From: Chlorogloea sp. CCALA 695
GTDB taxonomy: Bacteria > Cyanobacteriota > Cyanobacteriia > Cyanobacteriales > Chroococcidiopsidaceae
Reading direction: 5' to 3'
Assembly (NCBI RefSeq): GCF_003003885.1
Contig: NZ_PVWN01000003.1
Location: 62,001-126,000, forward strand
DNA: 64,000 nucleotides
Shown here: positions 1 through 64,000 of the stretch, in pieces
Position numbering within the stretch: the stretch's first letter is position 1
How the letters are laid out: every line of letters starts with the position of its first letter
Made by a program: the position numbers and the translations under genes
Notes under the pieces: model-generated
What the model saw: the letters and a program-made list of their open reading frames with translations, nothing else
What the model was told of the DNA's origin: nothing
The model's database searches: none

Positions 1-1276
1 CGATCGCGGCAATTAATCCGACTCCAATACCCTGAAGATAGCCTAGCGTTGCAGTTACGAGGACAATCAGAACGATAGTCGCGTAATCTGAGCGCGAAAA
101 TTTGAACCATCCTCGATAGAGCCATTCATAAAAGAATTCTATTCCCAGTAGCAGTGGAATTCCCACCAAAATTAATTTAGGAATGTACGATAGCAGCGCC
201 GCGCCACCCAATAGCATTGCTAGGCAAATACCAGCGACTAACCCACCTGCAAGGCGACTGCTTGCCCCTAAATTGCGAGAAAGCGTGTTCTCTGCCACAC
301 TGCCAAAGCCGCCGATACCGCCACCTATTCCCGACGCGATCGTGCCAGTTCCAGCAACTTTTAACTCGTGATTAAGATCCAAATCCCGCCCCGCTAGTAA
401 CTCAATTCCGTTCGCATTCAGCAACAGCGCCATAGAATCGACCAGCCAGAGTGCTGCTATACTTGGAATTTGCCTAGTAACAACACTCCAATCCGCTCCA
501 CCCAATGACTGGAATGTACCAAATTTATAAAGACCTCCTGGAGCAATTTTCGCCAGCAGCAACCCTTGCTCCTGTGCCTGTGCAATTGGGGTTCCCGTTA
601 TTGCCAACCCCACATAAAACAGTGCAATCGAACCTATAATAATCCCAGGAATTACCAAAAAATGATCGATGCGGTGGGGAAGCGCAAACATGGCGATCGC
701 AAAAATCAAAGCGGGAACCCACTGAAGCAAGACAATCGGCTGAAACAATGCCGAAATAGTGAAGTGGTGGTGATCGATGCCACTAATGGTATGAAATGCG
801 CCTAAAACTAACAGCGCTCCTGTTCCTGCCAAAAAGCCACCCACAACCGGATAGGGAATAAACCGGACAAATCCACCCAGCTTAAACTGTCCTAAAGCTA
901 GAAAAATGATGCCGCTACCTACTGTGTAGACAATAATCGTGGCTGTTACTGTAAACAGCTTGTCCTCAAACGCAGCGTTGGGCATCTGCTCAAAGATTTG
1001 GCGAGCCACCAGACTCAGAACCGGAATGCTAGGCTCTGAAACCGTCGCCACAATTGGGGAATAGTAACTCAAGCAAGTAGCGATCGCACTCACAACGGTC
1101 GCACTAAATATAATCAGCCCGATCCCGGATGGCGCGGCGCTTGCGAGTTCCCCAGAGAAAATTACTGTCCCGAAGGAGGCGGCGGTAATAACGATTAATA
1201 GTCCCATAGTCGCGCCTGAAATCAGATTCAAGACGAGGGGGTTTGCAGCAGGTTTGGAATGCGCTATTTTAGACAC
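1..1276 (-). CDS. SulP family anion transporter, 3' end outside window
   Basis: Reading the minus strand from a GTG at 1276 gives 425 open codons that run off the left edge. The protein is strongly hydrophobic with about ten membrane segments and SulP features: an N-terminal SEPSIPVLSLVARQ stretch, FIPYPVVGGFLAGTG, and a later GGIGGFGSVAENTLSRNLGA segment. SulP proteins carry sulfate, bicarbonate or other anions across the inner membrane, usually with a C-terminal cytosolic STAS domain, which would lie outside this window. The GTG is chosen because a stop lies two codons upstream; an ATG at 1207 is the alternative. It diverges from the cyclic-nucleotide-binding channel gene at 1487, so the 210 bp between them may hold both promoters. 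The substrate cannot be read from the sequence. Confidence 0.85.
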   Translation of the reverse strand, partial: MSKIAHSKPAANPLVLNLISGATMGLLIVITAASFGTVIFSGELASAAPSGIGLIIFSATVVSAIATCLSYYSPIVATVSEPSIPVLSLVARQIFEQMPNAAFEDKLFTVTATIIVYTVGSGIIFLALGQFKLGGFVRFIPYPVVGGFLAGTGALLVLGAFHTISGIDHHHFTISALFQPIVLLQWVPALIFAIAMFALPHRIDHFLVIPGIIIGSIALFYVGLAITGTPIAQAQEQGLLLAKIAPGGLYKFGTFQSLGGADWSVVTRQIPSIAALWLVDSMALLLNANGIELLAGRDLDLNHELKVAGTGTIASGIGGGIGGFGSVAENTLSRNLGASSRLAGGLVAGICLAMLLGGAALLSYIPKLILVGIPLLLGIEFFYEWLYRGWFKFSRSDYATIVLIVLVTATLGYLQGIGVGLIAAI

Positions 1277-1486
1277 TTTTTATAGAATTGCTGAATGTGA
1301 TAGGATTTTTAGATAACTTTTTCATATTACAAGAATTATCAACTCTGTTCGCGCTAAGTAGTAACGTTTCGTTCTGGCGTGACCTTAAAGGCTAGATCAG
1401 AAAAGTAAGGCTCTAGGTTTTGCTACTGCTTAGGCGCGCAACTTAAAGTTTGTTAATATTAAGCGGGTTGTCGGCAGCTTCTCACT

Positions 1487-3004
1487 ATGCAATTTCAATC
1501 AGCACTCGACTGGGCAAAGGAGCAAGTAGAATATCTTTTTCAATCTTTACTAAACGCCTTTAACATCAGTTTGTTCGCGTTTGGAGGAGAAAAATTTTCC
1601 TTTGGCTCGATTACAGAATTGATTGCTTGGGCGATCGCAGTTTTAGCGATCGCCGGGACGACGAAGCAACTACTAAAACAACGCATTCTGCCTTCCTTTG
1701 GCTTAGAAGTTGGCACGCGCGAATCGCTTTCAGCCATTACAAGCTATATCATTACGATTGTTGGCTTATTAATTGTTTTGCAAACGACGGGAATTAATCT
1801 TAGTTCTTTAGCCGTATTTGCAGGCGCGCTGGGAATCGGCTTCGGGATTGGCTTACAGAATTTAGCCAGTAACTTTATTAGTGGTCTAACTTTACTATTT
1901 GAACAACCAATCAAAGTAGGTGATTATGTTGAAGTCGATAAATTAGCCGGAACCGTTGAAAAAATCGCTATCCGCTCGACAACAATTCGTACTGTTAACG
2001 GCATAGTTGCGATCGTGCCAAATAGCCGTTTTCTCGACAATAATGTAGTCAATTGGAGCTACGGCGATCCTAACTGTCGGATTAATATCAAAGTGCGGGT
2101 AGTAGAGGAAAGCGACTCATTTACCGTGATGGAAGCCTTACTCGCGGCTGCTCGTCAAGAATCTAGAGTTTTATCTTCCCCTTCGCCAGAAGTTTACTTC
2201 AAAGGTGTTAAAAAAGATACTCTAAGATTTGAACTATTGGTTTGGATTCAGAATCCGATAGAAATGGATGCGATTAAAAGTGCGCTGCAATTTTTGGTTG
2301 AAACAGAATTTCGCGATCGCGCTATTGACACCAAATCAGCCCCAACAACAGTCGTATTAGACAATCTGCCGACACTAACAGCATTGCTTCAGTTGCCAAA
2401 TAAGCAAACAACCAATGGTTCGATAGTAGCATCGGGCGATAGCGCAAGCACACCCGGTAACGGGCTTCGCCCTCTTAATTCCACGACTGCATTAGAAAAG
2501 CCGATTGGCGGCTTTTTGTTGCGCGATCTGCTGCGAAAAGTCAGCTATTTTCAGCAATGTAGTGATGTTGAACTGCGACAAGTAATTGAGAAGGGATACC
2601 GCAAAAAATTGGCAAGCAATGAAATTATTTGCCGAGAAAACGATCCGGGCGATTCGTTTTATATTATCTTGTCAGGCGCGGTGGAAGTTTTTGTTGAATC
2701 GATTTCTCAACAAGTTGCGATCCGTACCACTGGGGAGTTTATTGGGGAAATGTCCCTCCTAATGGGCAGTCCGCGCACAGCAACGCTGCGTACAATAGAC
2801 GAAACAATCTTGTTTGTAGTAGATCGCGATAATCTGCAAAGCTTGTTGCAGAAACATCAAGACTTAGCAGACAAAATTGCCGAGGAGTTATCAAAGCGCC
2901 AAGAAACGTTGAAAAGCTTAGGAATTACAATCGGCGCAACAAATATTGAAGAAACGCCGTTTAATCAAATTCGCAAACGAATTAGAGCCATTTTTGGAAT
3001 TTGA
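1487..3004 (+). CDS. MscS-family channel with C-terminal cyclic nucleotide-binding domain (bCNG type)
   Basis: The 505-residue protein has membrane segments at about 45-60, 85-105 and 108-138. The last is a glycine/alanine-rich MscS pore helix followed by the MscS beta domain (GDYVEVDKLAGTVEKIAIRS, about 145-165). A low-complexity linker (305-340) leads to a cyclic nucleotide-binding domain at about 355-480, with a phosphate-binding cassette at 416-434 containing G416, E417, G420, E421, R430 and T431. This is the layout of bacterial cyclic nucleotide-gated MscS channels, in which ligand rather than tension is thought to control opening. It lies 9 bp before a chemosensory operon ending in an adenylate cyclase, which makes cAMP the likely ligand (inference). 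Confidence 0.9.
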   Translation: MQFQSALDWAKEQVEYLFQSLLNAFNISLFAFGGEKFSFGSITELIAWAIAVLAIAGTTKQLLKQRILPSFGLEVGTRESLSAITSYIITIVGLLIVLQTTGINLSSLAVFAGALGIGFGIGLQNLASNFISGLTLLFEQPIKVGDYVEVDKLAGTVEKIAIRSTTIRTVNGIVAIVPNSRFLDNNVVNWSYGDPNCRINIKVRVVEESDSFTVMEALLAAARQESRVLSSPSPEVYFKGVKKDTLRFELLVWIQNPIEMDAIKSALQFLVETEFRDRAIDTKSAPTTVVLDNLPTLTALLQLPNKQTTNGSIVASGDSASTPGNGLRPLNSTTALEKPIGGFLLRDLLRKVSYFQQCSDVELRQVIEKGYRKKLASNEIICRENDPGDSFYIILSGAVEVFVESISQQVAIRTTGEFIGEMSLLMGSPRTATLRTIDETILFVVDRDNLQSLLQKHQDLADKIAEELSKRQETLKSLGITIGATNIEETPFNQIRKRIRAIFGI

Positions 3005-3013
3005 GTTAAATAA

Positions 3014-3493
3014 ATGCTAATGCTACTGTTTCATGTTGGAGACAATCTTTATGCCCTCGATAGTTCTCAAGTCGTTGAAGTGATTGCGATGGTTGCACTA
3101 AGGAAAATTTATCATGTTCCAGAATATGTAGCTGGATTTTTCAACTATCACGGCACTATTGTTCCTGTTATTGACTTATGTAACCTTATTGGGGGCATAA
3201 CTTGCCGTCCTCGTTTCAGCACTCGAATAGTTATGGTCAACTATACGGCAGAAGACGGCAGACAAACGCGTTTGGGACTGATGGCAGAACGAGTCACAGA
3301 AACTTTGACTAGGCCCGATATTGACTCAAAAAACGCGCCTGTCGCCAGCAATGTGTCTTATCTTGGTGAAATGTTTATGGATGAATTAGGCATAATTCAA
3401 CTTATTCATTGGGAGCATCTGATCACAGAAGCCCAACACGCATCACTGTTAGCCGGAGGAAGCATTGAAACTAATGGCGCAAGAAGCAATTGA
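3014..3493 (+). CDS. CheW-like coupling protein (WspB position)
   Basis: A 159-residue single CheW domain. It shows the typical pattern of a short beta strand with LFHVGDNLYALDSSQVVEVI, then YVAGFFNYHGTIVPVIDL and a C-terminal return strand. CheW proteins link a chemoreceptor to the histidine kinase CheA. It starts 9 bp after the channel gene and its end overlaps the start of the following cheR, so it is almost certainly co-transcribed. The second in-frame ATG (3020) is also possible. In position and size it corresponds to WspB of Wsp-type systems. Confidence 0.88.
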   Translation: MLMLLFHVGDNLYALDSSQVVEVIAMVALRKIYHVPEYVAGFFNYHGTIVPVIDLCNLIGGITCRPRFSTRIVMVNYTAEDGRQTRLGLMAERVTETLTRPDIDSKNAPVASNVSYLGEMFMDELGIIQLIHWEHLITEAQHASLLAGGSIETNGARSN

Positions 3494-4730
3494 AGCCTTG
3501 TTGAGGCAGAAAATTGGCTTAGATGCCAATAGTATTGGTTCAAGAACGATCGCCAGAGCCGTTGAACAACGTCAAATTGCTTGTGGCTTACCTGATCGGG
3601 CGGCTTACCTGCATCACTTACAAACTGTGGCTAGAGAACTTGAAGAACTAATCGAAACTGTGGTTGTTCCAGAAACCTGGTTTTTTCGAGACACTGAACC
3701 CTTTGTTTATCTCAATCAATACGTCAGATCCGAGTGGCTAAAAGCAAATTTCAGCATTCTGCGCGTTCTCAGCGTACCTTGTTCAACTGGAGAAGAACCT
3801 TACTCTATCGCCATGACACTGTTAGATTCTGGCTTAAATCCTACCCAGTTTTGCATTGATGCGGTTGATGTTAGTAAACGGGCATTACTGAAGGCAAAAC
3901 AAGGAATCTACAGCCAAAGAGCCTTTCGTGGCGGCGGCGATCGCGCTGGAGCAAAAGGGCGCTACTTTGAGCAAGTCGCTGACAGCTACCAGGTGAAACC
4001 TTTTGTCCGCGACACCGTAAAATTTATTCAGGGAAATCTTTTAAACCCCGGATTTTTAGCTGGAGGCAAATATCAAGTTATTTTCTGCCGCAATCTATTA
4101 ATTTACCTTGATGGTGCTGCCCGAAATCAAGGGATGCAAGCGTTAGATCGAGCCTTAGCACCTGGAGGTCTATTTTTTGTCGGCGCGGCAGAGACAGGGC
4201 AAATTCCCACTAACTATACGCCTATTCGTCATCCCATAGCCTTTGCTTACCGTAAAGGCGATAACGTAAGCTGGAACGGTAACGGGCGTGTCCCCAATGT
4301 TTTGCCAAAAGTTACAAGGGCAATTACTACTCCCGATTCTCCGTTTCAAGCACCGCCAACTATTCGCGCCGTGTTGTCTCCTCCTCCTCCTCAACAACTT
4401 GAAATTGCTAAACAGTTAGCCGACAGAGGACAATTGATCGAGGCAGCAAAGCTAGGTGAATTATACTTGAGCGCAAACCGTACCCATGCTGAGGCTTACG
4501 TTTTGTTGGGCGAAATCTATCAAGGACTCGACCGAATTGAACAAGCAGAACAGTCTTTTAGTAAAGCAATTTATCTCAACCCCCATGCTATCAATGCCTT
4601 AATTGGGTTAGCACTATTAAAAGAGCAACGAGGGGATTTCCTCGGAGCAGAAATCTTAAGACAGCGCGTTCAACGACTACTCAAAATTCAAAACAAGGGT
4701 TCAAATAACGGTTCGAGCGATGTGGAATAG
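3474..4730 (+). CDS. CheR-type receptor methyltransferase with C-terminal TPR (WspC-like)
   Basis: CheR methylates glutamates on chemoreceptors using S-adenosylmethionine. The N-terminal helical domain (about 1-80) precedes the methyltransferase domain with the SAM motif [10 protein letters not shown] and the [11 protein letters not shown] strand. A proline-rich linker then leads to two or three TPR units (about 305-410: [22 protein letters not shown] and following). CheR-TPR fusions are typical of Wsp-type clusters (WspC). The ATG at 3474 is preferred over the one three codons upstream; either way the gene overlaps cheW by about 20 bp. The stop overlaps the next gene by 11 bp, indicating translational coupling. 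Confidence 0.9.
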
Positions 4731-6315
4731 AATTACAAATCGGATTTTGCTTGGCTACTCAATTCCTTTATTGTTTCTACTGGTATTGAGCGCAGTGGTT
4801 TACTCGTCTACCGCAAACGCCTTCAAGTTACAACAAGAAGCGGATCGAACCGAACGAAACATTAGGAGTACTGATGCAATGACGGCTGCAATCAATCGGA
4901 TGATCGGTGGTACGCGAGGTTATCTACTTTTCCCCAACGATCGCTCCCACGTCAGCGTCTATAACGAAGGACACAATGCGTTTGTTGAAAGCGCCAGAAA
5001 TCTGACAGCTATTTCTGACCCAAGAACAAGAGAACTTGTAAATGAACTGTATCAATTGGGTGAAAGTTACGACGAAATTTCCCAAAATGCGATCCAGTTG
5101 GTAAATGAAAAAAGGTTAGCCCAAGCGAGGGTGGAAGTAAATAAACCCAGGATTTCAGCCGTACTCGAACGCCGCAATCGACTCATCAAAGAACTAGCTA
5201 CTCAATTCAATCAAAGCAATCAAACTGTAAGGAACTCTCAGCAGTTTTTACTGACAGTAATTATTATTGGGACAGGGTTAACGATTCTAGCGACCATTTT
5301 AGCGGGGTTGTGGACAACTTTGCCGCTCAAAAGACAACTCCCCAAAGTAGTGAACGCGGCAATAGCGATCGCCGATGGCGACCTTACTCAAGAAATTGAT
5401 GTTACAAGAGATGGCACGGAAGTAGAGCGACTCTTAGTAGCGTTTAAAAACATGACTAAAAATTTGAATGTGTTAATCGCTCAAGCGCAAAGGTCAGGAA
5501 TTCAAATTGGGACATCAACAACTCAAATTGCCGCCGCCGGAAGACAGCTAGAAGCAACGGTAAACGAGCAAGTTGCGTCCATAAACGAAGTAAATGCAAC
5601 CTCTAGGCAAATTGCATCAACGGCTGGCGACTTAGTAAAGGGGATGGAAGATGTGACCAGGACAGCCCAGGCAACAACTCAATCCGCAGCCAATAGCCAA
5701 ATAAATTTAGAGAAAATTCAAGGGGCGATGCAGAATTTAGGGCTGGCGACTAACTCAATTTCTTTAAAATTAAAGATTATGGATGAAAAAGCAAATAATA
5801 TCAATAACGTTGTTGCCACTATTACCAAAGTTGCCGACCAAACAAATTTACTATCTCTCAACGCCGCGATCGAAGCAGAAAAAGCCGGGGAGTACGGCGC
5901 AGGCTTTGCGGTAGTAGCAAGAGAAATTCGCCGTCTAGCAGACCAATCAGCAGTGGCGACTTTAGAAATAGAGCAAATGGTTAAAGAGATGCAATCGTCG
6001 GTATCTACTGGCGTGATGGAGGTGGATAAATTTAGCCGCGAAGTCAGTCAATATGTCGAGGATGTTGGCGAGATTAGCACTCAAATCGGTGGTTTTATTA
6101 AAGATGTCCAGTCTCTAGCGCCGCAGTTTGGAATTGTCTGCCAAAGTATGGACGAACAATATCGCGGCGCAGAACAAATTAGTACGGCGATTTCTCAATT
6201 AAGTGAAGCTTCTCATCAAACAGTCCAATCTTTGCAAGAAACAAATAATGCCCTGACGCAGCTAGATGATGCGACTCAAGGTTTACAGCGAGAAATTTCC
6301 CAGTTTAAGGTCTAA
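4720..6315 (+). CDS. methyl-accepting chemotaxis protein (WspA-like)
   Basis: A 531-residue membrane chemoreceptor. Residues about 7-30 form the first membrane segment, 31-175 a helical periplasmic domain of CHASE3/four-helix type, and 178-203 the second membrane segment. A HAMP domain (about 204-258) and a long cytoplasmic coiled coil follow. The hairpin tip is conserved ([20 protein letters not shown], then [16 protein letters not shown]). No C-terminal NWETF-type CheR/CheB tether is visible, so the TPR of CheR may contribute to docking (inference). It is the only receptor in the operon and therefore its likely input. The signal is unknown. Confidence 0.92.
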
Positions 6316-6321
6316 ATCATC

Positions 6322-7026
6322 ATGGACATCACTATTACGCCCCATCAAAGCAATAATTGCTGGAACAGCATCGGTGTATATGGCGATCGCTCCTGCAAAA
6401 AGTTAGAAACCGTAATTCATTGCCGCAACTGTCCGGTATATTCAACGGCGGGACGCAGTTTGTTAGAGCGTGAAATTCCAGTAGACTACTTAAACGAATG
6501 GACGGCGACCATAGCTTCGCCTCAAACCCAATCGCCTTTGGCAATTGGCAACCAAGCTGCTGTAAGAATTGGACGAGCAACAGACACTTTTAGTGCGATC
6601 GTTTTTCGCTTGAGCAATGAATTATTTGCTCTGCCTGTAGGCGTATTGCAAGAAGTTACTCATCCTAGCGCGATTCATACCTTGCCTCACCGCAGCAATG
6701 ACCTGTTTTTGGGGCTAGTGAATATTCGCGGTGAAATCTTGCTTTGTGCGTCTTTGAGTCATCTTCTAGGGCTGGAAACTATAGAGCCACCATCTAGCGA
6801 CAGAGATTGTCGGATGCTTGTTGTTGGCAAAAATGGTAAATGGGTGTTTCCGGTTGATGAAGTACATCGAATCTACCGCTTCCACCTCAACGAATTTAAA
6901 GCTACGCCTGTCGTCATTTCTAGATCGCAGGAAACGTACAGCCAAGGAGTGATTGACTGGCATGATAAAAAGGTGAATTACCTAAATGCCGAACTATTAT
7001 TAGATATGCTTGCTCGCCGCATTTAG
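6322..7026 (+). CDS. CheW-domain protein with cysteine-bearing N-terminal extension (WspD-like)
   Basis: 234 residues in two parts. The N-terminal 80 residues contain CWNSIGVYGDRSCKKLE and HCRNCPVYSTAGRSLLE, a cysteine-rich leader of the kind seen in WspD. A CheW domain follows from about residue 92 (FRLSNELFALPVGVLQEVTH to the C-terminus). It begins 6 bp after the receptor gene. Having two different CheW proteins in one operon is a Wsp hallmark, where WspB and WspD both couple receptor and kinase. Whether the four cysteines bind metal or are redox-active is not known. Confidence 0.88.
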   Translation: MDITITPHQSNNCWNSIGVYGDRSCKKLETVIHCRNCPVYSTAGRSLLEREIPVDYLNEWTATIASPQTQSPLAIGNQAAVRIGRATDTFSAIVFRLSNELFALPVGVLQEVTHPSAIHTLPHRSNDLFLGLVNIRGEILLCASLSHLLGLETIEPPSSDRDCRMLVVGKNGKWVFPVDEVHRIYRFHLNEFKATPVVISRSQETYSQGVIDWHDKKVNYLNAELLLDMLARRI

Positions 7027-7045
7027 AGCAGGTTTTGGAGAAAAT

Positions 7046-9898
7046 ATGGGCGATTACTCAATGCTGGATTTGTTTCGTCAAGAAGTGGCAATTCAAGTCG
7101 CAAACTTAAAGCACTTGTCGAATTTAAAACAGCAGCCCCTTGAAGTGAGCGAATTAGAAACGGCGTTGCAGTCTTTAAGGGCGATCGCCGGATCTGCCCA
7201 GCTTGTCGAACTTGAGGCGATCGCAAATTTAGCGGCAGCAATGACGGGCTTGCTAGATGACGGCGGTTCTTCTACGCTGCCATTGACCCAAAAGCAAATC
7301 GATTCCTTACTACACGCCCTGGATCTCCTCGTCGGTATCAGCCACGCGGAAGACTTAGAAGGCTGGTTAGCAGCGCACTCTGAGGACTTGATAAGTACGC
7401 AGGCGGCGATAGATACTGCCCAGCAAGCGCCTTTAACAACTGATATCAGGGTGGAAGCAAGTTTAATTAACTCCTCTCCAGTGGAGGCAATTACAGATAG
7501 CCCTATAGCCGTTGCGTCTTCATCCCTTCTTGATAGTTCCATGCTTGACTTGTTTCGTTTAGAAGTCGAGGCACAGGTGACGACTTTAACTGACGGTCTA
7601 CTGGCGTTAGAAACTAATCCTAACTCTGCTCAAGAATTAGAAGCGTTGATGCGCGCGGCTCATTCTATCAAAGGAGCCGCTCGAATTGTCGGACTAGATG
7701 CAGCAGTGGGGTTAGCTCACGTCATGGAAGATTGTTTTGTTGCCGCCCAGAACCAAACAATTACTTTAACAGGCGACCAAATTGACGTACTGTTGCGCGG
7801 AGTCGATTTACTTCAAAGCTTCAGTTCATTGAGCGATTTACATGACTCGACTAAGGAAGCGGAAATTGGCTCGATTCAAGCAACGATTTCTGCCATCCAA
7901 ACTCCAGGAGTCGCTTTAGTTACACAGGCTACTCAGTCGTCGACTAAACCTACACCAAATTTTGACAGCATCAATTCTGCGCCCATAGCTGAAACTGAAC
8001 CGATTTCCCTTACCGTCCCGTCGCCAGTGCCAATGGCTGAAACTGAACCGATTTCCCTTACCGTCCCGTCGCCAGTAATGGAGACATCAGTTTTATTGGT
8101 TCACGAGGCTGACGAAATTGATGTAGCAATAGAACCAATTACTACTCAAGATCGGGTAGTGCGGGTAAATGCGGAGAACCTGAATCGGATGATGGGACTA
8201 GCCGGAGAGTCAATGATTGAAGCAAATTGGCTAAATCCGTTTATTGATTCTCTGATGCTGCTAAAATCCCGTCAGTTAGAGCTTGCTAAGTGTTTAGAGA
8301 AATTACAACTAGAGGCGATTTCTAGCCGTTCCCTTAATCCAGACGAGATGACGCTATTAGAGATTGCTCGACGCAAAGAGCGAGAATGTCGTGACTTAAC
8401 AGGCGATCGCGTTACGCAACTAGAAGGATTTGTTCAGCGTACTGCAAACTTATCCGATCGCCTTTATCGAGAAGTAATATCTTCTCATATGCGCCCGTTT
8501 GCCGACGGCGTACAGAGTTTTAAGCGGATGGTTCGCGATATTGCCCGCAAATTAAATAAGCAAGTCAAGCTAGATATTATCGGCGAATTAACGGCAGTTG
8601 ATCGCGATATTCTCAAAAAACTAGAAGCTCCCCTTACCCATATTTTGCGAAACGCTGTCGATCACGGTATAGAATTACCAGAAGTTCGACTGGCATCTGG
8701 AAAGCCACCAATGGGAACTATTCGCCTAGAAGCTGTCCATCGCGGCGGTATGTTAGCGATCGTTGTTGCAGACGATGGCAAAGGCATTACTCCAGAAACG
8801 CTACGCCAGCAAGTAATTGACAAAAAGCTGGTAACGGCAGAAGTCGCAGCGAAACTAACTGATAACGAATTGATGGAGTTTTTGTTTTTGCCGGGATTTT
8901 CGCTCTCTAAGCAGGTGAGTGAACTTTCTGGTCGAGGGGTGGGGTTAGATATTGCTAAAAGTATGGCTCAGGAAGTCGGAGGGACAGTAAGGGCAGCTTC
9001 TCAGCCTGGACTTGGAACCAGTTTTCATTTCCAATTGCCTTTGACGCTCTCGGTCGTGCGGACTTTGTTAGTCGAGATTTCTGGCGAACCTTACGCATTT
9101 CCGTTAGCGCGAATTGACCAGATTGTCAATGTTGAAAAGTCAGAAATCGCCGCAATTGAAACTCGTCAATACTTTACGACTAACCAAAAGAACATTGGTT
9201 TGATTCCTGCTTACCAGGTGCTTAACTTGCCGCCGCCCACTGTAATCCCCGACCCGCTTTGGGTTGTGATTATTAGCGATCCCTCGGATACCTATGGAAT
9301 CGTCGTCGATCGCTGTTTGGGAGAACAGGAGCTAGTTGTGCGTCCTCTAGATGCTCGTTTGGGCAAAGTGCAAGATATCAGCGCCGCCGCACTGATGGGC
9401 GATGGATCGCTAGTTTTGATCGTGGATGTGCCTGACCTGGTACGATCTGTAAACAATCTTCTTAATACTTCTCGGTTAGCCAAAGTTGGTACAGAAGCAA
9501 TTGTTCCAGGTTTTGCAACCCAGCGCCAAGTCAAACGAGTGCTAGTGGTCGATGATTCGATTACGGTGCGGGAAGTAGAACGCAAACTGCTACAAAACCG
9601 AGGCTATACAGTTGAAGTTGCTGTAGATGGCATGGAGGGCTGGAATGCGGTTCGTTCTAAGCCTTACGATTTAGTAATCAGCGATATTGATATGCCCCGA
9701 ATGAATGGAATTGAACTAATTAAGCAAATTAAAAGCCATCCGCGTCTAAATTCAGTTCCGGTAATTGTCGTGTCTTACCGCGATCGCGAAGAAGACAGGA
9801 TTCAAGGCTTAGAAGCTGGCGCAGATTATTATTTAACTAAGAGTAGCTTTCATGACGACACCTTAATCGAGGCTGTAGTGGATTTGATTGGTGAGTAA
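7046..9898 (+). CDS. CheA-type hybrid histidine kinase with C-terminal receiver (WspE-like)
   Basis: Start ATG 7046 is preceded by GGAG at suitable spacing; an ATG 36 bp upstream lies inside the preceding gene and lacks such a site. Of 950 residues, 1-100 form a degenerate HPt domain (Arg45 where the phospho-His should be). Residues 165-275 form an intact HPt domain with AAHSIKGAARIVGL (His206). A repeat-containing linker and dimerisation helices precede the ATPase domain (HILRNAVDHG, DDGKGITPETL, GRGVGLDIAKSMAQE). A CheW-like regulatory domain and a receiver (about 829-945, acceptor Asp in ISDIDMPRMNG) end the protein. It autophosphorylates and should pass phosphate to its own receiver, CheB and the receiver-cyclase. 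Confidence 0.93.
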   Translation: MGDYSMLDLFRQEVAIQVANLKHLSNLKQQPLEVSELETALQSLRAIAGSAQLVELEAIANLAAAMTGLLDDGGSSTLPLTQKQIDSLLHALDLLVGISHAEDLEGWLAAHSEDLISTQAAIDTAQQAPLTTDIRVEASLINSSPVEAITDSPIAVASSSLLDSSMLDLFRLEVEAQVTTLTDGLLALETNPNSAQELEALMRAAHSIKGAARIVGLDAAVGLAHVMEDCFVAAQNQTITLTGDQIDVLLRGVDLLQSFSSLSDLHDSTKEAEIGSIQATISAIQTPGVALVTQATQSSTKPTPNFDSINSAPIAETEPISLTVPSPVPMAETEPISLTVPSPVMETSVLLVHEADEIDVAIEPITTQDRVVRVNAENLNRMMGLAGESMIEANWLNPFIDSLMLLKSRQLELAKCLEKLQLEAISSRSLNPDEMTLLEIARRKERECRDLTGDRVTQLEGFVQRTANLSDRLYREVISSHMRPFADGVQSFKRMVRDIARKLNKQVKLDIIGELTAVDRDILKKLEAPLTHILRNAVDHGIELPEVRLASGKPPMGTIRLEAVHRGGMLAIVVADDGKGITPETLRQQVIDKKLVTAEVAAKLTDNELMEFLFLPGFSLSKQVSELSGRGVGLDIAKSMAQEVGGTVRAASQPGLGTSFHFQLPLTLSVVRTLLVEISGEPYAFPLARIDQIVNVEKSEIAAIETRQYFTTNQKNIGLIPAYQVLNLPPPTVIPDPLWVVIISDPSDTYGIVVDRCLGEQELVVRPLDARLGKVQDISAAALMGDGSLVLIVDVPDLVRSVNNLLNTSRLAKVGTEAIVPGFATQRQVKRVLVVDDSITVREVERKLLQNRGYTVEVAVDGMEGWNAVRSKPYDLVISDIDMPRMNGIELIKQIKSHPRLNSVPVIVVSYRDREEDRIQGLEAGADYYLTKSSFHDDTLIEAVVDLIGE
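7988..8076 (+). repeat. 48-bp-period tandem duplication inside cheA
   Basis: A 41-bp block at 7988-8028 is repeated exactly at 8036-8076. It encodes two copies of AETEPISLTVPSPV in the linker after the second HPt domain. The period is a multiple of three, so the frame is kept. This is consistent with a recent slippage duplication in a disordered region. Confidence 0.9.
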
Positions 9899-9904
9899 TA
9901 CAAA

Positions 9905-10927
9905 ATGAAAATCGCTCTTGTCAACGATATGCCAATCGCCGTCGAAGCCCTGCGACGAGTGCTGTTGACTATCCCAGAATATCAAGTTGCTTGGATTGCG
10001 ACGGGCGGCGTTGAAGCGGTTGCTAAATGCGCCAAAGATACCCCAGACTTGATTTTGATGGATTTGATTATGCCTGGAATGGATGGGGTTGAAGCAACTC
10101 GTCAGATTATGAAACAGTCTCCTTGTGCGATTGTAATTGTAACTGCTAGTGTCGGGCAAAATGCCGCCAAAGTGTTTGAAGCAATGAGTTATGGGGCGTT
10201 AGACGCTGTTGATACGCCGATTTTAGGCAGCCAAGGAAAACAAGACCCTTCCCAAACTGCCCTGCTGAAAAAAATTGCCACGATTGGTAAACTAATCGGT
10301 AAATCTCCTCCTTCTCACCTCAATTTCACCTTAAACAAACCTCAAACAAACTTCACTCTACCCCCCCTAATTGCGATCGGCTCGTCTACAGGTGGGCCAA
10401 AAGCCCTAGCTACTATTCTCTCTCGTTTGCCAGCAGATTTTGGAGCGGCGATCGCTATAATTCAACACATTGATGCTCAGTTTGCTGTGGGCATGATCGA
10501 CTGGCTGAACCAGCTTACACCCTTAACTATAAAAAAAGCATCCGCAGGTGATCGCTTAGAAAAAGGAATTGTTACAGTTGCTTGCACAAACGACCACCTC
10601 TCTCTGCAATCCAACCATACGCTCAATTACACTAAAGACCCAATTGACTATCCTTACCGCCCCTCAATTGATGTATTCTTCAAAAGTATCGCTCAATACT
10701 GGACGCACAAAGGAACTGCCGTACTGCTTACGGGTATGGGGCGAGATGGCGCAGAAGGACTCAAACTGCTCCGTAGTCAAGGCTGGCATACGATCGCCCA
10801 AGACAAAGCAAGCTGCATTGTTTACGGAATGCCTAGAGCCGCCGTGGAGCTAAATGCTGCCGTTGAGGTGCTTAATCCAGAGGCGATCGCAACTTCGCTA
10901 ATTTATCGCTCGGTAGTCAACCGTTAA
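9905..10927 (+). CDS. CheB-type receptor methylesterase (WspF-like)
   Basis: CheB removes methyl groups from receptor glutamates when its receiver is phosphorylated. Residues 1-120 are a receiver with acceptor Asp in [13 protein letters not shown], though the acidic start of strand 1 reads VNDMP. Residues about 155-340 are the methylesterase domain with catalytic Ser in [11 protein letters not shown], His in IIQHID and Asp in [10 protein letters not shown]. The total of 340 residues is normal for the family. It starts 6 bp after cheA and is followed 10 bp later by the receiver-cyclase. With CheR it should set receptor sensitivity. Confidence 0.92.
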
Positions 10928-10937
10928 TTATCTCCCA

Positions 10938-12449
10938 ATGGACGATTTTATCAGCGTTCTGCTCATCGACGATCAATCTATTATTGGTGAAGCCGTGCGG
11001 CGGATGCTGGCTGCGGAAAATGATATTGTTTTTCACTACTGCAATGATCCAACTCAAGCCCTTAAAGTCGCTAAAGAGTTTCATCCGACGGTGATATTGC
11101 AAGACTTGGTAATGCCGCAGATGGATGGGTTATTACTGGTACGATTTTTGCGATCGCGCGATGCACCAACTTATCAGATTCCGTTAATCGTGCTGTCAAG
11201 CAAAGAGGAACCAATCATCAAAGCTCAAGCCTTTGAACTGGGCGCGAATGACTACCTAGTAAAGCTGCCTGATCGCGTTGAATTAATCGCCCGCATCCGT
11301 TACCACTCCAGCGCCTACACAAACCTACTCAAGCGCCAAGAAGCTGAAGCGCTGCTACAAGACGAAAACTTGCGACAGGCGTTGTACATTCAGCAGGTAG
11401 ACAAATTGACTCATGCTGCTAATGCTTTTGAACAAGACGCTTTCACGCCAGAAAGCCTAAGCGATGTTGCTGCGCGCGAGGACGAACTAGGACAACTGGC
11501 ACGGGTTTTTACTCATATGGTCAAAACGGTTAAAGCTCGTGAAAAAGAGTTGCTAGATGCCAATGCTCAAAACCAGGATTTGAAAGATTCCTACGCGCGA
11601 TTTTTTCCTTCGGAATATCTGCAATTTCTCCGCAAAGATAGCGTTACCGAAGTCAAACTCGGCGATTATGTCAGCAAAACAATGGCAGTTATGTTTAGCG
11701 ATATTCGCTCCTTTACAACCCTTTCCGAAAGCATGACTCCTCAAGAAAACTTTGACTTCGTCAATGCCTACCTAAAACGAGTCAGCCCAGAGATTCGTAA
11801 TCATTACGGCATCATTGTCAAATTTCTGGGAGACGGCATGATGGCGGTGTTTCCTGAAGGCGCTGATGATGCCATTAAAGCAGGCATTGCCAAGCAAAAA
11901 CGAGTACAAGAATACAATGCGGAGCGCACTGGCAGAGGTAAATTGCCTGTCCAAGTGGGCATTGGGATTCATGTCGGACACATGATGTTGGGAATGGTGG
12001 GAGAAGATAGCCGGATTCAAGGAGATGCTTATTCTGATAACGTCAATTTGACCGCACGGTTAGAAGGTTTAACCAAGTTTTATGGGGTTTCAATGCTAAT
12101 TTCCGGTCAAACCCTAGAGCATCTGAGCAATCCCGCTCAATATCAAATTCGCTTTTTAGATCGGGCGATTGTCAAAGGGCGAAATGAAGCGATCGCAGTT
12201 TACGAAGTCTTAGATGCTGAAGTAGACGAAATCAGCCACCTCAAACAGCAGACTCAAACCGATTTTGCTCAAGGAATAAGCTATTACCACAATCTCAAAC
12301 TCACCGATGCCAAAGCTTGTTTTGAACAAGTGTTAAGCACTAATTCCGCCGATAAAACAGCGAAACTTTACCTAGAGCGAGTCGAACGCTTGCTAGAACA
12401 TGGTGTACCAGAAAACTGGAATGAAGCTTGGGTATTCAGCGAAAAATGA
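10938..12449 (+). CDS. response regulator-adenylate cyclase (WspR-type receiver, class III cyclase output)
   Basis: 503 residues. The receiver (1-125) has acceptor Asp56 in VILQDLVMPQMDG and a GANDYLVKLPD ending that closely resembles WspR as I recall it. A HAMP-like/coiled linker (about 170-215) leads to a class III nucleotide cyclase domain (about 240-400). Metal-binding Asp255 (FSDIRSF) and Asp299 (FLGDG), adenine-selecting Lys295 and Asp367, Asn370 and Arg374 are all visible, so ATP is the predicted substrate and cAMP the product. A C-terminal segment (about 425-490) looks like one TPR-type hairpin. WspR normally ends in GGDEF and makes c-di-GMP, so the output domain differs here. It is the last gene of the operon. 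Confidence 0.9.
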   Translation: MDDFISVLLIDDQSIIGEAVRRMLAAENDIVFHYCNDPTQALKVAKEFHPTVILQDLVMPQMDGLLLVRFLRSRDAPTYQIPLIVLSSKEEPIIKAQAFELGANDYLVKLPDRVELIARIRYHSSAYTNLLKRQEAEALLQDENLRQALYIQQVDKLTHAANAFEQDAFTPESLSDVAAREDELGQLARVFTHMVKTVKAREKELLDANAQNQDLKDSYARFFPSEYLQFLRKDSVTEVKLGDYVSKTMAVMFSDIRSFTTLSESMTPQENFDFVNAYLKRVSPEIRNHYGIIVKFLGDGMMAVFPEGADDAIKAGIAKQKRVQEYNAERTGRGKLPVQVGIGIHVGHMMLGMVGEDSRIQGDAYSDNVNLTARLEGLTKFYGVSMLISGQTLEHLSNPAQYQIRFLDRAIVKGRNEAIAVYEVLDAEVDEISHLKQQTQTDFAQGISYYHNLKLTDAKACFEQVLSTNSADKTAKLYLERVERLLEHGVPENWNEAWVFSEK

Positions 12450-12819
12450 ATTGGTAATAGAAAGGAGTTTGACAGCGCGAGCAAATTAAGAACTTTTTTA
12501 GGAATATGTCGTAAAAAGGCTGAAAACCTTGCTAAATATGATGCTTAGATATTATTAAATTAGTACATGAATACTAATCTAACCACGTTTAACATGATGA
12601 TTCCATTAAATTAAATAGATTGACCGCCAGAGACTTCGATTCTCTGTGCATTCACCCATCGGTTTTCTTCAGATAGCAATGATGCGATCGCACTTTTTAC
12701 CTAAAGTCAAAGGAAAATCATCACGAAAATCTAATAAACTTCATCATTTGAGCGCCAATATTGAGCATCAGCCTCAAAGCATTGTATTACCTGCATTTCA
12801 CCCTAACTGAACCTGCTAC
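12450..12819. other. intergenic region after the chemosensory operon
   Basis: About 370 bp, AT-rich, with no intact gene. The only recognisable content is the minus-strand dehydrogenase remnant at 12611-12700. No convincing terminator for the operon was seen; the short pairing around AAGG...CCTT near 12515-12530 is too weak to call. Confidence 0.6.
12611..12700 (-). pseudogene. C-terminal remnant of a short-chain dehydrogenase
   Basis: Minus-strand translation gives about 29 residues ending in LLSEENRWVNAQRIEVSGGQ plus two residues and a stop. This is the classic SDR C-terminus (family pattern FLASDxARWVTGQxIxVxGG). A stop codon lies directly upstream in frame (12701-12703) and no SDR core precedes it, so only the last exon-like tail of the gene survives. 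It is not part of the intact SDR at 13433, which is on the other strand. Confidence 0.75.
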
Positions 12820-13176
12820 CTAAAACATCAAGCTATTAATTAATCTTTCTTTGATAACTGACAATCTATTAACGCGACTGTAACTATAGATAACCGCACC
12901 GATATTACTCATCAAACAAGTGCTAGATAGCCACAGCAGCACGTAGGTAGGAATCATCACAACTCCCGCCTCAAACCATGTATAAACGTGCCACAGCAGC
13001 ACTACAGCAAAAATACCTGCAACTCCGGCTGACTGCCATACTCTAATTTTTGAACGACGCAGCACCGCTAATCCCATCGTTAGACAAGTCGCCATTAAGT
13101 TAGCTGGAACCAAAAAGGCACAAAGAGAAATGCAATGAGTGCGAGATAGTTCAGCTAAATTAGTCAATTCAAACAT
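12820..13176 (-). CDS. small three-helix membrane protein, unknown function
   Basis: 118 residues with ATG start. Hydrophobic segments lie at about 15-38, 45-65 and 70-95, and the short C-terminal tail is basic. I do not recognise the family. The hydrophobic pattern and full use of the gap support a real gene, but no ribosome-binding site stands out. Its upstream region faces the microprotein gene at 13279, so the two are divergent. Confidence 0.55.
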   Translation of the reverse strand: MFELTNLAELSRTHCISLCAFLVPANLMATCLTMGLAVLRRSKIRVWQSAGVAGIFAVVLLWHVYTWFEAGVVMIPTYVLLWLSSTCLMSNIGAVIYSYSRVNRLSVIKERLINSLMF

Positions 13177-13278
13177 CAGCTTTTTACTTTGAAGGAGCAG
13201 GTTTCTCTTATCGTCACTCTACAAGCCCAATTTTGACTGCTACAAATTACATTTATTGACATTTGGTAAGGACTAAAG

Positions 13279-13368
13279 ATGAGAAAAATTTACTTTTGCC
13301 CCAAATGCTGCAACAACTCCCCCGTAGACACTCAACCAATTCGTCAACCCTGCGGCGGATGTAATTAA
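13279..13368 (+). CDS. 29-residue four-cysteine microprotein
   Basis: A short reading frame MRKIYFCPKCCNNSPVDTQP... ending in CGGCN. Cysteines are arranged as C-x2-C-C then C-x2-C across about 22 residues, which suggests a minimal zinc ribbon or rubredoxin-like knuckle. AAGGA sits 6 bp before the ATG, good spacing for translation. It lies between a divergent membrane protein and the SDR at 13433. Function unknown; a chance frame is possible but the cysteine pattern plus ribosome site argue against it. Confidence 0.5.
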   Translation: MRKIYFCPKCCNNSPVDTQPIRQPCGGCN

Positions 13369-13432
13369 GTGAAAAATTGATTTAAATATTAATAAAAGTT
13401 CATATTTATAAAATTATTTAGGAGTATTACTA

Positions 13433-14440
13433 ATGCAATTAAAGCCTATTAGCCAACAAGTAGTCGCTATAGTTGGAGCTTCTAGCGGTATTGGTAGAGA
13501 AAGCGCTTTGCAATTTGCCAAGAAAGGAGCAAAAGTAGTAGTTGCTGCCCGTAGTCAGTCGGGGTTAGAAAGTTTGGTTAGTGAAATTAAACTTTTTGGT
13601 GGCGAATCTGTAGCTATAGTAGCTGATGTCAGTGAATTTGACCAAGTAAAAGCGATCGCAGATAAAGCCGTGGAAGTGTACGGGCGGCTCGATACTTGGG
13701 TACATTCTGCCGCTACAGGAGTTCTTGCACCTTTTGACCAGATTACCCCAGAAGAATTTAAACGGGTAATAGATGTCAACCTCACCGGGCAAGCCTACGG
13801 CGCAATGGCTGCTTTACCGCACCTCAAAAAAGAAGGGCGCGGGGCGCTAATTCATATATCGTCGGTAGAAGCTAGGCGATCGATTCCTCTGCAAAGCCCT
13901 TATTCTGCTTCTAAGCATGGTGTAGAAGGTATGTTAGATTCACTAAGGGTAGAATTGCAACATGAAGGCTGGCCAATCAGCGTTACAAATATCTTGCCTT
14001 CGGTGATCAATACGCCTTTTTACAACAAAGTTCGTACTAAGCTAGGTGTCAAACCAACCGGAGTACCGCCTTACTATCAGCCGAGTATAGTTGCTGAGGC
14101 AATTTTATATGTTGCAGAACATCCCACCCGCGATTTTATTGTGGGGGATGTAGGGAAAGTGTTGGATATCATGCAGCGTATTTCGCCAGTGCTTGTGGAT
14201 AATATATTGCTACTAATTGGTTTTGCCGGACAACGAACAAACGAGCAAAAGTCTGAAGATGCGCCCAATAATGTCTTTGAACCGATCACAGGTTATGACA
14301 CTGTAGAAGGTGATTTTGGTAACTTGACTATTCCAACTTTTACCGATTGGCTAGATATGAATCCACCTGTTAAATGGGGTGCGGTGGCTCTAGCTGCGGC
14401 TTTGGGCTTAGGCGCGCTGTTTGGTGGAAAAGATACTTAA
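13433..14440 (+). CDS. SDR family NAD(P)-dependent oxidoreductase with C-terminal extension
   Basis: 335 residues. The Rossmann core (1-250) has the nucleotide motif GASSGIG, a VVAARS stretch after strand 2, a serine in IHISSVEARR and the catalytic Y-x3-K in SPYSASKHG. A further 85 residues follow the SDR core and end in a hydrophobic segment (AVALAAALGLGALFGG), which suggests membrane attachment. An AGGAG lies ahead of the ATG. The substrate is unknown. Such extended SDRs are common in cyanobacteria near stress genes (family knowledge); nothing in the neighbourhood fixes the pathway. Confidence 0.85.
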   Translation: MQLKPISQQVVAIVGASSGIGRESALQFAKKGAKVVVAARSQSGLESLVSEIKLFGGESVAIVADVSEFDQVKAIADKAVEVYGRLDTWVHSAATGVLAPFDQITPEEFKRVIDVNLTGQAYGAMAALPHLKKEGRGALIHISSVEARRSIPLQSPYSASKHGVEGMLDSLRVELQHEGWPISVTNILPSVINTPFYNKVRTKLGVKPTGVPPYYQPSIVAEAILYVAEHPTRDFIVGDVGKVLDIMQRISPVLVDNILLLIGFAGQRTNEQKSEDAPNNVFEPITGYDTVEGDFGNLTIPTFTDWLDMNPPVKWGAVALAAALGLGALFGGKDT

Positions 14441-14664
14441 ATTAAGGCAATTTCCACAATATCTCACATTGCTGAACTTAAATATAATTTCCCCTTCCCA
14501 ATTACCCATTACCATTACCAAATATCTGTCTCAAACTTTACATAATTTAAGCCCCACGAAGGAGACAAACTAAATCCAAACTGAGATATTTTTTAATCAA
14601 TACCCATTGCCAAAAAGCTATACAATCGGCATTTTCTAAAACAGCAAAAGCAAGGTCAGAGAAT

Positions 14665-14979
14665 ATGAGTAACGAACCAAATCAAGTATTGCCAGAAGAT
14701 CCAACCGAAGCCGAACCCGGTAGAGGTGCGCCCGGAGACAATCATTATGGAGTCCAGACAGCGCAAACAACCGCCGTCAATGCCCCCGATGCAATCATTC
14801 CTTCTAATGCTCCGACAGAACTCAGCGAAAAGCAACTAGAAGCTTTTGAACATGAAGAAGAAGTTGAAGGAGAAGGTTTCACAACTACTGACGGTTATTT
14901 AATTGATGAAGCTGGTTTGCTAAACAACTTCGCCATTGAACCACCTATGTATATTGAAGGCGAAGAACCTAAGATTTAA
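14665..14979 (+). CDS. acidic conserved small protein, unknown function
   Basis: 104 residues, rich in Glu, Asp and Pro, with no hydrophobic core and a probably disordered N-terminal half (EDPTEAEPGRGAPGD). The C-terminal half has a more structured look (EKQLEAFEHEEE, GFTTTDGYLIDEAG). I do not recognise a named family. A strong terminator directly follows the stop, supporting a single-gene unit. Confidence 0.65.
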   Translation: MSNEPNQVLPEDPTEAEPGRGAPGDNHYGVQTAQTTAVNAPDAIIPSNAPTELSEKQLEAFEHEEEVEGEGFTTTDGYLIDEAGLLNNFAIEPPMYIEGEEPKI

Positions 14980-14984
14980 CTTTT

Positions 14985-15020
14985 AAGCTGGGACAGAGAA
15001 TTTTACTCTGTTCCCAGCTT
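14985..15020 (+). terminator. hairpin terminator after the acidic small protein
   Basis: An inverted repeat with a 14-bp arm (AAGCTGGGACAGAG) pairs with CTCTGTTCCCAGCTT across a seven-base AT loop, with one bulged T. It starts 5 bp after the stop codon at 14979. The 3' tract is only modestly T-rich. Confidence 0.75.
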
Positions 15021-15140
15021 TGATATATTGCGATCGCACATCTTGTCAATTGTATTTAGGAAATCCCCGCAGAGACTAATTGCTCCTCTATTTACTCAAC
15101 GCATTAATATAGAAGCAATGCTCGTACTTGCAGGAAGCTT

Positions 15141-16331
15141 GTGAAACCAATAGAAACTGACGAACACCGAGCAAAGCAAAATTTATTTCAAGATCCAAAC
15201 CTCCTAATTGTTTTCGCAGTTTCTCTAATTGCCATTCTTGGAGTCGCCAGCGTTACGCCAAGTTTTCCTAGCTTAAGAGCAGCATTAAATGTCCCGGTAG
15301 AAAACATTGGTTTATTAATTACAGTTTTTACCTTACCTACTTTAATACTCGGCCCAATTATTGGCGTTTTTGCCGATCGCATTGGTAGAAAAAAAATCCT
15401 CGTCCCTGCTCTAATATTATTTGGTATTGCTGGGTTTTCCTGCGCCTTTGTCCGCGATTTTAACCTTTTGCTCTGCTTGCGTTTCTTGCAAGGCGTTGGC
15501 GCAGCACCTTTACTTTCTCTGAGCGTTACTTTAATTGGCGACTTGTACTCTGGTGACAAGCGCGCTACGGCTATGGGTTACAACGCTAGTGTTAGCAGCA
15601 TCGGTACAGCACTTTATCCGACTATTGGCGGCGCTTTAGCAACTATGGGGTGGTATTTTCCTTTTATGTTGCCTATAGTTGCTATTCCGGTAGGATTATT
15701 GGTACTATTTGGACTCAAAAACCCCGAACCTAAAGGACAAAGAAATCTTAAAGCCTATTTGAGTAATGCGCTGATAACTCTCAAAAATCGGCAGCTATTT
15801 GGGCTATTTATTGCTAGTGCAGCTAATTTTGTACTGCTATACGGCGCTTACGTGACTTATTTGCCGAGTTTAATTGCTGACAAGTTTGGTGCAGAACCCT
15901 TTACAATTGGATTGTTTTTGTCTAGCGTCTCTGTAGCGATCGCTTTTACGGCTTCCCAACTGGGCAATTTAGCTAGGCGCTATTCTGAAACTACTTTAAT
16001 TAGAGCCTCTTTTGTGTTTTATGCTGTAGCTTTAGCGATCGTTCCTTTTATATCCTCTTTGTGGTTACTATTAATTCCCACAACAATTTTTGGGATTGGT
16101 CTAGGTATTGGTTTTCCCAGCATTCAAACGCTTTTAGCTACTTTAGCTCCCAAAGAGTATCTAGCGACAGTTATATCAGTAAACGGTACATTCTATGGAT
16201 TGGGTCAAACTATAGGCCCCTTATTGATGGGTTTAGCCTATGGTATCGGTGGAATTAATAGCGTATTCTATGCAGGGGTAGCTTTTGCTTTGGCTACATT
16301 GGTTGTGTTTAGATACTGCACTTGTTTGTAA
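15141..16331 (+). CDS. MFS efflux transporter
   Basis: 396 residues with about 11-12 membrane segments. The N-terminal half carries the MFS loop motif GVFADRIGRKK between segments 2 and 3, then RFLQGVGAAPLLSLSVTLIGDL. A GTG start is used, preceded by AGGAAG at good spacing. The protein resembles drug or metabolite exporters of the DHA1 type; the substrate is unknown. The C-terminus is short, ending soon after the last hydrophobic segment. A VOC protein gene follows 24 bp downstream, possibly as one unit. Confidence 0.85.
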   Translation: MKPIETDEHRAKQNLFQDPNLLIVFAVSLIAILGVASVTPSFPSLRAALNVPVENIGLLITVFTLPTLILGPIIGVFADRIGRKKILVPALILFGIAGFSCAFVRDFNLLLCLRFLQGVGAAPLLSLSVTLIGDLYSGDKRATAMGYNASVSSIGTALYPTIGGALATMGWYFPFMLPIVAIPVGLLVLFGLKNPEPKGQRNLKAYLSNALITLKNRQLFGLFIASAANFVLLYGAYVTYLPSLIADKFGAEPFTIGLFLSSVSVAIAFTASQLGNLARRYSETTLIRASFVFYAVALAIVPFISSLWLLLIPTTIFGIGLGIGFPSIQTLLATLAPKEYLATVISVNGTFYGLGQTIGPLLMGLAYGIGGINSVFYAGVAFALATLVVFRYCTCL

Positions 16332-16355
16332 CGCCAGAAACTATTGGAGCATTTT

Positions 16356-16751
16356 ATGGATATCAAAACTTCCTACACGCGGCTATTGGTAAATGACTTA
16401 AAAGCTTGCTGTGAATTCTACCGTGATGTGCTGGAATTTACCGTAGTTGTAGAAGCCTTAGAAGATGGTTATGCTGAATTTAGCATCTCAGGGATGAAAC
16501 TATCGCTATTTCGACGGCAAGAAATGGCAGAAATGATCGGAAGTAATCGCCCTCCCGTAACTATCGAATGTCAAGATAAAGTCGCCCTAGTCTTTACTGT
16601 GAATAATGTAGATGAAGCGTATCATCAGCTAAAAACTAAGGGAGTTCATTTTGTCACTGATCCATTGAGCAACCCTTACTACGCTCTCAAAACCGTTTAC
16701 TTACGCGATCCTGATGACAATTTGATTGGGCTATTTCAACCAATGATGTAA
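16356..16751 (+). CDS. VOC (glyoxalase/bleomycin resistance) family protein
   Basis: 131 residues with the vicinal oxygen chelate fold pattern: an N-terminal RLLVNDLKACCEFYRDVLEF half and a C-terminal half ending VYLRDPDDNLIGLFQP. The family includes metal-dependent lyases and antibiotic-binding proteins; the sequence alone does not decide. ATG 16356 is chosen because GGAG precedes it; a TTG four codons upstream overlaps that site. It follows the MFS gene closely, a pairing that fits a resistance or detoxification role (inference). Confidence 0.82.
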   Translation: MDIKTSYTRLLVNDLKACCEFYRDVLEFTVVVEALEDGYAEFSISGMKLSLFRRQEMAEMIGSNRPPVTIECQDKVALVFTVNNVDEAYHQLKTKGVHFVTDPLSNPYYALKTVYLRDPDDNLIGLFQPMM

Positions 16752-16828
16752 ATTGCCCCAAGGTAGCAACTTCTAGAGCTTTTCTTGCTAATAAATTGCC
16801 AAGATGATTTCCAATCCAAAGCTAAGGA

Positions 16829-17419
16829 TTAGCTTTTAATTAAACAATTTTGACTATTTAAGCTAGTAACTGATTCTTTTTTATTAAAATGCTTGTCAAT
16901 TAGCGCCGGAATTTGGGCAGCTTCAACTCTGGTATAACGCTTTTTGTCAGGCATCATTACTATATTAGGGCCGGCTTTGCAGTCTTTTAGACATCCCGTG
17001 CCTTTAATGCTCACTTGCTCTGATAAACCGCGAATTTCTAAAGCGGCTTGCATTGCTTGACAAGCTTCTTTTCCGCCTCGTTTCATACAGCCAGACTTTT
17101 GACAAACTAATATAGTTGCTTGCCCTTTGTTGGCTGGAGCGATTACACTGATTGGCTCTTGGCTAACCGTGCTGGGAATAATTTGATCGGCTTTTAGCTT
17201 CAGCTTACAAGTTTTGCTGTCAAACTGCTTTTCTCCAGAAACTTGTACCCAGTCACCCGGTATCAAACGCAACTGAAAACTGTACCGTAGAGCCTTGGCA
17301 AGCTTAATTGTACACTCTCCGTCAGAGGTTGCAATTATCAGCTTTTTTGGTTTATTGTCTTCTACTTCAAAACCAAGAAATCGCCCTTCAATGCTAAAAC
17401 TTGCTGCTTTTCTACTCAT
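16829..17419 (-). CDS. (2Fe-2S) thioredoxin-like ferredoxin domain protein
   Basis: 196 residues. The N-terminal 90 residues form a beta-rich domain of unknown role (GRFLGFEVEDNKPKKLI to about KLKADQI). The C-terminal half is a thioredoxin-like [2Fe-2S] domain with cysteines in LVCQKSGCMKRGG, ACQAM and GTGCLKDCKAGPN, where the last pair precedes the conserved glycine-proline loop. These proteins carry electrons in the cytosol; the partner is unknown. A small conserved gene lies 46 bp upstream on the same strand. Confidence 0.85.
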   Translation of the reverse strand: MSRKAASFSIEGRFLGFEVEDNKPKKLIIATSDGECTIKLAKALRYSFQLRLIPGDWVQVSGEKQFDSKTCKLKLKADQIIPSTVSQEPISVIAPANKGQATILVCQKSGCMKRGGKEACQAMQAALEIRGLSEQVSIKGTGCLKDCKAGPNIVMMPDKKRYTRVEAAQIPALIDKHFNKKESVTSLNSQNCLIKS

Positions 17420-17465
17420 AATTTTATTGCTTATTTTTAATTACAACCAACAATCTTTAAAGGTG

Positions 17466-17705
17466 CTACCAGCAATGCTCTAACCATTTCACCAATTCTT
17501 GCCGGGAAGCATTTAATTGCCTAGAAATGCTCCAAAGTTGAATAGCTGCCGAAGTATTGGTAATTTGCACTTGCAAAGGTTGGTCAATTGCACAAGTACA
17601 AGGAATAGCTAATTCTTGTAGGCGCTTATAAACGTACCACCTATCTGCCCAACTCACTTCAACCATTACGCTTGCGGCTTGAAAACTTGGCAACTTCACT
17701 GACAA
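17466..17705 (-). CDS. conserved small cyanobacterial protein
   Basis: 79 residues resembling a small family recalled from cyanobacterial genomes (Asr1131-like), with a VSWADRWYVYKRLQEL core and a tryptophan-rich C-terminus. Function unknown. The first codon is TTG; a GTG two codons in is the alternative. It is placed just upstream of the 2Fe-2S protein gene on the same strand, so both may share a transcript. The upstream region is shared with the divergent dps gene. Confidence 0.6.
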   Translation of the reverse strand: MSVKLPSFQAASVMVEVSWADRWYVYKRLQELAIPCTCAIDQPLQVQITNTSAAIQLWSISRQLNASRQELVKWLEHCW

Positions 17706-17944
17706 TTATCTCCAAAGATGAAAGACATTTTTTGTAGCAAAAGTACAAGATTCGCAGTTCTAATACTTTTCATTAGCATACACTAATTGCAAATAATTCT
17801 CATAAAGATTGTAAAAAGATTTAGCGGTATTAGCGGAGACAGCGCGATCGCCTGGGTTGGGCGTAAAATGATAAGTGTTAATTGCTAAATAAATTTTTGT
17901 GCAGTCGCAAATCACTTATACGCTGTCCAAAAGAGAGGATAACT

Positions 17945-18499
17945 ATGTCAGAATCTCAAACTCAACTACGTAACTTCGGTCAGGTTTACGACAATCCAGT
18001 GATGCTAGAGCGCAGTGTTACTGAGCCAGTTTGTGAAGGCTTAAACGTAGCTTTAGCAAGTTTTCAAGCGTTATATTTGCAGTACCAAAAGCACCATTTT
18101 GTCGTTGAAGGTGCAGAATTTTATATGCTGCATCAGTTTTTTGGGGAAAGCTACGAGCAAGTACAAGCTCACGTTCATGATGTTGGCGAACGCTTAGATG
18201 GCATTGGGGGCGTACCAGTGGCAAGTTTTAATAAATTAGCTCAACTATGCTGCTTCGAGCCAGAAGAAGACGGAGTTTTCAATTGTAGAGCGATGGTAGA
18301 ACACAACTTAGTTGCCGAACAAGCAATGATTACCTTGATTCGCCGCCAAGCTACCCAAGCCGAGAGTTTAGGCGATCGCGCTACCCGTTACTTGTACGAA
18401 ACAATCTTACTCAAAACCGAAGAACGAGCTTATCATCTAGCCCACTTTTTAGCTCATGACAGCCTCACCTTGGGGTTTGTAGGCAATGGCAAAAATTAA
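17945..18499 (+). CDS. dpsA: Dps-family ferritin-like DNA/iron protection protein
   Basis: 184 residues of a Dps four-helix bundle. The ferroxidase-like segment [18 protein letters not shown] and the following acidic helix with [14 protein letters not shown] are present, and the order matches cyanobacterial DpsA. Dps oxidises and stores iron and protects DNA in starvation and oxidative stress. ATG 17945 is preceded by GAGAGGA; an ATG 63 bp upstream would add a basic leader but has no ribosome site. It is flanked by its own promoter region and a weak hairpin downstream, so it is probably monocistronic. Confidence 0.88.
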
Positions 18500-18505
18500 T
18501 TAACC

Positions 18506-18532
18506 CAGGGGCGTATTTATAGATGCGCCCTG
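18506..18532 (+). terminator. possible terminator after dpsA
   Basis: An imperfect hairpin (CAGGGGCGTA, eight-base loop, TGCGCCCTG) begins 6 bp after the dpsA stop. The stem contains a mismatch and no T tract follows, so the call is weak. Confidence 0.4.
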
Positions 18533-18639
18533 TCCGTACACAATATGAATTGCAAAAATGATAAATAAATAGCAACGAGAATTACATTAGGCGCTTAAAA
18601 TAGTCAGGATTTGCCTATTCGTACTACGAATTAACTACT

Positions 18640-21600
18640 ATGCCCCGCCGTGACGACCTCCATAAAATTTTGCTACTTGGCTCTGGGCCAATTGTAATTG
18701 GACAAGCCTGCGAGTTTGACTATTCTGGAACTCAAGCGTGCAAAGCACTGCGAGAAGAAGGTTATGAGGTGGTACTGGTCAATTCTAATCCTGCCACCAT
18801 TATGACCGACCCGGAAACCGCCGATCGCACGTACATTGAGCCACTAACACCAGAATTTGTCGAAAAGATTATTGCTAAAGAACGTCCCGATGCTTTACTA
18901 CCAACAATGGGTGGACAAACGGCTCTAAATATAGCTGTGGCTTTAGCGAAAAGTGGCGCATTAGAAAAGTACAAAGTAGAACTGATTGGCGCAAAATTGC
19001 CAGCTATCGAAAAAGCTGAAGACAGGCAATTATTTAAAGAAGCAATGGATCGCATTGGGGTAGCAATGTGTCCTTGCGGTACAGCGTCAACGGTCGAAGA
19101 ATCAAAGGCTGTAGCGCAGTGGATTGGCTCTTACCCCTTAATTATTCGTCCAGCCTTTACTATGGGTGGTAGTGGTGGCGGTATTGCCTACAACCAAGAA
19201 GAATTTGAAGAAATGGCCCAAGTAGGGATTGATGCCAGCCCTGTTTCCCAAATTTTAATTGATAAGTCTTTGCTCGGTTGGAAAGAGTACGAACTAGAAG
19301 TAATGCGCGATTTGGCAGATAACGTTGTAATTATTTGCTCGATTGAAAACCTCGATCCGATGGGCATTCACACCGGAGACTCAATTACTGTTGCTCCGGC
19401 GCAAACGCTTACAGATAAGGAATATCAGCGCTTGCGCGATATGGCAATTAAAATTATCCGCGAAATTGGCGTAGAAACGGGCGGCTCTAATATTCAATTT
19501 GCGGTTAATCCGGTAAATGGCGATGTAATTGTCATTGAAATGAATCCCCGCGTTTCTCGTTCTTCGGCGTTGGCTTCTAAAGCTACAGGCTTTCCGATCG
19601 CTAAGTTTGCGGCAAAGTTGGCGGTAGGTTATACCCTAGACGAAATTACTAACGACATTACTAAAAAAACTCCCGCATCTTTTGAACCAACTATTGACTA
19701 TGTAGTTACAAAAATTCCCCGGTTTGCTTTTGAAAAGTTCCCCGGTTCAGAACCTGTGTTAACTACGCAAATGAAGTCTGTAGGCGAAGCTATGGCAATT
19801 GGACGTACCTTTAACGAGTCGTTTCAAAAAGCTTTGCGGAGTTTGGAAACTGGGCGCGCTGGTTGGGGATGTGATCGCCCAGAAAAATTACCCAGTGGCG
19901 AACATCTCCGCCCTCAATTGCGAACTCCTAACCCCGAACGGATTTTTGCTGTGCGTCAAGCGATGCTTTTAGGGATGAGTGTAGAGGAAATCTATGAGCT
20001 AACAGGCATCGATCCTTGGTTTTTGGACAAAATGCAAGTTTTGATCGACACGGAAAAGTTTATTAAAAGAACCCCGTTAAATCAGTTGACAAAAGAGCAA
20101 ATGTATGGAGTTAAACGCGAAGGATTTAGCGATCGCCAAATTGCTTTTGCAACCAAAACAACAGAAGACGAAGTTAGAATTTATCGCAAGCAGTTAGGGG
20201 TGATTCCGGTTTATAAAACTGTAGATACCTGCGCCGCCGAATTTGAGGCTTTGACTCCTTACCACTATTCTACCTACGAGGAAGAATCGGAAGTTAGACC
20301 CTCGGACAGGCAAAAAGTGATGATTTTAGGCGGAGGGCCAAACCGAATCGGACAGGGAATTGAGTTTGATTACTGTTGCTGTCATGCAAGTTACGCCCTC
20401 AAAGCGGCGGGATTTGAGACAATTATGGTCAACTCTAACCCCGAAACTGTATCGACTGATTACGATACAAGCGATCGCTTGTATTTTGAGCCGCTCACTA
20501 AAGAAGATGTCCTCAACGTCATTGAAGCTGAAAACCCCATCGGGATAATTGTTCAATTTGGCGGTCAAACTCCTTTAAAACTTGCAATACCATTGCAAAG
20601 ATATTTAGCGGCAAATGCCGATACCTTATCAACAACCAAAATTTGGGGAACTTCTCCCGACTCTATAGATACAGCCGAAGACCGCGAACGTTTTGACAAG
20701 ATTCTTAACGAGCTAAAGATTACTCAACCAGCCAATGGCATCGCCCGTAATTTCGACGATGCTTTAGTTGTTGCTGGAAAAATCGGCTATCCCGTAGTTG
20801 TGCGCCCTAGCTACGTTTTAGGCGGTCGGGCAATGGAAATTGTTTACTCTGACGCAGAATTAGAGCGGTACATGGTTTATGCGGTGCAAGTAGAACCTGA
20901 CCACCCGATTTTAATTGATAAGTTCTTAGAAAATGCGATCGAGGTTGATGTAGATGCGATCGCCGACCATACCGGAAAAGTAGTAATTGGTGGCATTATG
21001 GAACATATCGAGCAAGCAGGAATTCACTCCGGCGACTCGGCTTGTTCTTTACCAACAATCTCGCTACCTACAGCCGTTTTAGAGACAATTCGCACCTGGA
21101 CAACCCAATTAGCCAAAGCCTTAAATGTGATTGGTTTAATGAATATTCAGTTTGCCGTTGTCAATGCCCACAGCTACAACCCCCAAGTCTACATTATTGA
21201 AGCAAATCCCCGCGCCTCGCGTACTGTACCTTTTGTCTCGAAAACAACGGGCGTACCTTTAGCAAAACTCGCCTCCTTAATCATGTCAGGCAAAACCTTA
21301 GAATCGCTCAACTTTACGAGTGAACCTACCCCTAGCCATATTGCTGTTAAAGAAGCCGTGTTACCCTTTAATAAATTTCCTGGAACAGATACAATTTTAG
21401 GGCCAGAAATGCGCTCTACCGGGGAAGTAATGGGCATTGACCGCGACTTTGGACGGGCATTTGCCAAAGGTGAATTAGGCGCGGGACAGGTACTACCGTT
21501 AAGCGGCACAGTATTTGTATCATTGAGCGATCGCGATAAAGTTTTGGTAGTTCCCGTCATCAAAGAATTTATTGAGCTAGGCTTCCACGTTTTAGCCACC

Positions 21601-21921
21601 GATGGCACGCGCCGCACGTTGCTTGAGCATGGTTTAAAGGAAGTTGAATTAGTCCTAAAACTCCATGAAGGTCGCCCCCATGTCTTAGACGCGATGAAAA
21701 ACCACAAAATTCAACTTATTATTAACACACCTTCCGGCTCGGAAGCTCAAACCGATGCTCGGTTAATTCGTCGTACCGCCATAACTTACAAAATCCCGAT
21801 TATTACTACCATTGCTGGCGCTAAAGCTACGGCGGCGGCAATTCGCTCCATGCAAAGTACACCTTTAGATGTCAAAGCCTTACAAGACTACTTACAGCCT
21901 AGTATTGCTGCGGGGGTTTGA
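18640..21921 (+). CDS. carB: carbamoyl-phosphate synthase large subunit
   Basis: 1093 residues, the full family length. It makes carbamoyl phosphate from bicarbonate, ATP and ammonia for arginine and pyrimidine synthesis, working with CarA. Two homologous ATP-grasp halves are visible: the first begins [20 protein letters not shown] and the second [20 protein letters not shown]. Each has its own glycine-rich ATP loop ([15 protein letters not shown] and [15 protein letters not shown]) and NPR motif ([15 protein letters not shown] and EANPRASRT). The C-terminal allosteric MGS-like domain covers about 950-1093. carA is not in the window, as is common in cyanobacteria. Confidence 0.97.
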
Positions 21922-22349
21922 GCCAAAAACAGTATTAGCTGCCATAGAAAAATCCAATTAGGTTTCTAGAAACATAGTTGCTTAGAGCGTGTCTGCTATT
22001 TGTTGGGGGTTTGGAAACAGACTCCCCAAATCATGGGCTTCTACAACTAACCGAACCCTAGGAAAAATTGTTAAATCTTTCCCGCCAAATATCCCTAAAA
22101 CAAGTAGTCATAAATATTCATAAATGTTACAATTATTAATGTAATTAAAATTTGATTTAAGCCAAAATAAAAAACAACTTAGTGTATAATTGACGCTCCC
22201 CCCTATGTAAGTTTACTGACTAATGAAAAATTATTTGTAATCGGAGTTGACAATAACTCATAATTATTGTACTAAGACTGTAAAAACATTGAACTATAAA
22301 GCGCTCCCATTTTCCTGCCAAGCCCATTAATAATAAAAAAAGTAGCGTT
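21922..22349. other. 428-bp leader between carB and the sigma factor gene
   Basis: No gene is visible. Near 22000-22030 a G-run (GGGGG) can pair with CCCC flanked by ATTTG/AAAT, a possible carB terminator of low quality. The remainder is AT-rich and long for a simple promoter, so the sigma factor may have an extended 5' leader. No known riboswitch pattern was recognised. Confidence 0.45.
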
Positions 22350-23309
22350 ATGAAGACCGCTCAGACTGCCACCGACCTAGTACGTACATACTTGCGTGAA
22401 ATTGGTCGCGTACCCCTGCTAACCCACGAGCAGGAAATTTTATACGGAAAGCAAGTACAGCGTTCGAGCGCCTTACAAGTAGTAAGAGAAGCGTTAGTCG
22501 CTGAACATGGACGCGAACCAACTTCTGATGAATGGGCAAAAGCCAGTGATGTAGAAGATAGTGAAGAACTGGCAAAAATCATCGCCGCCGGAGAACTCGC
22601 CAAGCGCAAAATGGTAGAAGCAAATTTGCGTTTAGTAGTATCGGTTGCCAAAAAATACATTAAGCGCAACGTAGACTTGCTCGATTTAATCCAAGAAGGA
22701 ACCATTGGAATGCAACGGGGGGTAGAAAAATTTGACCCCACAAAAGGCTATAGGTTCTCAACTTATGCTTACTGGTGGATTCGTCAAGCAATAACGCGCG
22801 CGATCGCCGAAAAAGGGCGAACCATTCGTTTACCTATTCATATCACCGAAAAACTCAACAAAATTAAAAAGGCTCAACGCCAGCTTTCCCAGAAATTAGG
22901 GCGCGCACCGACGGCGGCAGAACTGGCTACTGAGCTAGAACTAACTACTAAGCAAGTTAGAGAGTATCTAGAAAGAGCGCGTTTACCCCTATCGTTAGAT
23001 TTGCGTGTGGGAGATAACCAAGATACGGAACTTGGGGAATTGCTAGAAGATACGGGCGCTTCCCCCGAAGAATTTGTGATGCAATCTTCTTTGGCGAGCG
23101 ACTTAGATTTATTGATGGCAGATTTGACACCGCAGCAGAGAGAAGTATTGATATTACGTTTTGGTTTAGCCGACGGACAAGCGCTAACTTTAGCAAAAAT
23201 AGGCGATCGCCTTAATATTAGCCGCGAACGAGTCAGACAAATTGAACGCGAAGCCTTGACTAAACTCCGCAAGCGTAAAGCCGATATGGATCAATACCTC
23301 GCAAGCTAA
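22350..23309 (+). CDS. group 2 RpoD-family sigma factor
   Basis: 319 residues. It has region 1.2 ([20 protein letters not shown]), region 2 with [20 protein letters not shown] and the -10 recognition/melting block [20 protein letters not shown]. Region 3 follows, and region 4 ends with the helix-turn-helix [20 protein letters not shown]. The absence of the long N-terminal region 1.1 and the moderate size mark a non-essential group 2 sigma of the cyanobacterial SigB/SigC/SigD/SigE set. I cannot assign which member with confidence. These factors redirect transcription under light, nitrogen, carbon or heat stress. Confidence 0.93.
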
Positions 23310-23461
23310 GGCTAAAAGCAAGAAACCACGCCAAAATAGGTTCGGTTTCATCGACTTCAAATCAATACCTAGCTTGTTACATTAGTTAGCACAAAGCAAA
23401 ATTCTAGGCAACCTAGGCAACAAATTAAGCTACGGAAGCCCAAACCCAACGGAGGCATCAA

Positions 23462-23794
23462 GTGAGCAATTCACCCAATCAAATCTCAGAGTTTTTCAAC
23501 GGCGAATCAGAAAATACTAACTTGCTGTGGCATTACGTCCAATCTCTGAATCCAGAAACAATTAATCAGCTATCTAAGCCTAGTTCTGGTGAAGTTTTCC
23601 AAGTCATGGAGCGTAATATAGTTGGGCTTTTGGGCGGTTTACCTTCGGAACACTTTGATGTCACAATTAGCACCAACCGGGAAAATTTGGGCAGGCTTTT
23701 AGCTTCAGCAATGATTAGCGGCTATTTTTTGCGTAACGCCGAACAAAGAATGACCTTTGACAAAGCTTTGCAAGCATCAGAAGTCAGCGAGTAA
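23462..23794 (+). CDS. DUF760 family protein
   Basis: 110 residues starting with GTG. The core LWHYVQSLNPETINQLSKP, then FQVMERNIVGLLGGLP and a C-terminal NRENLGRLLASAMISGYFLR match DUF760, a family of cyanobacteria and plastids with no settled function. It has a clean terminator immediately downstream. The adjacent AACGGAGG at the end of the leader gives good ribosome binding for the GTG. Confidence 0.85.
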   Translation: MSNSPNQISEFFNGESENTNLLWHYVQSLNPETINQLSKPSSGEVFQVMERNIVGLLGGLPSEHFDVTISTNRENLGRLLASAMISGYFLRNAEQRMTFDKALQASEVSE

Positions 23795-23814
23795 AGTAAA
23801 TTTGAATTCTTTAA

Positions 23815-23849
23815 AACAAGGGTAGACTAACTTTTGGTCTGCCCTTGTT
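23815..23849 (+). terminator. rho-independent terminator after DUF760 gene
   Basis: AACAAGGGTAGAC pairs with GTCTGCCCTTGTT (one G-T/mismatch position) across a nine-base loop and is followed by TTTTG. It begins about 20 bp after the DUF760 stop codon and ends 11 bp before mutT. Confidence 0.85.
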
Positions 23850-23859
23850 TTGATAATTT

Positions 23860-24252
23860 ATGATTAAAAAAACTATTGGTGTGGGCGTAATTTGGAACCA
23901 GCAAGGGCAGATTTTAATCGATCGCCGTCGCCCCACCGGAGTATTAGGCGGTTTTTGGGAGTTTCCGGGCGGCAAAATTGAAACTGGGGAAACTGTAGAA
24001 GAATGTATTAAACGAGAAATTTGGGAAGAATTAGGAATTGTAATTGAAGTTGGCAAGCACCTAATTACGATCGCCCACACTTATACGCACTTAAACGTTA
24101 CATTAGTTGTGCATCATTGCCAGTATATAGATGGCGTACCGCAGCCCATTGAATGCGACGAAATTCGCTGGGTAAACTTAGAGGAATTAGACAAGTTTAA
24201 TTTTCCTGAAGCAAATTTTCAGATTATCGCCGCTTTGCGTCAGGCTGGATAA
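23860..24252 (+). CDS. mutT: MutT-like Nudix hydrolase (8-oxo-dGTP diphosphatase)
   Basis: 130 residues. The Nudix box G-x5-E-x7-REUxEExGU is complete ([20 protein letters not shown] then LGI) at about 39-61. It is preceded by [17 protein letters not shown], the MutT-type lead-in. The enzyme is predicted to remove oxidised dGTP from the nucleotide pool. Other Nudix substrates cannot be excluded. Its 3' end overlaps the convergent sasA gene by 13 bp. Confidence 0.85.
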
Positions 24253-25415
24253 ATGGGAATTGTAAAGTGAAAACAACTGCCCCCACTAAGAGGCGAATCT
24301 ACCCAAATTTGCCCATAATGGGCATTAATAATGCTTTGACATAGAGATAAACCAATTCCATAGCCATCAAGGGTTTGATCTCGTTCTAGACGCACCCGCT
24401 CTTCAAAAATGCGATCGCGCGCCTCTGGTGGAATCCCAGGGCCAGTATCGCAAATACTTACTTGGGCTTTTTGACTGGTACGGTGTAACACTGATAGACG
24501 AATCGTGCCATTTTCTGGCGTGTATTTAATCGCATTATCTAACAAGTTAACTAATACCTGCCGCAGCCTTTCGCTATCAGCATAGACACAAGGTAAATCC
24601 GCCGGAAGATCGGTTTCTAAAGTTTGAAACTTGGCTTGAGAGCGATCGCCCTGAGAACTTAAAACTTCAGTGCAAAGCGCGTTTATATCTAATTTAGTTG
24701 GTTGAATATGCAATTGAGCGCCCGTACCGTGAGCTACCTGCAATAATCCCGCAATCATGCGATCGATACTTTTAGCTTGATTCCGAGCTTGTTTAAACAA
24801 CTGAGCGGCTAATTCTGGCTTGAGGCGAGAAACTTTGTTTTCTTGAACAACTAAATTTGCTTCTAAAGTTTCCAGCGCAATAGATACTGCCGTCAAAGGA
24901 TTGCGGAGATCGTGAGCAAGCATAGCAATTACTCGATCTTTGAACTGTAGTTGCTCAGTGAGTTTTTCTTGTTCTCGCTTTAAACGGAAAATTTCGTCAG
25001 TAAGTTTGATTAATTCAGCAGAGTCACTCACAGAACGAATCGTTGATTGGGATAAGTTGATATTATAGTCTTGGTCTAAAATTTCGGGAAGTTGCGCTAC
25101 TTTTAAGTACGCTGCTACCGATTGTTGCCAGCGAAACCACCAAGTTTTTATTTGCACGTCTAAATTGCTACCCGCTATAACTTGTACGGGGTGAATTTTG
25201 ACTAAAGCAGGCGTTGCTACGAGCTTAAAATGTTCTACTAAATAGGGCTGTTCGCCCACATTGATAATTTGCAATTGCCAGGGGTAATCGGCTTGTAACT
25301 GTTTGAGATAACGGCGAATTTCTAATTCTTGACTTCGCGCACTCGGACGTTCATCAACAAATAGTAATAGTTGAAGCGGTACTTGGGAGTAAGTAGACTG
25401 GGGCAAAACCTGCAT
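24240..25415 (-). CDS. sasA: SasA-type clock output histidine kinase
   Basis: 391 residues. The N-terminal ~95 residues form a KaiB/thioredoxin-like sensor domain ([20 protein letters not shown]). The kinase has phospho-His in [20 protein letters not shown], then N box [14 protein letters not shown]1 [13 protein letters not shown] and G2 GYGIGLSLC. SasA senses KaiC and phosphorylates RpaA to drive circadian transcription. No kai genes lie in the window. ATG 25415 gives the usual length; a GTG at 25433 would add six residues. A perfect palindrome (25421-25442) sits directly before the ATG. Confidence 0.88.
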
Positions 25416-25420
25416 ACAAA

Positions 25421-25442
25421 CTGTTTTCAGCACTGAAAACAG
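25421..25442. promoter_or_regulatory. 10-bp inverted repeat at the sasA start
   Basis: CTGTTTTCAG, two bases, CTGAAAACAG: a perfect palindrome lying 6 bp upstream of the chosen sasA ATG and overlapping the alternative GTG. It could be an operator for a dimeric regulator or an RNA hairpin that masks the ribosome-binding region. Identity of any binding factor is unknown. Confidence 0.5.
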
Positions 25443-25596
25443 GCAACTTTTTGAATTTGGGCGGAAGTATAAACTAATAATGTATTAGATTTACTTCTAT
25501 ATAAATTTAATATTAATTTAAGATTTTGAACATAGGTATAGCTCAATATTTACCTTAACTTCTCACAATCAAGATTTTTAAAACGCCAACATCTAC

Positions 25597-26679
25597 TTAC
25601 TGAGAGCTTTTGTAACTAAAACTTATCGCGCCTTCAGGGGTTTCACAAAAAATCTGGAGTAGTTCGGCGCAAGCAGAAATCGCCCCCAAATGGGCAATCT
25701 CAAACCCATGAGTATTTTGGGTAGGAAAAGCCAAACACGCCGCACGGGCGACATGACCTAGTTTCATGGCAATAGAGCCATCACTACCAAAGCCGCTAAT
25801 TGCTGCTAGTTGGACGGGCATATTTAGTTGTTTTGCTGCGTGACGCAGTTGGGCGTTTAAGCCTTCATCGTAAATTCCGTAACCATCTTGAACTAAAATC
25901 ACTGGTTTAGCTCCGTCTTCTATAGGGTACTCTGGGGCTAAAGGGCAAATTTCTAAAGCAATTAAGGCATCTAATCGTTGCTGCCCACTAAAATAAAGCG
26001 CTCCAATCGCGCCTACTTCTTCCTTAGCGGAGGCGACTAAATAAGTATCGTAAACAGGTTGAGTTAGGTTTTTTGCTAAAGCAAGCAATATAGCGAGGGA
26101 AGCTTTGTTGTCTAACGTATAACTTGCAATATAATCTTTTAACCTAACTGGGCGCTTGCGGTGTTTGCCTATTACAATGCGCGTTCCAGGGCGTACCCCA
26201 GCTAATTCTAATTCTTCCGCAGTGCATTTAGTTTCAATCCAAGCATCTTCCCAACGCACCGCCTTATCTTCAAAAAGCTGTTTTTGGGGCGATTCGTGGG
26301 AGACATGGCGCGAACCAAAGCTAAGAATACCGCTAATAGTGGCATTATCTCCGAGTAAATCGACAACACCTTCGCCGTATACCCAAGGAAAAGAGCCGCC
26401 TAATTTGCGAGCCGATACGGTACCATCAGTTCCGATAGTTTTGGCGATCGCCCCTATTTCGTCTTTATGCGCTGTAATAGCAATAGAACCAGCTTCTCGT
26501 CCAGGAATTTTAGCAATAATATTGTCTGCTTTGTCTTGCCAAACTTCAACGCCAATTTCGGCAAAGCGGCGCAGTAATAGCTGATTAATCTCAGTTTCTA
26601 CACCGCTAGGAGAATGGTGCATAACCAATTCTTCAATGGTTAGAAATAGCTCGTCGTAGTTTAAAAAATTATTGCTCAA
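25597..26679 (-). CDS. M42-family metallo-aminopeptidase
   Basis: 360 residues of the M42 glutamyl/leucyl aminopeptidase family, a dinuclear metal enzyme of the cytosol that usually forms large tetrahedral particles. Metal and catalytic residues are visible in ITAHKDEIGA, YTLDNKASLA, SAKEEVGAIG, ALEICPLAPE and THGFEIAHLGA. The start is TTG; a conserved N-terminal helix (YDELFLTIEELVMHHSPSG) makes this start more likely than the ATG 57 bp inside. It lies 4 bp downstream of the GDSL esterase gene on the same strand. Confidence 0.87.
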   Translation of the reverse strand: MSNNFLNYDELFLTIEELVMHHSPSGVETEINQLLLRRFAEIGVEVWQDKADNIIAKIPGREAGSIAITAHKDEIGAIAKTIGTDGTVSARKLGGSFPWVYGEGVVDLLGDNATISGILSFGSRHVSHESPQKQLFEDKAVRWEDAWIETKCTAEELELAGVRPGTRIVIGKHRKRPVRLKDYIASYTLDNKASLAILLALAKNLTQPVYDTYLVASAKEEVGAIGALYFSGQQRLDALIALEICPLAPEYPIEDGAKPVILVQDGYGIYDEGLNAQLRHAAKQLNMPVQLAAISGFGSDGSIAMKLGHVARAACLAFPTQNTHGFEIAHLGAISACAELLQIFCETPEGAISFSYKSSQ

Positions 26680-26683
26680 AGGA

Positions 26684-27664
26684 CTAAGGGATAAGAGTCG
26701 TTTTTTTGTACTTGCGTTTAGCTATTGCGCCAAAGCCTAATGCGCCAAAAGCTAGTATCCCAATGCCGCTATTAGGTTCGGGAATGGGCTGAGAATTTAA
26801 CCTTTGTGAAGCTAAGTCGCCAATTAGTTCATGCGCCGCCGTTGTAGGATGTAAGTCGTCCCAGAATAAATATTCATTAGGGTTTGAACATATACTAGCG
26901 GCAGTTAAGTTTAAGCAAGTATCGGTGACATTTGTAAACCCAAATAATGATGGAGTTGCGATCGCATCGGCAAATAGCGAACTTACATCAACGTCGTAAA
27001 TATCTATACCATTACTTAAGCTCAGGCTATCAAGTACGCTATCTAAGCCCGAATTATGGGCATTAGTTAAACCAGTAAGGCTACTTGAAAAAATACTACT
27101 ACTGGTCGCGGGAAGCTGCCCCAAGTCTGGTAAGTTCAATACTAAAAAGTTTTCTGCGCCATAATCTGCAAGGGTAGTAATAGAACTTGCTAAATTACTT
27201 ACAGGTACGCTAGGGTTAGTGATCCCTGCGCCAAGATAGTCATTAGAACCCGCCCAAACGACGTAAAGCGCATCAGAATCGGCAAAAGAATTAGTGGCTT
27301 GAAAATGAGTAATTTGCTGCTCTAGCCCAATCAAACCGGATACAAAGGTATTGACACTGCCAGTAGTTGCACCAGCGAAAGCATAATTAGTTGTAGTTGC
27401 GCCTAAGTCTTCTGACAAGTATTCTATCCACAGGCGATCGTTAGAAGCACGTCCTTGGTTATAAGGCGGACTAGGAGGCAGCAAACTCCCCGTTGCAGCA
27501 AATAAATTGCCCGTATCTGACAAGCTATCGCCAAAAACATAAATATCTGTAAAGCTGGCTGCAAATGCCCGTAATGGAAACAAGGAAGATAGAAAAACAA
27601 TACCTATAGTCAAAAATAGTTTTTGCATAAGGAAAAATGTCCTAAGTTTGCCTATTGTTTTCAT
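26684..27664 (-). CDS. secreted GDSL lipase/esterase with PEP-CTERM anchor
   Basis: 326 residues. A signal peptide (about 12-35) leads to the GDSL hydrolase fold with block I FGDSLSDTGN, block III WAGSNDY and block V DDLHPT, giving the Ser-Asp-His triad. The C-terminus is a PEP-CTERM signal (PIPEPNSGIG, a hydrophobic segment, then basic KRKYKK), which targets the protein to the exosortase sorting pathway. A second ATG at 27628 would shorten the N-terminus by 12 residues and may be the real start. No exosortase gene is in the window. Confidence 0.88.
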   Translation of the reverse strand: MKTIGKLRTFFLMQKLFLTIGIVFLSSLFPLRAFAASFTDIYVFGDSLSDTGNLFAATGSLLPPSPPYNQGRASNDRLWIEYLSEDLGATTTNYAFAGATTGSVNTFVSGLIGLEQQITHFQATNSFADSDALYVVWAGSNDYLGAGITNPSVPVSNLASSITTLADYGAENFLVLNLPDLGQLPATSSSIFSSSLTGLTNAHNSGLDSVLDSLSLSNGIDIYDVDVSSLFADAIATPSLFGFTNVTDTCLNLTAASICSNPNEYLFWDDLHPTTAAHELIGDLASQRLNSQPIPEPNSGIGILAFGALGFGAIAKRKYKKTTLIP

Positions 27665-27778
27665 TGCTCTAGCTTAAATATGCGCTGCTTTTTACAAGTA
27701 CCAGCAAAAATACTTAAACTTTTTCAACTATACCAAGTGTTTAAAATTTATTTCTAGATTAAAGTCTCCTATCTTAAA

Positions 27779-29089
27779 CTACTGAGGCGGAGGTTCTATC
27801 GTTTCTGGCGTACTGTTACCTTTATTAATCTGCAACATTTCTTGAGCCGATAAGCCCTCCGTAGCGTTGCCAAAGTACCACAAAACGGCAGCAGCTTCGG
27901 CACGAGCAACAGTTTTTTTAGGTTGAAACAAGGTTGTATAGCCAAAAGCGCGGCGAATATTCGATCTGTCGCTATTTTGAAAGTCTGCAAGAATTGCCCG
28001 TAATGCTTTAGGTTCAATTTTCCCCGCATCTTGAAAGCCCCAAGTATCTTTTACGGCATCTAGCGACGCATTAGGCAGGGCTTGGCGGGTATCTAAAGGA
28101 ACTTTCCAGGCAATTAACTGTTCGCGGGTTAAAGGCGCGTTAGGGCGAAATAATACAGCGCTGCTATCTCCCGATAAAGCACTAGGAATTAAGCCAGCGT
28201 CGGCTAATCCTTGAATTGCAGCAAAATCTGGATCGCTTGAGGGGACATCTTGAAAGGTTTTTTGGTTGCCAAAAGCCGCCTCTCGAATTTGCAACGCCGG
28301 ACGGCTGCTATTAATTTGATTATTAGCTGCAAACAGTAAACGGGCGTATTCGCGGCGAGTGATAGTTTTTGCTGGGTAAAATAGCTGGCTTTGAGTGGTT
28401 TTATTAGCTGGATTTGGGAGAGACAATATACCTAATGCTGCCAAATCCTGAATATATGGGCGCAATTGTTGCGGCGCTTTGTCTATATCTGTAAATACTT
28501 GAAACGTCGTTGTTGCAGTAGTAGGCGATGGTGTACTAGGCGATGGTGCTACAGGGCCAATAAAGTTTTCATCCCCACTTTGAGGAACTGAGGCGGTTGA
28601 ATCTGGGGTAGTTTGGGTTGTAACTCCATTGCGAACATACTCAATCGTAAATTGTGTCGCCCCTGGTGAATCTTGAATTGCTACGGTTGCTTGCACATCG
28701 TTTTTAGTGGCGATTAAAGCGTTGCTTTGCTCTGTTGGCTGGCTGACAATTTGCCAATTTTGAGCTTGTAACTGGTTTTGATAAAAGCTTGTAACTAGGT
28801 TCGCAGGATCGGAACTAACCCAAGTAGTTAATATAATTGATGTATCTGCCGTTGGTGTTGCTGGAATTACTCCTTGCAATTGAGCATTGGGATAAAGCGG
28901 AAAATCTGTCGGTAAGCCAGCAATGGGTTGAGAGGGGCGATCGCTTTGTCCGTTTTCTGTAGCCGATAACCGAGGCTCGGCGCTCAATATTTGCTCTAAA
29001 TTATTGCCTGTAGTACCATTTGCACAGGCTGTTAATACGCTCAGTACGAATAAACTAACAATTTTGGCAGCAAGTTTGTCTGGCAACAC
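27779..29089 (-). CDS. SLH-domain lipoprotein
   Basis: 436 residues. A lipoprotein signal ends in VLSVLTAC with Cys22 as the probable lipidation site. A ~100-residue beta-rich domain is followed by a Thr/Pro/Ser-rich linker (about 140-175). Three S-layer homology-like segments then run from about 185 to the C-terminus (LAALGILSLP, RREYARLLFAANN, ADAGLIPSAL, TREQLIAWKV, VARAEAAAVLWYFG). SLH domains bind cell-wall polymer, so this probably links the outer membrane or periplasm to peptidoglycan. The start is GTG. Function beyond structure is unknown. Confidence 0.85.
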   Translation of the reverse strand: MLPDKLAAKIVSLFVLSVLTACANGTTGNNLEQILSAEPRLSATENGQSDRPSQPIAGLPTDFPLYPNAQLQGVIPATPTADTSIILTTWVSSDPANLVTSFYQNQLQAQNWQIVSQPTEQSNALIATKNDVQATVAIQDSPGATQFTIEYVRNGVTTQTTPDSTASVPQSGDENFIGPVAPSPSTPSPTTATTTFQVFTDIDKAPQQLRPYIQDLAALGILSLPNPANKTTQSQLFYPAKTITRREYARLLFAANNQINSSRPALQIREAAFGNQKTFQDVPSSDPDFAAIQGLADAGLIPSALSGDSSAVLFRPNAPLTREQLIAWKVPLDTRQALPNASLDAVKDTWGFQDAGKIEPKALRAILADFQNSDRSNIRRAFGYTTLFQPKKTVARAEAAAVLWYFGNATEGLSAQEMLQINKGNSTPETIEPPPQ

Positions 29090-29228
29090 GGCAAGTAAGA
29101 AAAGAAACTATCAGTTCCTACGCTAACGCAATTCAATTAAGTAGTAATAATCATTAAATTAAATCCGGGCGATCGCCGCTAGTTTCTACAATAAAAGTAG
29201 CAAATTTTAACTGGTAGTAGTTCAAAAA

Positions 29229-29693
29229 ATGTCTAGAACCGTTGCTGACGCGATGACTCCTACGCCCATCGTTGTTAAGCCCCAAACTCCCCTAAATGAG
29301 GCTGTTAAAATCATGGCAGAGCGCCGAATTAGTGGGCTTCCTGTCGTTGGAGAAGACGATCGCTTGGTGGGGATTCTCTCGGAAACTGACTTAATGTGGC
29401 AAGAAGCTGGTGTTACCCCTCCCGCCTATATTATGTTTCTCGATAGCGTAATTTATCTGCAAAATCCTGCCACCTACGAACGCGACTTACACAAAACTTT
29501 AGGGCAAACTGTAGGCGAAGTTATGAGTAAAAACCCTTTGAGTATTGCTGCCGATAAACCCCTGAAAGCCGCCGCTCAATTGCTACACGATCGCGATATC
29601 CGGCGTTTGCCTGTAGTTGATGGCAATAAGCTCGTAATTGGCATCTTAACTCGCGGTGATATTGTCCGCGCTATGGCTGCAAATCAAGACTAA
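29229..29693 (+). CDS. two-CBS-domain protein
   Basis: 154 residues composed of two CBS motifs, at about 5-60 (VADAMTPTPIVVKPQTPLNE) and 92-150 (VGEVMSKNPLSIAADKPLKA). Such small pairs bind adenosine nucleotides and act as energy or signal sensors for partner proteins. No partner domain is present. It is followed 26 bp later by the HEAT-repeat gene, which is probably in the same transcript. Confidence 0.88.
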   Translation: MSRTVADAMTPTPIVVKPQTPLNEAVKIMAERRISGLPVVGEDDRLVGILSETDLMWQEAGVTPPAYIMFLDSVIYLQNPATYERDLHKTLGQTVGEVMSKNPLSIAADKPLKAAAQLLHDRDIRRLPVVDGNKLVIGILTRGDIVRAMAANQD

Positions 29694-29719
29694 ATTATCC
29701 TTTTAACCACACAAATTAA

Positions 29720-30382
29720 ATGACTGCTAATTCTGAATCTATCAAGCAAAAGCTCACCTCCGAAGACTTGGGCGAAAGATTACGGGCGGTAAATCAAATT
29801 CGCGAACTAGAAGATAAAAAAATTGCTTTTGACTTGATCCAAATTGCCACAAGCGATCGCAATACCCGCGTTCGTTACGCGGCGGTAAGTCAAATGGATA
29901 CTTTGGGCGGACAAGATTTACAAAAATCCCTAGAATTGTTGCTCGAAAGGCTGCACAACGACCCCGAACCCGACGTACAAGCCGCCGCCGCCGATTGTTT
30001 GGGCGCTTTGAAACTTACTGAGGCTTTTGAAGACTTGCAGCAACTCTATCACAGCACTCCTGAATGGCTAGTAAAGTTTAGTATTGTGGCGACTTTAGGC
30101 GAGCTTGGCGATCCGCGCTCCTTTGACTTGCTTAGTGAGGCACTACAATCGGATAACGATCTAGTCCAAACGGCGGCGATTAGCTCTTTGGGAGAATTGG
30201 GCGAAAGCCGCGCTGTTGAGCTATTAGTTCCCTATGCGACAAATTCTGACTGGCAAATTCGCTATCGGGTTGTTCAAGCTATGAATAATTTGGGCGGCGA
30301 TCGCGCTCGTGCTACTTTAGAAGCCTTGGCAAAAGATGATGTAGAGGCTGTAGCTACCGAAGCTCAAAGCTATTTGCCTTAA
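29720..30382 (+). CDS. nblB: HEAT-repeat protein, NblB/phycobilin lyase-like
   Basis: 220 residues made of about six HEAT-like repeats (RVRYAAVSQMDTLGG, DVQAAAADCLGALK, LVKFSIVATLGELGDPR, LVQTAAISSLGELGESR, QIRYRVVQAMNNLGGDR). Length and repeat style match NblB, a relative of CpcE-type lyases that helps remove bilin during phycobilisome breakdown in nutrient stress. Related HEAT proteins act as chromophore lyases, so the exact role is uncertain. A strong hairpin follows. Confidence 0.65.
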   Translation: MTANSESIKQKLTSEDLGERLRAVNQIRELEDKKIAFDLIQIATSDRNTRVRYAAVSQMDTLGGQDLQKSLELLLERLHNDPEPDVQAAAADCLGALKLTEAFEDLQQLYHSTPEWLVKFSIVATLGELGDPRSFDLLSEALQSDNDLVQTAAISSLGELGESRAVELLVPYATNSDWQIRYRVVQAMNNLGGDRARATLEALAKDDVEAVATEAQSYLP

Positions 30383-30408
30383 TTTAACTCAAAGAATCTA
30401 TCATCCCT

Positions 30409-30432
30409 AGAGACATTTCCTAAAATGTCTCT
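30409..30432 (+). terminator. hairpin after the HEAT-repeat gene
   Basis: AGAGACATTT, four-base loop, AAATGTCTCT: a perfect 10-bp stem 26 bp after the stop. It could terminate the CBS-nblB transcript. The GAGAC...GTCTC form also resembles dispersed palindromes of cyanobacteria such as the one at 50017. Confidence 0.65.
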
Positions 30433-30937
30433 ACTGCAAGGTTTTTTAACTCAAATTCGATTGCCCTAGAGCGATTAACTTTAGGGTTAGGTATGGATTA
30501 TGGATATTTGTAATTGGTATCTTTAGGAACATCAATAATTATCTATAAATTTTGCTATAACGATTAATCAAGTTGGGGAGGTGATTTAGCTCATCCAACA
30601 CGGCAAGGCGCACTATCAGGGGATATAAAATTATGGATATGTGAGAAAAGGACAAGTTTTGCGAGTTCCTAAAGGAGCCGTCAAAGAGCGGATTATCTTC
30701 ATCAACCGCATCTTTGGAGGGGTTGCATAATCTAAACCCCTACAACAGACATTCTCTGTTCTCACAAAGTTTTTGCAATACAACCTTTTTCTCCCCCTTC
30801 GAAGCGAGAGGGTGTGCAAATTATTTATATCTAGATTTACCGACTCACTGCCGTATTTACACTGAACTTATCTCAATTTTGATTTAATCTTATCAAAATT
30901 GGGAATTATTAAGATAGACCTAATCTCAGCACCAACT
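30433..30937. other. intergenic region before the signalling island
   Basis: About 500 bp without an intact gene. It contains the left copy of a dispersed repeat (30701-30785). A 29-codon plus-strand frame from GTG 30641 (VRKGQVLRVPKGAVKERIIF...) ends at a TAA inside the repeat and has no recognisable homologue. The last 100 bp before the kinase are AT-rich and may contain its promoter. Confidence 0.5.
30701..30785 (+). repeat. left copy of an unidentified dispersed repeat
   Basis: About 85 bp with roughly three quarters identity to 40046-40128 in the same orientation. Shared blocks include ATCTTTGG, GCATAAT, CTCACA, TTTTTG and ACAACC in the same order. Inside it AGGGGTT can pair with AACCCCT (hairpin). 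It lies upstream of the first of three kinase/receiver pairs; the other copy lies just after the last. Confidence 0.6.
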
Positions 30938-32794
30938 ATGCAATTTAATAATCGGCTTCTGAATCTAGAGAACCAGGCGCAGAAACCTATAGTACATCCA
31001 CCAGAGCAAATCAACTATGAGCGGATCTTAGCCAAGATTGCCCTCCATATCCGCCAATCTCTTAATCTGGATGAAGTTCTTAATACCGCAGTAGCTGAAG
31101 TCCGGCAATTTCTCCAGACAGACCGAGTGGTTATTTACCGCTTTAAGCCAGACTGGAACGGTATTGTAGTTGTAGAATCTGTAAGCCCAGACTGGCTACC
31201 TACCCTAGGAGTATTAATCCCAGACACTTGTTTTACTACCGAGACTCATATTCTGCCTTACAAGCTGGGTCGCGTCCGAGCTATAGAGGATATCTACACA
31301 GAAGATATTGCTCAGTGTCACGTTGAATTACTAGCTCGGTTTCAGGTCAGATCAAACTTGGTAGTCCCTATCTTGCAAGGGGAGAACTTGTGGGGACTGC
31401 TGATTGCTCATCACTGTTCAGCGCCACGACGATGGCAGCCTTGGGAAATTGATTTGTTGGAACAATTGGCAACGCACATGGCGATCGCTATTCAGCAGTC
31501 GGAACTGTATCTACAGACCCAAACTGAATTAATCAATCGCCAACAGGCAGAAGCCGCTCTACAGGAAGCTAAGAATGAACTTGAAATCAAAGTGGCGGAG
31601 CGAACTCGTGAACTTAGAACAACCAACCAGCTAATGCAGAGCGAAATTGTTGAGCGTCAGCAGGTTGAAGTGGCATTGCAGAAGAGCCAGAGAAAGCTGA
31701 ATACCTTAATTGACTCGCTTCCAGGCATTGTCTTCTCTTCTGCAAACGATCTTAAGTATTCAATGACATACCTCAGTGAAGGTTGCCTTACGCTCACTGG
31801 TTATACAAGTGAAGAACTCACGGGGAATATTAAGGGTGCATACAACTGTATTGTTCATGAGTGTGATTTACAAAAACGTCTTAATACGATTGAGACAGCA
31901 ACCGCTCCTAAGCAACCTTACATAGTTGAATATCGTATTCGTACTCAATCGGGTCAAAATAAATGGCTATGGGAGAAAGGCAATAGAGTGTTTGATAGCA
32001 ACGGTGAAGTGAGTTTTGAGGGATTCATCATCGACATTACAGAGCGCAAGCAGGCGGAAGAAGACATTCGCAGTGCTTTGGAGAAAGAAAAAGAACTCAA
32101 TGAACTCAAGTCCCATTTTGTGACCATGACATCCCACGAGTTCCGCACCCCTTTAGCCACTATATTATCTTCTGCCGATATACTCCAAAAGTACAGCCAC
32201 AAGCTGCGTGAGGAGCAGAAACTTACCCATCTTCAGCAGATTCAAACAACTGTCAACCATATGACTCAGCTTTTAAACGATCTGTTATTAGTTGGCAAAG
32301 CCGCATCAGGAAAAGTACAGTTTGAGCCAACACCACTGGATTTGATCTCCTTGTGCCAAGCTTTGGTTAAAGAATTAGAACTGATTAATAACACCCATGC
32401 GATCGCCTTTGTAAATAAAGGTAATTGTACTACTGCCTGCATGGATAAAAAATTACTCCGACATATCCTCAGCAACTTGCTCTCCAACGCTATCAAATAC
32501 TCAGTTTCTAGTAGCATTGTCCATTTTGAGCTTACTTGCCAACAGGGGGAAGTGATTTTCCACATCCAAGACGAAGGGATCGGTATTCCCGCATTAGACC
32601 AAGCCCAAATGTTTGAGCCGTTCCATAGAGCCAGCAATGTCGGCACTATTTCAGGTACAGGACTGGGATTAGCGATTGTTAAAACCTCTGTAGACTTACA
32701 TGGTGGCACTATTATTGTTGCTAGTGAAGCTGGAGTTGGCACAACGTTTAGAGTCACAATTCCATTAGATAACCGGATAGAAATAAATGACTAA
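30938..32794 (+). CDS. cyanobacteriochrome (DXCF-type GAF)-PAS histidine kinase
   Basis: 618 residues from ATG 30938. The GAF domain (about 35-190) has the bilin-attachment pair Cys127-His128 (QCHVELLARFQV) and a D96-T-C98-F99 motif. Together these define DXCF cyanobacteriochromes, which use a second cysteine to tune colour, typically blue/green. A coiled-coil and PAS domain (about 250-375) lead to a HisKA domain with phospho-His in [20 protein letters not shown] complete ATPase domain follows ([32 protein letters not shown]). The stop overlaps the next receiver gene by 8 bp. The gene has no DNA-binding output, so it signals through its receiver partner. Confidence 0.85.
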   Translation: MQFNNRLLNLENQAQKPIVHPPEQINYERILAKIALHIRQSLNLDEVLNTAVAEVRQFLQTDRVVIYRFKPDWNGIVVVESVSPDWLPTLGVLIPDTCFTTETHILPYKLGRVRAIEDIYTEDIAQCHVELLARFQVRSNLVVPILQGENLWGLLIAHHCSAPRRWQPWEIDLLEQLATHMAIAIQQSELYLQTQTELINRQQAEAALQEAKNELEIKVAERTRELRTTNQLMQSEIVERQQVEVALQKSQRKLNTLIDSLPGIVFSSANDLKYSMTYLSEGCLTLTGYTSEELTGNIKGAYNCIVHECDLQKRLNTIETATAPKQPYIVEYRIRTQSGQNKWLWEKGNRVFDSNGEVSFEGFIIDITERKQAEEDIRSALEKEKELNELKSHFVTMTSHEFRTPLATILSSADILQKYSHKLREEQKLTHLQQIQTTVNHMTQLLNDLLLVGKAASGKVQFEPTPLDLISLCQALVKELELINNTHAIAFVNKGNCTTACMDKKLLRHILSNLLSNAIKYSVSSSIVHFELTCQQGEVIFHIQDEGIGIPALDQAQMFEPFHRASNVGTISGTGLGLAIVKTSVDLHGGTIIVASEAGVGTTFRVTIPLDNRIEIND

Positions 32795-33152
32795 AATTTT
32801 AGTGATAGAAAACGAGCAACTCCTGCGAACCAATACTATTCAAGTGCTTGAATTTGAAGACTTCCATGCGATTGGCGCAGAAAACGGTCTTGTGGGTGTA
32901 CGTTTGGCACAGGAACAGATACCTGATTTAATTCTTTGCGATGTGATGATGCCGCAACTCGATGGTTACGGTGTGCTGGTTGGATTGCGCCAAAATCCAG
33001 CTACTACAAAAATTCCCTTCATTTTTACCACTGCTAAAGCTAGTAAAGCCGATCTGCATCAAGGGATAGAACTAGGAGCCGATGATTTTCTTACTAAGCC
33101 TTTTACCTCCGATCAACTTTTGGCAGCGATCGCTACCTATTTGAAAAAATAG
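32787..33152 (+). CDS. single-domain response regulator
   Basis: 121 residues, only a receiver. The acceptor Asp is in [14 protein letters not shown], Thr in [11 protein letters not shown] and Lys in FLTKPFT. The acidic pocket reads IENE instead of the IEDE of its two paralogues downstream, so one conserved acidic residue is Asn9. Overlap with the cyanobacteriochrome kinase gene indicates that this is its cognate partner. With no output domain it would act by protein contact or as a phosphate relay. Confidence 0.9.
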   Translation: MTKILVIENEQLLRTNTIQVLEFEDFHAIGAENGLVGVRLAQEQIPDLILCDVMMPQLDGYGVLVGLRQNPATTKIPFIFTTAKASKADLHQGIELGADDFLTKPFTSDQLLAAIATYLKK

Positions 33153-33293
33153 GGAGCCATTACTGGTGCGTTCATTAAAGGCAGCGATCGCACTTGAGCC
33201 AATTATTGGGAATACTAATTAGTGAAACCAAGATCGCCTCTCTATTGGGCAAAACTACAAAAGTTATAGTTTAGTAAAATTGGAAATAAGACA

Positions 33294-35420
33294 ATGAAAG
33301 CTCTATTGCCTGATAACGAAGCTTCCAGGCTTGATACACTGTATCAATACGAAATTCTTGACACCCCTGCCGAAGAAGCCTTCGACGATCTTACCCGCCT
33401 AGCTGCACAGATTTGTGGAACTCCAACTGCGCTAGTTAGTTTAATTGACCGTGACCGACAATGGTTTAAGTCAAAGGTGGGGTTAGAAGCTTCACAAACT
33501 CCCAGAGATATTGCCTTTTGCGCCCACGCTATTTTACAGCCTGACCTGTTTATAGTTCCAGATGCTATCTTGGATGCCCGGTTTACGAATAATCCTTTGG
33601 TTATTGAAGACCCTAATATCCGATTTTATGCTGGTGCGCCTTTAACGACTACAACAGGGGTTGCTTTAGGAACCTTGTGTGCGATTGATTATGTACCGCG
33701 AAATTTGAGTTACGAACAGAAAGAAGCTTTACAAATTTTGGCTCGTCAAGTGATGACACAAATGGAGTTAAGACGTAACTTAGCAATTTTGGAGCAAGCT
33801 ATTACTCAAAGTAAGCAGTCAGAGGAAGCATTAAAAGAAAGCGAAGAACGCTATCGCCGTCTAGTGGAACTTTCTCCTGAAGCGATCGCTGTTTGCACTG
33901 AAGAAAAATTTATTTATATAAATACTGCTGGTGTAAAACTTCTCGGTGCAACTAACGTAGAGGAGCTTATCGGCAAGCCCATCCTAAATTTCGTTCATTA
34001 CGACTCTCAGGACATCATTAAGGCGAATGTTTGGCTTCAGGAAGAAGGACAAAAAACAGAACTTATTGAAGGCAAATTTGTTCAGCTTAACAATCAGATC
34101 ATAGATATCGAGCTAAAAGGAATAACAATTGTCTATCAAGGTCAACCAGCGATCCAGGTTGTGTTTAGAGATATTACCGAACGTAAGCAGGCAGAAGATG
34201 CACTGTTGCGAGCGAAAGTAGCTGAAGCTGCAAAACTTGTGCTAGAAACAGAAATTATTGAGCGTAAACGAACTGAGGAGACGTTGCGGGAGAGCCAGCG
34301 AAGACTAGCTCTCTTGATTGATTCACTACCAGGTATTGTCTTCTCTCGTAATAAAGACTCTCAGTGGTCGATGAAATATTTAAGTGAGGGCTGCTTCGCT
34401 CTTACTGGGTATACAAGTGACGAACTTGTTGGCAATGAGAGGAGTTTGTACAAGACCGTTATTCATGCTGAAGATTTAGCCAAAGTTGACAAGGCAATCG
34501 AACGTGCGATCGCCAACAAACAACCTTATGTAGTCGAGTATCAGATTTACACTAAATCCGGTCAGGTGAAATGGCTATGGGAAAAAGGTAGTGGAGTATT
34601 TAACAGCCAAGGGCATTTACTTAGTCTCGAAGGCTTTATTACTGACATCACCAAACGCCAGCAGGCAGAAGCAGAAATTCGTAATGCTCTGGAAAAGGAA
34701 AAAGAACTAGGAGAACTTAAATCCCGCTTTGTAACTACAACTTCTCACGAGTTCCGCACCCCTTTAAGCACAATATTGTCTTCTGCTGAGATATTACAAC
34801 GTTACAACCATAAGTTGACGGAAGAGAAAAAGCTTCATCACCTAGAGGGCATTCAAGCAACAGTCAAAAATATGACTCAGCTATTAGATGATGTGCTGCT
34901 AATTGGTAAAGCCGCAGCAGGAAAACTAGGGTGCAACCCTGCACCACTTGAGCTTGTAGAATTTTGCCGCAATCTAGTCGAAGAAATGCAAATCAGTAAT
35001 AACACCCATGCGATCGCCTTTAGTCCTCACGTACAATCTACTTATGCTTGTATGGATGAGAAATTGCTGCGACACATCTTGAGTAATTTGCTCTCGAACG
35101 CCATTAAGTATTCCCCCTCTGGTAGTCTTGTTAAATTTGACTTAATTTGTAAACAAGAAGAAGCAATTTTTAGCGTTCAAGATCGGGGCATTGGTATTCC
35201 CACGGCTGACCAAGGCAATTTATTTGAGTCCTTTCATCGAGCTACCAATGTCGGCACTATTTCAGGGACAGGACTAGGGCTAGCGATAGTCAAAAAATCT
35301 GTGGACTTACATGGTGGCAAGATCGCAGTCGAGAGTGAAGTTGAAATTGGCACTACTTTTACTGTCACTATTCCATCGCAGAACTGCGGAGCAACAAATG
35401 AAAAAAATTCTTGTAATTGA
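33294..35420 (+). CDS. GAF-PAS-PAS histidine kinase
   Basis: 708 residues. An N-terminal GAF (about 5-165, [20 protein letters not shown], no bilin Cys-His pair) is followed by two PAS domains (about 180-300 and 335-460). The kinase core has His in [44 protein letters not shown] and [19 protein letters not shown]. Its second PAS and kinase core are close relatives of the cyanobacteriochrome kinase upstream, pointing to duplication. The 3' end overlaps the next receiver gene by 23 bp. The ligand for the GAF domain is unknown. Confidence 0.9.
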
Positions 35421-37140
35421 AGACGAAGAGCCATTAAGAACTAATATTGTCCAGATTCTTGAACTTGAGAATTTTGTAACTATTGAAGCTAACAATGGTT
35501 TTTTGGGCATTGAATTAGCTCAAAAACATCTGCCCGATTTAATTCTTTGCGATGTGATGATGCCGGAAATTGATGGCTATGGCGTAATAGCTGCGTTACG
35601 CCAAAACCTAACTACTGCTAGTATTCCCTTCATTTTTACTACAGCTAAAGCAAGCAAAGCCGACTTCCGTCAAGGGATGAATTTGGGAGCAGATGACTAT
35701 CTCATTAAGCCAATTACCGCAGACGAACTCCTAAGTGCAATTTCTACTCGCTTTGAAAGACAAGCAACTCTTTCCCAAAGTTGTATCTCTGAACTCAAGC
35801 AGGCTGAAGAACAACTGCACCATCTAATTCACTACGATAGTTTAACAAACCTACCTAACCAATTTTTGTTACGAGAGCAACTCAATCAATTAATAATTCA
35901 AGCTGATTATGAAGACCGACTGATACCAATTTTTATAGTTCAATTAGATCGACTCGATCAGATTAATAATGTTTTAGGACATTTAGCTGGAGATTTGTTA
36001 CTTAAAGCTGTAGCTCAGAGATTAGTAATCTGTTTAGGCAAAAATCAAACTGTAGCTCGGTTACAAGCAAAGCAATTTGCAATTCTTTTAGAAACTGTTA
36101 AGCAAAAACAAGAAATAGTTAACGTAGCTCAAGATATCATACAAAGTTTATCTCAATCTTTCATCCTAAAAAACCAGGAAGTTTTTATTACTGCTAATAT
36201 TGGTATTGCTATCTATCCTTTTGATAGTAAAGATCCAATTACGCTGCTCAAATCTGCCAATATAGCCGTTAATTTTGCTAGAAAGCAAACATCAAATGGT
36301 TATCAATTTTACAATAAAGCAATTGACAAGCGTTGTGCCAATACACTCCTATTAGATACAGACTTACATTATGCTTTAGAGCGAAACGAACTCCAACTTT
36401 ACTATCAACCCCAAGTTGAGCTACAAACAGGAACAATTGTTGGCGCAGAAGCATTGTTACGCTGGTATCATCCAGACAAAGGTATAATTTCCCCATTGGA
36501 TTTTATTCCTATAGCAGAAAAAAATGGTTTAATAATTCCTATTACTGAATGGGTATTGATGACTGCCTGTAAACAAAATAAAACTTGGCAAACAGCAGGT
36601 TTTCCTCCTTTACGAGTAGCAGTTAATTTGTCAGGTCATTACTTTAGTCAGCCAGATTTTAGCAAAAGATTATTTTCTATTATAAAACAAGTTAATTTGC
36701 AACCCAAATACTTAGAATTAGAGCTTACTGAGAGTATTTTCATCAAAGATGCAGAGTCGGTAAACTTAATATTAAAAGAAATGCAATCTTTAGGAGTTCA
36801 AATAGCAATTGACGATTTCGGTACTGGGTATTCATCTCTTAACTATTTAAAGAAATTTTCCTTTAACACGCTAAAGATAGACCGTTGCTTTGTTACTGGT
36901 ATTGTAAATGATGCACAAGCCGCAGCCCTGACAACAGCAATTATTCAAATGGCACGTAGTATGAGTCTAAAAACGGTTGCTGAAGGTGTAGAAACCGAGG
37001 CTGAACTTTCTTTTCTTAGACAACAAAGGTGTGATGAGATTCAAGGCTATCTATTTAGCCGTCCACTGCCAGTTATAGAATTTACCAAATTACTTGCTAG
37101 GGGTACCCTACTATCTTCTTCTATTACGTTAGATGAATAA
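35398..37140 (+). CDS. response regulator with degenerate GGDEF and intact EAL domain
   Basis: 580 residues from ATG 35398, inside the end of the kinase gene (translational coupling). The receiver (1-120) has acceptor Asp52. The GGDEF-like domain (about 145-290) has QAKQF where the GG(D/E)EF signature should be, so it should not make c-di-GMP. The EAL domain (about 325-570) keeps [21 protein letters not shown] and VAEGVET, so it should hydrolyse c-di-GMP. The kinase upstream is its likely controller, linking that signal to c-di-GMP breakdown. Confidence 0.9.
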
Positions 37141-37265
37141 AGCTTATCGCTAGTCAAGTAAAACACATCAAAATTATATGTAATGAAATTTGTATATTTT
37201 TTGCTAAAGGAAGTATCTTTATATTCAAAAACGGGAATAATCTAATTAAGATATTAAATATTTAT

Positions 37266-39263
37266 ATGAAAAATGCTATGAAAAAAGACAGACAAATTCA
37301 CCATCTTTTAGTAATTGAAGATAAACAAGGGAAACGTGTGATTAAGTTAGAAGATAGTACTTGTTCAATTGGTCGTGATTCAACAAACGCTATTGTGCTG
37401 CACTCTAAATTGGTTTCCCGCCAGCACGCTATTTTACTACGAATATCAATTCCTGAAACTGCCAGTTACTCATTTCGGCTAATTGATGGCAACTTACAGG
37501 GAGACAGAAGTACCAATGGCATTATTATCAATGGGCAACGTTGTTTCTCCCATGACCTCAAACCTAGCGATGTTATTGTATTTGGCGGGGATGTAGAAGC
37601 AAAATACTATGCTAGTCATAATCTTTCAGACGTAGATTTATTAACATTTAGTAAAGCTGAGGAGCTACCAGATTTATTGTCCAGCTTAAGCAGTCCTTTT
37701 CAAACTATAATTGGAGAAAATATAGAGTTTGAAAATTCAATTGAATCAGCGCTTGTTCGATTAGCTTCCTTTCCTGAATTATTGTCCAATCCAATTGTTG
37801 AAATTACGCTAGATGGCACAATTACTTATCTCAACCCAGCAGCTATTACACAATTTCCAGGTCTGAGAGAAGCACAATTACAGCATCCAATTTTATTTGG
37901 ATTACTTGCAAAAGTCAAAAGTAGTGAAGAAAAATTTTTTATTCGTGAGGTTAAATATAGAGAGCGAGTTTTCGAGCAATCCATACACTATATTGCTGAG
38001 AGCGATTTAATCCGAAGTTATATTTTAGATATTACTGAGCGTAAGCTAATAGAAGCAGCACTAATACAAGCTCACGACGAATTAGAAAGCAAAATACTAC
38101 AACGCACCGCTCAGTTAACCAAAGTTAATGAGCAGTTGCGAAATGAAATCGTCGAGCGCCAGCGAGTGGAGCAGGCGCTAAGAGCAAGTGAGCAGCAACT
38201 CCAAGCAATATTAGATAACTCCATAGCACTAATTTATGTTAAAAATATTCAGGGTCAATACATTTTAGTCAATCAATGGTACGAAACAATTTTTCAGATT
38301 AGCAAAGAGGAGATAAAGGGTAAAACTGACTACGATTTATTCCCCAAAAAGATGGCTGAAATATATCGAGCCAACGACCAAAGAGTTTTTCAAGCTGAAG
38401 CTGCTTTAGAGTGGGAGGAGGTCTTTCCACAAGATGATGCTCTTCATACCTACTTATCAATTAAGTTTCCACTTTATGACAGTAGCGGAAATATCTACGC
38501 GATTTGCGGAATTTCTACTGATATTACTAAGCGCAAACGAGCAGAAGAAAATATTATTAAAGCCTTAGAAAAAGAGAGAGAATTAGGTGAACTCAAAACT
38601 CGTTTCGTCACTATGGCATCTCATGAATTTCGTACCCCTTTAGCTACAATTTTATCTTCCACAGATATTCTCGAACGTTACAATCACAAGTTGACTGAGG
38701 AGAAAAAAAATGAACATTTCCGGCGTATTCAATCATCGGTTAAACACACAATAAGTTTATTGAATGACGTATTGTTAATTGGCAAAGCAGAAGCGGACAA
38801 GTTAGAGTTTCAACCAACACCGCTTGAACTTGTAAAATTCTGTCATGACTTAGTAGAAGCTATTCAATCTACTACAAACTCACATACGATAACCTTTTGT
38901 AGTCAAGAACAATTTATTAATGCTTGTTTAGATGAAAAACTCCTAAGGCAAATTCTTAGTAATTTACTCTCAAATGCAATTAAGTATTCCCATCAAGGTG
39001 GTATTATCCAGTTTAACTTAATTCGCGAACCCGAAAAAATTGTTGTTCGCATTCGAGATGAAGGTATTGGAATTCCTGTAATAGACCAATCTAAACTGTT
39101 TAATTCTTTTCATAGAGCTAGCAATGTTAGCAATATTTCTGGTACAGGATTAGGACTTGCCATTGTTAAAAAATCTGTAGACTTGCACAACGGTTCAATC
39201 GATATTGAGAGCGAAGTAGGGGTTGGCACAACGTTTTTAGTTACACTTCCATTAAACAATTAG
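37266..39263 (+). CDS. FHA-PAS histidine kinase
   Basis: 665 residues. An N-terminal FHA domain (about 10-120) shows CSIGRDSTNAIVLHSKLVSR and STNGIIINGQ, the phosphothreonine-binding face. A PAS-like region (about 165-265), a coiled coil and a second PAS (about 310-430, ILDNSIALIYVKNIQGQYIL) precede the kinase core. His lies in [19 protein letters not shown], with [25 protein letters not shown] and [19 protein letters not shown]. The FHA-kinase combination suggests input from a Ser/Thr kinase (inference). ATG 37278 is an alternative start. It pairs with the receiver 10 bp downstream. Confidence 0.9.
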   Translation: MKNAMKKDRQIHHLLVIEDKQGKRVIKLEDSTCSIGRDSTNAIVLHSKLVSRQHAILLRISIPETASYSFRLIDGNLQGDRSTNGIIINGQRCFSHDLKPSDVIVFGGDVEAKYYASHNLSDVDLLTFSKAEELPDLLSSLSSPFQTIIGENIEFENSIESALVRLASFPELLSNPIVEITLDGTITYLNPAAITQFPGLREAQLQHPILFGLLAKVKSSEEKFFIREVKYRERVFEQSIHYIAESDLIRSYILDITERKLIEAALIQAHDELESKILQRTAQLTKVNEQLRNEIVERQRVEQALRASEQQLQAILDNSIALIYVKNIQGQYILVNQWYETIFQISKEEIKGKTDYDLFPKKMAEIYRANDQRVFQAEAALEWEEVFPQDDALHTYLSIKFPLYDSSGNIYAICGISTDITKRKRAEENIIKALEKERELGELKTRFVTMASHEFRTPLATILSSTDILERYNHKLTEEKKNEHFRRIQSSVKHTISLLNDVLLIGKAEADKLEFQPTPLELVKFCHDLVEAIQSTTNSHTITFCSQEQFINACLDEKLLRQILSNLLSNAIKYSHQGGIIQFNLIREPEKIVVRIRDEGIGIPVIDQSKLFNSFHRASNVSNISGTGLGLAIVKKSVDLHNGSIDIESEVGVGTTFLVTLPLNN

Positions 39264-39273
39264 GTATAAATAA

Positions 39274-39990
39274 ATGAAAAAAATTCTTGTAGTTGAAGAC
39301 GAGTTAACAGTTAGAAGTAATATTCTGGAAATACTTGAGTTTGAAGAGTTTGACGCTGTAGGTGCTGAGAATGGTTTGATTGGCGCTTTATGGGCGCAGG
39401 AATACTTACCAGACTTGGTTATTTGTGATGTAATGATGCCAGAAATCAATGGTTATGAAGTCTTGAGCGCCTTGCGTCAAAGTCCGATGACGGCAACAAT
39501 CCCGTTTATTTTTCTTACTGCTATGGCTGATCAACCTGATAGAAGGCGTGGCATGGAATTAGGCGCAGACGATTATATTACTAAACCGTTCACTGCAAAT
39601 GAATTATTGACAGCAATCTCTACTCGGTTGGCGAAACATGAAGTTGTAATGCAACAGTACAATAACGAGCGCCAAAAAATTGCAGCCTTGCAACAAGAAG
39701 TACAACAGTTACAGCACCATGTTGATACTAACAATGAAGTTTTAAAGCAATTCCCTCAAGAGCTTATTAATGTAATACCCAAGCTAAGTATGGCAATTTA
39801 TCTGCTAAAAAACCTCCAACCCGGAACACAACGAGATCGCTGTTTAGAAGTTTTGCAACAGTTATGTAAGGAAGAAACTACATTACTCAATCAAATGCCC
39901 TACCTACAAGATGTTCTCAGTCCTGAAGATTTCAACATCTTACAGCAGTTTGCGATCGCACAAAGGCACAGTAAAGCATCAGATAAATAG
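39274..39990 (+). CDS. response regulator with C-terminal helical region
   Basis: 238 residues. The receiver (1-120) has acceptor Asp in [13 protein letters not shown] and Lys in YITKPFT. The C-terminal half (about 120-235) is helical with a probable coiled coil (NNERQKIAALQQEVQQLQHH) and no recognised enzyme or DNA-binding domain. It is the cognate partner of the FHA kinase by position and paralogy with the receivers at 32787 and 35398. Confidence 0.88.
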   Translation: MKKILVVEDELTVRSNILEILEFEEFDAVGAENGLIGALWAQEYLPDLVICDVMMPEINGYEVLSALRQSPMTATIPFIFLTAMADQPDRRRGMELGADDYITKPFTANELLTAISTRLAKHEVVMQQYNNERQKIAALQQEVQQLQHHVDTNNEVLKQFPQELINVIPKLSMAIYLLKNLQPGTQRDRCLEVLQQLCKEETTLLNQMPYLQDVLSPEDFNILQQFAIAQRHSKASDK

Positions 39991-40045
39991 GATAGCAATC
40001 AAGCCATATTCCGCAGATTTACGAGCGAAGATAGTCAGCGCCAAA

Positions 40046-40128
40046 ATCAATCAAATCTTTGGCGCGGTGGCATAATTCAAAGCCCTGCAACGCCAAATTT
40101 TCTGTCCTCACATTTTTGTAACACAACC
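40046..40128 (+). repeat. right copy of an unidentified dispersed repeat
   Basis: Partner of 30701-30785 in the same orientation. It starts about 55 bp after the last receiver of the signalling island. It contains GGCG...CGCC pairing potential (TTTGGCG and CGCCAAA). I do not recognise an element family. Confidence 0.6.
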
Positions 40129-40150
40129 AAAAGAGTCGTAAAATCGGCAT

Positions 40151-40648
40151 TTATGGCAAGGTGGCCGGTAAAGGTAGCTTTTGGTCTACTTTATAGTTGC
40201 GCTGTTTGATTAATTGCTGGATTTCTTTAACTCGTCTAGCTGGTGCGGGATGGGTGGCTAAAAAGTCTATATCTAATGCTTGTTTTTTACTCATTCTCGC
40301 AAAAAAATCTGTTGCACCAGCAACATGACCGTAAGTTTGCTGTAGTAAGGTTAAACCAACTTCATCAGCTTGACTTTCTTGAGATTGGGAAAATTGAGCA
40401 TTGCTTAAACTTTCCACGCCAGAGACGGCTATAGAGCCAATCGTACCAATATCGCCGACAAAATAAGCGATCGCAATTTGCACAATTACCGCCCGTCCTA
40501 AGCTGCGTAAATGATCTCTATTGGCAAAGTGTCCTAATTCATGCCCCAATACCATCATTAATTCATTTTCTGATTGGGCTTGTTTTACTAACCCTATTTT
40601 AATTTGTGGTTCGTAAGCGACCAAATGACCGCTATCAACGATAAACTC
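40151..40648 (-). pseudogene. M48 metallopeptidase C-terminal part fused to an AIM24 fragment
   Basis: The open frame has no ATG at its start. It begins with EFIVDSGHLVAYEP, which belongs to an AIM24 protein, and changes near position 40605 into an M48 peptidase: GLVKQAQSENELMMVLGHEL with zinc motif HELGH, then the third-ligand region SQESQADEVGLTLL. The first half of an M48 enzyme (membrane helices or leader and the FALPGG strand) is missing. This looks like the scar of a deletion joining two neighbouring genes. The peptidase part keeps its zinc residues but is unlikely to be made normally. Confidence 0.75.
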
Positions 40649-40653
40649 GTTAC

Positions 40654-40854
40654 TTATGCGTTTTTTAATAGTCCCGGTATCAGCCCACCCGAAAACTCTG
40701 TTCGCATCGATAGTTGCGAATCCATGCTAGTCATAGCCCCAGCTTCTGCCGTAATTGTTTCACCAGGGCCCAGAGTCAGAAAAATTGTTGCGAAAGCTGG
40801 TTTGTAACGAATCTCAGTTTTCACAGGTTGATTTACTTTTTTAGGGGGACGCAT
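40654..40854 (-). pseudogene. AIM24-family protein, N-terminal remnant
   Basis: ATG 40854 gives 66 residues: a start-proximal AIM24 segment (VKTEIRYKPAFATIFLTLGP, GETITAEAGAMTSMDSQLSM, then TEFSGGLIPGLLKNA) and then a stop. AIM24 proteins are normally over 200 residues, and the middle is gone. A later AIM24 piece (FIVDSGHLVAYEP) resumes in another frame about 5 bp after this stop. Together with the neighbouring M48 piece this indicates an internal deletion. Confidence 0.75.
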
Positions 40855-41183
40855 ACAATATGCTCTAGAAGTAAAGCACTGTCCAGTTTTCGTAAAGAAA
40901 TTAGAAGTTTTCAGGATAATTTGCTTTGCTGCGTCCCAAAAAAGGAGCAATTAAAAATCAAATTATTTATTCTGCTTTTGCTCAAAAAATTCTTAGTTAC
41001 CTCTATCTTTAGTTAGGTTATACACCTCTATCTATAGTGGGTTTAATTGTTATTTATGCCTTTGTTAATCTTGATAAAAAAGTTGTCATGTTAGACATTT
41101 TTTAGGTATCAAAGTAAACACAGTATAAAGATTTCAATTTATTTGAAAGAGCGCTGTTGTTATTCAATTAAGCAGAGGTTACT

Positions 41184-41675
41184 ATGACATTTACTGAAAC
41201 TAACGATCCAGAGATTAAGCAGGCTGTACAATCATTTCAAAGCTTGGAAGTAGACGATCAATTAGCTTTGTTCTACTTTATATATAAAGAAATGGGTAAA
41301 TCAATTACTCCGGCTGCGCCAGGGGCTAGTACCGCCGGAACAGATATCGCCGAAGGATTGTTTAATCAAGTAAAAGAAAAGTCTCACGAAGAGCAATTGC
41401 AGCTACAACGCGACTTAATTAATAATGCAGATAATGAGTATACCCGGATGTATGGCTCGATGAGCGAAACTACTAAACTACTATTTTGGTATCGTTTATC
41501 GCAAGGTATGGATAGCGGCGAAATTATCCCCATGCCTTCAGATTACAAAATCTCCACTCAAGCTGAAGAATTATTTGGCAAGATTAAAGAGATGGAATTT
41601 CAAAAGCAAATTACTATGTTCCGCGATTATGTCGGCCCAATGGGTGCGGAAGCAAAGCCCGGTGCAGATATTTAA
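41184..41675 (+). CDS. helical carotenoid protein (OCP N-terminal-domain homologue)
   Basis: 163 residues matching the all-helical carotenoid-binding N-terminal domain of orange carotenoid protein without the C-terminal domain. Key blocks are VQSFQSLEVDDQLALFYFIY, the central EEQLQLQRDLINNADNEYTR and KLLFWYRLSQGMDSGEIIPM. Stand-alone proteins of this type (HCP/RCP) bind carotenoid and quench singlet oxygen or phycobilisome excitation. The clade cannot be fixed by eye. It is followed 99 bp later by a diverged paralogue. Confidence 0.88.
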   Translation: MTFTETNDPEIKQAVQSFQSLEVDDQLALFYFIYKEMGKSITPAAPGASTAGTDIAEGLFNQVKEKSHEEQLQLQRDLINNADNEYTRMYGSMSETTKLLFWYRLSQGMDSGEIIPMPSDYKISTQAEELFGKIKEMEFQKQITMFRDYVGPMGAEAKPGADI

Positions 41676-41734
41676 CTAAAGCTAATCTTTAGCCATTAGT
41701 AATTGAGTTGTTAGGCTAAAACAAACCTTTTAGC
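41676..41734 (+). promoter_or_regulatory. two small hairpins between the carotenoid protein genes
   Basis: CTAAAG/CTTTAG (41676-41692) directly after the first stop and GCTAAAA/TTTTAGC (41715-41734) form short perfect stems. They may attenuate or stabilise the transcript between the two genes. Both are weak as terminators. Confidence 0.4.
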
Positions 41735-41774
41735 TTAACATTTGCCCAAAATTGTTAACTTCTAAGTATTAATT

Positions 41775-42269
41775 ATGACCTCCGCCCAACCCGACGCTAT
41801 TAAGCAATCTATAACCACATTTCGTAGTTTGAAAATAGAAGACCGCCTAGCAGCCTTAGCGCTAATGTACAAACATATCGCCGGACAAATACCTGCAAAT
41901 GCTGTTGACAATTCAGCAAAAGCAAGCGGATTAGTAAGTAAAGTTGGGCAGTTATCGCCCGAATTGCAAACCCAAGCTTTGCGCGATATGCTAGATGCTC
42001 AAAGGCAAGATGGCGATGAAGTTGCTTTAGATCCAAACCCTAGTAAAGCCCTAGCTGAACTCGTAACGGGAAGCAACCAGACGATCCCAATAGATGAATA
42101 TAGTTCGTTAGGTAAAGATGATAAACTTGCCTTTTGGTATCAAATGGGTCAAAAAGTAGAGAGTAGTGTAAGTGATCTTAAGCCGTCATCAGAAGTCACT
42201 GAATTTTTGCAATCTCTCCAGTCATTAAGTGCTGACGATCGCGTAGCTTTTATCAGTAAAGCACTTTAA
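41775..42269 (+). CDS. second helical carotenoid protein paralogue
   Basis: 164 residues, same fold as the preceding gene but clearly diverged: ITTFRSLKIEDRLAALALMY, LQTQALRDMLDAQRQDGDEV and KLAFWYQMGQKVESSV. The aromatic residues before the last helices (FWYQM) are kept. The pair suggests two proteins with different carotenoid or partner preferences. Co-transcription is likely but the hairpins between them could set a ratio. Confidence 0.85.
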   Translation: MTSAQPDAIKQSITTFRSLKIEDRLAALALMYKHIAGQIPANAVDNSAKASGLVSKVGQLSPELQTQALRDMLDAQRQDGDEVALDPNPSKALAELVTGSNQTIPIDEYSSLGKDDKLAFWYQMGQKVESSVSDLKPSSEVTEFLQSLQSLSADDRVAFISKAL

Positions 42270-42301
42270 AGCGTAGCTATCGGGCTTTGGATTGCCAAAA
42301 G

Positions 42302-42323
42302 CCTCTATTCTAAAATATAGAGG
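42302..42323 (+). promoter_or_regulatory. hairpin hiding the ribosome-binding site of the PLD-family gene
   Basis: CCTCTAT (42302-42308) pairs perfectly with ATAGAGG (42317-42323) across eight AT-rich bases. The 3' arm contains AGAGG, the Shine-Dalgarno sequence 7 bp before ATG 42331. Folding would block translation; a thermometer or antisense control is possible. Confidence 0.5.
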
Positions 42324-42330
42324 TATAGCC

Positions 42331-43620
42331 ATGCTCGATATTTCAATAGTGCTGTGGAGCGGCGGGGTTATCCTCGCCGCTATTGCTGTGATCGTATTTG
42401 TTTTGTACTTTCGGGGAACTTTTCGCGATCGCATTGAATACAAATTAATCAATGTTCCTAGTCCTGACGAGCCTCGATTTGGTTTAGCATTGGCAACTTT
42501 ATCAAACTCTGTATTTACTACAGGAAAATATATAGAGCATTGGGTTGAAGCTGAAAATATATATGCAGCAAGAATTGCAGCGATTAAATCAGCCAAGCAC
42601 AGCATCCATTTTGAAACATTTTTTATGACTCCAGGGCGACGGGCGACGGAGTTTGCAGATGCTATATGCGATCGCGCCTCTGCGGGAGTTGAAGTGCTAA
42701 TGATTATCGACCATCATGGCTCAAAAAAGCTATCAAAACGTTACTGGAAAAGATTAAAAGCTTGTGGCGTAGATATCCGATTTTTCAATAAGTTTAATTG
42801 GAAAGCCCCGATTGATTACTTCGCTCGCACTCACTGGAAGTTGCTAGTAATTGACAACAACAAAGCTTTAATTGGCGGCGCTGGAATTTCAGATTTTTGG
42901 GATGGAGTAGATGACATTAAAGACACTGGGGCTTGGTACGATTTTGAAATGAGTTTTACCGGGGAAATTGTCGCCGCCTTGCAAGGTATGTTTATGCAGC
43001 ATTGGATGTATGTTCATGGTACGGCGGATCTAAACGTTCAAGTATTTAACCCCCAACCGATAAGAGATCCGGCAATTATGGTAACGGCGGGAGACGACCC
43101 TTCCTATCGATCTTCGTCTGTAAAAGCTTTATTTTTGACCAGTATTCACGCCGCCCAAAAAAGAATCTGGATTTCTAGCCCTTACTTTTTACCCGATCGC
43201 AATTTAAGAGCATCTTTAATTATTGCCAAGAAAAAGGGGGTAGAAGTTCGCATCTTAACTAATGGCTCTCAGTGTGACAAAAAGTTTGTTTATTACGCCT
43301 CCTGCGAATTATACGGCGATTTATTAGCCGCCGGAATTGAAATCAATGAGTATCAACCCAGTATGATGCACGCCAAAGCATTGTTGCTTGATGATTGCTG
43401 GATTAGTACGGGAAGCGCAAATTTTGATCCGCGCAGCTTTTTCCATAATGACGAACTTGATATTTCTACCGCTCAACCAGAATTAGTCAAACATATCGAA
43501 AACCTCTTTATTACCGGGTTTTCGCGGTGCAAGCAGATAAATGTCAATAGCTGGCGCAAGCGAGAACTTTGGAAAAGAGTATTAGGGCGCGTGGTGTTGT
43601 TTTTCCAATCGCAGTTGTAA
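42331..43620 (+). CDS. phospholipase D-family protein, cardiolipin synthase-like
   Basis: 429 residues from ATG 42331. An N-terminal membrane segment (about 5-28) is followed by two HxK(x)4D catalytic motifs, in THWKLLVIDNNKALIGG and MHAKALLLDDCWISTGSANF, as in bacterial cardiolipin synthases. These enzymes transfer phosphatidyl groups at the inner membrane. The protein could equally be a related PLD hydrolase. It follows the carotenoid genes by 61 bp but has its own ribosome-site hairpin. Confidence 0.85.
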   Translation: MLDISIVLWSGGVILAAIAVIVFVLYFRGTFRDRIEYKLINVPSPDEPRFGLALATLSNSVFTTGKYIEHWVEAENIYAARIAAIKSAKHSIHFETFFMTPGRRATEFADAICDRASAGVEVLMIIDHHGSKKLSKRYWKRLKACGVDIRFFNKFNWKAPIDYFARTHWKLLVIDNNKALIGGAGISDFWDGVDDIKDTGAWYDFEMSFTGEIVAALQGMFMQHWMYVHGTADLNVQVFNPQPIRDPAIMVTAGDDPSYRSSSVKALFLTSIHAAQKRIWISSPYFLPDRNLRASLIIAKKKGVEVRILTNGSQCDKKFVYYASCELYGDLLAAGIEINEYQPSMMHAKALLLDDCWISTGSANFDPRSFFHNDELDISTAQPELVKHIENLFITGFSRCKQINVNSWRKRELWKRVLGRVVLFFQSQL

Positions 43621-43665
43621 TCTAATAATGGTAAAATCCTGCCTGAGCAACCTAGGGGAAATTGA

Positions 43666-45108
43666 ATGCCAGTAGTAGCTACACAGGAAATAAAATTTGG
43701 TACAGATGGCTGGCGGGGAATAATTGGCGATGACTTTACTTTTGATCGCCTAAAATTAGTCGCCCCGCTCGCGGCAAAAGTATTAGCGCAGACTTACGGG
43801 GCTACCGTAGGCAACAATCTGATTATTGTGGGCTATGATCGCCGTTTTATGGCAGAAACTTTCGCCCAAAAAGCCGCCGATGCAGTCGTCGCCGCAGGTT
43901 TTGACGTGCTACTAGCTGAGGGCTACGCCTCAACTCCAGCGTTTAGTTGGGCTGTTAAGCGTTACAACGCTTTAGGTGCATTAGTTATTACTGCAAGTCA
44001 CAATCCTGGTAGCTATTTGGGCTTAAAAGTTAAAGGCGCTTTTGGGGGTTCAGTACCAGAAGACGTAACCAAACAAATTGAAGAATTATTAGCTGTCGAA
44101 TCGTCTCCCCCGCCTAAACCTGGTACGCTGCAAACCTTTGAGCCTTGGGCTAATTATTGCCAGACTTTGAGCCAAAAAGTAAATATAAACAAAATCAGAA
44201 ATAGCATTACGTCCGGTAAATTAACGGTATTTGTGGATGTGATGCACGGTGCAGCCACTGGAGGAATGGCGCAGATATTAGGCGTACCCGTACAAGAAAT
44301 AAATAGTAATCGTGATCCTTTGTTTGGTGGTGGTGCGCCGGAACCTTTACCCCGTTATCTATCTAAGTTATTTCGCACGATGCGGACTCACAACCGCTCT
44401 AAAGCCACAGGTAGTATAGCTGTGGGCTTTGTCTTTGATGGAGATGGCGATCGCATAGCCGCAGTTGATGGGCAAGGAAATTTTCTTTCTTCTCAAATAT
44501 TAATTCCGATTTTAATACAACACTTAGCTTCAAAGCGTGGGTTGACCGGGGAAATTGTCAGAACTGTTAGCGGTTCCGATTTGATTTCGCACGTTGCCCA
44601 GATGTACAATTTGCCAATATTTGAAACTCCTGTTGGTTACAAATATATAGCCGACCGAATGCTAGTAAGTAATGTATTGCTAGGCGGTGAAGAATCGGGG
44701 GGTATTGGCTTTGCTGACTACATTCCCGAACGGGATGGTTTATTGTCAGCTTTGTATTTGCTAGAAGCGATTGCTGCGGAGGAAAAAGACTTAAGCGAAC
44801 TCTACAAGGGCTTGCAAGCTAGTACAAACTTCTATTCTGCCTATGATCGCATAGACCTACCTTTGGCGAGTATGGACGTGCGTAGTCGGCTATTAACCCA
44901 ACTGCAAACCCAGCCACCTCAAGAAATAGCAGGCATTGCGGTAGTAAATTGTCTTAGCATTGACGGTTACAAATTTCGCTTAGCTGATGACAGTTGGTTA
45001 ATGATTCGGTTTAGCGGTACAGAACCCGTCTTGCGTTTGTATTGCGAAGCCCCCACTATCCAACAGGTACATCAAACCCTAGCCTGGGCGAAAGAGTGGG
45101 CAGCATAA
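43666..45108 (+). CDS. phosphoglucomutase/phosphomannomutase family protein
   Basis: 480 residues of the alpha-D-phosphohexomutase superfamily. All four signature loops are present: catalytic phosphoserine in ITASHNPGSYLG, metal loop FDGDGDRIAAVD, sugar loop GGEESGGIGFADY and phosphate loop RFSGTEPVLRLY. It interconverts hexose 1- and 6-phosphates; whether glucose or mannose is preferred is not clear. rdgB follows 1 bp after the stop, so the two are coupled. Confidence 0.9.
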   Translation: MPVVATQEIKFGTDGWRGIIGDDFTFDRLKLVAPLAAKVLAQTYGATVGNNLIIVGYDRRFMAETFAQKAADAVVAAGFDVLLAEGYASTPAFSWAVKRYNALGALVITASHNPGSYLGLKVKGAFGGSVPEDVTKQIEELLAVESSPPPKPGTLQTFEPWANYCQTLSQKVNINKIRNSITSGKLTVFVDVMHGAATGGMAQILGVPVQEINSNRDPLFGGGAPEPLPRYLSKLFRTMRTHNRSKATGSIAVGFVFDGDGDRIAAVDGQGNFLSSQILIPILIQHLASKRGLTGEIVRTVSGSDLISHVAQMYNLPIFETPVGYKYIADRMLVSNVLLGGEESGGIGFADYIPERDGLLSALYLLEAIAAEEKDLSELYKGLQASTNFYSAYDRIDLPLASMDVRSRLLTQLQTQPPQEIAGIAVVNCLSIDGYKFRLADDSWLMIRFSGTEPVLRLYCEAPTIQQVHQTLAWAKEWAA

Positions 45109-45109
45109 A

Positions 45110-45694
45110 ATGAGCAAAATACTTGTAGTAGCTACAGGAAATCCTGGCAAATTGCAGGAAATGCAAGCTTATTTAACAAGTTTAGATTGGGAATTGCAAC
45201 TAAAGCCTGACGATTTGGAGATTGAGGAAACGGGAACAACTTTTGCTGCTAATGCTTGTCTCAAAGCCTCTCAAATTGCCATTGCTACTGGGAACTATGC
45301 GATTTCCGATGACTCTGGCTTAGAAGTTGCGGCATTAAATGGCGCACCGGGCATCTATTCGGCACGTTATGCCAACAGTGACTCTGAGCGGATTTCACGC
45401 TTACTTGCAGAGTTAGGAGACACCGCAAATAGGCAAGCGCAGTTTGTTTGCGCGGTGGCAATTTCTGATCCTAGTGGGGAAATTGTTTTGCAATCGGTGG
45501 GAATTTGCCCAGGTGAAATTCTCGATAGTCCGCGCGGGATGGGTGGTTTTGGCTACGATCCGATTTTTTACGTTCCAGCTTATCAAAGTACCTTTGCCGA
45601 AATGTCCAAAGAAGTAAAGCACCAAATTAGCCATCGCGGACAAGCATTTCAGGCGTTACTTCCCCAGTTACAAGCCTTGCGCCTAAGTTTGTAG
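45110..45694 (+). CDS. rdgB: XTP/dITP diphosphatase (HAM1 family)
   Basis: 194 residues with the family start VVATGNPGKLQEMQAYL, the active-site SDDSGLEVAALNGAPGI and GGFGYDPIFYVP. It hydrolyses non-canonical purine nucleoside triphosphates such as ITP and XTP, cleaning the nucleotide pool. It is translationally coupled to the phosphohexomutase and followed by a G/C-run terminator. Confidence 0.93.
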   Translation: MSKILVVATGNPGKLQEMQAYLTSLDWELQLKPDDLEIEETGTTFAANACLKASQIAIATGNYAISDDSGLEVAALNGAPGIYSARYANSDSERISRLLAELGDTANRQAQFVCAVAISDPSGEIVLQSVGICPGEILDSPRGMGGFGYDPIFYVPAYQSTFAEMSKEVKHQISHRGQAFQALLPQLQALRLSL

Positions 45695-45713
45695 CAAGTA
45701 CAAGCAATTAATC

Positions 45714-45733
45714 ACCCCCCATTTTTGGGGGGC
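45714..45733. terminator. bidirectional terminator between rdgB and glnB
   Basis: A run of six C, an ATTTTT loop and a run of six G form a strong 6-bp GC stem between two convergent genes. A T-rich stretch follows on the plus side and A/T on the minus side. Confidence 0.8.
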
Positions 45734-45738
45734 ATTTA

Positions 45739-46089
<351 letters not shown>

Positions 46090-46276
46090 TTACTGCGTGT
46101 AGCACTTTATTTAGAGAGTTTACCAAGTATTTCCATCGGTACAATACTAGAATATTTCCCTAATCCAAATTGTTATAAATTAAACGCGCTAGTCCTAGCA
46201 TATTTAATACCCACGGACATTGAATATCATTCAACCGTGCCAGCAATGCGTAACAAGTAATACAATTTGCTGAAAG

Positions 46277-46777
46277 TTATCGACGGAGAACCAAAGGACG
46301 CATCATTAAGTATCCTGCGCCAAAAGCTGTCACCATAATTAACACTAGGGCGATCGCCAATGACCAGCCGCTAATATCGGCAACTTTTTCTTGTGGATAA
46401 CGACGATAGCGCCCTTGTTCTTGTTCGGTGATTTCGGCAAATGCAGCCTTAGCTTGCTTGGGAAGAAAGGGTAACGATCCTGCGGGTGATGGCGGCGAAT
46501 CACGGTTAACGGCTTGCGTTTCAGAAAAAGGACGATTAGGAGCCTTATTTGTCTGTCGCCAATACAAAACTGACTCTATAGCTTTATCTAATTCTTGTTG
46601 CAGTTGATTATTTTGTCTAAGCAATTGCTGATTTTGAGCATTTAAAGCCTCTGATAGCGCCTTGGATGCTTGCAATTCTGTGGCTAATTCCTTATACACC
46701 GACAGAGGTACAGAGGGCGCATAGGCGACGGCGGGGTTCGATAAATTTTGATCTTCAGGGGTAGGGCGCGATCGCAT
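46277..46777 (-). CDS. coiled-coil protein with C-terminal membrane segment
   Basis: 166 residues. After a disordered Pro-rich start comes a coiled coil (about 30-75, SEALNAQNQQLLRQNNQLQQ), a second disordered stretch (about 78-100) and a C-terminal membrane segment (about 137-160, SLAIALVLIMVTAFGAGYLM). It would be anchored by its tail with the coil in the cytosol. The family is not recognised. ATG 46777 is taken instead of a TTG two codons earlier. Confidence 0.65.
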   Translation of the reverse strand: MRSRPTPEDQNLSNPAVAYAPSVPLSVYKELATELQASKALSEALNAQNQQLLRQNNQLQQELDKAIESVLYWRQTNKAPNRPFSETQAVNRDSPPSPAGSLPFLPKQAKAAFAEITEQEQGRYRRYPQEKVADISGWSLAIALVLIMVTAFGAGYLMMRPLVLRR

Positions 46778-47031
46778 GGGCAAATTTGCTTAAAAGTAGA
46801 TAGCACACTGTAGCCAAAATTAAACTTAGCTACAGCTAGTCTTGAAGACTATGCCCAACGATACTGGAAATTAGTACAATTTGAACGTTATTTTCTAAAA
46901 ATATGGAAAGTTTTAAACTTTGACCTATTTATTTTTAGGGATTAATATTTTTTTACTCCAACGGGCAAAGAAACGGTTGAGGTTTTCTACTAGCGCGATC
47001 GTCTTTACCGTAACCCTTATAGTCAAAACAA

Positions 47032-47060
47032 GGTAAGGGTAAGCAGCACCTACCCTTACC
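47032..47060 (-). terminator. terminator after the PEP-CTERM gene
   Basis: GGTAAGGGTA and TACCCTTACC form a perfect 10-bp stem with a nine-base loop. On the minus strand it follows the stop at 47070 by 10 bp and is succeeded by TTGTTTTG. Confidence 0.85.
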
Positions 47061-47069
47061 TCAACAATT

Positions 47070-47798
47070 TTATAGTTTTACTTTATTCATCTGCTGGCGC
47101 TTGCGCTTTAGCAAAGAACCGCCGCCTAAAGCACTAAGAGCCAATATACCCAATACAGAACTGGGTTCAGGGATAGGTTCCGAGTCAGGAGCAGTAGTAA
47201 TTTTACCAAAAAGCCCAGCCGTAGTGCTTTCACCTTCAAGGACACGGAACTCTTCAACAGTTGTGACACCTCCGTCTTGGCTAAAACCACTTAATGCAAG
47301 TGTATATTCAGTTGTGCCAACAGTGAAAGTCTGAGAGCCAATGCTATTAATAGGGAATACAAAGTCAGCATTTTCCTCCGCAGTCCCCGTATTAGGCGTA
47401 CTATCGTTCTGAAAGTTGAAGCTGAAAGCTTGAGTAACACCACTAGGATCGGTAAAGTCAAAGGAAATGTTTAGAGGCACAGAATCAACGGTTGTACCTA
47501 CAAAAGTAGCCCCGTTGTAGTAAGTGAAATCTCCAACTTGAAACAAAGAGTCAAGAGTAGTTGAGAAAGAATTTCCGGCAAAGCTATATTCATTTGGGCC
47601 TGTTCCGACACTATCTCCAAAGGTAAATGTATCGGTTCCAATTCCTGAAAACACTGCATCACTGTTAGTGCCGGAGTTAGGAATACCAAAAGTACCACTA
47701 GAGTCTCCTACAAACGTTTGGGCGTAGCTAGGTGTTGCGAGACTGATAAGCGCTACTCCCCCTCCGACTGCACATCCGATCAGATTTGTTAATTTCAA
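47070..47798 (-). CDS. secreted PEP-CTERM protein (choice-of-anchor type)
   Basis: 242 residues starting at TTG, with GGAGG nine bases upstream. A signal peptide (about 1-26, ending SLATPSYAQ) precedes a beta-rich, Gly/Ser/Thr-rich extracellular domain. The C-terminus is a PEP-CTERM sorting signal (PIPEPSSVLGILALSALGGG then KRKRQQ). Likely exported and processed by exosortase. Function unknown; such proteins are often found in envelope or extracellular matrix. It is read alone and ends in a good terminator. Confidence 0.82.
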   Translation of the reverse strand: MKLTNLIGCAVGGGVALISLATPSYAQTFVGDSSGTFGIPNSGTNSDAVFSGIGTDTFTFGDSVGTGPNEYSFAGNSFSTTLDSLFQVGDFTYYNGATFVGTTVDSVPLNISFDFTDPSGVTQAFSFNFQNDSTPNTGTAEENADFVFPINSIGSQTFTVGTTEYTLALSGFSQDGGVTTVEEFRVLEGESTTAGLFGKITTAPDSEPIPEPSSVLGILALSALGGGSLLKRKRQQMNKVKL

Positions 47799-48002
47799 AA
47801 CTCTGTTCCTCCAAAAATTAAGGTGTACTTTTAGATGCGATCGCGTTTCACTCTGACCCTGGTAGAATCCCTGATCCTGTAAAAGTGCGATCGCATACCT
47901 CTAACAAAACATTACCAACCTCAATATTATTTGTATGTAGTTTCCCTGCCACTTCACTGTTTCTTCACAAAACACTTACGTCATCTTCACAAAAATCTAG
48001 AC

Positions 48003-48052
48003 TTTTCTATACATTAATCACAAACATATAGATTTTTCTATACATTAATCAC
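48003..48052. repeat. direct repeat, two 19-bp copies with 31-bp period
   Basis: TTTTCTATACATTAATCAC occurs at 48003-48021 and exactly again at 48034-48052. A 31-bp period puts the copies close to three helical turns apart. It lies upstream of the PEP-CTERM gene and next to the end of aroE. Possibly a pair of binding sites. Confidence 0.75.
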
Positions 48053-48081
48053 TAAATGAGTCACAATTTGAGGTATAGTCC

Positions 48082-48954
48082 CTAGTTATATTTACTGAGA
48101 TGATTTTGCAACGACTGACGCATGATATCGACAGGTACAGGTTGTTGCAACCAAATTGCCAAAGCAGCCGCTCCTTGTTGTACAAGCATTTCTAAGCCAT
48201 CAATAGCCGTCGCACCTCTTTGTTGCGCCTGTTGTAAAAACTTTGTCGGACGAGGAGTATAAATTAAGTCATAGGCGATCGCATCCGCCCGTAATAATGC
48301 CATTTCTTCATCACTCAAAGGCGACTGAGTAACGTTAGGATACATCCCAATAGGAGTTGTATTGATAATTACCTGTGCGTGGGGAATTAGTAACGGTAAT
48401 TTATCCCAAGTACGGACTAATAACTTTGTAGCTAGTGAATCCCAACTAGCAATAAATTCGGCTAACTTTGTGGCATTTCTCCCAACTACATAAGTTTCCC
48501 CAAAGCCTAATTGAGCGCAACCTGCTACTACAGCCCGTGCTGCGCCACCATTGCCTAAAACTACGGCGGTTTTTTGACTCCAATCTTGGTTGTAAGTCTG
48601 CAAAGGCGCAATAAAACCTTCGACATCAGTATTCGTACCTGCCCAAGTACCGATACTTGTCTTCCAAACTGTATTGATAGCGCCAATTGCTTTAGCTGTG
48701 GGTGATATTTCCGCGATTAAAGGCTTAATTGCTTGTTTATGAGGAATTGTGATATTAATACCCACTAGATCGATTGCCGCAAAGCCAGAAATTGCCGCTT
48801 GTAAATTGTCTGGATGCACTGGAAAAGGTAGATAGACATAATCTAAACCCAAGTGTGCGATCGCGGCATTGTGCATAATTGGCGATAGGGAATGTTCGAT
48901 AGGATGCCCAATTACGCCCAATAGTTTAGTTTTTCCGGTAATTATTTGTGACAT
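48082..48954 (-). CDS. aroE: shikimate dehydrogenase
   Basis: 290 residues. The enzyme reduces 3-dehydroshikimate with NADPH in aromatic amino acid synthesis. Substrate lysine lies in GINITIPHKQAI, the Asn/Asp pair in INTVWK and TNTDVEGF, and the cofactor loop is GNGGAARAVV (GAGGAARA in most relatives). TTPIGMYPN is conserved. It starts divergently from the alpha/beta hydrolase gene, 66 bp apart. Confidence 0.95.
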   Translation of the reverse strand: MSQIITGKTKLLGVIGHPIEHSLSPIMHNAAIAHLGLDYVYLPFPVHPDNLQAAISGFAAIDLVGINITIPHKQAIKPLIAEISPTAKAIGAINTVWKTSIGTWAGTNTDVEGFIAPLQTYNQDWSQKTAVVLGNGGAARAVVAGCAQLGFGETYVVGRNATKLAEFIASWDSLATKLLVRTWDKLPLLIPHAQVIINTTPIGMYPNVTQSPLSDEEMALLRADAIAYDLIYTPRPTKFLQQAQQRGATAIDGLEMLVQQGAAALAIWLQQPVPVDIMRQSLQNHLSKYN

Positions 48955-49020
48955 AATCCGTGTTCTAACCCTTGCTCGTTAGAATTATTAAAGTAACTTA
49001 ACATTATTTATAATTAAATC

Positions 49021-49962
49021 ATGCAGGTAACACCAGCCGTTTCTACCACTCCAACTCCCGGTAAATATTGGCAGTGGCGCGGACAGTCAATTTATTATGT
49101 CAAAGCGGGAGAAAAGCAACAACGCCCACCTTTATTACTCGTGCATGGGTTTGGTGCTTCTACAGATCACTGGCGCAAAAATATCGCTCAATTGCAAGCA
49201 GATTTTGAAGTATGGGCAATTGACTTACTGGGTTTTGGACGTTCGGCAAAACCTGAAATGGCTTACAGCGCCGACTTGTGGCGAGATCAATTAAATGATT
49301 TTATTACCGAAGTTATTGGTCAACCAACGGTGTTAGCCGGAAATTCTCTCGGCGGCTATACTTGTTTGTGTGTAGCAGCCCAGCGCCCAGAAGCCGCTTT
49401 AGGAGTAGTATTGCTCAATAGTGCGGGGCCATTTTCCGCCGATCAGTCATCAGATGAACCCGATCCTTTGCAAGCAGAGGTACAACCGCCCAAACAACCG
49501 GAAGTGTGGCAAAAGTTTCTAGGCGAGGCGGCTAAATGGATATTTGGGCAACCATTGGCGCGGTTAATATTATTTCAATACGTGCGCCAACCTTGGGTGA
49601 TTCGCCAAACTTTAGAAAGAGTTTATTTAGACAAAAGCGCTGTCACCGACCAATTAGTAGAAGAAATTTATCGCCCTTCCTGCGATGCTGGTGCAGCCCA
49701 AGTATTTGCGGCAATTTTTAGCAATCCTCAAGGAGAAAAAGTTGATATTTTACTGCAACAGTTAAAATCCCCCTTACTAATGCTGTGGGGAGAAGGAGAT
49801 CCTTGGATGAATACTAAAGAGCGATCGCCAAAATTTCGCCAATACTGCCCTAATTTGACCGAATACTTCTTGCGCGCTGGTCATTGTCCCCATGATGAAG
49901 TCCCAGAACAAGTTAATTCTCTGCTAAAATCCTGGGTTTTATCGATTGCAGATGTAGTTTAA
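49021..49962 (+). CDS. alpha/beta-fold hydrolase
   Basis: 313 residues. The oxyanion motif LVHGFGASTDHWRKN, nucleophile elbow LAGNSLGGYTC, acid in LWGEGDPW and His in RAGHCPHDEVPE give a complete catalytic set. The sequence resembles the cyanobacterial/plant group that includes pheophytinase-like hydrolases, but the substrate is not established. A lid region (about 145-200) is present. Confidence 0.85.
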   Translation: MQVTPAVSTTPTPGKYWQWRGQSIYYVKAGEKQQRPPLLLVHGFGASTDHWRKNIAQLQADFEVWAIDLLGFGRSAKPEMAYSADLWRDQLNDFITEVIGQPTVLAGNSLGGYTCLCVAAQRPEAALGVVLLNSAGPFSADQSSDEPDPLQAEVQPPKQPEVWQKFLGEAAKWIFGQPLARLILFQYVRQPWVIRQTLERVYLDKSAVTDQLVEEIYRPSCDAGAAQVFAAIFSNPQGEKVDILLQQLKSPLLMLWGEGDPWMNTKERSPKFRQYCPNLTEYFLRAGHCPHDEVPEQVNSLLKSWVLSIADVV

Positions 49963-50016
49963 ACAAATTTGGCGTTGCTAAATTCAGAGCGCGAAAATGA
50001 TTGCAAAACAAATGCT

Positions 50017-50041
50017 AGAGACGTTGCATTGCAACGTCTCT
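50017..50041. repeat. short palindrome AGAGACGTTGC / GCAACGTCTCT
   Basis: An 11-bp perfect stem with a three-base loop. From general knowledge, GAGACGTTGCA palindromes are dispersed in many cyanobacterial genomes, so this is probably a repeat element rather than a gene-specific terminator. Confidence 0.65.
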
Positions 50042-50050
50042 CTGCAATAC

Positions 50051-50095
50051 AAATTTAAGGGGTCTTATCCGCTTACGACAAGACCCCTTAAATTT
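50051..50095. repeat. 16-bp perfect inverted repeat
   Basis: AAATTTAAGGGGTCTT (50051-50066) and AAGACCCCTTAAATTT (50080-50095) with a 13-base loop. It is 10 bp after the preceding palindrome. It could end the hydrolase transcript or be one end of a MITE-like element. Confidence 0.75.
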
Positions 50096-50412
50096 CGGGA
50101 TTCAGTTTATTCAAAGAAGTTAACAAATAAAGTGGAGAAATAACTAAAGTTTACATCTCTCGTAATTCCAGCACAGTAGCGTCTTTCTAGACCTGAGTTT
50201 GGCTACGGCTTTATTAGAGCTTTTTGCCACTAACCCTATGCTTGGAACAATTACAAGTTTGGCTCTCTAACAGGGGACACGAGGTTGAGCGCCTTTTTTG
50301 GTTTAGCTGTTTTAAGCTTTTTGCGTCCTATTACTTAAGTTATCACTACTTTTTGTTTTAGCAAGGGTAAGTTTACTAAAATTCAACCTTCTTGAAACTT
50401 CTCAACATTATT

Positions 50413-51378
50413 TTAAGCGGCAAAATTCCACATTACCGGGTTGTCGTCTAAATGCTCCGTAACGGTGCGCCCGATCGCATCAATTTCTTGAAGTTCATCT
50501 GTAGAGAGTTCGATATTTGCAGCTAGAGCATTATTTACAGCTTGTTCGGTATTTCTTGCACCGACAATGGCATTAGTTTGAGGTTGAGCAATTAGCCAAG
50601 CAAGAGCCAAATTACCTAAAGTAGCTTGATGGCGATCGGCGATTGGACTCAGTTTTGTTAAAGCCAATTGCGCCCTTTGATAATTTTCTCCTTGAAACAG
50701 CTTGTTTTTAGCCCGATTATCTTCAGCATCGAATTTGTGATCGGCGGCAAATTTGCCCGTTAATAATCCTTGCGCCAAAGACGAGTAAGCAAGAATAGAT
50801 ATATCGTTTTCAATGCAATAAGGTACAGTATCTTTTTCTACCTGTCGCCAAAATAGCGAGTAAGGCGGCTGGATGCTATCAATTCGTCCGTACTGCGAAG
50901 CTTCTTCTAGCTGATCGCGGGAAAAATTAGAAACCCCAATAGCGCGAATTTTGCCTTGCTCTAGCAGCTTATTTAAGGCGCTCATCGTTTCTTCAATGGG
51001 GATAACAGCACTATTAAAAGTGCCACTGGGCCAATGAATTTGATATAAATCAATATAATCAGTTTGCAGATTTTGTAAAGAGCGATCACAAGCTTCAATT
51101 ACTTGGTCATATTTCAAATGATTGGCAAAAACTTTAGTAGCATAAACGGCTTTATCTCTCACATCAGACAAAGCTTTAGCAACAATTTGCTCTGAATGTC
51201 CCTCCCCATAAACTTCCGCCGTATCAATGGTAGTAATTCCCGCATCAAAAGCGGCTCTAATTGCCTTAGTTGTCTCCTCATCGGAAATTCCCACCCACAT
51301 TCTTTTCCCAGCTTGCCAAGTTCCCATCAAAATCGGGCTAATCTGTAGATTGGATCTACCTAAGCGGCGCATTTCCAT
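50413..51378 (-). CDS. aldo/keto reductase
   Basis: 321 residues in the (beta/alpha)8 NADPH-dependent family. The catalytic tetrad is visible: Asp and Tyr in TIDTAEVYGEGHSE, Lys in AVYATKVF and His in LYQIHWPSG. The cofactor end shows AIVGARNTEQ. The substrate is unknown; many relatives reduce reactive carbonyls. It is divergent from the pentapeptide-TPR gene. Confidence 0.92.
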   Translation of the reverse strand: MEMRRLGRSNLQISPILMGTWQAGKRMWVGISDEETTKAIRAAFDAGITTIDTAEVYGEGHSEQIVAKALSDVRDKAVYATKVFANHLKYDQVIEACDRSLQNLQTDYIDLYQIHWPSGTFNSAVIPIEETMSALNKLLEQGKIRAIGVSNFSRDQLEEASQYGRIDSIQPPYSLFWRQVEKDTVPYCIENDISILAYSSLAQGLLTGKFAADHKFDAEDNRAKNKLFQGENYQRAQLALTKLSPIADRHQATLGNLALAWLIAQPQTNAIVGARNTEQAVNNALAANIELSTDELQEIDAIGRTVTEHLDDNPVMWNFAA

Positions 51379-51547
51379 AACTAAGTTAAAAATAGGCTAT
51401 TGTTACTTTCCTTTAATACATCGAGCAACAATTAAATTAATCTGTCTTAAGTCGCCTATTAAGATGATTTGGGGCATAATATCGTCAATTGAAATATTAA
51501 ATGTTACTCTACAAAAATTAGCGTATCCTTTGCCAAACCTCCCATTT

Positions 51548-52318
51548 ATGAAACTTTTTATTGCTGCTACGGTACTTACTACAATTAACTTTGCTCATCC
51601 AGCTTTATCAGAAAGCATTGCTCATACCAGACAGTTGCTTGCAACTAAACAATGTCAAAGCTGCGATTTAAGTGGTGCGGGGCTAGTTATGGCGAATTTA
51701 TCGGGAGCAAATTTAACGGGGGCTAACTTAAGCGGAGCAAATTTGAGCCGTGCAAACTTGAGTGGGGCTGATTTGACGGGTGCAAACTTAGTTGGTGCTT
51801 CTTTGTTTGGAGCCAATTTAACGGGTGCAAAGTTAGGGGGAGCGCAAATAGCTGGGGCAGATTTTAGAGATGCTTACTTGTACAATGTCAGCTTTGGCGA
51901 TGCTGATGTAAATGTAGCTCATTTGCAAGGTGCGATCGGTATCCCTATAGCCGCCGGGAAAGCTGAAGACTTTTATCGCTGGGGGATGTTACAAGGGCAA
52001 AAAGGCGACTCTCAAGGGGCGATTGATTACTTTAACCAAGCTTTGACTATAGATCCAGAGTTTGCTTTAGCTTACATGGGTCGAGGTGTTGCACGTTACC
52101 AATTACTAGACCGTAAAGGCGCTAGAGATGATGCTAGAGTTGCTGATGAATTGTTTTTAGCTCAAGGTAATGTTCCTGGAACTCAGACAGCGCAAGCATT
52201 TATCAAAGAGTTGGAAGCGCCACTACCAAGCGATGCCAAGCCAAAAAGTAAAGGTAACTTTATGAATATTTTAGGACTATTAGGCTCGGCTGCTGTAAAA
52301 ATGTTTCTGCCATTTTAG
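51548..52318 (+). CDS. exported pentapeptide-repeat and TPR protein
   Basis: 256 residues from ATG 51548. A signal peptide (about 1-20) precedes a pentapeptide-repeat right-handed helix (about 34-120, with ANLSGANLTGANLSGANLSR and similar). A TPR pair follows (about 140-190, KGDSQGAIDYFNQALTIDPE). A C-terminal hydrophobic segment ends the protein. This suggests a periplasmic or lumenal scaffold; the partner is unknown. Some relatives are in thylakoids. The open frame continues upstream but only this ATG gives an export signal. Confidence 0.8.
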   Translation: MKLFIAATVLTTINFAHPALSESIAHTRQLLATKQCQSCDLSGAGLVMANLSGANLTGANLSGANLSRANLSGADLTGANLVGASLFGANLTGAKLGGAQIAGADFRDAYLYNVSFGDADVNVAHLQGAIGIPIAAGKAEDFYRWGMLQGQKGDSQGAIDYFNQALTIDPEFALAYMGRGVARYQLLDRKGARDDARVADELFLAQGNVPGTQTAQAFIKELEAPLPSDAKPKSKGNFMNILGLLGSAAVKMFLPF

Positions 52319-52353
52319 ACAGTTACGTTACACAGGATTAAAGAAGTATTTTG

Positions 52354-53643
52354 TTAGTTTTTCACCAGGTTTAGTTCGTCTTTAGATTCATCTCTGGCTT
52401 TGAAGTACCAGTAAAGATTTGCAACAGCTAAGTCAGAAGCCTTTTCTAGATTAGATGGTACTAAGCTTTTATGATGAGCTATTACAGCTTGCTGAGTAAT
52501 ATAATTTGTATACTCCTGACGCAATTGTGATGTAAACATCATTGATAGCTGGTCAACCAAAGAAGCAAAATGAGATTTTTGATACAAAGTCTCATAACAG
52601 ACTTGTTCTAACGGAATTAAATCATTACTATCTGTGTTCAGGGTTAATTCATCAGCGCTAAAATCAGCACTTTCGAGTAGTTTGAGTTCGGATGATGGCA
52701 AAGTTTGCATCCAATCAATTTGATTTTGCCAGGATGCTAACGCCGCTAAATCGTGATTATAGATTCGGGTTAATTCAGGAAACAGAAAATCTAGCTCGTC
52801 TTCAGTTTCACAATTATTTATCACATTTTGGGCATCAATACGAATTTTAGCTTGAAGATGGGATAAGCGATCGCACACGGCGGCGGGTTCACTTTGCAGT
52901 TGATAAGTTGAAATAATTGCTTGCTCTATTACCCAAGCGCACTCTAAACGGCGCAGTTGTCCGGCGGAACAAGTAACTTCTAATAATTCACGATTGTCAT
53001 AATCTGCCAAAGCTTGAAACAACATTCCTCTGGCGCCATCAATTTCAGCATTTCTCCGGCTGGTATCTTGAATTTGCATTGCCGAACGCAAACGGTGAAG
53101 CGCTTGAGTAAATAAGCCATAAGCTCTAACTAAAATTGTCCGGTGGTTTTTAAAGTCAACATCAATTGCTACTTGCTCGATAAGTTCTCTAATTTCTGCA
53201 CCTTGGTCTTTTAAAGCTTGTTTGAGGTCGATAAAACCATCTTTGACTTCTATTCTGAGTTGTCCTACTTCCTTTCTCAGTTTTAATGTCTGCTGCAAAT
53301 TAACGGCAGACAATACACCCACAGCAACCGTTCCTACGCCGATAAAGGCGGTTGTCGCTTGCAATACCCCTAAACTAGATTGGATAGATTGCAAGCCTAC
53401 CTGAACAGCCGCAAAGCCTTGATGTGTCTGATACATCTGTGCTGCTCCCATTACCATCTGAACAGGACTAAATAAAGGTGACAGGGGGGTATTTTGAGCC
53501 ATCATCCCGACGGCTTGAGCTACAAACTTTCCTGTAGAAGCATCTCTAGCCAAACCTATTGGGACTCCCGCAGATGTAAAAACCTGTACGTATTTGCCAG
53601 CTTCGATAGCCGCTTGAACAGCCGAAGTAAATTGAAACAGCAT
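52354..53643 (-). CDS. unknown protein divergent from a dynamin-like GTPase
   Basis: 429 residues from ATG 53643; an open frame reaches TTG 53733 but has no better ribosome site. A Gly/Ala-rich hydrophobic segment (about 100-125, GVGTVAVGVLSAVNL) is followed by a coiled coil (about 128-160, RKEVGQLRIEVKDGFIDLKQ) and a long helical domain with no recognised motif. It could be membrane-active. I do not recognise the family. Its position, divergent from the TerB-dynamin gene with a short shared promoter region, suggests a functional pair. Confidence 0.75.
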   Translation of the reverse strand: MLFQFTSAVQAAIEAGKYVQVFTSAGVPIGLARDASTGKFVAQAVGMMAQNTPLSPLFSPVQMVMGAAQMYQTHQGFAAVQVGLQSIQSSLGVLQATTAFIGVGTVAVGVLSAVNLQQTLKLRKEVGQLRIEVKDGFIDLKQALKDQGAEIRELIEQVAIDVDFKNHRTILVRAYGLFTQALHRLRSAMQIQDTSRRNAEIDGARGMLFQALADYDNRELLEVTCSAGQLRRLECAWVIEQAIISTYQLQSEPAAVCDRLSHLQAKIRIDAQNVINNCETEDELDFLFPELTRIYNHDLAALASWQNQIDWMQTLPSSELKLLESADFSADELTLNTDSNDLIPLEQVCYETLYQKSHFASLVDQLSMMFTSQLRQEYTNYITQQAVIAHHKSLVPSNLEKASDLAVANLYWYFKARDESKDELNLVKN

Positions 53644-53763
53644 AGCTCTGTTTGTGTTATCCACTAATTTTTTTGAGCCTAGCTTGAATACCAGATTGAA
53701 GATAACCGTATTTTCTCGGTACTTTGTCTCCAAATTTGGGAATACTAAGTCGAAAGGAACGTT

Positions 53764-56313
53764 ATGAGGTTGACTGGTATGAATACTACACCGATTGGCA
53801 CTGAAACAATTGATTTGTTATCACGTATTACTGGACAAAAGCTTAGTCAAAGAGACATTACCCCACAATTGGTTTTTCTGGCTACTTTAGTAACTATTCT
53901 GTCAGGCGTAATTTATGCTGACGGTACGGTTACAGAGGAGGAAAAGCAACGGCTACAAGAGACGCTGAATCAATTTATTCCTGCTGGTGAAGATTTGCAT
54001 CAGTTGATGCAACTAACAATGACGGGTGTAAAACAGCATAAAATTTACAATAACCCTAGAGAATTAGTGTCCTTGATGGCTTCGCTTTCAAAAGCACAAA
54101 GGTTATTAATAATAGGTTTTGGCTATGAAATATCTGCCGCCGACGGCAATCTGGATAGTGCGGAAAAGAAGTATTTACAAATTGCTGCTAATCGTTTGGG
54201 TATCGAGCCTAAGCATTTAGCAGTTTTAGAAGCTACCTTTAGCAATCAAGAAGATGTTGAGCCAAATGATTTAGCAGAGGTGCAATCTTTGCTTGACGCT
54301 GCTCGATTCCATGACTTGGATACTTTGTTTGTTAAGGCTGCAAGTGAATTGGTTGCAATGTTGGCTAATGAAGTTGAACCTATAGCATCTCAACAACATT
54401 TTTCTGCTTATCAGCAATTAAACGATTTTCAGAAACATCAACAGCAACTTGATAATTTATGTTTTCAGGTTTACAACATAATCAAAGATTGTGCAGATAG
54501 TGATTGTTTATCTAATATCCTTGTAAAAGAAATAGAAGCAGTATCTAAAAAACTACAATCGCAAAAGTTTAGAGTAGCGGTTATAGGCGAATTTAGTCAA
54601 GGCAAATCTACTTTATTAAATGCTTTACTTGGTCAAGAAATTCAACCTGTAAGAGCAATTCCTTGTAGCGGTACAATCACAGTTCTTAGATATGGAAAAC
54701 AAGAACGAATAGTTTGTCGTTATAAGGATGGACGGGAAGAAGAAATTTCATTTAAGGAATACAAGGAAAAAGCAGCTATTTCTAAACAAGCAGCAATAGA
54801 TAGCCGTACTGAGGAACTTGAGCGCTCTGACATAGAAGAAATTATTTTTGAACATCCCGATTTGAGTTTGTGTAGGAGTGGGGTAGAAATTCTTGATTCA
54901 CCAGGATTAAATGAACATCCGCAGAGAACAGCTATTACTCAGAAGTTGCTTAAAGAAACAGATGCAGCTATTTTCTTAACAAATGCTATGCGGCTGCTTC
55001 CAGAAAAAGAAAAAGAGTTATTACAAGATGTCTGCATTTCGCTAAATGGAGGGCGGAAAAATGAACCTGCTGAAAATCTCTTTGTGTTAGTTAATTTTAT
55101 GGATTTACTAGATAACGAAGAAGATATCACTGATGTAAAACAAAGGCTTGATAATTTTATCCATAGTGAAAACCCACTTGTTAAAGGTGAGAATCGCAGC
55201 CATTATATATCTGCTAAAACTGCTCTTAAATCTATCTTAAATGGGACAAGTAATGAACATTTACAAGCTTTTCAGGATTTCACTAAGTATTTAGAGCAAT
55301 TTTTAATTTTTGAACGGGGAAAGATAAAAATTAATCAAGCTATTACTAAAATTCATGAGTTAATCAACTCAAGTTTGGAAGGATTAGAGCAAGAAGTCAA
55401 GTTTTTAGATGGTAATATCAAAATTTCGGCAACAGCAAGGCAACAGATAATAGAGAAGATTGGCGAAGCAAGTGGGCGAGATGTCAAAATTCGTATATTG
55501 GCAAATAATCTATTCGACAATAGCTTTGAACAAGCTAACGAATCATGGAAGAAATGGCTTGAAGGATTAGATGAACGTTTAGTAGAAAGGGCTGAAAAAT
55601 GGACTTCTCAACATTCACCAATATGGAGCCGTAGTGAATTAGCGAAAGATTATGCTCGTCAATTCAATCAAGACCTGTTATCGGAGTTAGATAGTTGGAT
55701 AAATAATCAGTTGAAGCAAGCTGTTTTAAAGGAACCTTTAGAAATATTGGATGATGCAATTAAGCAAGAATTGCAGGCAATTCAGTTAAACTTTCAAAAC
55801 ATTAGCCATTTATTAAATAAAGATTCAATAGATATGCAATTCCTTAAAGAAAGTCAGGTAGACTTCAATACTAATGCCACCAAGGGTTTTTGGGGTGGTT
55901 TTGGCTCACTTGGTATCGGTGCGGCTATATTACCAGTAATTTTTCTTTCTGGCCCCATTACGGCTATTATTATAGGTATGGGTGCTGGGGGTTGGGGTCT
56001 TATAGGAATAACTGCACTGGAAGAATCTATCAAGGCAAATGTTTTTCAGATGGGAGGCGAACAGTTTAGCAGCTCCTTAGATGATATTTTTGACAAAATA
56101 AATCAAATTATTGATTCAGTATTTATTAGCAGAATTGAATCAGCTAGTCAAATTATTGATCAAGCAATCTCAATTTCTGAGAACTTATTAGAGCAGCAGG
56201 ATAAAGTGCATCAGGCAACATTAGAACAACGTAATGGTGAAAAAGTTTGGATTGCCCAAAAGTGTGAAGAACTTAAGCAATTGCAAATAGAAATAGATAA
56301 AGAATACTTTTAA
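53764..56313 (+). CDS. TerB-dynamin-like GTPase
   Basis: 849 residues. An N-terminal TerB-like helical domain (about 30-160; acidic ADGTVTEEEKQRLQETL and AADGNLDSAEKKYL) is followed by a dynamin-type GTPase. Its motifs are G1 GEFSQGKSTLLNALL (about 275), a G2 threonine in PCSGTITVL, G3 DSPGLNEHPQRT and a G4-like VNFMDLLDNEED. Long helical stalk regions and a hydrophobic paddle-like segment (about 715-755, GFGSLGIGAAILPVIFLSGP) follow. Bacterial dynamins remodel membranes. ATG 53764 is supported by AAGGA. Confidence 0.88.
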   Translation: MRLTGMNTTPIGTETIDLLSRITGQKLSQRDITPQLVFLATLVTILSGVIYADGTVTEEEKQRLQETLNQFIPAGEDLHQLMQLTMTGVKQHKIYNNPRELVSLMASLSKAQRLLIIGFGYEISAADGNLDSAEKKYLQIAANRLGIEPKHLAVLEATFSNQEDVEPNDLAEVQSLLDAARFHDLDTLFVKAASELVAMLANEVEPIASQQHFSAYQQLNDFQKHQQQLDNLCFQVYNIIKDCADSDCLSNILVKEIEAVSKKLQSQKFRVAVIGEFSQGKSTLLNALLGQEIQPVRAIPCSGTITVLRYGKQERIVCRYKDGREEEISFKEYKEKAAISKQAAIDSRTEELERSDIEEIIFEHPDLSLCRSGVEILDSPGLNEHPQRTAITQKLLKETDAAIFLTNAMRLLPEKEKELLQDVCISLNGGRKNEPAENLFVLVNFMDLLDNEEDITDVKQRLDNFIHSENPLVKGENRSHYISAKTALKSILNGTSNEHLQAFQDFTKYLEQFLIFERGKIKINQAITKIHELINSSLEGLEQEVKFLDGNIKISATARQQIIEKIGEASGRDVKIRILANNLFDNSFEQANESWKKWLEGLDERLVERAEKWTSQHSPIWSRSELAKDYARQFNQDLLSELDSWINNQLKQAVLKEPLEILDDAIKQELQAIQLNFQNISHLLNKDSIDMQFLKESQVDFNTNATKGFWGGFGSLGIGAAILPVIFLSGPITAIIIGMGAGGWGLIGITALEESIKANVFQMGGEQFSSSLDDIFDKINQIIDSVFISRIESASQIIDQAISISENLLEQQDKVHQATLEQRNGEKVWIAQKCEELKQLQIEIDKEYF

Positions 56314-56472
56314 AGACTATCAACAGCCAGAGTCAGCCAGTTTATGAACCATAAGTAGCATCATTGCCAAGCCGATATCATCTTGCTGCAAGCGCGATCG
56401 CATTTGCCTCACTATATATCCTAGATGAAGGGAGTAATGCGATCGCAACATAACTAATGCGCCGTCAAGCGA

Positions 56473-56748
56473 TCAATGATGAGCTTCCATATATGCTCGC
56501 AACAAACTATTAATCTGGGTTTGATAGCCTCGTCCTTGAGACTTGTACCACTCCAGCACATCACTGTCAATCCGCAGAGTCACTTGTACTTTGTTCTTAT
56601 CCACTGGTAAACCGCTTCGCACCACTGCTTTAGCAAACTTTTCTGGTGTAATTTCTGGGCAGTCGGATAGATCGATATCTTCATCCGTCATAGTATCAAG
56701 CCGTTGCCAGTCTGTTTCAGATTTGCTCGAAATAGGTTTTTTGCTCAT
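56473..56748 (-). CDS. brnA: BrnA-family antitoxin
   Basis: 91 residues. The basic start is followed by DLSDCPEITPEKFAKAVVRS and a ribbon-helix-helix-like C-terminal half (VQVTLRIDSDVLEWYKSQGR then YQTQINSLLRAYM). It matches BrnA, which neutralises BrnT and represses the operon. ATG 56748 overlaps the BrnT stop by 32 bp, usual for this pair. Confidence 0.88.
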   Translation of the reverse strand: MSKKPISSKSETDWQRLDTMTDEDIDLSDCPEITPEKFAKAVVRSGLPVDKNKVQVTLRIDSDVLEWYKSQGRGYQTQINSLLRAYMEAHH

Positions 56749-56986
56749 TTTTGGTTGCCTTTCTTGTAGAAATAATCCGAATGTAGTCATAGCTTTCTGT
56801 ATGAACCACTGCAACAAGGTATCCTTGAAGCAAACCGAAAGTTACAAACCTCTGTTCTCCGTAGTCAAAGCGCTCATCTTCAACCGTTACGATCAATCCG
56901 TTAAAAACTACCGGAACATCTGAAAAATCGATTCCGTGTTTGCGAATGTTAGAAAGCCGTTTCGACTCATCCCACTCAAATTTAAT
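56717..56986 (-). CDS. brnT: BrnT-family toxin with non-standard start (ATT)
   Basis: Conserved BrnT sequence begins KFEWDESKRLSNIRKHGIDF and ends TKNEQKTYFEQI, 89 residues if counted from the ATT codon at 56986. BrnT is a ribonuclease-like toxin of about this length. No ATG, GTG or TTG occurs in frame near the conserved start; the next usable start is TTG 57118, 44 codons upstream, in sequence that does not look like BrnT. Either ATT is used, or the toxin is not translated. Confidence 0.75.
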   Translation of the reverse strand: MKFEWDESKRLSNIRKHGIDFSDVPVVFNGLIVTVEDERFDYGEQRFVTFGLLQGYLVAVVHTESYDYIRIISTRKATKNEQKTYFEQI

Positions 56987-56990
56987 GCTC

Positions 56991-57021
56991 TTATTGTAAC
57001 TACATTTTGTCGTTACAATAA
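56991..57021. promoter_or_regulatory. 10-bp inverted repeat ahead of brnT, candidate operator
   Basis: TTATTGTAAC and GTTACAATAA flank an 11-base spacer, only 5 bp upstream of the presumed brnT start. BrnA proteins repress their own operon (family knowledge), so this is the obvious binding site. Confidence 0.6.
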
Positions 57022-57214
57022 CTTCACTGAAGGATTTTTGAACTACAGTATAGATAAATTTTTGGGCGATCGCAGTATCATAAAAATGTGTATTTTGGGT
57101 TATTACCTGTTTAGGCAAAAGATATTTTCATGAAATTTAGTAAATGTACTCGTTGAACCAATCAATAACTAGCCAGTAAAATATATTTGTTGACGTAGGG
57201 CGATTATAACTGTA

Positions 57215-57736
57215 ATGAGTCAAAATACTGACGCAAAAGAAAATAGCAGTTACTATGTTTTACTAGGGTTGCATCCTTCAGCATCAGTCATAGATATTCG
57301 TCGCGCCTATCGAGAATTAAGCAAGCATTATCACCCCGATACCACTAAATTATCTACAGAAATTGCTACTATTAAGTTTCAAGAGCTTAACCAGGCTTAC
57401 GCTACCCTTAGTAACCCCGAACGGCGCATAGCTTACGATTATTTAATTGGCTACTCGCGTATAGCTGTAATTCAAGCGCCGTCCTATTTAGATCGCCCTA
57501 ACTTTACAAAATCTTCTGCTTATCTCGATCCTACCGATCGCCCTTTATCGGCTGGAGAAATCTTTGCTGTGTTTATTTTAGGGCTAACATTTGTTGGTTG
57601 TTTGATACTTGCTTTCGCTCTAAGCTTAATTCGTGGCGACACTTGGCAACCAATATCAACAATTGAGTTACAAATTGTTACGCAGCAGTTTACAATAGCT
57701 GTAAATGTTGCTTTGCAAGCACTGAGCAATTTTTAA
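57215..57736 (+). CDS. DnaJ-domain membrane protein
   Basis: 173 residues. A J domain (about 10-75) keeps the HPD motif in LSKHYHPDTTKLS. A membrane segment (about 113-135) follows, with a short tail. It would anchor an Hsp70 partner at a membrane. A DUF3143 gene follows 45 bp downstream; as I recall this pairing is common in cyanobacteria. Confidence 0.87.
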   Translation: MSQNTDAKENSSYYVLLGLHPSASVIDIRRAYRELSKHYHPDTTKLSTEIATIKFQELNQAYATLSNPERRIAYDYLIGYSRIAVIQAPSYLDRPNFTKSSAYLDPTDRPLSAGEIFAVFILGLTFVGCLILAFALSLIRGDTWQPISTIELQIVTQQFTIAVNVALQALSNF

Positions 57737-57781
57737 TCGAAATATTTATATTTTTCTTACCACAATTAAGCCTTAATTTAT

Positions 57782-58051
57782 ATGTCACTTCCTAACGCCA
57801 ATACTCCTTTATACAACCATGCTTTGCCAAATATTGAGCAGTGGTTAATTAGTCAAGGTTGCCAGCAAGATAGTTCAGCGCCTCATTGCTGGCATATTCA
57901 AAAGGCTGATTGGAAAGCGGAGCTTTGCCTTGAAGTCGAAGATATCACAGTCCGTTATTTTCAAGCTGGAGAAAAGCAAGATATTCAACGCGCCTTTAAG
58001 TATTCCCTAAGTCGGCAAGATATAGAACAGGCTGTATTTGCTGGCCCTTAG
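57782..58051 (+). CDS. DUF3143 family protein
   Basis: 89 residues with the DUF3143 core: LYNHALPNIEQWLISQGCQQ, a HCWHIQKADWKAELCLEVED strand pair and the C-terminal FKYSLSRQDIEQAVFAGP. A cyanobacterial family of unknown function. Probably co-transcribed with the upstream J-domain gene. Confidence 0.85.
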   Translation: MSLPNANTPLYNHALPNIEQWLISQGCQQDSSAPHCWHIQKADWKAELCLEVEDITVRYFQAGEKQDIQRAFKYSLSRQDIEQAVFAGP

Positions 58052-58132
58052 TAAAAAGAGTTTACGAGCTTTTTATCTATCGGTATGATCGCACGTTGAA
58101 GGTGTTGAGATGCTCAGTGAAGCTCAGGAGAA

Positions 58133-58879
58133 CTAAACTTTACCAAAACGGCGATCGCGCTTTTGATAATTAAACAAAGCTTTGTGAAACTCTGTGCGGT
58201 CAAAATCGGGCCACAATGTATCTGTAACATAAATTTCCGAGTAAGCCATCTGCCACAATAAAAAATTACTAATTCGCATTTCGCCACTGGTACGAATTAC
58301 CAAGTCAGGATCGCAAATTCCCTTCGTGTAGAGATGGCTTTCAAACAATGCCTCATCAATATCTTGGGGTTGAATTTTACCTTGCTGGACTAAAAGCGCG
58401 ATCGCCTTTGTGGCATCAATAATCTCTTGTCTACCGCCGTAATTGGTTGCTACGGTAAATTGAATATCTTGATTGTGTTGAGTTTCGCTCATTGATCGTT
58501 CAATTTCCGCTTGCAGAGAGTGCGGCAGAGCGTCTAATTTACCCACAAAATGGATCTGGACGTTTTCCTGCATCATTTCCCGCAGTTCTTGACGCAGCAC
58601 CCTTTGAAACAACGTCATTAAAAAATCTACTTCCTCTAACGGTCGGCTCCAATTTTCCGTAGAAAAAGCGTAAGCCGTCAGAGCTTTTATGCCCCAATCT
58701 TTGCAACAACGCAAGAGGTCTTTGAGCGCATCTACGCCCTTTTTATGACCCATAAGGCGGGGTAAACCTCGATTTTTAGCCCATCGACCATTTCCATCCA
58801 TAATTACCGCTACGTGCTTGGGCAAACGTTCTAGCGTTAGGTCTGGGGGCAATTGCTGTAATACACTTGGCGTTTTCAT
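58133..58879 (-). CDS. uppS: isoprenyl transferase / undecaprenyl diphosphate synthase
   Basis: 248 residues. The catalytic Asp is in [20 protein letters not shown] and the C-terminal signature is [20 protein letters not shown]. The enzyme makes the C55 lipid carrier for peptidoglycan and other envelope polymers. The ATG overlaps the end of cdaA by 4 bp, so the two are translationally coupled. Confidence 0.95.
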
Positions 58880-59799
58880 TTTTTCTTCCGAGAAACTGAT
58901 GATGGTAGACCGAGTAAACGTGAAAAAAGAAGTTGCCCTCTAGTTTTGATTTGATGCCCCAAACTTCGTAGACTAGGAGCAACCGCTTCTCGTTCCACTA
59001 CAGGCGAAAATCTCACTTCCAACAGTTCCTTTAGTTTACTGCTGGTCAGGGGTCTATTTAGTATTCCCCGTTCTGCTAAAGAAATTGAACCTGTTTCTTC
59101 CGATACCACTACACAAATACAATTTTCTACCCGCTCAGTAATGCCCATCGCCGCCCGGTGACGGGTTCCTAGCTGACGGGAAGCAGTGCGTTCGCTAAGC
59201 GGTAATATTACTCCCGATGCCATAATTCTCGAACCGCGAATCAATGTTGCTCCGTCGTGCAGTAAAGTTTTTGGCTGAAAAATTGTTTGCAATAGTTCCT
59301 TAGAAATTTCCGCATTTAGCTTTACTCCTGGAACAGAAAAATAGCGATCGTCAAGGGGGCTATCTGTTTCCAACACCAGTAAAGCCCCAATTCGATTTTG
59401 CGATAGTTCTTTAACCGCATCAACAATTTCATCAACTACACTATCTGGCTTAGATGTGTTGCTAGTGGCTGGTTGTAACAACTGTTTAAATTCTCCCCGC
59501 CCCAACTGTTCCAAAAATCGTCGAAACTCTAATTGAAACACTACTGCCATTGCTACCGCCGAACCAACTACTAACTTTTCTAAGACAAAATTTAATAGTT
59601 CTAGGCGCAAAAGTGCGGATAAGCGCTCGGCGAGGATTAAAATAATAAATCCCCGCACCATCCACAAAGTACGGCGTTCACCGACAATTACCAGCACCAT
59701 ATAGGTGAGCGCCAACACCAAGCCCAAATCGAGAGTTTGAAGCAACAAAGGCTGCGCCCAGCTTAAGTTTGTCAGCCATTGCTTCCATAAATCTCTCAT
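58876..59799 (-). CDS. cdaA: diadenylate cyclase CdaA
   Basis: 307 residues from ATG 59799. N-terminal membrane segments (about 15-90) precede the DAC domain (about 110-255), with DGAT in [13 protein letters not shown] and RHR in [12 protein letters not shown]. It makes c-di-AMP, which controls potassium transport and osmotic balance. TTG 59808 would add three residues. It is flanked by lysA upstream and uppS downstream. Confidence 0.93.
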
Positions 59800-59849
59800 T
59801 AGTTGCAAGTTTACCTTAAGGGTGTTACGGGGAGTATTTCTACTTATTA

Positions 59850-61238
59850 TTAACTACTCAAGCGTTCTGGTAGTCGGTCTTGTCGAATTAAATCTTGATA
59901 AGTTTCTCGTTGCAAAATAAGATTTGCTTCACCTTTATTAACTAATACGGCTGCCGGACGGGGCAAACGGTTGTAGTTAGATGCCATGCTGTAATTGTAA
60001 GCACCCGTTGCCATGACAACGAGAATATCTCCGGGGTTTGTAGTCGGTAAAGTTGCGTTTTTAATGACAATATCGCCAGATTCGCAGTGTTTCCCAGCTA
60101 CCGTAACTGTTTGAGTTATAGGCGCAGACATTTTATTAGCAACTACAGCGCGATAAACTGATTGGTAAGTAATCGGACGCGGGTTATCGGACATACCTCC
60201 ATCTACAGCAATATAGGTACGGATTTCGGGAATGACTTTTGATGAGCCGATAGTATAAGCTGTAATGCAAGCAGAACCAACAAGACTACGTCCCGGTTCG
60301 CATAATAATTTAGGTAAAGGTAAGTTCTCAGCTATGCAAGCGTCTTTTACACCGTGACAAATAGTTTGTACCCATTCGTCAATACTTGGGGGATCGTCAG
60401 ATTCGGTGTAACGTATACCTAAGCCACCGCCAACGTTTAATTCACTAATTTTTAGACTATACTTCGCCGCTTTTTTAATCCACTGCACCATTACCGCACC
60501 TAAGTCTTGATGAGGTTGGCGTTCAAAAATTTGCGAACCGATATGAGCGTGAAATCCCACAAAATTTAAGCACTCTTGCTGACTTACAAAAGCAAATACT
60601 TCATCTAATTGGTTAGGATCGAAACCAAATTTGCTATCTAAGTGACCAGTGCGGATGTATTCATGAGTATGACATTCAATGCCGGGAGTTAGCCGGAGCA
60701 TAATGCGAGTAGGGGCATTGATAGTTACTAGGTTGTGTAATTCTTGCCAATTATCGACCACAATCGTACAGTTAGAGGCGATCGCATAGTTTAATTCTGA
60801 GACAGACTTATTATTGCCGTGCAGGTAGAGTTTATCAGGTGTAACCCCCGCCGCAATCGCCGTATAGAGTTCGCCCCCGGATACCACATCAATGCCCAAA
60901 CCTTCAGAATGAGCGATCGCGCATAGAGCCAAACAACTCCAAGCTTTAGAAGCGTATAGTACCTGAGACTGACCCGGATAGTAACGTTCCATTGCTTGTT
61001 TGTACTGACGGCAAGCAGTGCGGAGAGTTTCTTCATCTAGGATGTATAGAGGCGAACCAAATTGTTTTACAAGGCTAGGAACATCGCAACCGCCGATTTC
61101 TAACGCATCGCCGTTGTTAATTTTAGCTGTAAGCGGTAATAGTTCTTGGTTAGGGGAATTTGTTGGAGTATGATTTGAATTGGGTAGATAACCCAAACCA
61201 GAATTTTCACTTTCTACGGGGTGAAACGTGGATACCAT
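59850..61238 (-). CDS. lysA: diaminopimelate decarboxylase
   Basis: 462 residues. The PLP lysine is in VLYASKAWSC. Other conserved blocks are HAHIGSQIFE, LNVGGGLGIRY, CEPGRSLVG, and the active-site Cys in AGKHCESGDI. It makes lysine from meso-diaminopimelate. An N-terminal extension of about 40 residues is present. The next genes, cdaA and uppS, continue on the same strand. Confidence 0.95.
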   Translation of the reverse strand: MVSTFHPVESENSGLGYLPNSNHTPTNSPNQELLPLTAKINNGDALEIGGCDVPSLVKQFGSPLYILDEETLRTACRQYKQAMERYYPGQSQVLYASKAWSCLALCAIAHSEGLGIDVVSGGELYTAIAAGVTPDKLYLHGNNKSVSELNYAIASNCTIVVDNWQELHNLVTINAPTRIMLRLTPGIECHTHEYIRTGHLDSKFGFDPNQLDEVFAFVSQQECLNFVGFHAHIGSQIFERQPHQDLGAVMVQWIKKAAKYSLKISELNVGGGLGIRYTESDDPPSIDEWVQTICHGVKDACIAENLPLPKLLCEPGRSLVGSACITAYTIGSSKVIPEIRTYIAVDGGMSDNPRPITYQSVYRAVVANKMSAPITQTVTVAGKHCESGDIVIKNATLPTTNPGDILVVMATGAYNYSMASNYNRLPRPAAVLVNKGEANLILQRETYQDLIRQDRLPERLSS

Positions 61239-61325
61239 AATTTAAAAGATATTCCTGACTGGAATTGATAGATAGGAGTTAGTTGTTAATTTCTAGTGTA
61301 CTAAGCGCTCGTACCAATAATTCGT

Positions 61326-61871
61326 GTGAATTTATTAGAACTTAAACCAATTACAACTCAAATGCTCAAAGCAGTAGTAGAACTAGACCAGCTATGCTTT
61401 GGCGGTTTGTGGACGATGGCAGGCTACGAACGAGAGATAGATAGCCCCAACGCCGATTTACTCGGTTTATCGCTCCGTGGCTATCCGGTCTTGATAGGAA
61501 TGGGGTGTTTGTGGGCAATTGTAGATGAAGCGCACATTACAATTTTGGCAATACATCCCAGGTATCAAAGTCAAGGTTTCGGGCAATTTATATTGTTAGC
61601 AATGCTGAGATTGGCACAGAAAAGGGGATTAGAAAGAGCAAGCTTAGAAGTCCGCACGTCTAATAAGGGTGCGATCGCACTCTATCAAAAATTTGGCTTC
61701 AAAACGGCGGGAATCAGGAAACGGTACTACTCAGATACGGGGGAAGATGCCTTAATTTTATGGAAAGGAGGATTACAAGAAGTTGAATTTGTACAAAATG
61801 TAACGACTTGGCAACAAGAATTGCGATCGCGCATTGTTAAAGATACAGGCTACCAATTAAGAGTACATTAG
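61326..61871 (+). CDS. rimI: ribosomal protein S18-alanine N-acetyltransferase
   Basis: 181 residues starting at GTG. The GNAT fold shows the acetyl-CoA loop HPRYQSQGFGQFILL and the RimI C-terminal signature LEVRTSNKGAIALYQKFGF with RKRYYSDTGEDALIL. RimI acetylates the N-terminal alanine of ribosomal protein S18. It is divergent from lysA, 87 bp apart. Confidence 0.9.
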   Translation: MNLLELKPITTQMLKAVVELDQLCFGGLWTMAGYEREIDSPNADLLGLSLRGYPVLIGMGCLWAIVDEAHITILAIHPRYQSQGFGQFILLAMLRLAQKRGLERASLEVRTSNKGAIALYQKFGFKTAGIRKRYYSDTGEDALILWKGGLQEVEFVQNVTTWQQELRSRIVKDTGYQLRVH

Positions 61872-61970
61872 TTGCAGTTTTAATTAGCTGTGCTGCTCAA
61901 ACTGATAGGTGTGGGGCTAGATAGAGGACAAGGTCTAAGCTAAAACAACGAGTCTATCCTTACCGTCTTT

Positions 61971-62444
61971 ATGAGTGAAACTGTATACATTGAAACCAGT
62001 ATTTTGGGCTATCTCACAGCCAGATCGACTAGAAACCTAATCTTGGCAGCAAACATGGAGGTCACAAAGGAGTGGTGGGAGTCTCGCCGAAGTGGATTCA
62101 CGTTATACATTTCACAAGTTGTTTTAGATGAGGTAATACGAGGAGACGCAGAGATTGCGGTTAAGCGTCTGGAGATGCTTAATGGGTTGCCGTTAGTGGA
62201 ACTCAATCAGGCTGTACGAAACTTGTCAGTACAGTTTCTCCTACGAAGTAATCTTCCTGCTAAAGCCTCAGATGATGCAGTTCATATTGCTGCCGCAACC
62301 GTGCATAGACTGGATTACCTGCTAACTTGGAATTGTAAACATATTGCTAATGCCCAAATTCAAAGGAAGCTGGCAGAAGTTAGTCTTGATTTTGGATATC
62401 AATTACCTGTAATTTGCACCCCTTACGAACTATTAGGATATTAA
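61971..62444 (+). CDS. PIN-domain toxin
   Basis: 157 residues. Acidic PIN residues are seen in YIETSILGYL, VVLDEVIRGD, KASDDAVHIAAAT and TWNCKHIAN. PIN toxins are ribonucleases kept inactive by an antitoxin. A small gene starts 3 bp after the stop, an inverted toxin-first order seen in some of these families. Confidence 0.85.
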   Translation: MSETVYIETSILGYLTARSTRNLILAANMEVTKEWWESRRSGFTLYISQVVLDEVIRGDAEIAVKRLEMLNGLPLVELNQAVRNLSVQFLLRSNLPAKASDDAVHIAAATVHRLDYLLTWNCKHIANAQIQRKLAEVSLDFGYQLPVICTPYELLGY

Positions 62445-62447
62445 GCT

Positions 62448-62657
62448 ATGTGGCAGAACGAAGTTTTAGAGGAAATTTATAAAATTCGAGAAGAACACGC
62501 CAAATCCTTTGACTACGACTTGGACGCGATGTTTGCAGATTGGCAAAAGAAGCAAGCCGAAAGTGGAAGGAAAGTTGTTAACTTATCGCTAAATCGCGAC
62601 CGCACAATACATTCGAGCGGATGGGATGAAAAGGATACTAGCCACTGCTCAACTTAG
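62448..62657 (+). CDS. putative antitoxin partner of the PIN toxin
   Basis: 69 residues, charged, with an N-terminal amphipathic helix (VLEEIYKIREEHAKSFDYDL) and KKQAESGRKVV, a pattern seen in small proteins next to such PIN genes. It has no clear DNA-binding domain. The last 20 residues (NRDRTIHSSGWDEKDTSHCS) look unlike the rest and may be a readthrough tail after loss of an earlier stop. Confidence 0.65.
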   Translation: MWQNEVLEEIYKIREEHAKSFDYDLDAMFADWQKKQAESGRKVVNLSLNRDRTIHSSGWDEKDTSHCST

Positions 62658-62836
62658 TCGTTAGCTAGATTCGTTTCTGGGTGACGGGGTAGTTTCGAGA
62701 TTGTCGTTTGGTGATTCCATCAATAGTGAAGTTAGTTCTTTTTGATTTAGATGTAACGCTGCGATCACACTTCATTTTTAAATAATGCTTAACTGAGTTT
62801 AGCAATGCTGTGTCAGCTTAAAGGAACTCGAAACAA

Positions 62837-63127
62837 ATGGAGAAGTATAAACAACGGTTTTTGGAGATTGTGAGTGGCTTGGTGGTAGTTGTGTTAAGCG
62901 GGTTCTTCATCTGGCTTTACATTCCAAAAGCAGACTTGGAGGGCGCGAAAAGAGCGCTTGAATCTGCTGGTTATCGAAACATCCGAATTACGGGCGTGCA
63001 AGTGTTTGGCTGTGGCAATGGTGATTTGTATCGTACTGGCTTTTCTGCCACTGGTTCCACCGGAATCGAAACAAGCGGTGTTGTTTGTGGTGGGATACTT
63101 AAAGGTAGCACAATCAGAACCAACTAA
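62837..63127 (+). CDS. small membrane-anchored protein, unknown
   Basis: 96 residues. A membrane segment (about 10-30, IVSGLVVVVLSGFFIWLYIP) is followed by a small domain with GYRNIRITGVQVFGCGNGDL and GVVCGGILKGSTIRT. I have seen similar small proteins in scattered bacteria and mobile gene neighbourhoods, but no function is known. Its position between a toxin pair and a broken Uma2 gene suggests accessory DNA. Confidence 0.65.
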   Translation: MEKYKQRFLEIVSGLVVVVLSGFFIWLYIPKADLEGAKRALESAGYRNIRITGVQVFGCGNGDLYRTGFSATGSTGIETSGVVCGGILKGSTIRTN

Positions 63128-63307
63128 CAGCCTTATGACAAAACGCTGCACCCGACTTCCTACGGCTCATTCCTTATCTTTGAAGGTTGAGAAACTTGGC
63201 TTTATCTTAATTCCTTCGATTGGAATGGTACAAATTAACAGCGATCGCCCACAATTTTTAGCAGTCCAAGATGTTAATGATCGCACCTTAAACTATTAAC
63301 TTAAATT

Positions 63308-63859
63308 TTAGATTCCTATCAATCGTTTTACCTGGATTTGTACATCAGCAAAGGCTTGAGGCGACACAACCCCAGTTGTAAAAGTTTTTTGTGTAATATA
63401 GCGCCCATTTTCTAAATCTCGAAAAACTGAAACTTCCCTACCAGCAAGATTTACTACCTAATATTCAGCAATACCCGCTTCGCTATAAATTGCTTTTTTC
63501 TCGTTTAGGTCTTTGCTAAGAGTAACTAGGGAAAACTCAATTAGCCAAAAGATATCTTCAGGATAGGGATGATGTTCTAAATAAATTGTTCCTAGTGGTT
63601 TGACGATCGCTAAATCTGGGATGGGTTCGGAATTATTAGGGAGGGTAATCGGGTGTGCTTCGCGGATTTTAACTTTAGCCCCTAGAATAGCCCGTAAATA
63701 ATCCCCAACTTCACTATTATAATAGGCGTGGGTTTTTCCTTCTGGGGGCATAACTATAATATCTCCACTCAATAGCTCGACGGATTCGTTATCAAAAAGC
63801 CCCGCAGCGATCACCTGATGATACCGTTCAATTGTCCATTTATAAGTAGTAACACTCAT
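63308..63859 (-). pseudogene. Uma2-family (DUF820) nuclease-like gene with in-frame amber
   Basis: From ATG 63859 the frame encodes a Uma2 protein: VELLSGDIIVMPPEGKTH, SEPIPDLAIVKP and EFSLVTLSKDLNEKKAIYSE. It reaches AGIAEY and then TAG at 63458-63460, where relatives have Trp (TGG). The same frame continues for 49 codons (VVNLAGREVSVFRDLENGRY and more) to TAA at 63308. One G-to-A change explains the break. Uma2 proteins are spread in many copies in cyanobacteria. Confidence 0.85.
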
Positions 63860-64000
63860 AGCAATCCAGCCTGACAACGCCTAGATGTCTTTAAGTATGG
63901 CTTACTTGCAATGCGTGTTAATTTTTTGCCCCAGAGCGCGATCGCACGCTAATCTTATTTAGGGCATAGGAACTTATACTTATGTAAAGCATTTAAAACA

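Follow-up and report, generated by a model that had tools for sequence, protein, structure and literature searches.

Which messenger leaves a Wsp-type chemosensory array when its last gene encodes a class III cyclase, from what ancestor that output arose, and what reads the product are questions raised by a locus of Chlorogloea sp. CCALA 695, studied here in a window of 64,000 nucleotides, the whole stretch of DNA that was analysed. Positions 1487–12449 carry eight forward-strand open reading frames (ORFs), with gaps or overlaps (negative values) of 9, –29, –11, 6, –17, 6, and 10 bases when the longest ORFs were taken. Their Pfam domains were, in order, MscS plus a cyclic nucleotide-binding domain (CNBD), CheW, CheR plus TPR, MCP (CHASE3-HAMP-MCPsignal), CheW, Hpt-HATPase-CheW-REC, REC-CheB, and REC-HAMP-Guanylate_cyc. 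ORFs and Pfam thus confirmed the initial annotation, in which CheW, CheR-TPR, MCP, cysteine-leader CheW, CheA-REC, CheB, and receiver-cyclase genes formed a single tight run. The range given there started at the MscS-CNBD gene, left unnamed in its text, and the CNBD-bearing channel and transporter genes adjoining the operon had been overlooked. The features of the locus are the following:

1–1276, minus strand: 5′ part of a divergent SulP anion transporter gene (ORF; Pfam Sulfate_transp, STAS, cNMP_binding; 737 aa)
L260:5064–7277: full extent of the SulP gene, past the window's left edge (ORF)
1277–1486, no strand: divergent intergenic stretch of 210 bases, which would hold the operon promoter
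1487–3004, plus strand: MscS-type channel with a C-terminal CNBD at about 2603–2857 (Pfam); cassette FIGEMSLLMGSPRTAT
3014–3493, plus strand: CheW, WspB position (ORF, Pfam)
3465–4730, plus strand: CheR-TPR methyltransferase, WspC position (ORF, Pfam)
4720–6315, plus strand: methyl-accepting receptor CHASE3-HAMP-MCPsignal, WspA position, with two hydrophobic stretches (ORF, Pfam)
6322–7026, plus strand: CheW with a four-cysteine leader, WspD position (ORF, Pfam, leader pattern)
7010–9898, plus strand: CheA-REC hybrid kinase, WspE position, with H218 in the second Hpt and REC Asp 892 (ORF, Pfam)
9905–10927, plus strand: CheB methylesterase, WspF position (ORF, Pfam)
10938–12449, plus strand: WspR-type receiver, HAMP/coiled coil, adenylate-type class III cyclase as judged by residues, and helical C-terminal tail, WspR position
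10956–11300, plus strand: WspR-type receiver domain, residues 7–121 (Pfam)
11397–11531, plus strand: HAMP-like linker, residues 154–198 (below the Pfam cut-off)
11676–12194, plus strand: class III cyclase domain, residues 247–419 (Pfam, residue alignment)

A sigma-70 consensus scan of positions 1277–1486, between the SulP and MscS genes, gave no match; the 13.5 kb scanned overall contained 9 matches, where shuffled sequence gave 22 on average.

The operon comprises an MCP, two CheWs, CheR-TPR, CheA-REC, CheB, and a terminal WspR-type receiver, which is the Wsp-type gene set, and the recurrence of this set in other cyanobacterial contigs argues that the arrangement is not due to chance. The window's CheA shared 43–48% identity with its counterparts in 11 GGDEF-type Wsp operons; its phospho-accepting histidine is missing in the first Hpt domain and present in the second (H218). 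Of 40 counterparts of the second CheW, 39 matched the pattern of its four-cysteine leader and one has an insertion; this leader is common to the window and the GGDEF-type Wsp loci L242–L248 and L256–L259. Gene set, CheA sequence, and receiver family therefore bear out the proposal of a Wsp-type operon. Compared with the Pseudomonas Wsp system (WspA-F, WspR), the component set, CheR-TPR, cysteine-leader CheW, CheA-REC, CheB, and receiver family (62–64%) are alike, whereas in the window the receptor gene lies between CheR and the second CheW, a CNBD channel gene heads the operon, and a HAMP-like linker and class III cyclase stand where Pseudomonas has GGDEF. Since Pfam identified the output as a class III cyclase and not as GGDEF, the locus is a Wsp-type operon and not a c-di-GMP Wsp system.

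In outline, this operon arrangement has already been published. The Phormidesmis priestleyi BC1401 cluster has the same gene order, with a cyclic-nucleotide-binding protein gene followed by wspB, C, A, D, E, and F and, where WspR would stand, a class 3 adenylate cyclase, and a Wsp system was also reported in L. boryana PCC 6306 and Geitlerinema PCC 7407 (PMC4971617). In the passages of that study on this cluster, the first gene is named just a cyclic nucleotide binding protein, whereas its window counterpart is an MscS channel with a CNBD; WspR was sought among GGDEF proteins encoded elsewhere, and these passages do not report a WspR-type receiver on the cyclase (PMC4971617). Similarly, ACF chemosensory pathways were described as CheR-TPR clusters with multidomain response regulators, a mononucleotidyl cyclase being among their outputs, and the relevant passages do not analyse receiver families, the exchange of outputs, or linked CNBD proteins (PMC3447774). 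What is new here, on the evidence of sequence comparison, is that the cyclase at the operon end carries the WspR-type receiver itself.

In fact, the window receiver was 62.1% identical to the P. aeruginosa WspR receiver and 63.8% to that of P. syringae, and its closest solved relatives were WspR (E 2e-47), with PleD at 1.1e-17, so that the likeness to WspR proposed initially was upheld. Identity to three other receivers of its own genome was 34–35%, and a search of the genome by receiver similarity revealed no second WspR-type receiver, the next best being 35% identical (E 4.9e-14). The HAMP domain scored 18.4 bits, under the Pfam cut-off of 25. The cyclase, the sole class III cyclase match in the genome, has the two metal aspartates, the Lys/Asp purine pair, and the transition-state Asn and Arg of class III adenylate cyclases. 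The metal aspartates and K295 were present as the initial annotation had stated; the alignment placed the Asp of the adenine pair at D363 and not at D367. D363 sits seven residues before N370 and aligns with a Gly of the guanylyl cyclase Cya2 and a Thr of CyaB. These residues mark the output domain as a class III cyclase of adenylate type. In the 23 related proteins (labelled CYCa) aligned with both parts, receiver residues D11, D12, D56, S88, and K109 and cyclase residues D255, K295, D299, D363, N370, and R374 were all kept; the 24th, L023, is an open frame without a receiver start. A PDB search with the AlphaFold monomer (pLDDT 86.7, pTM 0.56) returned WspR first and class III cyclases next, the WspR overlay probably involving the receiver alone, given its TM of 0.26.

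The arrangement recurs in many cyanobacteria. Of 20 (nearly) full-length relatives fetched by a P0008 search, 19 have CheB encoded within 2.6 kb of the receiver-cyclase gene. Moreover, a receiver-only scan of 292 cyanobacterial genomes yielded 19 WspR-type receivers in 18 genomes, the window's own included, and all 19 had CheB within 2.6 kb, 15 had CheA in the fetched DNA, and none carried GGDEF. In the fetched DNA, CheA was not found at L126, nor other che genes at L025, and the near relative L023 either has in-frame stops and lacks most of the operon, apparently through a deletion, or is misassembled.

Regarding the origin of the fusion, the receiver, CheA, and CheB trees agreed on the placement of the window's lineage, and in these and the concatenated tree its nearest relatives with a different output were SpoIIE/PP2C loci, the GGDEF receivers lying apart. 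In AU tests of groups that were both named after the tree was seen, a topology in which a single branch sets off the GGDEF group together with the window's lineage was rejected (p 4.6e-45), but the cyanobacterial PP2C loci as their own clade were not rejected (p 0.12). Because of the latter result, SpoIIE/PP2C is likely, not proven, as the output immediately before the cyclase in this lineage. The replacement of GGDEF by the cyclase, as first proposed, is unsupported, since the nearest other outputs were PP2C; the 0/19 count and the AU rejection point the same way. These placements come from a receiver tree that omits L023 (truncated frame) and L220, L225, and L227 (same places as L249, L250, and L251), a CheA tree of 34 of 62 loci plus the window, which, in addition to the loci that have no CheA, lost some CheA-bearing ones to the hit filter (e.g., L024, L026, L027, L031, L038, L123, L258, and L259), and a concatenated tree of 51 rows with CheA present in 35; three further trees, among them those of the cyclase domain and of MscS, were quick ones, without bootstrap. 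Pfam served to check the output types of L120, L127, L128, L131, L240, and L254, and motif or similarity those of the rest.

Outside cyanobacteria, a scan of 398 genomes from the phylum of genome G292 gave receiver matches in 70, and the 30 matches listed comprised, by motif, 22 GGDEF and 8 histidine kinase outputs; around three of the eight histidine-kinase loci, no che genes were seen in the fetched surroundings. In the phylum of the Anaerolineales genome G293, the receiver was found in 0 of 201 genomes at E 1e-38; as this threshold is stricter than that applied to the phyla of G000 and G292 (1e-22), the absence carries little weight. A Wsp operon of Desulfobacterales HSG16 ends in a cyclase with a Glu/Gly pair as in guanylyl cyclase Cya2. 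Across the loci compared, the WspR-type receiver thus appears as a swappable plug ending Wsp operons, to which GGDEF, SpoIIE/PP2C, histidine kinase, or cyclase outputs are joined; this, too, is new here.

In the Pil-Chp/CyaB system of P. aeruginosa, a chemosensory kinase raises cAMP through a class III cyclase that is a separate protein and not the array's response regulator, whereas the window cyclase is fused to a receiver. Gene content and order, their conservation, the active-site and phospho-acceptor residues, and the receiver family were observed, and from them we infer the phosphotransfer, activation, nucleotide, CNBD ligand, and stimulus of a circuit in which a Wsp-type array probably outputs cAMP via the receiver-cyclase, to be read by the CNBDs of MscS and, with some further reserve, SulP. 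The CHASE3 receptor, the two CheWs, and CheR-TPR/CheB adaptation would control CheA-REC, which would phosphorylate D56; the receiver dimer would then rearrange and act through a long helix and the HAMP-like linker on the class III cyclase dimer, which would make cAMP. WspR has been reported to be regulated also by oligomerisation without phosphate (PMC2270323), which counts against this proposal. The cAMP so made would, at the window's locus and in close relatives, be bound by the CNBD of the MscS channel from the same operon and probably also by that of the divergently encoded SulP, and the array would thereby control ion flow across the membrane.

The channel has the MscS core and a CNBD with the pocket Glu and Arg, the domain make-up of bCNG-type channels. 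Such channels combine an MscS fold with a C-terminal CNBD; that of the window differs in that its operon also encodes the chemosensory array and the receiver-cyclase. They were reportedly described by Caldwell in 2010 and Malcolm in 2012, both cited in PMC4560390. The strongest competing explanation, possible although clearly less probable than the proposed circuit, is that cAMP is made as described and acts mainly via CRP-type transcription factors or other CNBD proteins, of which the genome's 14 CNBD matches offer candidates, MscS and SulP being passengers. Indeed, of the 15 loci of the other CYCa clade whose upstream DNA was visible, just one has an MscS gene beside the operon (at nine of these loci, about 1–2 kb upstream of the first che gene is in view and a divergent SulP would not be visible whole; L039, which is not one of the nine, was fetched again as L270). 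Within the window's clade, however, 8 of the 9 loci whose upstream DNA was visible have CNBD-MscS and/or divergent CNBD-SulP next to the operon, 5 of those 8 having both, with identities of 62–72% (SulP) and 64–69% (MscS), and the pocket Glu and Arg are kept in the members of both families that were checked. The divergent SulP-STAS-CNBD gene was also seen in L262, L263, L264, L266/L029, and L273, and upstream of L261, of the same clade, channel, transporter, first CheW, and CheR were all not found. The CNBD-MscS channel and CNBD-SulP transporter are therefore likely, as predicted proteins, to be cAMP targets in the window's clade.

When ten CYCa genomes (G072 and G301 looking like one genome) were searched with the channel, a match reaching the CNBD was obtained in G300 and G213 only, three had the MscS part only, and five had no match at E 1e-30. 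MscS-CNBD was accordingly rejected as a general target of CYCa cyclases, with CNBD-reaching matches in 2 of 10 genomes and absence beside the operon at 14 of 15 other-clade loci, and the channel is not an obligate cAMP target, because these loci and genomes mostly lack it. For MscS-CNBD genes at large, linkage to class III cyclases was weak: a cyclase lay within 5 kb in 6 of 39 MscS-CNBD loci (L168 and L169, two of the six, are near copies) and anywhere in the fetched stretch in 7 of 39, several stretches stopping at contig ends, against 0 of 19 MscS loci without CNBD (20, with L199 set aside for having one). The linkage in L042–L044, L059, L060, L066, and L070 is partly selection, since those loci came from a cyclase search.

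That cGMP is produced, alone or along with cAMP, and is read by the CNBDs is rather improbable. With PRTAT as the channel's cassette and cGMP-dependent kinases among its best PDB matches, sequence does not fix the CNBD ligand, and the HSG16 cyclase offers a precedent; against this, PKA and SthK stand beside PKG among the relatives of that CNBD, and the adenine-type pair K295 and D363 is invariant in the 23 CYCa proteins. An ordinary c-di-GMP Wsp system, with a true WspR elsewhere and the cyclase a neighbour with its own role, is very improbable: the genome has 15 GGDEF matches, and in Phormidesmis two GGDEF proteins encoded elsewhere were modelled as homologues of WspR (PMC4971617), but the receiver search of the genome found no WspR-type receiver other than the cyclase's own, and the cyanobacterial scan yielded none with GGDEF.

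With the cAMP circuit as the preferred reading, a broader and more tentative one, given slightly less than even weight, joins two propositions: that the WspR receiver is a conserved plug for at least four outputs across different lineages (GGDEF; SpoIIE phosphatase together with genes for partner switching; histidine kinase; class III cyclase, probably through three separate captures, one of guanylate type), and that the window's clade has a self-contained array-cAMP-MscS/SulP circuit that would sense ion or osmotic balance, not movement or matrix. A short remark in a genome paper thus becomes a testable circuit, with array, cAMP, channel, and transporter at one locus, and the series of natural output swaps on one receiver may be useful for understanding how receivers drive unrelated enzymes and for the design of chimeric regulators.

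The eight genes that run on the + strand of the window (1487-12449) are separated by junctions of 9, -29, -11, 6, -17, 6 and 10 bases when the longest ORFs are taken. This operon, observed in the initial annotation, was confirmed by ORFs and Pfam, which recovered all the components then listed; the list had omitted the first gene, an MscS channel, and the divergent transporter, both carrying a cyclic-nucleotide-binding domain (CNBD).

1-1276, minus strand, divergent: SulP transporter with STAS and CNBD, extending out of the window
1487-12449, + strand, in order (Pfam): MscS-CNBD (C-terminal CNBD), CheW, CheR-TPR, CHASE3-HAMP receptor, CheW, CheA-REC, CheB, receiver-class III cyclase
6322-7026, + strand: second (WspD-type) CheW, with a four-cysteine leader

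This leader, a possible metal or Fe-S site, was matched by pattern in 39 of 40 WspD-type CheW counterparts, beside every output type, the 40th presenting an insertion.

The outline of a cyclase-ended Wsp operon is already in print. The Wsp cluster of Phormidesmis priestleyi BC1401 shares its gene order with the window's operon and has a class 3 adenylate cyclase at the expected WspR position, and that account calls the nature of its response regulators and effectors unclear (PMC4971617). Another study places a mononucleotidyl cyclase among the response-regulator outputs of CheR-TPR clusters (PMC3447774). No further account of such a locus was recognised in the open-access literature searched.

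For the receiver of the last protein (residues 7-121), identity to WspR was 62.1% (P. aeruginosa) and 63.8% (P. syringae), compared with 34-35% for three further receivers from the same genome; among solved structures it matched WspR at E 2e-47 and PleD at 1.1e-17, and D11, D12, D56, S88 and K109 were all found. The WspR-like assignment made at first sight was thus borne out. Between receiver and cyclase lie a long helix and then a HAMP-like segment under the Pfam cut-off, an architecture hereafter termed CYCa. The cyclase residues D255, K295, D299, D363, N370 and R374 were kept in 23/23 CYCa proteins aligned with both parts. The proposed adenine pair Lys295/Asp367 stands for K295; its aspartate is D363, since when solved cyclases are aligned this position is occupied by Gly in Cya2, a guanylyl cyclase, and by Thr in CyaB. 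An AlphaFold monomer (pLDDT 86.7, pTM 0.56, alignment of 23 rows) had WspR as its first PDB match (TM 0.26), probably owing to the receiver, with class III cyclases following. The closest relatives of the cyclase half were the cyclases in Fischerella and Westiellopsis proteins (L042-L044, of which L042 was scanned and shows histidine kinase, dCache, HAMP, cyclase), followed by the shorter cyclases of L045-L057, matching from the HAMP region onward; by sequence, the cyclase half derives from a local family.

The genome holds 1 class III cyclase match, 14 CNBD matches and 15 GGDEF matches. In the order of Phormidium tanganyikae, which we take to be Leptolyngbyales, CYCa occurred at 17 places in 14 of 42 genomes; 16 were fetched (5 duplicating named loci), the 17th being at a contig edge. 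Once the window and the named loci are added, two clades appear. Among the 9 loci of the window's clade with upstream DNA in view, 5 carry both a co-directional MscS-CNBD and a divergent SulP-CNBD (window, L262, L263, L264, L029/L266), L267 and L038/L275 carry MscS only (the DNA of the latter ends before SulP could appear), L273 SulP only, and L261 neither. In the other clade MscS was present in 1 of 15 loci (L271). The nucleotide-pocket GE and R were kept in the SulP genes and in the MscS genes checked, those belonging to the window's clade. The MscS of L029 and of L038 grouped with the window's, and next to join were the MscS genes located near the cyclases of L042-L044. These loci supply the closest cyclases as well as related MscS genes, the latter having been found by way of the cyclases. 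Cyclase linkage in 6/39 MscS-CNBD loci versus 0/19 comparison MscS loci is only suggestive of a general association, and a channel search in 10 CYCa genomes gave a match extending to the CNBD in 2. Therefore, from these locus and genome counts, channel and transporter are likely cAMP targets in the window's clade and follow no family-wide rule.

In the best reading, the receptor would act through CheA to phosphorylate D56 of the WspR-type receiver. Phospho-D56 would then rearrange the dimer via the helix and HAMP-like linker, an activation step proposed from what is generally known about response regulators and about class III cyclases, and the cAMP made would bind the CNBD proteins. WspR is also controlled by oligomerisation without phosphate (PMC2270323). 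The 'surface sensing' label from Pseudomonas should not be transferred to this operon.

A whole-protein search of GTDB-species contigs returned 78 loci, L022-L041 being full-length or almost so (69-95%) and labelled as cyanobacterial except one contig under a Tatlockia MAG (L022), whose CheB and REC-cyclase are 93-95% like the window's and which is probably a misbinned cyanobacterial contig. A CheB gene lay within 2.6 kb of the REC-cyclase gene in 19 of these 20 loci, adjoining it except in L036; in L036:7547-9988, as in L118:7494-9938, a second receptor gene stands between them. The exception, L025, has its REC-HAMP-cyclase gene (9971-11509) with no recognised che gene in 10 kb each side. The complete seven-gene set was present in 9 loci; with the relevant DNA in view, CheR was not found in L033 and L041, nor the first CheW in L040, and the other incomplete loci end at a contig or stretch edge or, in L023, are deleted. 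There (L023:7284-11512, Gloeocapsa MAG), the C-terminal part of SulP abuts that of CheA, with a stop in the receiver frame, by either deletion or misassembly.

A receiver-only scan of 292 cyanobacterial genomes (E 1e-22) revealed 19 places in 18 genomes, window included, with CheB within 2.6 kb in 19/19 and CheA within the fetched DNA in 15/19. The outputs were 6 CYCa, 3 CYCb (a different cyclase type), 4 SpoIIE/PP2C, 5 histidine kinase and 1 hybrid kinase (Pfam on four); GGDEF was found on 0/19. Receiver-SpoIIE genes neighbour DUF6272-like and STAS-protein genes, a partner-switch set (L120:7620-9987, L122:9927-13663, L124:9927-14444), scanned only in L120, where STAS fell under the Pfam cut-off. 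L122 has an additional small HAMP protein, 62% like the window cyclase's HAMP linker over ~55 residues; CheA was not found in the fetched DNA of L122, L124 and L125.

The initial annotation had the cyclase replacing GGDEF; its WspR-family receiver is supported and the replacement is not, so that the interpretation holds in part. In the receiver tree CYCa formed one group (93/77) within a series of cyanobacterial PP2C receivers (98/94, 97/87), GGDEF receivers lying apart. In the CheA tree the PP2C locus L120 joined CYCa at 100/99, with only weak support for CYCa as a group (77/0); CheB gave CYCa 99/96 with PP2C loci closest. The concatenated tree placed CYCa (99/97) inside the PP2C series (96/93, 99/94), one branch (100/99) setting all GGDEF rows on the opposite side, and split CYCb. 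Grouping CYCa with GGDEF on one side was rejected (AU test, p 4.6e-45), and a separate cyanobacterial PP2C clade was not (p 0.12); a PP2C ancestor is consequently the better, though unproven, reading. Because CYCb and a Desulfobacterales cyclase differ in cyclase type and receiver lineage, three cyclase captures are the simplest count. Moreover, the window REC-cyclase grouped with those of the P. tanganyikae order (L261, L262; SH-aLRT 81) and its genome belongs to the order of an Anabaena-like genome (G072), which hints at transfer between orders.

Outside cyanobacteria, 70 of the 398 genomes that share a phylum (Pseudomonadota) with a Thiotrichaceae genome had a receiver match at E 1e-22, with 22 GGDEF and 8 histidine kinase outputs by motif among the 30 loci listed. 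Of 198 genomes from the phylum that includes the Desulfobacterales genome, 9 matched at E 1e-38 (5 GGDEF, 3 PP2C-type, 1 cyclase). The receiver-cyclase that closes a Wsp operon in Desulfobacterales bacterium HSG16 (L240:11987-13459) has the Glu/Gly pair typical of guanylyl cyclases. What is added here to the printed outline is the receiver identity, the series of output swaps and the channel/transporter linkage. In the fetched surroundings the MCP/CheW/CheR/CheW/CheA/CheB set adjoins GGDEF, PP2C, kinase and cyclase outputs alike; therefore, the WspR-type receiver acts as a plug, retained alongside its kinase as one output is exchanged for another.
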